32,596 bases of DNA from Candidatus Nanopelagicales bacterium (GTDB lineage: Bacteria > Actinomycetota > Actinomycetes > S36-B12 > GCA-2699445). The notes under the pieces are model-generated. The model saw only the letters and a list, made by a program, of their open reading frames with translations, ran no database searches and had not been told where the DNA came from. Below, in pieces: positions 1-32,596 of this stretch. The translations under genes and the position numbers were made by a program. Location: positions 1-32,596 of the forward strand of contig JAUYJT010000058.1 of NCBI GenBank assembly GCA_030700225.1. The letters run 5' to 3'. The first letter of the stretch is position 1, and the number at the start of each line of letters is the position of its first letter.

Positions 1-441
1 CAGTTCATCCTTGGACGGTAGGAACCAGTCATTCTTCCCGCCACCGGCGTGGTTCTTCGCCGCCCACGCCGCCGGAGCCTTCTCCGGTGTGTCACACGCG
101 GTATTACTGGTTATCGCGGTCGTGTTCGCCTCCCCCGTACCAATCGCCGTATCAGTCGCAATACTGGTAGACGCGCACGCACCGGTCCCCCACGCCAAGC
201 GCGGGTCCTTGCCGTCGTCGTACCAGCCGCGTGGTGCGGCCTCGTAGCACACTCCCTTCGCTGCGTCGTGGTAGAAAATCGTCCCTCCACCCGGGCCGGG
301 TTCGCCCACTACACACGCTGGGGCCGATGTGGTGGACGTCGTGGCGACGTCGCGTGCTGGTTCGGTCTGGCTGGAGCACGCGGCCATTACGAGAGCGATG
401 CTGGCGGCGAGTGCCGCGATTCCTGTTGCCTTCAGACGCAT
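1..441 (-). CDS. Lipoprotein of the DUF1566/Lcl family, copy 1 (partial, C-terminus off the window)
   Basis: Open frame from an ATG at 441 to the left edge, 147 codons visible. The N-terminus is a lipoprotein signal peptide with lipobox MAAC (Cys22), then a Thr/Ser/Pro linker, then the GEPGPGGGTIFY motif seen at the start of DUF1566/Lcl-type domains and the WFLPSKDEL motif of the C-terminal domain. It is closely similar to the three complete copies to its right, so the missing part should hold the YWSSSQ motif, the variable segment and a C-terminal RVRPVRAF, roughly 60 codons beyond the edge. It has the same promoter block and palindrome as the others. Predicted role: a secreted, lipid-anchored binding protein. 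The family assignment rests on motif recognition; the ligand is unknown. Confidence 0.85.
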   Translation of the reverse strand, partial: MRLKATGIAALAASIALVMAACSSQTEPARDVATTSTTSAPACVVGEPGPGGGTIFYHDAAKGVCYEAAPRGWYDDGKDPRLAWGTGACASTSIATDTAIGTGEANTTAITSNTACDTPEKAPAAWAAKNHAGGGKNDWFLPSKDEL

Positions 442-749
442 ACGGGCAGTGTCTCAGCCGTCACTCTGTGACGCAACCCTTCGGCGTGCCTCAGCTTCTT
501 TGATCGCGTGACCTCGTGTTGGGGGGAGGCTTGCCTGTTATGGAAGGCAAGATCGATATGGCCGCGAGACGGCTCGGCGGATGTTGACCGGCCCGAGGCT
601 GCCGAACCCGGCCGAGCAGGTCGACGGGCGCACACCGCGCCCGCGAGGCTTCAGCGACGACGCCAGAGCGCTTCCGCGGATGGGGAAGGGGGACCCCACG
701 TATAGATCAGGAGAGCCAACGAATGACGAGTAGATCAGTAGTTGAGTAG
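442..749. other. Spacer between lipoprotein copies 1 and 2
   Basis: 308 bases without a convincing gene. The left ~90 bases are the promoter and upstream block of copy 1, resembling the block upstream of copy 4 more than those of copies 2 and 3 (shared CTTCGGCGTGCCTCAGCTTC). The rest is unlike the near-identical 214-base spacers of copies 2-3 and 3-4. Near 700-750, just downstream of copy 2, TAGATCAG occurs twice and GAGTAG recurs. No template repeat or RNA gene was seen. Confidence 0.6.
448..476 (-). promoter_or_regulatory. Candidate leaderless promoter with 13-bp palindrome, lipoprotein copy 1
   Basis: Reading the minus strand: TTGCGT (476-471), 17 bp, GACACT (453-448), 6 nt, then the ATG at 441. 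The spacer carries GTCAC-AGA-GTGAC (472-460), a perfect inverted repeat overlapping the -35 box, a good place for a repressor. No Shine-Dalgarno sequence precedes the ATG, which fits leaderless initiation. The same arrangement occurs at all four copies. Confidence 0.5.
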
Positions 750-1382
750 CTAGAAAGCCCGGACTGGCCGAACCCGGTAGGTGAAGAACTTGCTGTCGAA
801 GTTCTGGTCGCCATTGACGAAGACCTGGAACCGCGCGAAGCGCGCAACGAACTGCGACGACGACCAGTAGCGGTCAACGACGGTGAACCCGCCAACAGTG
901 GTTTTCTGTGCGTACAACTGATTCAGTTCATCCTCGGACGGCAGGAACCAGTCGTTCAAGCCGCCGCCTGCGTAGTTCTTAGCCGCCCACGCTGCCGGAG
1001 CCTTCTTCGGTGTATCACACGCGGTATTACTGGTGATCGCGGTCGTGTTCGCCTTCCCCGTACCAATCGCCATCCCAGTCGCGCCAGGAATATCCTGGTT
1101 GCTGCACGTACCCGCGGCTCCCCCACCGGTCCCCCACGCCAAGTTCTGGTCCTCGCCGCCGTACCAGCCGCTTGGTGCGGCCTCGAAACACTCGCCCCCC
1201 GCTGCGTCGTGGTAGAAAATCGTCCCTCCACCCGGGCCTGGTTCGCCCACTACACACGCTGGGGGCGACGTGGTGGGCGTCGTCGCGACGTCGCGTGCTG
1301 GTTCGGTCTGGCTGGAGCACGCGGCCAGTACGAGAGCGATGCTGGCGGCGAGCGCCGCGATTCCTGTCAGCTTCAATCGCAT
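750..1382 (-). CDS. Lipoprotein of the DUF1566/Lcl family with DGR-like variable C-terminus, copy 2
   Basis: 210 aa. Signal peptide with lipobox LAAC (Cys22), a short Thr/Ser/Pro linker (about 23-42), GEPGPGGGTIFY, CFEAAPSGW, a middle segment rich in Thr/Asn/Gly, NDWFLPSEDELNQLYAQ, YWSSSQ, a variable segment of about 25 residues and a fixed RVRPVRAF end. In DUF1566/Lcl-type proteins this part adopts a C-type-lectin-like fold. The protein should be exported, lipidated and displayed on the cell surface. Codons after SSSQ vary against the other copies at positions 1 and 2 but not 3, the mark of a DGR target. The middle segment (GGGAAGTCSNQDIPGATG region) differs in length from copies 3 and 4. 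Ligand unknown. ATG chosen because signal peptide and promoter block fit it. Confidence 0.88.
   Translation of the reverse strand: MRLKLTGIAALAASIALVLAACSSQTEPARDVATTPTTSPPACVVGEPGPGGGTIFYHDAAGGECFEAAPSGWYGGEDQNLAWGTGGGAAGTCSNQDIPGATGMAIGTGKANTTAITSNTACDTPKKAPAAWAAKNYAGGGLNDWFLPSEDELNQLYAQKTTVGGFTVVDRYWSSSQFVARFARFQVFVNGDQNFDSKFFTYRVRPVRAF
777..851 (-). repeat. DGR-type variable region (VR), copy 2
   Basis: 25 codons between SSSQ and RVRPVRAF. Against the VR of copy 4 there are 23 base differences, none at a third codon position; against copy 3 there are 25, one at a third position. Columns whose codons lack A at positions 1-2 (GCG, GCG, GGC) are invariant. Variation may extend upstream to about 884. 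Confidence 0.78.
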
Positions 1383-1614
1383 ACGCGCAGTGTCTCAGCG
1401 GTCACTCTGTGACGCAACCCTTCAGCATGCCTCAGCTTCATTGAGCGCGCGGGCTCCTGTGGGGGTCGGCGCGTCGCCTTCAACCTGTCAAGAAGGGCGC
1501 CCACGGAAACGACCGGAAAGCCAAGAAGTTCGCGGCCGCCCTACCAGCGGCCCCCGAAACCGAAGAACGAAGAACAAGTGATGAATGGCTGAATCGCTAA
1601 AAAGCCCGGACCGG
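1383..1614. repeat. Near-identical spacer repeat, first copy
   Basis: This block (spacer of copies 2 and 3 plus the last codons of copy 3) matches 2212-2443 with only about four single-base differences that I can count in the 214-base spacer. It holds the tail of the upstream gene, its 3' flank and the promoter of the next gene. It is better conserved than the coding parts on either side, suggesting recent duplication or gene conversion. Confidence 0.85.
1389..1417 (-). promoter_or_regulatory. Candidate leaderless promoter with 13-bp palindrome, lipoprotein copy 2
   Basis: TTGCGT (1417-1412), 17-bp spacer, GACACT (1394-1389), 6 nt to the ATG at 1382. The palindrome GTCAC-AGA-GTGAC lies at 1401-1413. 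Identical spacing to the other copies. Confidence 0.5.
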
Positions 1615-2211
1615 GCGCACGCGGAGGGTGAGGCCCTTGTAGTCGCTGATCTGGCCGCCAGCGCCGAGGTTCTGCCACCACGCGTAGCTCGCACCGTTCT
1701 GCGACGAGGACCAGACGAGGACTCCGGCGAACCCGCCAACAGTGGTTTTCTGTGCGTACAACTGATTCAGTTCATCCTTGGACGGTAGGAACCAGTCACT
1801 CCTCCCGCCACCGGCGTAGTTCTTAGCCGCCCACGCCGCCGGAGCCTTCTTCGGTGTATCACACGCGGTATTTCTGGTGATCGCGGTCGTGTTCGCCTCC
1901 CCGTCACCAATCGCCGTACCAGTCGCAATACTGATAGACGCGCACTTATTGGTCGTCCCCCACGCCAAGCTCGGGTCGCTGCCGCCGCCGTTCCAGCCAC
2001 TTGGCGCGGCCTCGAAGCACAGTCCCGTCGCTGCGTCGCGGTAGAAAATCGTCCCTCCACCCGGGCCGGGTTCGCCCACTACACACGCTGATGCCGACGT
2101 GGTGGGCGTCGTCGCGACGTCACGTGCTGGTTCGGTCTGGCTGGAGCACGCGGCCATTACGAGAGCGATGCTGGCGGCGAGTGCCCCGATTCCTGTTAGC
2201 TTCAATCGCAT
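1597..2211 (-). CDS. Lipoprotein of the DUF1566/Lcl family with DGR-like variable C-terminus, copy 3
   Basis: 204 aa, same architecture as its neighbours: lipobox MAAC (Cys22), Thr-rich linker, GEPGPGGGTIFYRDA, CFEAAPSGWNGGGSDPSLAWG, ANTTAITRNTACDTPKKAPAAW, SDWFLPSKDELNQLYAQ, VWSSSQ, a variable segment and RVRPVRAF. The N-terminal half is nearly identical to copies 1 and 2 and the middle is very close to copy 4. Only the segment after SSSQ is strongly different. The usual Tyr before WSSS is Val here, so the codons just upstream of WSSS may also be diversified. Expected location is the outer face of the cytoplasmic membrane or cell envelope. No catalytic residues are apparent; a binding role is inferred. 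Confidence 0.88.
   Translation of the reverse strand: MRLKLTGIGALAASIALVMAACSSQTEPARDVATTPTTSASACVVGEPGPGGGTIFYRDAATGLCFEAAPSGWNGGGSDPSLAWGTTNKCASISIATGTAIGDGEANTTAITRNTACDTPKKAPAAWAAKNYAGGGRSDWFLPSKDELNQLYAQKTTVGGFAGVLVWSSSQNGASYAWWQNLGAGGQISDYKGLTLRVRPVRAF
1624..1698 (-). repeat. DGR-type variable region (VR), copy 3
   Basis: 25 codons; 26 base differences from copy 4, only one at a third position (TGG against GGC in column 8). Many residues (N, G, S, Y, D, L, T) are those reachable from AAC/AAT by changing A. The segment may begin upstream at about 1728. Confidence 0.78.
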
Positions 2212-2443
2212 ACGCGCAGTGTCTCAGCGGTCACTCTGTGACGCAACCCTTCAGCGTGCCTCAGCTTCATTGAGCGCGCGGGCTCCTGTGGGGGTCGGCG
2301 CGTCGCCTTCAACCTGTCAAGAAGGGCGCCCACGGAAACGACCGGAGAGCCAAGAAGTTCGCGGCCGCCCTACGAGCGGCCCCCGAAACCGAAGAACGAA
2401 GAACAAGTGATGAATGGTTGAATCGCTAAAAAGCCCGGACCGG
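2212..2443. repeat. Near-identical spacer repeat, second copy
   Basis: Counterpart of 1383-1614. It links the end of copy 4 to the promoter of copy 3. It includes a GC-rich segment next to the stop codon (minus strand CCGGTCCGGGCTTTTTAG) that is the best candidate for the fixed 3' end (IMH-like) of the variable region. Confidence 0.85.
2218..2246 (-). promoter_or_regulatory. Candidate leaderless promoter with 13-bp palindrome, lipoprotein copy 3
   Basis: TTGCGT (2246-2241), 17 bp, GACACT (2223-2218), 6 nt to the ATG at 2211; palindrome at 2230-2242. Confidence 0.5.
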
Positions 2444-3055
2444 CCGCACACGGCCGGCGTAGCCCTGGCTGACGACGTTCAGGGCGCCACCGACGAAGCC
2501 CTGGCCCCACGCGTTGCGCGCACTGGCCTGCGACGAGGACCAGTAGCTGCCACCGGCGAACCCGCCAACAGTGGCTTCCTGTGCGTACAACTGATTCAGT
2601 TCATCCTTGGACGGTAGGAACCAGTCACTCTTCCCGCCACCGGCGTAGTTCTTCGCCGCCCACGCCGCCGGAGCCTTCGCCGCTGTGTCACACGCGGTAC
2701 TACTGGTGATCGCGGTCGTGTTCGCCTCCCCGTCACCAATCGCCGTACCAGTCGCAAAACTGGTAGACGCGCACTTACCGGTCGTCCCCCACGCCAAGCT
2801 CGGGTCGCTGCCGCCGCCGTTCCAGCCACTTGGCGCGGCCTCGAAACACCGCGATCCCGCTGGACGATTCATGTCCTTGTAGAAGATGCTGCCGCCACCA
2901 GGACCGGTGTCACCCACCCGAAGCGACGAACACGCCGACTCCGCAGGCCCGCCGGCCTCTCGGAGAGGTTCGGTGTCGGTCGGCGGGGAGCACGCACCCA
3001 GCGCCAAGGCCACACCAACACCAAACGCCGCGATTCCTGTAAACCTCAATCGCAT
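2426..3055 (-). CDS. Lipoprotein of the DUF1566/Lcl family with DGR-like variable C-terminus, copy 4
   Basis: 209 aa, the most diverged N-terminus of the array: lipobox LGAC (Cys21-22 region), linker PPTDTEPLREAGGPAESACS, then GDTGPGGGSIFYKDMNRPAG, CFEAAPSGWNGGGSDPSLAWG, SDWFLPSKDELNQLYAQ, YWSSSQ, the variable segment and RVRPVRAF. It is the promoter-proximal member of the minus-strand array. From CFEAAPSGW to SSSQ it is almost the same as copy 3, which makes the abrupt divergence after SSSQ stand out. Its spacer to yajQ is a divergent promoter region. Likely a surface-anchored binding protein; the substrate is unknown. Confidence 0.87.
   Translation of the reverse strand: MRLRFTGIAAFGVGVALALGACSPPTDTEPLREAGGPAESACSSLRVGDTGPGGGSIFYKDMNRPAGSRCFEAAPSGWNGGGSDPSLAWGTTGKCASTSFATGTAIGDGEANTTAITSSTACDTAAKAPAAWAAKNYAGGGKSDWFLPSKDELNQLYAQEATVGGFAGGSYWSSSQASARNAWGQGFVGGALNVVSQGYAGRVRPVRAF
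2453..2527 (-). repeat. DGR-type variable region (VR), copy 4
   Basis: 25 codons between SSSQ and RVRPVRAF. Third bases match copies 2 and 3 in all columns except one (where copy 3 differs), including two columns that keep T in all three copies. First and second bases vary freely. Confidence 0.78.
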
Positions 3056-3061
3056 ACTGGC

Positions 3062-3090
3062 AGTGTCTCAGCGGTCACTCTGTGACGCAA
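3062..3090 (-). promoter_or_regulatory. Candidate leaderless promoter with 13-bp palindrome, lipoprotein copy 4
   Basis: TTGCGT (3090-3085), 17 bp, GACACT (3067-3062), 6 nt to the ATG at 3055; palindrome at 3074-3086. The 5' sequence diverges from copies 2 and 3 only beyond about 3100. Confidence 0.5.
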
Positions 3091-3272
3091 CCCTTCGGCG
3101 TGCCTCAGCTTCTTTGAGCGCGTGTGGTGGAGTGGTGCCTCACCCATTTTGAGCGCGTTACCTCTGTTGGGGGAAGAGCCGAAATGACCCACGGATACGT
3201 CAGGAGAGCCTGGGGAATCACCGCGCCTAGAGCAGAGGATCCGGTCCTTCGCAGCACCAAGGGCCAGTCGGA

Positions 3273-3286
3273 GGCACAATGGGTAT
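3273..3286 (+). promoter_or_regulatory. Shared motif upstream of yajQ
   Basis: GGCACAATGGGTAT ends 33 bases before the yajQ ATG. The same motif with one change (GGCACAATCGGTAT, 3835-3848) lies upstream of korA. CACAAT could be a -10 box; no clear -35 is visible. Confidence 0.35.
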
Positions 3287-3319
3287 GACAATCCGGCAAC
3301 CAGAAGGAGCGGCATCCGC

Positions 3320-3811
3320 ATGGCCGACAGCTCATTCGACGTAGTCAGCAAGGTGGATCGCCAGGAGGCGGACAACGCACTGAACCAGTGCTCCAAGGAG
3401 CTGCGGCAGCGGTTCGACTTCAGAAACACCGGCGCGTCCGTCGAGTGGGCCAGCGATCTGTCAGTCCTCCTGCGAGCCAGCACCGAGGAACGGGCCCTGG
3501 CGGCACTGGACGTGTTCGAGGAGAAGCTCGTCAAGCGCGGGGTGAGCTTGAAGTCCCTGGAGGCCGATGACCCCAAGCCTTCCGGCAAGGAACACCGGAT
3601 CACAGCCACCTTCCAATCCGGGCTGACATCCGAGCAGGCCCGGTCAATCTCCAAGATCATCCGGGAAGAGGGGCCCAAGGCCGTCAAGATCCAGATCCAG
3701 GGAGACGAGGTCCGCGTCTCGGGCAAGAAGCGCGACGACCTGCAAGCTGTGATCTCGCTGATCAAGGAGAAGGACTTGGACTTCGCGGTCCAGTTCACCA
3801 ACTACAGGTGA
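3320..3811 (+). CDS. yajQ: YajQ/UPF0234-family nucleotide-binding protein
   Basis: 163 aa, the usual length for the YajQ family. The N-terminus [20 protein letters not shown] and the C-terminal [12 protein letters not shown] are hallmark segments, with the internal [10 protein letters not shown] and [28 protein letters not shown] also typical. YajQ proteins are small cytoplasmic proteins with two RNA-binding-like folds; some members bind cyclic di-GMP and act as regulators, and nucleic-acid or nucleotide binding is the general expectation. An AAGGAG Shine-Dalgarno sequence at 3304-3309 supports the ATG at 3320. It is read away from the lipoprotein array and 84 bases upstream of korA; the two may be separate transcripts since a similar motif precedes each. 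Confidence 0.93.
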
Positions 3812-3834
3812 TGTGACTGTTACCCGCGGAGTGG

Positions 3835-3848
3835 GGCACAATCGGTAT
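3835..3848 (+). promoter_or_regulatory. Shared motif upstream of korA
   Basis: GGCACAATCGGTAT, 13 of 14 bases identical to the motif upstream of yajQ, ending 47 bases before the korA GTG. Likely a promoter -10 region or a common regulator site. Confidence 0.35.
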
Positions 3849-3895
3849 CAAAGCCGACTCCCCGCCTTAGAGCCGACGGACTAGGACAAGGTGAA

Positions 3896-5806
3896 GTGAG
3901 CAAGAAGACTGAGCAGCGCGACCACGTCATAGTCCGTTTCGCTGGAGACTCCGGCGACGGGATGCAGCTCACGGGGGACCGATTCACATCGGCCACAGCG
4001 TCCTTGGGCAACGATCTGTCGACTCTCCCGGACTTCCCGGCTGAGATCCGGGCGCCAGCGGGAAGCCTCGCCGGAGTGTCGGCGTTCCAGATCCACTTCG
4101 CCGACCACGACATCCTGACACCCGGCGACGCGCCCGATGTTCTCGTGGCGATGAACCCCGCCGCGTTGAAAGCGAACATCGGCGATCTGTCAGTCGACGG
4201 CCAGCTGATAGTCAACGTGGACGAGTTTGACAGCCGCTCCCTGGCGAAGGCTGGATACGAGACCAACCCGCTAGAGGACGGATCACTGGACTCCTACAAC
4301 GTCAATGCCGTGCCGCTGACTTCGCTCACGGTCGGCGCGTTGGAGCCGTTCGACATCACCAAGAAGGAAGCCGAGCGGTCCAAGAACATGTTCGCCCTCG
4401 GACTGGCGTCGTGGCTGTACAGCAGGCCGACCGAGCAGACTCGCCAGTTCCTGACCGAGAAGTTCGGCCGCAAGCCGGAGATCCTGGCGGCGAACCTCGC
4501 GGCGTTCGAAGCTGGCTGGTCATTCGGTGAGACGACTGAGTCCTTCGCGGTCCGCTACGAGGTGAAGCCCGCCAAGCTCCCTCCAGGCACTTACCGCAAC
4601 GTCACCGGCAACTTGGCACTGTCCTACGGGCTGATCGCCGCCCGCGTCCGCTCGGGCCTGCGGTTGTTCCTTGGCTCGTACCCGATCACCCCGGCCTCCG
4701 ACATCCTCCACGAGCTGAGCAAGCACAAGGATCTGGATGTGATGACGTTCCAGGCCGAGGACGAAATCGCGGGCGTTGGGGCGGCACTGGGCGCGGCGTA
4801 CGGCGGGGCGTTGGGGATCACGACCACGAGCGGGCCGGGACTCGCGTTGAAGTCCGAGATGATCGGGCTCGCTGTCGCGCTCGAGCTGCCACTAGTCGTG
4901 GTCAATGTCCAGCGTGGAGGCCCCTCGACCGGATTGCCAACCAAGACCGAGCAGTCCGATCTGCTGCAGGCCATGTTCGGGCGAAACGGCGAGGCTCCCG
5001 TGCCTATAGTGGCGCCGCAGTCACCCGGAGACTGTTTCGACGCCGCGATCGAAGCAGCGCGCATCGCGACCAAGTACCGCACCCCCGTGCTGCTTCTCTC
5101 GGACGGGTACCTGGGGAACGGGACCGAGCCATGGCGGATCCCAGATGTTGAACAGCTGCCACGCCTGGACGTCGAGTTCGCTTCAGGGCCAAACGCGGTT
5201 GACGACGAAGGCAACGATGTCTTCTACCCGTACAAGCGCGATCCAGTCACGCTAGCCCGCCCCTGGGCCATCCCGGGAACTCCGGGGTTAGAGCACCGTC
5301 TCGGCGGGATCGAGAAGGCCGACCTCACCGGCGAGATCTCCTATGACCCCGACAACCACGACCGCCTGGTGCGGATCAGGCAGGCCAAGGTCGACGGCAT
5401 CGCGTCGGACATCGCACCACTGGCCGTCGATGATCCGACCGGAGACGCCGAAGTCCTCGTACTTGGTTGGGGCTCGACCTACGGCCCGATCGGCTCGGCG
5501 GTGCGGAGGCTAAGGCGCACAGGCCACTCGGTCGCACACGCCCATCTGCGCCACCTGAACCCTTTCCCAGCCAACACGGGCGAAGTCCTGCGCGGGTACA
5601 AACGCGTGGTGATCCCGGAGATGAACCTGGGACAGCTCCGAATGCTGATCCGGGCGAAGTACCTCGTCGACGCCGAGGGCTACAACCAGGTTCGCGGCAT
5701 GCCGTTCCGGTCCGAGGAGTTGGCTGAAGTGATCCTGTCCACCCTCGCTCCGTCCGCCGACACGTCCGAGAGACCGCCCCACGCTACACAGGGAGGTGCG
5801 CGATGA
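3896..5806 (+). CDS. korA: 2-oxoglutarate:ferredoxin oxidoreductase, alpha subunit (gamma-alpha fusion)
   Basis: 636 aa. Residues ~10-190 form the gamma-type domain (RFAGDSGDGMQLTGDRF near the start); residues ~235-600 form the alpha domain, with SYPITPASDILHELSK, TTTSGPGLALKSEM and ERVQRGGPSTG-like NVQRGGPSTGLPTKTEQSD, all typical of the two-subunit actinobacterial KorAB. With KorB it oxidatively decarboxylates 2-oxoglutarate (possibly other 2-oxoacids) to the acyl-CoA, reducing ferredoxin, as an alternative to the NAD-linked dehydrogenase in the TCA cycle. The start is GTG at 3896, preceded by an AAGG-type ribosome site; an upstream GTG at 3891 runs straight into a stop. The stop overlaps the korB start by four bases (ATGA), so the pair is translationally coupled. 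Substrate choice between 2-oxoglutarate and pyruvate is inferred from overall resemblance. Confidence 0.93.
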   Translation: MSKKTEQRDHVIVRFAGDSGDGMQLTGDRFTSATASLGNDLSTLPDFPAEIRAPAGSLAGVSAFQIHFADHDILTPGDAPDVLVAMNPAALKANIGDLSVDGQLIVNVDEFDSRSLAKAGYETNPLEDGSLDSYNVNAVPLTSLTVGALEPFDITKKEAERSKNMFALGLASWLYSRPTEQTRQFLTEKFGRKPEILAANLAAFEAGWSFGETTESFAVRYEVKPAKLPPGTYRNVTGNLALSYGLIAARVRSGLRLFLGSYPITPASDILHELSKHKDLDVMTFQAEDEIAGVGAALGAAYGGALGITTTSGPGLALKSEMIGLAVALELPLVVVNVQRGGPSTGLPTKTEQSDLLQAMFGRNGEAPVPIVAPQSPGDCFDAAIEAARIATKYRTPVLLLSDGYLGNGTEPWRIPDVEQLPRLDVEFASGPNAVDDEGNDVFYPYKRDPVTLARPWAIPGTPGLEHRLGGIEKADLTGEISYDPDNHDRLVRIRQAKVDGIASDIAPLAVDDPTGDAEVLVLGWGSTYGPIGSAVRRLRRTGHSVAHAHLRHLNPFPANTGEVLRGYKRVVIPEMNLGQLRMLIRAKYLVDAEGYNQVRGMPFRSEELAEVILSTLAPSADTSERPPHATQGGAR

Positions 5807-6873
5807 CATCTGACGCGAGCTTGCGGTTCCCGGTGCTGAACCTGGTACCGAAGGCCGCTGCCAAGCAGAGTGCCCGGGACTTCAAGAGCGGTCAAGAAGT
5901 GAGGTGGTGCCCAGGCTGCGGCGACTACGCCATCCTCGCCGGAGTCCAGAGCTTCCTGCCCGCCCTCGGCATCAAGCGCGAGAACGTCGTGTTCATCTCC
6001 GGAATCGGCTGCTCCAGCCGGTTCCCCTACTACATGAACACCTATGGCATGCACTCCATCCACGGCCGCGCGCCCACGATCGCGACAGGCCTGGCGGTTT
6101 CTCGCCCCGATCTGTCGGTGTGGGTGGTTTCCGGCGACGGTGACTCGCTCAGCATCGGCGGCAACCACTTGATCCACGCGCTGCGCCGCAACGTCAACAT
6201 CAAGATCCTCTTGTTCAACAACCGGATCTACGGGCTGACGAAGGGGCAGTATTCACCCACGTCGGAACAGGGCAAGATCACCAAGTCGAGCCCGATGGGA
6301 TCGCTGGACTATCCCTTCAACCCGGTTTCGCTCGCCCTGGGCGCGGAGTCAACGTTCGTGGCTCGCACGATCGATAGCGATCGCAAGCATCTGGTCTCGG
6401 TCCTATCCGCGGCAGCCGCCCATGAAGGGTCGGCGCTTGTGGAGATCTACCAGAACTGCAACATCTTCAACGACGGCGCGTACCAGAATCTCAAGGACCC
6501 AGACACCCGGGATGACGACATGATCAGGCTGGAGCACACTCAGCCGATCCGATTCGGAAGCGACGGCGACAAGGGCGTAGTGCGCCGCCCTGACGGCACG
6601 ATTCGCGTCGTCAGCGTCTCCGACGTGGGTGAATCCGCGCTGCTCGTACATGACGTCCACGCCCCCGACCCAGGGGTAGCGTTCGCCCTGTCTCGGCTCG
6701 CCGATCCCACGACCTTGCGTGACACGGCCATCGGGGTCTTCCGGGACGTCCACCGGGCATCCTACGACCGGCTCGCCCGCCAACAGATGGAGGAGGCCGG
6801 GAAGCACGAGGGTTCGGACGAAGACGCCCTGGCCGACCTGCTTCATGGCAAGGACACCTGGGAAATCGCCTGA
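5803..6873 (+). CDS. korB: 2-oxoglutarate:ferredoxin oxidoreductase, beta subunit
   Basis: 356 aa, the thiamine-diphosphate and iron-sulfur subunit. Cluster ligands are seen as WCPGCGDY (Cys36, Cys39), GIGCSSRFPYY (Cys70) and QNCNIF (Cys219). The TPP/Mg motif runs from GDGDSLSIGGNHL (111-123) to NNRIYGLTKGQYSPT (139-153). It accepts electrons from 2-oxoacid decarboxylation and passes them to ferredoxin. It overlaps korA by four bases. The C-terminal ~110 residues are less conserved, as usual in actinobacterial KorB. The next gene follows 24 bases later. Confidence 0.94.
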   Translation: MTSDASLRFPVLNLVPKAAAKQSARDFKSGQEVRWCPGCGDYAILAGVQSFLPALGIKRENVVFISGIGCSSRFPYYMNTYGMHSIHGRAPTIATGLAVSRPDLSVWVVSGDGDSLSIGGNHLIHALRRNVNIKILLFNNRIYGLTKGQYSPTSEQGKITKSSPMGSLDYPFNPVSLALGAESTFVARTIDSDRKHLVSVLSAAAAHEGSALVEIYQNCNIFNDGAYQNLKDPDTRDDDMIRLEHTQPIRFGSDGDKGVVRRPDGTIRVVSVSDVGESALLVHDVHAPDPGVAFALSRLADPTTLRDTAIGVFRDVHRASYDRLARQQMEEAGKHEGSDEDALADLLHGKDTWEIA

Positions 6874-6885
6874 CCGGCAGCCCCG

Positions 6886-6891
6886 TAGCCT
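6886..6891 (+). promoter_or_regulatory. Candidate -10 box of a leaderless acyl-CoA dehydrogenase transcript
   Basis: TAGCCT, then exactly six bases, then the GTG at 6898. There is no Shine-Dalgarno sequence. This suggests the gene may have its own leaderless promoter in the korB intergenic gap; no good -35 box is visible. Confidence 0.35.
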
Positions 6892-6897
6892 GTCTGC

Positions 6898-8076
6898 GTG
6901 ACATTCCTGCCGGACCCATTCCAGACCCCCGAACGCCGGGCGCTCGCCGCATCAGTGAACGGCTTCATGGCCGAACACGTAGCCCCGAACATGCCCGAAT
7001 GGGAGGAACAGGGGGAACTCCCACTGTGGCTCCACGCCGAGGCCGCCAAGGTCGGACTGCTGGGGATCGGCTACCCGGAGAACGTCGGGGGCAGCGGCGG
7101 AGATGCCATAGATCTGGCCATCGTCCTTGAGGAAACGCTGCGCGCTGGGGGCAGTGGCGGTGTCATGGCGGCACTGTTCACTCACGGCATCGCCACTCCG
7201 CACATTGTCGATGAGGCCCAGCGCCGTCTCGACCGTGGTGACCGAGCGGGTGCCGACTACTTGCTCGACCACTTCGTTAGGCCCGTTCTCGCCGGCCAAG
7301 CCCTGTCGGCTCTGGCGGTCACCGAGCCGGATGGCGGCTCTGACGTGGCTCACCTGCGGACGCGAGCCACCCGCCACGACGGTGAGCTGACGATCTCAGG
7401 CGCCAAGACCTACATAACCAGCGGAGCTCGCGCTGATCATGTCGTCGTGGCGGTACGCACCGGGGGGCCGGGCGCCGCTGGAGTCTCGCTGGCCGTCGTT
7501 GAACGAGGAATGCCTGGCTTCAGCGTCACTCGACGGCTCGACAAGATGGGCTGGCGGTGCAGCGACACCGCTGAGCTAGCGTTCGTGGACGTCCGCGTCC
7601 CCGAGGCCAATCTGCTCGGCGCCGAAGAGGGGTTCGCGTCTCTGGCCCGACATTTCGTCACCGAACGCCTAACCCTTGCCATCACTGGCTACGCCACCGC
7701 CCAGCGATGCCTGGATCTGACGCTGCGCTGGTGCCGAGAGCGCGAGACCTTCGGCAGACCACTGATCACCCGGCAGGTCGTTCGGCACACGCTGGTCGAA
7801 ATGCACCGGCGCACTGACGTGGCGCGCCGCTACTCGCGCGAAGTCGCCGTAAGGCATGCCGCCGGTGAGGAAGTGACTGCCCTGGCCATACTCGCCAAAC
7901 AGACTGCGGTCGAGGCATGCGAGTACGTCGTCGACCGCGCGGTTCAGCTGCACGGCGGCGCCGGGTATATGCGGGACAGTGAGGTCGAGCGCCACTACAG
8001 GGATGCGCGCATCCTTGGAATCGGAGGCGGCGCCACGGAAGTCATGACCGACCTAGCCGCGAGGCTGCTCCTTTGA
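6898..8076 (+). CDS. Acyl-CoA dehydrogenase family protein
   Basis: 392 aa, standard length. Seen: the FAD/substrate segment ALAVTEPDGGSDVAHLRTRA (about 138-157), ISGAKTYITSG (166-176), RETFGRPL (282-289) and the C-terminal QLHGGAGYMRDSEVERHYRD (350-369). It should oxidise an acyl-CoA to the 2-enoyl-CoA with FAD, passing electrons to ETF. The Glu that acts as base in medium-chain enzymes (YEGTSEI) is replaced by IGGGATEV, so the base is probably Glu256 in VTERLTLA, as in isovaleryl-CoA and long-chain dehydrogenases. That favours branched or long substrates but does not settle the specificity. The GTG start is inferred from the family N-terminus. Confidence 0.9.
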   Translation: MTFLPDPFQTPERRALAASVNGFMAEHVAPNMPEWEEQGELPLWLHAEAAKVGLLGIGYPENVGGSGGDAIDLAIVLEETLRAGGSGGVMAALFTHGIATPHIVDEAQRRLDRGDRAGADYLLDHFVRPVLAGQALSALAVTEPDGGSDVAHLRTRATRHDGELTISGAKTYITSGARADHVVVAVRTGGPGAAGVSLAVVERGMPGFSVTRRLDKMGWRCSDTAELAFVDVRVPEANLLGAEEGFASLARHFVTERLTLAITGYATAQRCLDLTLRWCRERETFGRPLITRQVVRHTLVEMHRRTDVARRYSREVAVRHAAGEEVTALAILAKQTAVEACEYVVDRAVQLHGGAGYMRDSEVERHYRDARILGIGGGATEVMTDLAARLLL

Positions 8077-8110
8077 GGGCTGGGGTCCCGGCTGCGGCGC
8101 CAAGCCCTCA
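8074..8110. terminator. Possible shared hairpin between convergent genes
   Basis: TGAGGGCT (8074-8081) and AGCCCTCA (8103-8110) are a perfect 8-bp inverted repeat with a GC-rich 21-base loop. The arms contain the stop codons of both convergent genes. There is no T tract, so it may be a weak bidirectional terminator or an mRNA 3' stabiliser. Confidence 0.4.
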
Positions 8111-9109
8111 GAACGTGCGGGCCACCGCATAGTCGCATAGCTGCCTCAGCGCGGCTGTGGCAGCGACGTCAGGCAGTCCAGCCAGGCACTCCCTGGCTTC
8201 GTCAGCTCTTCGATGAGCTTCGGCGCGGGCCAGATCCACGGCTTCGTGATCGCGCAGGAGCTTCAGGGCTTCAGCGTGCTCGTCATCGTCAGTCAGCGGA
8301 CGGGAGAGCAGTTCCCGCAAACGCTCGTCGCGCGGGTTGTCGCCTCCCAGCACGATCAGCGCGGGCAAGGTCGCAACCCCCTCTCGAAGATCGGTCCCCG
8401 GCGTCTTGCCTGACTCGTTGGACTCGCTGGTGATGTCAACCAAGTCGTCAGCCAGTTGGAAGGCCACGCCGATCCGCTCACCGAACGCGGTCAAAGCATC
8501 CACCGTTGCTTCGTCGGCGCCGGAAAGAGACGTGCCGAACTTGGCGGCCGTGGAGATCAATGACCCCGTCTTGTCAGCCAGGACTGACAAGTGGTGGTCT
8601 ATCGCGCCCTCGCCTTCCAGTGGGCCCTGAGTCTCGCGGATCTGACCAACACACAGCCTCTCGAACGTTTGCGCCTGCAACTGGACGGCTTCCGAGCCCA
8701 GACTGGCCAGGATCTCCGAAGCGCGAGCGAAGAGGAAATCCCCGGCGAGGATCGCGATGGTGTTTCCCCAGCGCGCGTTCACCGACTCAGTCCCGCGTCT
8801 GCGGGGCGCCTCATCCATCACGTCGTCGTGGTACAGGGTCGCTAGATGAGTCAGTTCAACTACGACCGCGGCTGGAATGATCCCCGGCGAGGTCGGGTCG
8901 CCGTATTGAGCGGCCAGCAGCACCACCATGGGACGGAAACGCTTGCCTCCGGCGTCCAGAAGGTGATGCGAGACTTCTGACACCAGGGGGTTTTCGCTCT
9001 TGACCGCATCGGCCAGGGCAGCTTCCACACTGTCCAAGCCAGCCAGGATTCGCCGCTCCAACTCGGCGTCCCCCACGTTGAAACCGCTTGGCGCCTGAAC
9101 TTTGGCCAT
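8108..9109 (-). CDS. Polyprenyl diphosphate synthase (trans type)
   Basis: 333 aa. Both Asp-rich motifs are present: HDDVMDEAPRRRG (D95, D96, D99, first motif) and FQLADDLVDI (D221, D222, D225, second motif), with GGKRFRP at 54-60 for diphosphate binding. It condenses isopentenyl diphosphate onto an allylic primer to make a long all-trans chain. The small residues just before the first motif (HLATLYHDD) are typical of long-chain enzymes, so a C30-C45 quinone side chain is likely. With menG and menF in the same window, the product is probably the menaquinone tail. Chain length cannot be fixed from sequence alone. Start ATG at 9109. Confidence 0.92.
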   Translation of the reverse strand: MAKVQAPSGFNVGDAELERRILAGLDSVEAALADAVKSENPLVSEVSHHLLDAGGKRFRPMVVLLAAQYGDPTSPGIIPAAVVVELTHLATLYHDDVMDEAPRRRGTESVNARWGNTIAILAGDFLFARASEILASLGSEAVQLQAQTFERLCVGQIRETQGPLEGEGAIDHHLSVLADKTGSLISTAAKFGTSLSGADEATVDALTAFGERIGVAFQLADDLVDITSESNESGKTPGTDLREGVATLPALIVLGGDNPRDERLRELLSRPLTDDDEHAEALKLLRDHEAVDLARAEAHRRADEARECLAGLPDVAATAALRQLCDYAVARTF

Positions 9110-9121
9110 TCCACGAGGGTA
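9110..9121 (-). promoter_or_regulatory. Candidate leaderless -10 box, polyprenyl synthase
   Basis: On the minus strand TACCCT (9121-9116) is followed by six bases and the ATG at 9109. The same hexamer and spacing occur before menF, another menaquinone gene. Confidence 0.35.
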
Positions 9122-9477
9122 GGCGATGCCACCGACGGGAGCGAAGTCGTGTCAGTAGGCCGACGTTCCTGCGGTAGGCCGACGTTCTACTGGGGGTCCC
9201 CCTTCCCCAGAGGGGATGCCCCTACCCGGCGAAGCCGGGGAGGGGGAGGGGTTTACCGGCTCATCAAAGTCGAGGGTGTGGTCGGGATCTGAACCCGGCT
9301 GTCTCCAGCAGGCATGGGCGATGTGGTCGGTGAGTCGATTGAGCCGACTGCGCGGGCATCCGGCGTGAGCCAACGCGTCCGCTTGACACCCCCCCCCGGA
9401 GGAGCTACGGTGCGTGGTCAACGGGTGACGGCGTGTGGTGAGCGTTCCCGCAGAAGCAAGTTGCACGAAAGGACGGC
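9110..9477. other. Divergent intergenic region with direct repeat and strong hairpin
   Basis: 368 bases with no supported gene. GTAGGCCGACGTTC occurs twice (9155-9168 and 9174-9187, 19-bp period), upstream of the polyprenyl synthase promoter. At 9219-9245 CCCCT-A-CCCGGC and GCCGGG-G-AGGGG form a stem of 11 pairs with one mismatch and a GAA loop. GGGGGTCCCCC (9192-9202) is palindromic. The minus-strand ORF at 9152-9466 is low-complexity at its end and was not accepted as a gene. Confidence 0.6.
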
Positions 9478-10080
9478 GTGATCATGCATTTCAACGTGAG
9501 AGGCAACGGTAGGTCAGTCCAGATTGCGGTGGCGTTGACTGGCGCCCTTCTGCTCGCGGCTTGCGGCGGCACCGCTGACGACGCTGTGCGACGAGAGGCC
9601 GGCCCCCGGGAAGCCCAGCACGGCGCGGAGGCCGTGGCCTTCCAAGAAGCCGCGCAACCGTCTGGCTCCGCCGAGGAGGCCAGACGCCGAAGCCGCCTTG
9701 TGGGCGGCAAGGCCAATGGACCCAGTCCGTCCGGGTGTCGTATCAAATCGCATAACCCACACCTCTCGCATCACAAGAAGGGGAGAGTGAACGTCGGGGC
9801 CACCGCGAAATGCGAGGCCTACGTCAGTGCATTGCATGCCGAGTCACAGCTCCAGGAAACCGCCTGGTACGGCTGGGCCGATATCGGCGTCCCCGGATCG
9901 AAGACGATCTTGGTCTCCAAGTATGTGAGGGTCTACGGCCACGACAAATGCCATGTGACCGCCACGTACAGGGGCAAGGGGTACGGGCGGAGCATTGAGA
10001 AGAGCGGGACGTACGAACGTGGGAAGGTTGGCAAGAGCTGGTACGCCGTCCGCTGCACCGTCACGGGGAAGCGGAACTGA
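9478..10080 (+). CDS. Secreted lipoprotein of unknown function
   Basis: 200 aa. AAAGGA at 9468-9473 lies four bases before the GTG (9478) and ten before an ATG (9484); either could be the start. The N-terminus carries a signal peptide with lipobox LAAC (about Cys29) followed by a charged, Ala/Glu/Arg-rich linker to residue ~75. The mature part has four Cys (CRIKSHN, KCEAY, KCHVT, RCTVT), possibly two disulfides, and a pattern of alternating residues ending in KSWYAVRCTVTGKRN that suggests a small beta-sheet domain. No family recognised. The next gene starts eight bases after its stop and is also a lipoprotein, so the two probably form an operon. Confidence 0.72.
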   Translation: MIMHFNVRGNGRSVQIAVALTGALLLAACGGTADDAVRREAGPREAQHGAEAVAFQEAAQPSGSAEEARRRSRLVGGKANGPSPSGCRIKSHNPHLSHHKKGRVNVGATAKCEAYVSALHAESQLQETAWYGWADIGVPGSKTILVSKYVRVYGHDKCHVTATYRGKGYGRSIEKSGTYERGKVGKSWYAVRCTVTGKRN

Positions 10081-10088
10081 GCGCGAGT

Positions 10089-10745
10089 ATGCGGCAAGCG
10101 ATAGCGTGCCCACATATCAGGCAAGGTGTCTCGCTGGTGCTGTGTCTGCAGCTGCTTGTGGCGGGCTGCGCGTTCAGAGAGGGGTCGAACATGGCGTCTG
10201 AGGAACCTGGAGAGGTCTCGTTTCCTCCCGAAGGGCCTGAGTTCCTTCTCGTTCGGCCCGTGTCGGACTCGCCGCCGGAGGCGGTGATAACGCGCGCCGA
10301 CGGCGGGTCCTTCGAGCCGGAGCTCATGGCCTATGTGTGGGCGGTCGACGGGGAGCTGGTCAAGCAACAGCCGCCGAACCCCGTGGTATGGCCGACTCCC
10401 CAGGGCCCGCTCAAGGGCGCGACACTGAGCTTCGGCCACGTCGCTTCACCGTGGGAGGTGGACATGCGGGTGTTCCGAGGCGGACTGGGTGCTGACGGCG
10501 TCCCTTCGAGTGAGCCGAAGATCGTGACAATCTGTGATCAATCGGTCGGCAGCAGGCTTCCCTGCCGCGACGATGATGGATGGTCACGGGCATTCAAGAT
10601 CCCGGAAGCGGCCGACAGTCGTGACTTCTCACCCTACGTAGTCGTTTTCGCGCAGTGGTCAGTGCTTCCGTCGGACGGCCCGCGCTTGGGAATCGATGAA
10701 CCCCCGCCCAACTTCACCGCGTCGTGGATCCTGCGCACCCGCTGA
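10089..10745 (+). CDS. Lipoprotein of unknown function
   Basis: 218 aa. The N-terminal hydrophobic stretch VSLVLCLQLLVAGC ends in a lipobox VAGC at about residue 27, so the protein should be exported and lipidated. The mature part begins with an acidic linker (SEEPGEVSFPPEGPE), followed by a domain with TRADGGSFEPELMAYVWAVDG and, near the end, an SPYVVVFAQWSVLP segment. Two Cys (TICDQSVGSRLPC) may pair. I do not recognise the family. It lies eight bases downstream of the previous lipoprotein gene and probably shares its transcript. No clear terminator follows before nuoN, which converges on it. Confidence 0.7.
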   Translation: MRQAIACPHIRQGVSLVLCLQLLVAGCAFREGSNMASEEPGEVSFPPEGPEFLLVRPVSDSPPEAVITRADGGSFEPELMAYVWAVDGELVKQQPPNPVVWPTPQGPLKGATLSFGHVASPWEVDMRVFRGGLGADGVPSSEPKIVTICDQSVGSRLPCRDDDGWSRAFKIPEAADSRDFSPYVVVFAQWSVLPSDGPRLGIDEPPPNFTASWILRTR

Positions 10746-10961
10746 GCGCCCGACCGCCATCCCTTCTCCGACAGCCATCGCAGACAGATGGCGCGAATCC
10801 GGGTCTTCGCATTAAGGGGCTCTTCACAAATGAGGGTGTAGGGGTGGGGGCGGGTCGATCGCCGAAGCCGGACCCGGGCGCCGGTGCTCGGACACGGCGG
10901 CGCGCACGCGGCGCGCACGCGGCGCGCACGCGGGGTGGCGCGGATGCCTTGACTCAGGCGG
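10746..10961. other. Convergent gap with 11-bp tandem repeat
   Basis: 216 bases between a plus-strand lipoprotein and nuoN. GGCGCGCACGC is repeated three times without a break at 10899-10931. No gene is supported. Confidence 0.6.
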
Positions 10962-12521
10962 TCAGCGAACGAAAAGATCAGCCCGGCTCGCCAGGTCCAG
11001 GATGGGCTGAGGGAAGACTCCAAGCACTATCGTCGCCAGCGCCCCGAACCCGATAGCCAGGCGAGTGTAGGCGCTAGGCACGGCGATCTCGGCGGGCTCG
11101 GACGGAGGTGCGGAGAAGAACATCACGACCACAACCCGCAGGTAGAAGAAGGCCGCGATCGCGCTCGCCAGGACCGCGCACAGCACCAGCCAGCCCGCTC
11201 CGGCGGTAGCGGCGGCCGCGAACACAGCGAACTTCCCGACGAACCCAGCGGTCAGCGGTATCCCCGCGAATGACAGTAGGAACAGGGTCAAGGCCCCGGC
11301 GATCCACGGACTGCGCCGTCCCATCCCCCGCCATTGGTCCAACGTCGACGCTTCTCCGCTTGGGCTCCGAGCGAGGGTCAACAGTCCGAAAGCGCCAACC
11401 GTCGCCAGAGCGTAGGTCACCAGGTAGAACATCGTCGCGGTCAGGCCTTCCGGACTCACCGCGATGACGCCCAGTAGCAAGAACCCGGCGTGGGTGATCG
11501 AGGAGTAGGCCAGCAGGCGCTTGATGTCAGTTTGCGCCAGAGCTATCACTGAGCCAAAGAAGAACGTAAGTATGGCGATCGCCCAGAACGCTGGACGCCA
11601 GTCCCAGGCCGCTCCGGCGAACGCCACGTACATCAGACGCAGGAACGCCCCGAACGCGGCGATCTTCACGCCCGTCGCCATGAAAGCAGTGATCGGAGTG
11701 GGCGCTCCCTGGTACACGTCCGGGGCCCACGAGTGGAACGGGACGGCCGACACCTTGAAGAACAGTCCGACGCACAACAGGCCCATACCGCCGAGGAACA
11801 GGCCCGACATCGCTGGCTGCGCTGTCACAGCGGTGGCGATCGCGCTGAGAGTCACGCTGCCCGCGTATCCGTAGATCAGGGCAGCGCCGTACAGGAAGAA
11901 CGCCGACGAGAACGCCCCCAGGATGAAGTACTTCAGACCCGCTTCCTGACTGAGTAACCGGCGCCTCCTGGCCATTCCGGCCAGCAGGTACAGCGGCAGG
12001 CTCATGATCTCCAGCGCGATGAACATGGTCACGAGGTCGTTGGCCGCCGTGAACAACAGCATGCCCCCGACTGAGAACAGGAACAGCGGCCAGATCTCGG
12101 TCTGCGAGTACCCGCGTGCGGTCAACTCCCGCTCGTCTGTCGTACCGGGCATCGCCGACGCTCGTGCCGCGAAGGCATCGCCGGAGGGGTCCACGCGCCT
12201 CTCGGCCATGAGCAGGGCCACAAGGACGGCGATCAGAAGGATCGCGCCCTGAAGGAACAGCGCCGGACCGTCGATCGCGATGGCGCCGCCGACGACCAGT
12301 TGGAACGAGCCCGCGGCCAGAACCACCATGGCGAACGCGGCGATAAGGGCCGCGAATGTCAGTGTGAGCTGCACCTGACGGCGGGCTGACCGGCCCAGGA
12401 ACGCCTCCAACACCACGCCGATCGAGCCAGCGGCCAGCACGATGGCGATCGGGGCTACCTGGAGCCACGCGATCTCGGGGAACGCGATTGGTTCAGCGAT
12501 CACGGCTGCGATGGAACTCAC
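10962..12521 (-). CDS. nuoN: NADH-quinone oxidoreductase subunit N
   Basis: 519 aa, about 14 membrane helices, one of the three antiporter-like proton-pumping subunits of complex I. The conserved KVSAVPFHSWAPDVYQGAPTP segment with the helix-7 Lys and the buried-Lys/His region KRLLAYSSITHAGFLLLG are present. It is the last gene of the nuo operon and its ATG overlaps the nuoM stop by four bases. A cytoplasmic loop near residues 105-130 (RVDPSGDAFAARASAMPGTTDE) is longer than in enterobacteria, as is common in actinobacteria. No clear terminator follows the stop at 10962. Confidence 0.96.
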   Translation of the reverse strand: MSSIAAVIAEPIAFPEIAWLQVAPIAIVLAAGSIGVVLEAFLGRSARRQVQLTLTFAALIAAFAMVVLAAGSFQLVVGGAIAIDGPALFLQGAILLIAVLVALLMAERRVDPSGDAFAARASAMPGTTDERELTARGYSQTEIWPLFLFSVGGMLLFTAANDLVTMFIALEIMSLPLYLLAGMARRRRLLSQEAGLKYFILGAFSSAFFLYGAALIYGYAGSVTLSAIATAVTAQPAMSGLFLGGMGLLCVGLFFKVSAVPFHSWAPDVYQGAPTPITAFMATGVKIAAFGAFLRLMYVAFAGAAWDWRPAFWAIAILTFFFGSVIALAQTDIKRLLAYSSITHAGFLLLGVIAVSPEGLTATMFYLVTYALATVGAFGLLTLARSPSGEASTLDQWRGMGRRSPWIAGALTLFLLSFAGIPLTAGFVGKFAVFAAAATAGAGWLVLCAVLASAIAAFFYLRVVVVMFFSAPPSEPAEIAVPSAYTRLAIGFGALATIVLGVFPQPILDLASRADLFVR

Positions 12522-14080
12522 GGCTCAACCCTCCCCAGGCTGTCGGCTTGGACCGGGTGTGGCGGGTCGGTCACTCCTACCCACTCCATCGTGGTCCGGA
12601 CAGCCGGGTTGATCACTTCGAGCACTGGGCCTGGGAAGAAACCGAGCACGATCATCAAGGCCATCAGAGGCGCGAGCGCCCATTTCTCCCGACCGGACAA
12701 GTCATGCATGCCCTTGACTGACTCCGCGGGCGCGCCGGTCATCGTGCGCTGGTAGAGCAGCAGCACGTACAGCGACGCGAGGATGATCGCCACAGTCGCC
12801 GCCGCGCCCAGCCACGGGTACCGAGAGAACGTGCCCACCAGAACCAGGAACTCAGAAAGGAATGTCATCATCCCCGGCAAGGCCAGGGCCGACAGCCCGG
12901 CGACCAGGAAGAACCCAGCCAGCACAGGAGCGACCTTGTTGACTCCACCGAAGTCCGCCACGAGCGACGACCGGCGCCTGGCGATCATGTAGCCCAGCAC
13001 CCCAAACAGCAACGCGGTGCTTATCCCGTGGCCCAGCATGTAGAACGCCGAACCTGACTGTCCCTGGGATGTGAAGACGAATATCCCCAGCGTGATGAAG
13101 CCGAAGTGCGAAAGCGAGACATACCCGAACAGCCGCTTGATGTCCTTCTGGCCGATGGCCACCAGCGCCCCGTAGAAGATCCCGATGACGGCCATCGCGA
13201 TGACGATGGGCGCGAACGACTGGGACGCTTCGGGGAACAGCGGCAGAGCCAGGCGCAGCATCCCGAAAGTGCCAATCTTGTCCAGCACCCCAATCAGCAA
13301 CGCCGCCGTGCCTGGAGTCGCCGATCCAGAAGCGCTCGGCAGCCAACTGTGAAGAGGCCAAAGCGGAGCCTTGATGGCGAACGCCAGGAAGAACCCCCAG
13401 AACAGCCACCCCTGCAACGTCGGGTCAATCTCGATCGACAGCAGGTCGGGCAGGTACATCGTCGGGTACCCGAAGGCCTGAAGCGAGACGTACCAAAGCA
13501 CCGCCAAAGCGGCCAGCATCACCAGGCCGCCGACAAGGCTGTAGATCAGGAACCTGATCGCCGCGTACGCCCGTCGACCGGTCCCGTACCTCCCGATCAT
13601 GAAGTACACAGGGATCAGAACGGCCTCGAAGAAGACGTAGAACAGCAGGACGTCGAGTGAGGCGAACACTCCGATCACGAATGCCTCGAGCACGAGCATG
13701 AGCGCGAAGTAGCCCTTGACACTGCCCTGCGGCTGCGACCCATTGGACAGTCCGGCGGTGACTTCCACATCGTTCCAGCCGACCATGATGACGATCGGGA
13801 CCAGCAGCGTCGCCAGCAGGATCAGCACCAGCCCGATCCCGTCCACGCCGACGGAGTATGTGATGCCGAGGGTAGGTATCCACTGATGGGTCTCTACGAA
13901 CTGGAACGCCTGCGTTGAGCCGGCATCGTAGGCGATCGCCAGCACGACCGCGATCGCGAAGGTGGCTGTCGCGACCATGAGCGCGACGCGCTTGGCCACG
14001 GCCGGCTGCCCGGACGGCAGGAACGCCACGACGACCGACCCGACCAGGGGCACGAGTCCGAGGACAGTCAAGATTCCCAT
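12518..14080 (-). CDS. nuoM: NADH-quinone oxidoreductase subunit M
   Basis: 520 aa, about 14 membrane helices, antiporter-like proton-pumping subunit. The helix-5 Glu lies in YVFFEAVLIPVYFMIGRYG and the helix-7 Lys in AIKAPLWPLHSWLPSAS, both essential in the family; FGYVSLSHFGFITLG follows. It starts with ATG at 14080 inside TGATG, sharing one base with the nuoL stop, and ends overlapping nuoN, so translation is likely coupled along the operon. Confidence 0.96.
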   Translation of the reverse strand: MGILTVLGLVPLVGSVVVAFLPSGQPAVAKRVALMVATATFAIAVVLAIAYDAGSTQAFQFVETHQWIPTLGITYSVGVDGIGLVLILLATLLVPIVIMVGWNDVEVTAGLSNGSQPQGSVKGYFALMLVLEAFVIGVFASLDVLLFYVFFEAVLIPVYFMIGRYGTGRRAYAAIRFLIYSLVGGLVMLAALAVLWYVSLQAFGYPTMYLPDLLSIEIDPTLQGWLFWGFFLAFAIKAPLWPLHSWLPSASGSATPGTAALLIGVLDKIGTFGMLRLALPLFPEASQSFAPIVIAMAVIGIFYGALVAIGQKDIKRLFGYVSLSHFGFITLGIFVFTSQGQSGSAFYMLGHGISTALLFGVLGYMIARRRSSLVADFGGVNKVAPVLAGFFLVAGLSALALPGMMTFLSEFLVLVGTFSRYPWLGAAATVAIILASLYVLLLYQRTMTGAPAESVKGMHDLSGREKWALAPLMALMIVLGFFPGPVLEVINPAVRTTMEWVGVTDPPHPVQADSLGRVEP

Positions 14081-16026
14081 CAGATCACCCTCGAAACCAC
14101 GAGGACGCCGCCGAGTAGCAAGACCCCGAAGACCATGATCAACGCGTAGCTCCTAATGAAACCGCTCTGCACCAGCCGCAATCGCTCACCCGCACCCGCG
14201 AATGCCGCGGCGACACCACGCACAGCACCGTCCACACCGCTGCCGTCGAACCACACCAGTAGCCGGGTCAAGTACTGGCCCGGCCGCATGAACAGGGTCT
14301 CGTTGACCGCGTCGTCGTACAGGTTGTGCCGGGCGGCGACGGTTAGCGGACTCACCTGCTTCGGCGGCGACTCGGGCACCTCCCGCGCGGCGTACTGCCT
14401 CCAGGCCAGCACGATGCCCACAGCGATGGTCGCCAAAGTGATGCCTTGCAACAGTCCCTCAGCGATGGGAAGTTCACCGGCTTCGAACCCGGTGATGGGC
14501 TCGAGCCAGGACTCAAGATCAAGCACGTACACACTGATCAACCCGCCGAACAGTGCGCCGAAAGACAGCAGGATCATGGGAAACGTCATGACCGCGGGGG
14601 ATTCATGCGGATGAGCGTCGTCCGTCCAGCGCTTCTTGCCGAAGAAGGTCATCGCCAGCATGCGCGTCATGTAGAACGCTGTTAGCCCCGCAGCGAAGAT
14701 CGCCGCCACCCCGGCCAACCAGTTCTGACTCAGGGCGGCCTTGATTATGTCGTCCTTGGAGAAGAACGAGTCGAACGGCGGAATTCCGGTGATTCCCAGG
14801 TAGCCGCACACGAATGTTCCGAAAGTCACGACCATCACGGCACGCAGCGCGCCGAAGCGGCGCATGTCCAGCTGGTCCTTCATGGCGTGCATGACCGAGC
14901 CCGCTCCAAGGAACAGGTCCGCCTTGAACATCCCGTGCATCAGCAGGTGGAAGATCGCGAAGACGTACCCGGCCGGCCCGAGACCCGCGGCCAGGAACAT
15001 GTACCCGATCTGGCTCATGGTCGACCCGGCGAGGGCCTTCTTGATGTCGTCCTTCGCGCAACCGATGATGGCGCCCATCAGCATCGTGATAATCCCGACC
15101 GCCAGAACGAAACTCAGCGCGGCGCCGCTCAGGTCGAAGATCGCGTTGCTACGCACGATGAGGTAGACGCCCGCCGTGACCATGGTCGCCGCGTGGATCA
15201 GAGCCGACACGGGGGTCGGGCCTTCCATCGCGTCAAGCAGCCATGCCTGCAGGGGGAACTGGGCGCTCTTGCCGACAGCCGCTAGCAGCAACGCCAGACC
15301 CAGGACGGTCAGCGTCGTGCTGTCAGCGTTCTCCGCGCCAGTGAAGACATCCGAGAACGCCACCGACCCGAACGTGACGAACATCAGCATGATCGCGATG
15401 CCCAGCCCCACGTCACCGACACGGTTCATCACGAAGGCCTTCTTCGCGGCCACCGCTGCGGAGTCCCTGAACTGCCAGAAACCGATCAGCAAGTAGGAAG
15501 CCAGGCCGACGCCCTCCCAGCCCACATACAGCAGCAGGTAGTTGTCAGCAAGAACCAGAAGCAGCATCGCGGCGACGAACAGGTTCATCATCGCGAAGAA
15601 CTTGCGTCTGTCGGGATCCTCGGCCATGTAGCCGATCGAGTAGATGTGTATCAGGGACCCAACGCCGGTGATCAGCAGCACGAAGACCAACGACAACGGA
15701 TCCAGGCGCAGGGCGAAGTCAGCGTTGAAGGTCCCAGCGAAAGCCCAGTCCCACAGGTCCAGGGTTACGATCCGGTCCTGAACCGGCAACGACATCATCT
15801 GGACGAGCAGCGCAACCGCCAGCGCGAAGGACCCCAGCGGCATCACGACACCTAGCAGGTGGCCCCACGCGTTTGTCCTGCGCCCGCCCAGGAACAGTGC
15901 CAGCGCACCTACAACGGGGAACGCGACAAGCAGCCACATCAGCGAGAAGCCGCCTCCCGCCGCGCCCGCTGTGATAGCCGAGGTGATCGGTTCGACCGCC
16001 TCGTCTGAAATCGACATTGGAATCAT
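14080..16026 (-). CDS. nuoL: NADH-quinone oxidoreductase subunit L
   Basis: 648 aa, the largest antiporter-like subunit. It has LLYVGWEGVGLASYLLIGFW with the conserved Glu, KSAQFPLQAWLLDAMEGPTP with the conserved Lys, and AGSTMSQIGYMFLAAGLG. The C-terminal ~150 residues should contain the long lateral helix that runs along the membrane arm. The reading frame begins MIPMSISDEA; either Met could be used. The gap to nuoK is three bases. Confidence 0.96.
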   Translation of the reverse strand: MIPMSISDEAVEPITSAITAGAAGGGFSLMWLLVAFPVVGALALFLGGRRTNAWGHLLGVVMPLGSFALAVALLVQMMSLPVQDRIVTLDLWDWAFAGTFNADFALRLDPLSLVFVLLITGVGSLIHIYSIGYMAEDPDRRKFFAMMNLFVAAMLLLVLADNYLLLYVGWEGVGLASYLLIGFWQFRDSAAVAAKKAFVMNRVGDVGLGIAIMLMFVTFGSVAFSDVFTGAENADSTTLTVLGLALLLAAVGKSAQFPLQAWLLDAMEGPTPVSALIHAATMVTAGVYLIVRSNAIFDLSGAALSFVLAVGIITMLMGAIIGCAKDDIKKALAGSTMSQIGYMFLAAGLGPAGYVFAIFHLLMHGMFKADLFLGAGSVMHAMKDQLDMRRFGALRAVMVVTFGTFVCGYLGITGIPPFDSFFSKDDIIKAALSQNWLAGVAAIFAAGLTAFYMTRMLAMTFFGKKRWTDDAHPHESPAVMTFPMILLSFGALFGGLISVYVLDLESWLEPITGFEAGELPIAEGLLQGITLATIAVGIVLAWRQYAAREVPESPPKQVSPLTVAARHNLYDDAVNETLFMRPGQYLTRLLVWFDGSGVDGAVRGVAAAFAGAGERLRLVQSGFIRSYALIMVFGVLLLGGVLVVSRVI

Positions 16027-16029
16027 GGA

Positions 16030-16332
16030 TCAGTTCCTCAGCAGGCTGGGTTCGTCGATGGAGGCCGACCGCCGGGTCCGGAAGATGGTCATGATGATCG
16101 CGAGTCCGACCACGACTTCCGCGGCAGCCACGATCATCACGAAGAACGCGATCACCTGGCCGTCCAGATTCCCGTTGATCCGGGCGAACGCCACAAACGC
16201 CAGGTTCGCCGCATTGAGCATCAGCTCGACCGACATGAACACGACGATCGCATTGCGCCGGATCAAGACACCGAGCATGCCGATGCCGAACAGAACAGCT
16301 GACAGCATCACGTACGCCGAAGGATCCATCAC
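16030..16332 (-). CDS. nuoK: NADH-quinone oxidoreductase subunit K
   Basis: 100 aa, three membrane helices, the typical length. The two conserved membrane glutamates are in place: Glu36 in [12 protein letters not shown] and Glu72 in [13 protein letters not shown], matching the positions in Escherichia coli NuoK. It takes part in proton translocation in the membrane arm. It overlaps nuoJ by four bases. Confidence 0.96.
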
Positions 16333-17249
16333 TCACCCTCCGTCCGGGTCCCTGTCTCGTCCTCGGAGGGCGGGTAAACCTCCGAGGAGTCCACATGACC
16401 GTCGATTCCCGCTAGCTCCTCGGATCGCACAACCTCTTCGCCGACCGAGATCTCGGCGACCTCCGCGATATCCGCGGCGATCTCCCCAGCGGTCGTCGAC
16501 AGCCTGGAGCGCCGCTCACCTCGCAGCGGTACCGGCACCGATGCCTCGGAGATGCTTCCGTCCGGCAGAAGCGCGGGCGTGCCGATGGCGTTGCTTGTCG
16601 CCAGTACGCCCGCGACTGGCAGCGCCCCGGGATGCTGTCCTTCAGCGAACGCGGCGATCCTGTCCTGGGCCATCTCACGCTGGCCGCGCCGTGGTGCCCA
16701 GCGCTCGCGATGGGTGAGGATGAGAGCGCCTAGGGCGGCCGTTATCAAGAGCGCCGCCACTACCTCCAGGTCGACCAGATACTTGGTGAACATCAGGCGA
16801 GCGAGTCCCTCGACGTTGCCGCCGGATGCGGCGTTGGCGTCTTCCAGCCCTACGGTGGTCACGTTCGCCAGGGCGCCACCGATAGCGATGACCATGACGG
16901 CGACGAACCCAGCGACAAGAACGACGGCCGCTATGCGCTGGCCCTTGAGCGTCTCGATCAGTGAGTCGGACGAGTCGACCCCGATCAGCATCAGAACGAA
17001 CAGGAACAGCATCATGACCGCACCCGTGTAGACGATCACTTGGACTAGGCCCAAGAAGACCGCGTCGTTCGCCGCGTACAGGATCGCCAGGTTGACCATC
17101 GTCAGCGCGACGAACAGCGCGCTGTGCACCGGCTTCCGAGACAGGATCAGCCCCAGCGCTCCCATCACCGCCAGAGTGCCGCAGATCCAGAAGGTGATTT
17201 CTTCGCCCGAGCTCATGGTCTGCCCAACCGCGTCGACAACCGGGTTCAT
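16329..17249 (-). CDS. nuoJ: NADH-quinone oxidoreductase subunit J with long C-terminal tail
   Basis: 306 aa. Residues ~15-190 hold five membrane helices, including the [24 protein letters not shown] segment with its pi-bulge helix region. About 115 residues follow that are not found in short NuoJ proteins. This cytoplasmic tail begins with a basic patch ([14 protein letters not shown]) and then becomes acidic and Ser/Glu-rich. Extended NuoJ is common in actinobacteria; the tail's role is unknown. It overlaps nuoI and nuoK by four bases each. Confidence 0.95.
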
Positions 17250-17809
17250 GACGAGGCCTCCGAGCTGCTCGAGGCTGGTTCCCGCGACTGCGGCGCCTGG
17301 CCTGTCACGGAACCCAAGTAGTAGTCACGCTCGGTGGCACCTTCCGCCATGCCGTGCGGAGGCGCGACCATCCCGCCGGTCAACGGAGCCAAGAGTTGGT
17401 CCTTGTCATAGATCAGGGCAGCCCTGCTGGTGTCGGCCAGCTCGAAATCGTGTGTCATGGTCAACGCCCGGGTCGGGCACGCCTCAATGCATAGCCCGCA
17501 GAAGATGCACCGGGTGTAGTTGACCTGATAGACGCGTCCATAGCGCTCGCCGGGCGAGAATCTTAGGGCCTCGGTGTTGCTCGCCCCCTGGACGTAGATC
17601 GCGTCCGCGGGGCAAGCCCACGCGCACAGCTCGCACCCAACGCACTTTTCCAGCCCGTCCGGATAACGATTCAGCTGATGCCTGCCGTGAAACCGAGGCT
17701 TCGGCGGGTACTTGGCCTTCTGCTCCGGATACTGCTCGGTGACAACACGCTGGAACATCGTTCGGAACGTGACCCAGAAACCCCGGAGCGAGGGGGGCAG
17801 CTCAGGCAT
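17246..17809 (-). CDS. nuoI: NADH-quinone oxidoreductase subunit I (two [4Fe-4S] clusters)
   Basis: 187 aa. Two ferredoxin motifs are intact: Cys56, Cys59, Cys62, Cys66 ([12 protein letters not shown]) and Cys101, Cys104, Cys107, Cys111 ([12 protein letters not shown]), the ligands of clusters N6a and N6b that carry electrons towards N2 in NuoB. The C-terminal tail of ~25 residues is Ser/Glu-rich. It overlaps nuoH by eight bases and nuoJ by four. Confidence 0.96.
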
Positions 17810-19100
17810 CGTGTGCCTCCCCGCTCGCGCCTGGCGACGACACGGTGGCCGGTCCCGAAACCCGGGATGTGTACACCAGGTGCTGCCCTGGCAACAAAGG
17901 CACGGGGAAGATCTCGTCTGTCACGTCCAGGACATCGCTGACTTCCTCCGGCGGCTCTTCGTCCTGAACGCGGCGAAGTTGCGCTAGCAGAACCACGAGC
18001 AGCAACACGGCTAGCGCCACGGCCGCGATGATCAGCATCTGGCTAGCTGAAGTGCCCGACTGATCCCTGGCGACCCTGGCTCCGGATACGAGCACGATCC
18101 ACACCAGCGACACCGGGATGAGGAACTTCCAACCGAATGACATGAACTGGTCGTAGCGCAGTCTGGGCAGGGTCCCCCTCAGCCAGATGTACAAGAAGAT
18201 GAAGCACAAGGTCTTCAGCAGCCACCACAGCATCGGCAGCCAACCCTCATTGACGCCTGGGATGAGCGACAAAGGCCAGGGCGCCAGCCAGCCACCCAGG
18301 AACAGGGTCGTGGCGATGCTGGCGACGGTGACCATGTTGATGTACTCGGCCAGGAAGAACATCGCGAACTTCAGCGACGAGTACTCGGTGTGGAACCCGC
18401 CGACCAGTTCGCTCTCCGCCTCAGGAAGGTCGAAGGGGGCGCGGTTTGTCTCCCCAATCATCGCCGTCACGTAGATGACGAACGAGGGTGCCAGCATGAC
18501 CGCGAACCACACCGACTGCTGCGCGGAGATGATCTGCGACGTTGACATCGTCCCGGCGTACAAGAACACCGCGACAAAGGACAGCCCCATCGAAATCTCG
18601 TAGGAGATCATCTGGGCGCTCGACCTCAAGCCCCCCAGCAACGGGTATGTGGAACCGGAAGACCACCCCGCGAGGACGATCCCGTAGATGCCGATCGACG
18701 CCACGGCGAACACATAAAGCACCGACTGCGGGAAGTCGGTGAGCTGCAACGGAGTCTCGACGCCGAAGATCGACACTGTGGGACCGAAGGGGATAACAGC
18801 GTAGGCCGCGAACGCTGTCGTAGCGCTCAGCAATGGAGCTAGCCAGTAGACGGCCTTGTGGGCCGTCACGGGGATGATCTCTTCCTTCAACGCGAGCTTG
18901 ACACCATCGAGCAGCGGCTGAAGCAGTCCGAACGGCCCGGCACGGTTCGGCCCGATGCGCGATTGCATTCTGCCGACGACCCTGCGCTCCAACCAGATCG
19001 TGAACAGGACCACTAGCACTAGGAGCGCGACGACTCCAACGGTCTTCACCGCGACAAGCCAGAGCGGGTCATTGCCGAAAGCGGAAAGTTCAGGCATCAC
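17802..19100 (-). CDS. nuoH: NADH-quinone oxidoreductase subunit H
   Basis: 432 aa, eight membrane helices; it closes the quinone cavity with NuoB and NuoD. Conserved cytoplasmic loops [20 protein letters not shown] and [19 protein letters not shown] are present, and [14 protein letters not shown]-like sequence occurs at about 310-325. The last ~60 residues form an acidic tail ([18 protein letters not shown]) beyond the minimal family length. Two adjacent ATG codons (19100, 19097) can start it. It overlaps nuoG by 11 bases. Confidence 0.96.
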
Positions 19101-21549
19101 TGCCCCCTCTCGCCAGTCGCACTGTGTCGCCCTGGCGGGCTCGCAGCGTCGCGATCCTGGAATCTGGTGAGTTCGCCGGAATCCACACGATCCCGTCCGG
19201 CATGTCGGTCAGCTTGGCGGGCACGGTGATCGAACCGGATCCAGAGGACACGCTAACGGGGTCTCCATCGGCCACGCCGACGCCAGCGGCTGTCGCGGCG
19301 CTGAGCCTGGCAACGGTCGGCTTGCGCGTTCCCGCCAGGAACGGCTCGCCTTCTTGCATCACTCCCAGGTCAAGCAGCAGGCGCCACGTCGCGAGCACCG
19401 CTTCACCCGGCCCGGGAAGCGCACCTGGCCCGACGTCGGCATCGGGCCCTCCGGCCCCGGGAGGGGGTGCAGTCCGCGCGCCGGTCCATCTGCCGAGCGA
19501 GCCCAGTTCGGCGTTCAGCTCGGCAGCGGTCCGAGGTGGCACGTCCAGCCCCATGCGCTCGGACAGCATCGCCAAGACCTCAGCGTCGGAGTACGAGCCG
19601 GGGCGGTTGAAGACCGCGGGGAAATCGCGCTGTCGGCCCTCCCAGTTCACGAATCCCCCTGCCTTCTCGGCGACTACGGCAACGGGGAATACGACATCGG
19701 CTAGGCCGGTCACTTCCGTTGGCCGTGTCTCCAGGGAGACCACGAACGGAACAGCTTCTACAGCGCGCATGAAGCCGTCGGGATCCGCCAGATCCGCCAC
19801 TTCGACCCCGGCCACGACCAGGGCACCAAGACTCGGCACGGTCTCACCACCCGAACCGGTCCCCCCATCCCGCGCGACGTGTTCGTCAACGGCGGCGATC
19901 ATGCCCTCAAGGTCCAACCCGGCTTCCGTCGGCAATCGAGTCGGCTCGGTCCCCCACGAAGCGGCTACTTCCGCGCGTGCCACTACATCAGCCAAGGGCC
20001 GTCCGCCGGGAAGCAGCCCAGGCAGGCAACCAGCTTCGAGCGCCCCTCGTTCACCAGCTCGGCGAGGCATCCATGCCAGCATCGCGCCGGTCTTGTCGGC
20101 TAGGGCCGTCGCGGCGGAGAAAGCGCCAGCCGACTCAGCCAGCCGCTCACCCACCATGATCAAAGCGCCCGGCTTCTTCAGCAGCTCAATATCCGCTGTC
20201 GGCAGACCCGCCAGGGTCTCGGCTTCCGCACCGGGCACGGCCGCATGCAGTCTGCCGCCGCACTTGCGCACACCCTCGGACATGAATGGAGCGACACTGA
20301 TTACCTCAGTCACGCCGTTCCTGGCGGCCTTGCGCAGCCGCAAGAAGACAATCGGGGATTCCTCTTCCGGCTCGAACCCGACCAGCAGAACAGCTGGCGC
20401 CGAATCCAAGTTCTGGTAGGTCGGGCCGAACGTGCCAGCCACACGGGCAGCCAGGAAATCGGCCTCCTCCCAGGACGCCGCCCGGGCCCTGAAATCGACG
20501 CTGTCAGTGCCCATCGCGACGCGGGCGAATCTTGAGTACGCGTAGGCGTCCTCGACGGTCAACCGGCCGCCCACAACGAATCCGGCACGCCCCCTGGCCC
20601 CGGACAGCCCCGCCGCGGCGTGCGATATCGCTTCTGGCCAAGACGCTGGGCGGAGTTCGCCGCCTTCGCGAACTAGCGGCGTAGTCAGTCGGCCCCCATC
20701 GGCGTAGGTGAACGCGTACCTGCCCTTGTCGCAGTTCCAGTCTTCATTGACATCCGAGTCTTCCCAGGCCAGCCGGCGCATCACCGCCTCGTGCCTGTAG
20801 TCGGTCCGCAGAGCGCAGCCGCAGGCGCAGTGCTCGCACACTGTGGGCACGCTCACGAGATCGAACGGACGAGCGCGGAACCGGTAGCCAACGCTGGTCA
20901 GCGCCCCCACTGGACAGATCTGCACGGTGTTGCCGGAGAAGTATGAGTCGAACGGTTCCTCACCGATGCCGACTTGCTGGCTGGCTCCGCGCTGCTGCAG
21001 CGAGATGAATGGATCACCGGCGATCTGGGCGGCGAATCTGGTGCAACGCGCACACGACACGCATCGCTCGCGGTCCAGCAGGATTTCGCTGTTCACGTTG
21101 ACCGGCTTGGGGAACTTCCGCTTGGCCAAATGGAATCGGGATTCTGCATTGCCCGCCGACATCGCCTGATTCTGCAGGGGGCACTCGCCTCCCTTGTCAC
21201 ACACGGGGCAGTCCAGTGGGTGGTTCAGCAGCAGGAACTCCATCACGCCGCGTTGCGCCGTGTCAGCTTCCGCGCTGGCGAACTGGGTCTTCACGACCAT
21301 GTCGTCGCCCAGGGGGATCGCGCAGGAAGGCTGAGGTTTGCCCATCCCCTCGATTTCCACCAGGCACATCCGGCACGCCGCGACCGGGTCGAGTCTGGGG
21401 TGATCGCAGAATCGAGGAATCTCGATCCCAAGTAGCTCAGCCGCCCTGATGATCATGGTGCCCTTTGGCACAGTGATCTGGCGTCCATCGATGACGCCCG
21501 TCGCCGTGTTGGACACCTTGGGCGCGACTTCGGGCTTGGTGGCGGTCAC
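19090..21549 (-). CDS. nuoG: NADH-quinone oxidoreductase subunit G
   Basis: 819 aa, the large iron-sulfur subunit. Ligand sets visible: N1b [2Fe-2S] at Cys48, Cys59, Cys62, Cys76; N5 at His110, Cys114, Cys117, Cys123; N4 at Cys163, Cys166, Cys169, Cys212; and the extra N7 cluster at Cys238, Cys241, Cys245, Cys273. The rest is a molybdopterin-oxidoreductase-like domain without a cofactor role in complex I, with an Ala/Gly/Pro-rich linker near 690-720. It overlaps nuoF by four bases. Confidence 0.96.
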
Positions 21550-22862
21550 TTGAGAACTCCGGTGAGCGAAGGGGCGGGAATGACCATGGTTTCCGCCGGG
21601 TCGAAAACTTCGTCAGGCGCTTCAACGCAAGACGCTTCAAACTCGTCGCGGAAGTACTTCAGTGCCGCCGGGTACGGAGTGGACGCCGCGTCACCCAGGG
21701 CACAGAACGAACGTCCGAAGATGTTCTGGCACAACTCCACGAGCCGGTCCACGTCCTCGGCTCGGCCGGCGCCCTTGGTGAACTCCTTCAGTGCCCCGCT
21801 GATCCAATATGTGCCTTCGCGGCAGGGTGAACACTTGCCGCACGACTCGTGCTTGTAGAACTCCAGCCAGCGGCTGATCGCCTTCACGACACTGGTGGTC
21901 TCGTCGAACACCATGGGCGTGCCGGTTCCCAGCATGCTTCCGGCTGCCGCGATGTCCTCGTACGTCATCGGAATGTCCAGGTGCTCCGCAAGCAGCATCG
22001 GCACGCTCGAACCACCCGGCAGCCAGAACTTCAGCGAATGCCCGTCCCTGATGCCGCCGGCGTAGTCCAGTAGCTCGGCCATCGTTGTTCCGAGCGGCGC
22101 TTCATAGATGCCAGGGCGCTTGACGTGCCCGGACACCGCGAACACCTTGAACCCGGGTGACTTCTGGGTGCCGAAGCCGCGGAACCACGTCGTGCCGTTC
22201 TCAATGATGTACGGCACTGAAGCGATCGTTTCGACGTTATTGACCACGGTTGGTGACGCGTACAGCCCAGAGGTCGCCGGGAACGGCGGCTTCAGTCTTG
22301 GCTGCCCGCGCCTGCCCTCCAGCGAGTCAAGAAGCGCGGTCTCCTCGCCGCAGATGTATGCCCCGGCGCCAGGGTGGACAACGACGTCAAGGTCCATGCC
22401 GGAACCGAGTACGTTGCGCCCGATGAAACCGGCGGCACGCGCCTCTTCGACGGCACGGCGGAGTCGGCGCATTGGGTGCGGAACTTCGCCACGTATGTAG
22501 ATGAAGGCGTGCTTGGCGCGAAACGCCCAGCACGCGATGACGATGCCTTCGACCAGTGCGTGGGGATTCGCCAACAGGATCGGGATGTCCTTGCACGCCC
22601 CGGGCTCGGATTCGTCGGCGTTCACCACGAGGTAGTGCGGCCGGTCGTCGCCCTGAGGGACGAAGCCCCACTTCATGCCCGTCGGGAAGCCGGCACCCCC
22701 ACGGCCCCGCAACCCTGAATCCTTGATGTGCCCGATGACGTCATCGGGGGACATCGCCAGTGCCTTGACCACCGCGGAGTATCCGCCGTGCCTGCGGTAG
22801 CCCTCGATCGTGAACGAGTCGGCCTCATCCCAGTGGGCCGTAATGACTGGTGTTAGCGGCAT
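21546..22862 (-). CDS. nuoF: NADH-quinone oxidoreductase subunit F (NADH, FMN, N3)
   Basis: 438 aa. FMN and NADH binding is shown by [18 protein letters not shown] (50-67) and the ESEPGACKD segment; cluster N3 is held by Cys341, Cys344, Cys347 ([13 protein letters not shown]) and Cys387 (SFCALGDAA). It oxidises NADH and starts the electron chain through NuoE and NuoG. Its ATG shares one base with the nuoE stop (22862). Confidence 0.97.
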
Positions 22863-23497
22863 CAGCGGCTCTCGCCCAACTCACGGGCACGGGTGAGTCC
22901 GGCGAGCATCAGATCATCCGCGCCGCCGCCTTCGTGCGCCAGCCCGTCGTCTAGCCCCGCGATCGTTCGCTCCGACGCCTTCCAGCCTCGAACCGCCGGA
23001 CCCCGCGTGGGCTGGACTTCTTCGCCGCGCTCCAACTTGTCGATCACATCCATGGCGTCCTCGACCGACGTCTGGTCGAAGTACTCCCAGTCCACGGTCA
23101 TCACGGGTGCGTGTGTGCAGGCCGCCTGGCACTCGATCCGCTCCAGGGTGAATGATCCGTCCGGAGTCGATTCGCAGTTGCCCACACCGAGCCGCCTCGC
23201 GACCGCTTCGTAGACCGCGTCCCCGCCCAAGAGTCCGCACATGGCGTTGACACACACGCCGATGTGGTGTTCGCCGCCCGTGCTGGAACGGCGGTACATG
23301 GTGTAGAAAGTCGCGACCGCGTTGACCTCAGCGGTTGAAAGATCCAGGATCTCGGAGCAGACTTCAATGCCCTCGGACGTGACCATGGCCTCTTCGGACT
23401 GCAGCAGATGCAGCATCGGTAGCAACGCGCTGCGCGGCTGAGGGTAGTTCGACGCCAGCCTGCGGCATTCGGCGCGAACGAGTTCGGAAATGGCCAT
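22862..23497 (-). CDS. nuoE: NADH-quinone oxidoreductase subunit E (N1a)
   Basis: 211 aa, thioredoxin-like [2Fe-2S] protein. Ligands are Cys82 and Cys87 (GVCVNAMC) and Cys123 and Cys127 (CQAAC). The final ~50 residues are a tail longer than in enterobacterial NuoE. The start MAISELVRAEC follows nuoD by 13 bases, the largest gap inside the operon. Confidence 0.96.
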   Translation of the reverse strand: MAISELVRAECRRLASNYPQPRSALLPMLHLLQSEEAMVTSEGIEVCSEILDLSTAEVNAVATFYTMYRRSSTGGEHHIGVCVNAMCGLLGGDAVYEAVARRLGVGNCESTPDGSFTLERIECQAACTHAPVMTVDWEYFDQTSVEDAMDVIDKLERGEEVQPTRGPAVRGWKASERTIAGLDDGLAHEGGGADDLMLAGLTRARELGESR

Positions 23498-23510
23498 CAG
23501 CGCTTTCCCC

Positions 23511-24842
23511 TCATCGGTCTACTCCGCCCATGACTGGGTCGATGCTGGCGACCGCGGCGACGACGTCCGAGAGCATCCCGCCCTCAGTCATCGCCGGAAC
23601 GGCTTGCAGGTTGACGAAGGAAGGGTCGCGGAAGTGGACACGATGCGGGCGGGTACCGCCGTCGCTGACGACGTGTACGCCGAGTTCGCCCTTGGGCGAT
23701 TCGATGACGGTGTGGACCTGCCCGGGGGGAACCCGGAAGCCCTCTGTGACCAGCTTGAAGTGGTGGATGAGCCCTTCCATGGACTCACCCATGATGTGTC
23801 GGATGTGCTCGGGCGAGTTGCCCAAGCCGTCAGTGCCCAAAGCGAGCTGGCTCGGCGAAGCTATCTTCTTGTCGGCGACCATCACAGGCCCTGGTCTTAG
23901 ACGGTCGAGCGCCTGTTCAACGATCTTCAGGGACTCTTCCAGCTCCGCGATCCTGATTAGGAACCTGCCGTAGACGTCACAGGTATCCGTCGTGGGCACG
24001 TCGAACTCGTAGGTCTCGTACCCGCAGTACGGTTGCGCCCTGCGGATGTCATGCGGCAGCCCTGTTGCCCTCAGCGTTGGCCCCGAGATACCCAGCGCCA
24101 TGCAACCGACAAGATCCAGGTATCCGATCCCGACGGTTCGGCCCAGCCAGATCGGGTTGTCGACGAGCAGGTCCTTGGTGTCCTTGTACCGCTTGCGCAA
24201 CAGCTTGATGCCGTCCCGGATCCGCTGTTCGGTGCCGTCAGGCAGGTCCAGCGCAAGGCCCCCGGGCCGGATGTAGGCGTGGTTCATCCTCAGCCCGCTG
24301 ACCGACTCGAAGATGTCCAGCACGGTCTCACGCTCACGGAACCCGAAGACCATCGCCGTCAAGGCGCCCATTTCCATCCCGCCGGTCGCGATGGCGACCA
24401 GGTGGCTACCGATGCGGTTCAGTTCCATCAGGATCACGCGGATCAGCGTCGCCCGTTCGGGGATGTCATCGGTGATCCCCAGCAACCGCTCGACGGACAG
24501 GCAGTACGCCGTCTCGTTGAAGAACGGGCACAGGTAATCCATCCGCGTCACGAAGGTCACGGCCTGAACCCAAGTGCGGTACTCAAGGTTCTTCTCAATG
24601 CCCGTGTGGAGGTAGCCGATGCCGGGCCTAGCCCGCATCACCGACTCGCCATCCAGCTCCAGGATCAGACGCAGAACTCCGTGGGTGGAGGGGTGCTGCG
24701 GACCCATGTTGACCACGATCCGCTCGGCTTCCCCATCCGGAGCCGGAAGAACCGAATCCCAGTCGCCGCCGACAACCATGTGCTCACGAACGCCTTCCGC
24801 GTTCGGCGCGGCCGAATCTGGGCTGACTTGCTCGTCGCTCAT
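23511..24842 (-). CDS. nuoD: NADH-quinone oxidoreductase subunit D
   Basis: 443 aa. It has [22 protein letters not shown] near residue 46 with the quinone-site His, [10 protein letters not shown] and the typical C-terminus [11 protein letters not shown]. It forms the quinone-reduction site with NuoB. The ~40-residue N-terminal extension is Ala/Glu/Asp-rich. It shares one base with nuoC (ATGA-type junction at 24842). Confidence 0.97.
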
Positions 24843-25516
24843 CAGATGTAAGCCCTCCGCTGGTCGGGGGGAGGGGTCGTCGCGCCATCGAATTCGACCG
24901 GTATTCCGTTGAGCGGGTAGTCCTTGCGCTGCGGATGACCCACCCAGTCGTCCGGCATCATGATCCGGGTCAACGATGGGTGACCGTCGAAGACGATCCC
25001 GAAGAAGTCGTAGGTTTCGCGTTCGTGCCAGTCCGCCGTCGGATAGACCGGAACGACGGACGGGATATGGGGGTCGGAGTCCGGGCAGGCGACTTCGATC
25101 CGAATCTCCCGCCCGTGCGTCAGCGACATGAAGTGATATACAGCGTGCAGCTCACGTCCAAGGTCCTGCGGGTAGTGAACTCCAGAAACGCCGGACAGCC
25201 ACTCGAAACGCAACGGCAGCTCGTCCCGCAATGCCGTGACGAACGCGACGAGGTGTTCGCGCCTGACGAAGTACGTGATCTGCCCGTGCTCCACTACCAC
25301 TTTCTCGATGGCGTCGGCGGGGGGTAGTCGCCGGTCAGCCAGCGCCAGTTCCAGCTCGTCGGTGAACTCGTCGAACCAGCCGCCGTAGGGGCGAGGACTC
25401 GCGGGGGGCAGTGCGATCATCTGCCGCAGTCCGCCAAAACCAGTCGTGTCTGGCGAACCCGCGACTCCGAACGCGCCACGGCGCATGCCAGTTACTTCAG
25501 GGGGCTCGCCGCTCAC
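24842..25516 (-). CDS. nuoC: NADH-quinone oxidoreductase subunit C
   Basis: 224 aa from a GTG at 25516. The open frame continues to 25783 but that stretch overlaps nuoB by 271 bases and has no family resemblance. The GTG overlaps the nuoB stop as GTGA, the same junction type as most of the operon. C-terminal landmarks are [23 protein letters not shown] and [13 protein letters not shown], typical of 30-kDa-type NuoC. It is a peripheral-arm subunit contacting NuoD; no cofactor. Confidence 0.93.
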
Positions 25517-26067
25517 CTCAGCAGTCCTTTCCGGTCCGACAAGGTTCCGGCCTTCAGTGCTACCGCCTCGTTGGCCGTGATCTCGGCTTGCCGATGCGCA
25601 CCGATCTTGCCGTGCTGTATCTCGTCGCGGAGCTTCAGGATCGCGTCCTGCAGCGCTTCCGGGCGGGGCGGGCAACCAGGCAGGTAGATGTCCACCGGGA
25701 CTAGGTGATCGGCACCCTGCACGATCGCGTAGTTGTTGAACATGCCGCCGCTCGAGGCGCAAGCACCCATTGTGATTACCCACTTCGGCGCGGGCATCTG
25801 GTCATATACCTGTCGCAGGATCGGCGCCATCTTGTTGCTGAGTCGTCCAGCGACAATCATCAGATCCGCCTGCCGGGGTGATGCCCGGAAGACCTCCATG
25901 CCGTAGCGGCCCAAGTCATAGCGCGACGCTCCGGTGGCCATCATCTCGATCGCGCAGCACGCCAGGCCGAATGTCACCGGCCATATCGACTTCCTGCGCG
26001 TGTAGCCAGCGACGGCTTCGACTGTGGTCAGCAGGAATCCGGACGGAACATGCTCCTCGAGCCCCAT
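25513..26067 (-). CDS. nuoB: NADH-quinone oxidoreductase subunit B (N2 cluster)
   Basis: 184 aa from ATG at 26067, which begins [13 protein letters not shown] as in other actinobacterial NuoB, one base after the nuoA stop. An upstream ATG at 26109 would overlap nuoA by 41 bases and adds 14 unconserved residues. N2 ligands are Cys37, Cys38 (LACCAIEMM), Cys103 (GACASSGG) and Cys132 (PGCPPRPE). It hands electrons to menaquinone. Confidence 0.93.
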
Positions 26068-26068
26068 G

Positions 26069-26428
26069 TCAGTCCCAATCCAATCCGCCACGGCGCCATT
26101 CGTAGACATACGGAATCGTGAGGTTGATCAGGAAGAGAAGGATCGCCACGAATCCGAAAGCGGCCAACTCGTCGAAGTAGACAGCCCAGGGGTAGAGAAA
26201 TACGATCTCGATGTCAAAAATGATGAACATCATGGCTGTCAGGTAGTACTTGACGGGGAACTTGCCTCCGCCGAGGGGCTGCGGTGTGGGCTCAATGCCA
26301 CATTCGTAGGAGTCGACCTTCGCCCGGTTGTAGCGCTTCGGCCCAACAAACGTGGCCATCACGATCGATAGAGCAGCGAACGCGCCACCGAGTCCGGTGA
26401 TAGCCAGAATCGGTATGTATACGTTCAA
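26069..26428 (-). CDS. nuoA: NADH-quinone oxidoreductase subunit A
   Basis: 119 aa, three membrane helices. The loop YECGIEP with the conserved Cys is present. The start is a TTG at 26428, supported by GGAGG (26438-26434) five bases upstream. First gene of the nuo operon. Possible promoter: TAGGAT on the minus strand at 26470-26465, placing +1 near 26458. Confidence 0.95.
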
Positions 26429-26464
26429 ACCCGCCTCCAGAACCGGTGCATACCGACCGGCGTC

Positions 26465-26470
26465 ATCCTA
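26465..26470 (-). promoter_or_regulatory. Candidate -10 box of the nuo operon
   Basis: TAGGAT on the minus strand, 36 bases before the nuoA TTG and upstream of the GGAGG ribosome site. No convincing -35 was found. Confidence 0.35.
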
Positions 26471-26492
26471 TGGCGATCACTCTCCGCTGACG

Positions 26493-26512
26493 GGGTAAGG
26501 CTGCCCTTACCC
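26493..26512. promoter_or_regulatory. 8-bp inverted repeat between menG and nuoA
   Basis: GGGTAAGG-CTGC-CCTTACCC. It lies 37 bases after the menG stop and 23 bases upstream of the candidate nuo -10 box, so it could be the menG terminator (no T tract) or an operator for the nuo promoter. Confidence 0.4.
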
Positions 26513-26549
26513 GATGGCCCCCCAACCGCCGGAGCAACGGTACCCCGGC

Positions 26550-27251
26550 TCAGCGCGAGGCCCGATGCAGGGCGACGATTCCGCCAGTGAGGTTGAGGTA
26601 CTCGGGCCCGCGCCAACCGGCCCGCGTGATTAACCCAGCCAGCGCGTCCTGATCCGGCCATTCCCGGATCGACTCCGCCAGGTAGACGTACGCGTCGGGA
26701 TTGGACGCGACTCTGCGCGCGATCGGCGGCAGAGCCGACATCAGGTACTCCAGATACACGCGGCGGAAGGCTCGGCTTGTGGGGGTTGAGAACTCGCACA
26801 CGACCAGCCGCCCACCTGGGCGTGTGACTCGGGCCATCTCGGCCAGGCCAGCGCGCGGATCGGATAAGTTCCTCAGGCCAAACGAAATGGTCACCGCGTC
26901 GAAGACCTCGTCCGAGAACGGAAGCCGCAAGGCGTCACCGGCGACGAATGGCAGCTCCGGACGCCTGCGCCGACCCTCGGACAGCATCCCCAGTGAGAAA
27001 TCGCACGCGACGACTTCCGCCCCCGCTGCGGCGATCGGAGCTGAGCTTGTGGCCGTGCCCGCGGCGAGGTCCAGGACCCGGTCTCCAACGCGCGGGTCTA
27101 TGGCCGCGACGACCGCCCTTCGCCAGGCCGCGGTGCGTCCAAGCGACAGCACGTCATTGGAAACGTCGTACCGCCCGGCGACGGCGTCGAACATCGCCGC
27201 CACGGCGCGAGGATCCTTGTCCAGGGTTGCCCGGGTCACGTCCCGATCCAA
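26550..27251 (-). CDS. menG: Demethylmenaquinone methyltransferase
   Basis: 233 aa, UbiE/MenG class I SAM methyltransferase. Motif I VLDLAAGT (59-66), [15 protein letters not shown] (82-96), [15 protein letters not shown] and the C-terminal [14 protein letters not shown] are hallmarks. It methylates demethylmenaquinone in the last step of menaquinone synthesis, supplying the quinone for complex I encoded next to it on the same strand. The TTG at 27251 has AGGTGA five bases upstream; a GTG at 27239 would give [10 protein letters not shown], closer to other actinobacterial MenG. A broken fragment of a second copy lies near 30.9 kb. Confidence 0.94.
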
Positions 27252-27360
27252 TCAGGTCACCTGTCGGTCCTGGGACCCGGTCCCGGACCCGGCCCCAGGC
27301 CTGACCGCCAGGACACGAATCCCCGGCTAGGTGGGCGTCTCGAGAACATATGGTCGCAAC

Positions 27361-27383
27361 TCTCGCGAAACCGTTTCGCGAGA
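27361..27383. promoter_or_regulatory. Perfect 23-bp palindrome TCTCGCGAAA-CCG-TTTCGCGAGA
   Basis: 10-bp arms with a 3-bp centre, about 110 bp upstream of menG and 140 bp upstream of the IS607 tnpA. It is the longest perfect inverted repeat in the window. It looks like an operator for a dimeric repressor, but could be part of the insertion element's left flank. The rest of 27252-27520 holds no gene. Confidence 0.5.
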
Positions 27384-27523
27384 AATCAAGCGCTTCGACC
27401 TCAGGCTGATTGGCGGCCCGTCACCAAGTGAAGCCACTCGCGGGCAGGTCCACGTTGGGGTTGAGTCAACAGTTCGAGAGGTCATCAGCACGTGTCATCG
27501 AACTTATGTCTTAGTCTGGGTTG

Positions 27524-28126
27524 GTGAAGTTGTCGGAGTGGGCTGCCCGCGAAGGTGTGCACTACCAGACCGCATGGCGGTGGGTGCGAGACGGGCAGAT
27601 GCCGGTTCCGTTCACCCGTACCGCCACCGGTTCAATTCTGGTGGCGGACCCGAAGTACGGTGAGCAGCACCGTGCTGCTGTGGGCCTGTACGCGCGCGTG
27701 TCCTCGCATGACCAGAAGGCCGACCTGGACCGGCAGGTCGCGCGACTGTCGCAGTGGGCGGCGGGTCAAGGCTTGCCGGTGGTGCGGGTGGAGGCCGAGG
27801 TCGGATCCGGGATGAATGGAAGCCGCACGAAGGTGCGGCGGTTGTTGTCGGATCCGGCGGTGACGACGGTGGTGGTGGAGCACCGTGACCGGCTGGGTCG
27901 GATGAACACCGAACTGGTCGAGGCGGCCTTGTCCGCACACGGTCGTCGCCTGCTGGTGGTTGACGACGGCGAGGTCGACGACGACCTGGGGGGAGACATG
28001 GTGGAGGTGCTGACCTCGTTCTGCGCCCGGCTGTACGGGAAGCGCTCTGCGCGCAACCGGGCGGAGAAGGCGTTGCGATGTGCGCGGGCGGACGTCGGCC
28101 CGCGCGGTGTGGAGCAGGACGCATGA
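27524..28126 (+). CDS. tnpA: IS607-family serine recombinase transposase
   Basis: 200 aa from GTG at 27524 (MKLSEWAAREGVHYQTAWRW, the family N-terminus); a TTG sits one codon earlier. Residues 1-45 are a MerR-like winged HTH, residues 52-185 the resolvase catalytic domain with GLYARVSSHDQKADLDRQ (nucleophile Ser60) and VVVEHRDRLGR carrying the catalytic Arg. It cuts and rejoins DNA through a 5' phosphoserine link. All key motifs are intact, so it may be active. Confidence 0.9.
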   Translation: MKLSEWAAREGVHYQTAWRWVRDGQMPVPFTRTATGSILVADPKYGEQHRAAVGLYARVSSHDQKADLDRQVARLSQWAAGQGLPVVRVEAEVGSGMNGSRTKVRRLLSDPAVTTVVVEHRDRLGRMNTELVEAALSAHGRRLLVVDDGEVDDDLGGDMVEVLTSFCARLYGKRSARNRAEKALRCARADVGPRGVEQDA

Positions 28127-29733
28127 CTCGCCGCCGCAAGCCGCTGCGCCATATCGCCGACCCGTTCGTGGTCGCTCCGCCTGCTGGGGTGACGATCCGC
28201 ACCCGGCTGCACCCCACGGAGGTCGAAGCCGCCGTGCTGCGCACCGTGGGTGACTTCCTGGGAGTGCTGCAGCGGCAGGACTTCTGTGATCGGCTCAGCG
28301 AGGGCGTGCTGGACCCCAAGGCCAAGGCCGAGTCCCGCAAGACGCGCAAGCAGGCACTCACCGAGCACACCTCGTCCCGTTGGGCCGGGGCGCTGACCCG
28401 GCAGTCCGAACAGTCCTACAACGCCGCGTGGAAGGCCCTGTTGCGTCACCAGGTGCAGTTGCGGGCCGCGGTCGACATGATCACCGTCCGGCTTGCGGTC
28501 CCGGTCGGGCAGGTCGAGGCTGTGCCCAAGGGTGCGCGACGCAAGCCGGTGCGGGGCTACCGCGACCAGGCCGAAGCGTTCGCCAAGCGCCGCCGTCTCG
28601 GTGCGCTCACCGAGCGGCTGGCCCAGGTGGAACAGCGTGTTGCCCAGCAGCGCCCGAGTGTGACGTTCGGCGGCAAGCGGCTGTGGCGCAACCGGGAACA
28701 TCTCGCCGAAGCGGGCCTGACCGAGCAGGAATGGCAGCAGCACTGGCAGGTGTCCCGGCGAATGCTGACCGCTGACGGCGAGTCCGGGAAACGCTGGTCC
28801 AACGAGACCATCCGTGTGGAACTGTATCCCGCCGCAGCCGGAACCGGTGTGCTGCAGGTCAAGGTCCCCCAAGCGTTGGTGGAGCGATTCGGCACGCATC
28901 TGCTCCTGACCACCCCGGTCGGGTTCACCCACCGAGGCGACGAGTGGGCCGATCGGGTCCTGACCAGTCGCGCCGTCACGTACCGGATCTTCGAGGACGT
29001 GGCGCGGGGGCGCTGGTACCTGGACGCATCCTGGACCTACCCTCAGCCGGACCACATCCCCACCCCCGAACAGTTGCGTTCAGCCCGGCACCTGGCCGTG
29101 GATGTGAACGGCGACCATCTGGCGGCGTGGGTCATCGACGGCTGCGGCAACCCGGTCGGCAATCCGATCACGATCCCGTTGGGGAACGAGCCGGGAGCAA
29201 CCGCCACACTGAGGGACGCGGCCCTGCGGCACGCGATCACCCGACTGATCCACATCGCCAAGGCGTGCGACTGCGTTGCGATCACGATCGAGGACTTGGA
29301 CTTCGCCGACGCTCGCGCCACCGGTCGCGAAACGATGGGGCGCGGGCGGAAGGGTAAGCAATTTCGGCGAACCGTGGCGGGCATCCCGACTGCGCAATTT
29401 CGCACCCGCCTAGTGGGGATGGCGTCGGCGCACGACTTGTGGGTCATCGCGGTTGATCCTGCCTACACCTCGAAATGGGGCGCCCAGCATTGGGCGAAAC
29501 CCTTGAAACAACAGACTTCCGGTCAGGCCACGACGCATCATGCGGCAGCGGTTGTGATCGGCAGAAGGGGCAGGCGGCTGCCTGCTCGGCGCACGCCACC
29601 ACCACCCCCGGTCCGACAGCGGACGGGTCGGGGCCAGGTGCGGCCAGTCGAGCAGGTTCCAGCCACCAGCCCCTGCAGCACTCGTGGCACAGGGCCGCCC
29701 GGTCAAGAGCCGGTCCGGTCCCGTTCCGGCTGA
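28123..29733 (+). CDS. tnpB: TnpB-family RNA-guided nuclease-like protein of the IS607 element
   Basis: 536 aa from ATG at 28123, which overlaps the tnpA stop (ATGA); the frame extends upstream but only within tnpA. RuvC-I Asp327 (LAVDVNGDHLA) and RuvC-II Glu390 (TIEDLDFADAR) are present. At the RuvC-III position, where canonical TnpB has an Asp before NAA, this protein has THHAAAVVIGRRG (His472, His473). The zinc-finger CxxC pairs are replaced by TSKWGAQHW. I recall similar substitutions in other actinobacterial IS607 TnpBs, so this is probably a subfamily trait rather than decay. The Pro/Arg-rich C-terminal ~55 residues overlap the likely guide-RNA region. Nuclease activity is uncertain. 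Confidence 0.85.
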   Translation: MTRRRKPLRHIADPFVVAPPAGVTIRTRLHPTEVEAAVLRTVGDFLGVLQRQDFCDRLSEGVLDPKAKAESRKTRKQALTEHTSSRWAGALTRQSEQSYNAAWKALLRHQVQLRAAVDMITVRLAVPVGQVEAVPKGARRKPVRGYRDQAEAFAKRRRLGALTERLAQVEQRVAQQRPSVTFGGKRLWRNREHLAEAGLTEQEWQQHWQVSRRMLTADGESGKRWSNETIRVELYPAAAGTGVLQVKVPQALVERFGTHLLLTTPVGFTHRGDEWADRVLTSRAVTYRIFEDVARGRWYLDASWTYPQPDHIPTPEQLRSARHLAVDVNGDHLAAWVIDGCGNPVGNPITIPLGNEPGATATLRDAALRHAITRLIHIAKACDCVAITIEDLDFADARATGRETMGRGRKGKQFRRTVAGIPTAQFRTRLVGMASAHDLWVIAVDPAYTSKWGAQHWAKPLKQQTSGQATTHHAAAVVIGRRGRRLPARRTPPPPPVRQRTGRGQVRPVEQVPATSPCSTRGTGPPGQEPVRSRSG

Positions 29734-29773
29734 AACCGAGCGCCTGCGCCCCAACACCGTTCGGGGGCCGACA

Positions 29774-29787
29774 TCACGCATGCGTGA
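29774..29787. repeat. 14-bp perfect palindrome TCACGCATGCGTGA
   Basis: Located 41 bases after tnpB and overlapping the stop codon of the minus-strand ORF 29774-30022. It may mark the right end of the element or a short operator. Confidence 0.35.
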
Positions 29788-30022
29788 CAGACGTTGATAC
29801 GAATAGGAACGGTTCAATGTGAACGATTCCATCTTCGACGCTGATGACGCGGGCTACGGCGTAGACGTGCGGGCTGCCGGCGATGATCCATGCGCCTTCC
29901 ACGATCACACTGGGGTCTGGCGAGTCCGTGAGGAAGCCCCAGGGCAGTCCGGTTTCGTCCATTCCCTGGAGATCGACAAACAGATTGAGCGGGAACCCGT
30001 CGACGGTTTCGGTCCACATCAT
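29774..30022 (-). CDS. Small hypothetical protein
   Basis: 82 aa. A strong GGAGGAGG ribosome site lies just upstream of two adjacent ATGs (30022, 30019), good evidence that it is translated. The protein begins WTETVDGFPLNLFVDLQG and is acidic and hydrophobic, with no transmembrane segment or signal peptide. It follows the split ORF by 15 bases in what looks like a minus-strand operon starting at 30744. Its end meets the palindrome next to the IS607 element, so its natural C-terminus may have been altered by the insertion. Family not recognised. Confidence 0.55.
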   Translation of the reverse strand: MMWTETVDGFPLNLFVDLQGMDETGLPWGFLTDSPDPSVIVEGAWIIAGSPHVYAVARVISVEDGIVHIEPFLFVSTSVTHA

Positions 30023-30037
30023 GGGCCTCCTCCTCTT

Positions 30038-30433
30038 CTAGTTCTGACGGTACGGGTTTTCCGCGACGTTGTGAGGCGTGAGATCCAGCAGGGTCATCAA
30101 CTGGTCGAGGGCGCAGTGGGGCACGGTCACGTGGGGCGTTCGGAAGGTCGGGCTGACATTGAGCCCCGCACCGAGGAAGTCTTCGATCGCATAGATCGCG
30201 ACCCAGTGCCAGGCGAGCAGTCGCATGCCTCACAGGGCATCGATCTCAACTCGGGTGGGCGCGTAGTAGCCGGAGAGCCCGAATGACCCCCACGCTTGAA
30301 ATCGGTTCCGGAAACGACTGGCGGCGTAACGTGCCTCGGCCTCGCTTGGCTCGAGCCCGCGCACAAGTAGATACCCGCTGGTGTCCAGCGGCGTCCGTCG
30401 CAACTTCGGTGTCGACCCGGATTTGGAGTTCAC
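30038..30433 (-). pseudogene. Hypothetical gene interrupted by an in-frame TGA
   Basis: Two ORFs, 30230-30433 (67 aa) and 30038-30226 (62 aa), are in the same reading frame, separated by a single TGA (30230-30232) and one Gly codon. Read through, they give one ~131-residue protein: GYLLVRGLEPSEAEARYAASRF and FGLSGYYAPTRVEIDAL, then the stop, then WVAIYAIEDFLGAGLNVSPTFRTPHVTV and ending HNVAENPYRQN. The continuous sense suggests a nonsense mutation in a formerly intact gene. The GTG start at 30433 overlaps the stop of the resolvase remnant (GTGA). Family not recognised. Restart at the ATG at 30226 is possible. Confidence 0.6.
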
Positions 30434-30744
30434 GCTGCTCGCACCGCCGACACTTCATCCTTGGCCAAGTGACGGATCACGGCGGCCCGGCCGACTCCGA
30501 TGGACTCGGCAACCTGCCCCGTGCTCTCTACATTGGCTGGTCGTCGCTCTGCCGCTTCGAGCCTTGTTTGGGTGACCGATTCGGGCCTGCCACCGACGAT
30601 GCCGCGTTCCAAGGCCGCAGCCAGTCTCGTCAGGATCAGTTCCTGGATGCGACGGCAGCCAGCCGTCGGCACAGCGTCAAGATGTAGGGCCAGGCCTTGA
30701 TCGACGGTCGACACGCGGGTGTACCCGATTCGATCTGCCATCAT
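30430..30744 (-). pseudogene. Resolvase/invertase (serine recombinase) with the central domain deleted
   Basis: 104 aa. It starts like a Tn3-type resolvase (DRIGYTRVSTVDQGLALHLDA, nucleophile Ser retained, then AGCRRI) but jumps straight to the part that normally follows the catalytic domain (LILTRLAAALERGIVGGRPESV) and the HTH (STGQVAESIGVGRAAVIRHL). The middle ~85 residues with the catalytic Arg and dimer helix are missing, in frame. It should be inactive as a recombinase but could still bind DNA through its HTH. Confidence 0.7.
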
Positions 30745-30820
30745 GCGCCCAGCGTCTCAAACACCCCCGACAACGGATGAACGACAAAGGGGCTTCGAGT
30801 CAACCGCATGCGATGCTCGG

Positions 30821-30970
30821 CCACCTGCGACGACCCTCGGCCAGCATTCCGAACGGGAAATCGCACGCGACAACTTCAGCTCCGGCGGCCGAAATCGGAG
30901 CCGAGCTGGTCGCGGTGCCGGTGGCAAGATCCAAGACCCCGGCCTCCAGCACGCGGGTCAATCGCCGCCA
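30821..30970 (-). pseudogene. Fragment of a second menG, frameshifted
   Basis: On the minus strand DVAAIDPRAG is followed, in another frame, by [37 protein letters not shown], then a TGA. Intact menG reads [47 protein letters not shown]. So this is the SAM-binding part of a menG paralogue, carrying a frameshift between the two parts, and diverged rather than recently copied. Confidence 0.8.
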
Positions 30971-31060
30971 CATCCGGTCTCGGTGGCTCGTGCGACCGCG
31001 ACCCGGACGCGGGGCGCTCCCCTAGCCGACAGCAGGTGGGATGTGACCGGGCTCTCCACG

Positions 31061-31072
31061 TACCCTGATCAA
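31061..31072 (+). promoter_or_regulatory. Candidate leaderless -10 box of menF
   Basis: TACCCT (31061-31066), six bases, then the GTG at 31073. Same hexamer and spacing as the polyprenyl synthase gene. Confidence 0.35.
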
Positions 31073-32314
31073 GTGACGATCCGCCGGAAGGTGAGCAGCA
31101 GCATCACCGAACCTCCGGCAGATCTACTCAATGCCTTCCCCTCGTGCCCGACGGTTGCCTGGGTTCGACGGGGACAAGGACTGGTTGGCTGGGGCATCGC
31201 CGCACGTGCCACCTTCGTCGGTCCCGAGCGGTTCAGCAGAGCTCAGCGCTGGTTCTCCGACTGGCTCGACGAATGTGAGGTCGACGACCAGGCAAGCCTC
31301 ACCGGCTCCGGCCCGCTTGCGTTCGCATCGTTCACCTTCGACGACGAGTCGCCCGGATCAGTCGTCGTCATTCCGCGGGTTCTGCTCGGAGTCAGGGATG
31401 GCGTGGCCTGGCGCACGGAGGTGACTCCCGCACAGGATGAGGTCAGATCCGACGACCAGGGCGACGCCCCTGTGCCTCGCTCGCGGTGCGAGCAGCCTCG
31501 CTGGCGAGACGAAACGGCCGCGACGGCGAACTGGTCGTCCTCCGTCGGCGAAGCGCTCAAACGCATTTCCGCCGGGGAGGTCGACAAGATAGTTCTCGCA
31601 CGCGCGGTTCAGGCCGAGTTCGACGAACCACTTGACTTGCGCCCAGTCTTGACTCGATTGGCGGCCACGCAACCTGAGTGTTGGACCTTCCACGTCGAAG
31701 ACCTCATCGGCGCGACGCCCGAACTGCTCATCCGGAGGTTCGGCGAGCAGGTAACGTCGCGCGTGCTCGCGGGGACAGTGCCTGGAAGTGGTTCAGCCGA
31801 TGAGGATGAGCGCCATGCCCGCAGGTTGCGAGCCAGCCCGAAGAACCTGGCGGAACACGAATACGCAGTGCGCTCAGTCGCTCACGCTCTTTCGGTCCAC
31901 TGCACGGACCTTGACGTGCCGACGGACCCGGCCGTGCTGCGATTGCCCAACGTCCAGCATCTGGCCACGGACGTCTCGGGGCGCTTGGCCGACGGGTCGA
32001 CAGCCCTCGCGCTCGCCGCCCAGTTGCACCCCACCGCAGCGGTCTGCGGGACTCCAACTGAAAGGGCGATGGCGCTCATCGCGGAGTTGGAGGACATTCG
32101 TCGAGGCAGATACAGCGGGCCAGTTGGCTGGTTCGACGGGAACGGTGACGGCGAAATTGCCCTGGCGCTCCGTTGCGCGCAGTTCTCGTCTGACCGCCGC
32201 TCTGCTCGTTTGTTCGCCGGGTGCGGGCTCGTGGCGGATTCGCAGCCGGGAGCCGAACTCGCGGAGTCCGAAGCCAAACTCGACGCGATGCGGCAGGCCC
32301 TGATCGGCGACTGA
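31073..32314 (+). CDS. menF: Isochorismate synthase
   Basis: 413 aa from GTG at 31073; GTG at 31043 and 31091 are alternatives. N-terminal half PTVAWVRRGQGLVGWG (about 25-40) is typical of actinobacterial MenF/EntC-type enzymes. The chorismate-binding domain follows, with GEVDKIVLARAV, EDLIGATPELLIRRFGEQVTSR, LAGTVPGS, PKNLAEHEYAVRSV, HPTAAVCGTPTERAM and RGRYSGPVGWFDGNGDGEIALALR. It converts chorismate to isochorismate. With menG and the polyprenyl synthase nearby, the use is menaquinone rather than siderophore synthesis; that part is inference. Confidence 0.92.
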   Translation: MTIRRKVSSSITEPPADLLNAFPSCPTVAWVRRGQGLVGWGIAARATFVGPERFSRAQRWFSDWLDECEVDDQASLTGSGPLAFASFTFDDESPGSVVVIPRVLLGVRDGVAWRTEVTPAQDEVRSDDQGDAPVPRSRCEQPRWRDETAATANWSSSVGEALKRISAGEVDKIVLARAVQAEFDEPLDLRPVLTRLAATQPECWTFHVEDLIGATPELLIRRFGEQVTSRVLAGTVPGSGSADEDERHARRLRASPKNLAEHEYAVRSVAHALSVHCTDLDVPTDPAVLRLPNVQHLATDVSGRLADGSTALALAAQLHPTAAVCGTPTERAMALIAELEDIRRGRYSGPVGWFDGNGDGEIALALRCAQFSSDRRSARLFAGCGLVADSQPGAELAESEAKLDAMRQALIGD

Positions 32315-32408
32315 CGGCGGGCGGCCGGGGGGCACGCGGGCTGTGGCGGAAGCGAGCCGGCGCGGGATTTGGCTGTGTCCGGTTTGTCGGGTTGCTGGGC
32401 TGGATCGA

Positions 32409-32434
32409 CCCGTAAGGGGGGTCCCCCTATCGGG
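32409..32434 (+). terminator. Possible menF terminator hairpin
   Basis: CCCGTAAGGGGG-GT-CCCCCTATCGGG, arms pairing except for two central mismatches. It lies 95 bases after the menF stop. There is no T tract. Confidence 0.3.
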
Positions 32435-32511
32435 CAGATCCCGGGGTGCGGTGTGCCGGGGGCGCGTGTCGTTGGGTGGGGTTGTCGGGGGGGTCGATTA
32501 GTATCGGACAC

Positions 32512-32596
32512 ATGTTCGATGGTGTTGGTTCTTCGCCTCTTGACCCGGCAGCCGGGTCGAGGGTTTTCGCCGCGCCTGTGGCCGACGCGTCGAGCC
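32512..32596 (+). CDS. Start of an unidentified ORF, cut by the window edge
   Basis: ATG at 32512, 28 codons visible (MFDGVGSSPLDPAAGSRVFA and on). TAGTAT at 32499-32504 ends seven bases before the ATG, a leaderless arrangement. The start loosely resembles HNH/DUF222 (13E12-repeat) proteins of actinobacteria, but too little is visible to name it. Confidence 0.4.
   Translation, partial: MFDGVGSSPLDPAAGSRVFAAPVADASS

Follow-up and report, generated by a model that had tools for sequence, protein, structure and literature searches.

The closest precedent for the array described here is the diversity-generating retroelement (DGR) of Treponema denticola, in which one template serves two to seven targets per strain, namely TvpA and as many as six remote ones. 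Many of these targets are lipoproteins, and some strains retain genes with a variable region (VR) after loss of the reverse transcriptase (RT) and the template repeat (TR) (PMC4891356). DUF1566 targets and several VRs per template are common among DGRs (PMC6642488), and in DGR variable proteins with a C-type-lectin fold the variable residues make up a solvent-exposed binding site (PMC6328139). A lipoprotein target that is diversified and has been shown on the cell surface is known from the DGR of Legionella pneumophila, as far as the work of Arambula 2013 is summarised in PMC8867640. According to the same summary, that system has a complete and apparently active core.

The window analysed here, a stretch of 32,596 nucleotides, is the entire contig C58 of a 2.6-Mb genome (G000; 85 contigs, 95.7% complete). 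Four lipoprotein genes lie side by side on its minus strand, and they are almost certainly remote variable-protein targets of a DGR, with VRs written by that element. As in T. denticola, there are several lipoprotein targets, and VR genes are found without an intact RT and TR. However, the T. denticola targets are listed at separate chromosomal positions, whereas four are present here in one tandem array; moreover, the genome belongs to another phylum and a relic of the RT is still visible. Multi-target lipoprotein DGRs and targets that outlive their core are therefore already known from T. denticola, and it is the state of the core that is unusual here. The L. pneumophila DGR is similar in diversifying a lipoprotein target, surface display being probable in the present case, but host and membrane architecture differ, within what the summary covers. 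The sequence-only reading had held that three or four targets in one tandem array, as lipoproteins, would be unusual in an actinomycete. Lipoprotein targets are not unusual in general (Legionella, Treponema), although the RT clade is indeed rare in the class (3 of 395 genomes in a class-wide sample, the relic of G000 included). The DGRs of L060-L063, G514, G014 and G070 resemble the present one in their Lcl-type targets and in the RT clade (a relic here), and have a bAvd accessory protein and an A-rich template. In these relatives the target is followed by Avd, TR and RT in one cassette, whereas no Avd, TR or intact RT accompanies the targets seen in G000. In an actinobacterial lineage, the locus offers a clear example of a probable surface repertoire that a retroelement wrote in several gene copies and whose writing apparatus is now broken or missing.

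Lipoprotein array and variable regions

The features of the window are listed below. Changes in the VR cores are counted against the G514 template over 25 codons, which comprise 37 template-A and 38 non-A positions.

1-441, minus strand: copy 1, a lipoprotein gene of this family with only its 5' part present, truncated by the contig end
750-1382, minus strand: copy 2, lipoprotein of 210 aa with lipobox LAAC and an Lcl_C-type domain (Pfam Lcl_C, 32.2 bits)
750-776 and 1597-1623, minus strand: RVRPVRAF protein tail of copies 2 and 3, the same as in copy 4
777-851, minus strand: copy 2 VR core, 25 codons (24/37 template-A and 1/38 non-A positions changed)
867-884, minus strand: upstream continuation of the copy 2 variable stretch, ACC GTC GTT GAC CGC TAC, one codon more than in copies 3 and 4
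1501-1596, minus strand: non-coding stretch 3' of copy 3, conserved with the DNA downstream of the G014 DGR target; small GC-rich hairpin
1597-2211, minus strand: copy 3, lipoprotein of 204 aa with lipobox MAAC and an Lcl_C domain (36.1 bits)
1624-1698, minus strand: copy 3 VR core, 25 codons (22/37 A, 2/38 non-A); the variable stretch resumes at 1714-1728
2330-2425, minus strand: non-coding stretch 3' of copy 4, with conserved counterparts at copy 3, C75b and the G014 DGR target; small GC-rich hairpin
2426-2452, minus strand: invariant GC-rich 3' tail of copy 4, RVRPVRAF plus stop, at the position of the initiation-of-mutagenic-homing (IMH) site
2426-3055, minus strand: copy 4, lipoprotein of 209 aa with lipobox LGAC and an Lcl_C domain with C-type-lectin-like fold (38.5 bits; AlphaFold2 model)
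2453-2527, minus strand: copy 4 VR core, 25 codons (28/37 A, 0/38 non-A); the variable stretch resumes at 2543-2557

Copies 2 to 4 have the signal peptide and lipobox cysteine (residue 22; LAAC, MAAC or LGAC, read by eye) of bacterial lipoproteins, and their products are probably displayed at the cell surface. The gathering cut-off of Pfam Lcl_C (PF07603, 34.9 bits) is passed by copies 4 and 3, and copy 2 falls slightly below it. When copy 4 is modelled with AlphaFold2 (mean pLDDT 74, with low values for signal peptide and linker), the top PDB match is 8q4e, the C-terminal domain of Legionella Lcl (E 6e-7), which is the best match to the targets by sequence as well as by fold. The model also matches C-type lectins, including those of snakes, weakly. 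A scaffold typical of DGR targets (C-type-lectin-like, DUF1566) is thus present, and by analogy with other variable proteins of this fold the variable residues presumably form a ligand-binding patch. The Legionella Lcl adhesin shares the Lcl_C/DUF1566 domain with the window proteins (copies 3 and 4 above the Pfam cut-off). It bears a collagen-like stalk, whereas the window proteins are short lipoproteins with a variable patch.

In copies 2 to 4, 21 of the 25 VR codons differ, the fixed ones being GCG, GCG, CAG and GGC. Pairwise base differences number 25 (copies 2/3), 23 (2/4) and 26 (3/4), or 74 in all, with two at third codon positions. Coordinates and counts alike are identical, on the minus strand, to those that had been read from the sequence alone. 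Two columns in which the third base is always T had also been pointed out, and every one of the six alignable copies in G000 has T there, as no other VR column does. The variable stretch takes in a further 5-6 codons on the upstream side of the fixed WSSSQ block, reaching positions 884, 1728 and 2557, and the extra codon in copy 2 may stem from a second template that differs slightly. When full-length copies are compared, third-base differences affect 0-2 of the 25 VR codons and 22-58 of about 170 codons in the rest of the gene. Because third-base differences are few inside and many outside, the VRs are younger than the gene duplications, having been rewritten after them, and they derive from one template or very similar ones.

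The invariant GC-rich tail at the IMH position, a putative homing site, is distinct from the tail of the relatives' templates (GCTTTT in the VRs, GGTTTT in the TRs). The conserved non-coding DNA downstream of copies 3 and 4 is a possible cis element of homing. Its hairpins (that of copy 3 at +45 to +63 past the stop) do not rise above shuffled controls in either copy, despite the conservation of sequence, so a role for them as a homing element is not claimed. The downstream DNA of copies 3 and 4 is conserved in G014, which belongs to another family (L049:7842-7950).

Additional VR genes are found on three other contigs of G000: one on C29, two on C75 and one on C55. Two of these loci have the following coordinates.

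C29, 10118-10429: 3' part of copy 1 with its VR, completing copy 1 outside the window
C55, 4378-5634: target in which Listeria-Bacteroides (InlB-type) repeats are followed, as a fusion, by an Lcl domain with a VR-like end; truncated at the contig end

The start of C58 and the ends of C29 and C75 have 141 identical bases in common. The genes of C29, which include rplA, rplK and nusG (identified by reading), are directly upstream of the YajQ/kor (ferredoxin-oxidoreductase) genes of the window in G002, G003 and G006, all of the same family, and partly so in G004. By family-level synteny and the 141-bp overlap, C29 most likely adjoins the window on its left side, and copy 1 ends with the VR on C29. 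The proposal that copy 1 is a fourth target is borne out by this placement left of position 1. Around the four-gene array no RT is found within about 10 kb to the left and 29 kb to the right. C75 carries a second array, adjoining purM (by reading), with its outer end open. In the search for the missing core, no end overlap was found that would join C75 to C73, its expected neighbour; the 5' half of C75b and all DNA between C75 and C73 are missing from the assembly.

Templates and cassettes in related genomes

Complete cassettes in the order target-Avd-TR-RT are present in G014, L060 and L061, and the same cassette is interrupted by contig ends in G514, L062 and L063. A scan of named genomes turned up the same RT in four MAGs of lake Actinobacteria, L060-L063. 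At the G014 locus an Lcl-type target stands together with an RT, an A-rich template and Avd, the last of which matches Pfam bAvd and PHROG 'Avd protein of DGR'. The TR/VR pair of this locus was picked out by a location-blind script (13 A changes, 1 other). The RTs of these relatives carry the DGR motif GLPIGNLSSQ as well as YVDD, and the bAvd and RT family assignments are confirmed in them. In a tree that also holds sequences of Bacteroidota, Pseudomonadota and others, the RTs from Actinobacteria fall into a single clade (SH-aLRT 100). The RT of G514, which is of the same class as G000, is 89% identical to that of L063, a named actinobacterial MAG, by which G000 would likewise belong to the Actinomycetota. 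The templates of L061-L063 and G514 are exactly 25 codons long, and in L061-L063 they lie between WSSSE and the tail. The codons AAC AAT GCG AGC AAC GCG, predicted for the template from the window alone, are present literally at the start of the G014 TR (AACAATGCGAGCAACGCG).

Every template used as a predictor comes from a genome other than G000. The best-fitting one is that of G514. Against it, copy 1 is changed at 21/37 adenines and 0/38 non-A positions, and the range per copy is 21-28/37 A changes and 0-3/38 non-A changes. As a control, register offsets of one to three codons raise the number of non-A mismatches to 20-27. When the L063 template is used for prediction, 30/37 A columns vary among copies 2 to 4, compared with 3/38 non-A columns (Fisher p = 4e-11), so that three columns vary even though the template lacks A there. 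With all six copies, the corresponding figures are 33/37 and 7/38 (p = 3e-10). Both templates agree with the window VRs at almost all non-A positions. At the 3' ends of the genes, the VRs thus depart from foreign templates nearly only at template adenines, the pattern of DGR targets. The view that the tandem lipoproteins carry DGR variable regions, with the retroelement outside the window, gains support from both the templates and the cassettes of relatives. Orphan VRs can, moreover, be recognised via a template from a different family.

By this mechanism a DGR RT would have copied an A-rich template of about 115 bp, inserting random bases at template A, and the cDNA would have been substituted for the 3' portion of each target, adjoining the unchanged GC-rich tail. 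The products would be lipoproteins with an Lcl_C, C-type-lectin-like domain and a variable patch presumed to bind ligands. One template, or very similar ones, would have served no fewer than six targets, which form two arrays: copies 1-4, spread over the window and C29, and a pair on C75. The target on C55, the seventh, belongs to a decayed cassette. The core was probably active until recently.

State of the core

In the incomplete assembly of G000 (2.6 Mb, 95.7% complete, 85 contigs), no intact DGR RT was found, and pattern and DNA searches for a template repeat gave VRs only. An RT or an A-rich template had been expected somewhere in the genome; what is present is a broken RT on C55, with neither an intact enzyme nor a template. 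This RT is reduced to four collinear fragments just downstream of the Lcl target, corresponding in protein alignments to RT residues of about 56-112, 153-169, 262-291 and 370-396. The fragments have 78-90% DNA identity to G014, the largest being 57 aa at 88% identity. The stretches holding the catalytic motifs IGNLSSQ and YVDD are deleted, and neither Avd nor a template is present at the C55 locus in the interval that separates target and relic.

Within the DGR explanation, the chances are slightly better than even that the core has been lost: the RT would have decayed on C55, template and Avd would have been deleted, and the array would be a frozen repertoire that evolves as ordinary genes. 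The relic without catalytic motifs, the absence of Avd and TR beside it and the lack of a template elsewhere in the assembly all point this way, and a precedent exists in T. denticola, some strains of which have VR genes but neither RT nor TR (PMC4891356). Target homologues are, furthermore, present in 39/166 genomes of the order, compared with 4/166 for the RT, a count that includes the relic of G000 itself and one distant phage-type RT. These frequencies make the gain and loss of DGR cores testable. However, the VR on C55 is one codon longer than those of the window, so the relic may have belonged to a different template, and the C75 array contig has an open end beside an unassembled gap. 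The window VRs also have so few non-A changes (0-3/38) that a loss would need to be recent.

The same low non-A divergence is what would be expected if an intact core (RT, Avd and TR) lay in an unassembled or unbinned piece, most likely beside C75b, and served all arrays in trans. This falls somewhat short of an even chance. The 141 bp shared by C58, C29 and C75 are an assembly-graph junction, and the absence of the 5' half of C75b and of the C75-C73 interval leaves a place for such a core. Nevertheless, none is seen in an assembly that is 95.7% complete, and the RT clade is rare (3/395 genomes of the class).

A broader arrangement, in which Lcl arrays are stable chromosomal residents while a small core (Avd-TR-RT) with a nearly identical template moves between lineages, is rather unlikely, but if true the core of one lineage could rewrite arrays left by another. 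Very improbable indeed is an origin with no retroelement at all, by positive selection or paralogue recombination on a binding loop with C or G third bases due to codon bias: the genes do mostly use C- or G-ending codons, so that third-base agreement is partly expected, but codon bias is no explanation because it also acts on the rest of the gene, where third bases do differ, and because third-base T is held in precisely those two columns that have T in the G514 template, while the variable positions are predicted by the adenines of a template that is non-coding and lies in other genomes.

Distribution and neighbouring genes

A DGR in G111 was considered as a model and rejected, as it lies among phage-tail-like genes and its RT is distant (32%). 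RT matches in G004, G006, G033, G041 and G045 have no DGR motif and appear by eye to be group II, retron-like or eukaryotic-type. In G000 the only intact RVT_1 match has a GIIM domain and matches TIGR04416, and was set aside as a group II intron reverse transcriptase/maturase, which lies at a contig end (C19:1-1392). Viral contigs gave no template match and a single distant RT (37%), thus no phage link is apparent. A literature search for DGRs in Acidimicrobiia found none.

Lcl genes whose ends resemble VRs of a similar template are seen in several genomes where no RT of the clade was detected, for example L173 (G111), L202 (G037) and L193 (G091). Orphan VRs may thus be common in the order.

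A tRNA-Tyr gene (G000:C29:9753-9835) adjoins the left edge of the lipoprotein array, and is a possible insertion point. Lipoproteins that share the signal peptide and linker of the targets are encoded elsewhere in G000, at C52:65150-66881, C60:29660-30256, C22:929-1438, C56:163-687, C69:12826-13665 and C1:18147-19001. In most of these, pentapeptide repeats replace the Lcl domain, and the C60 member keeps the linker with a different C-terminal part.
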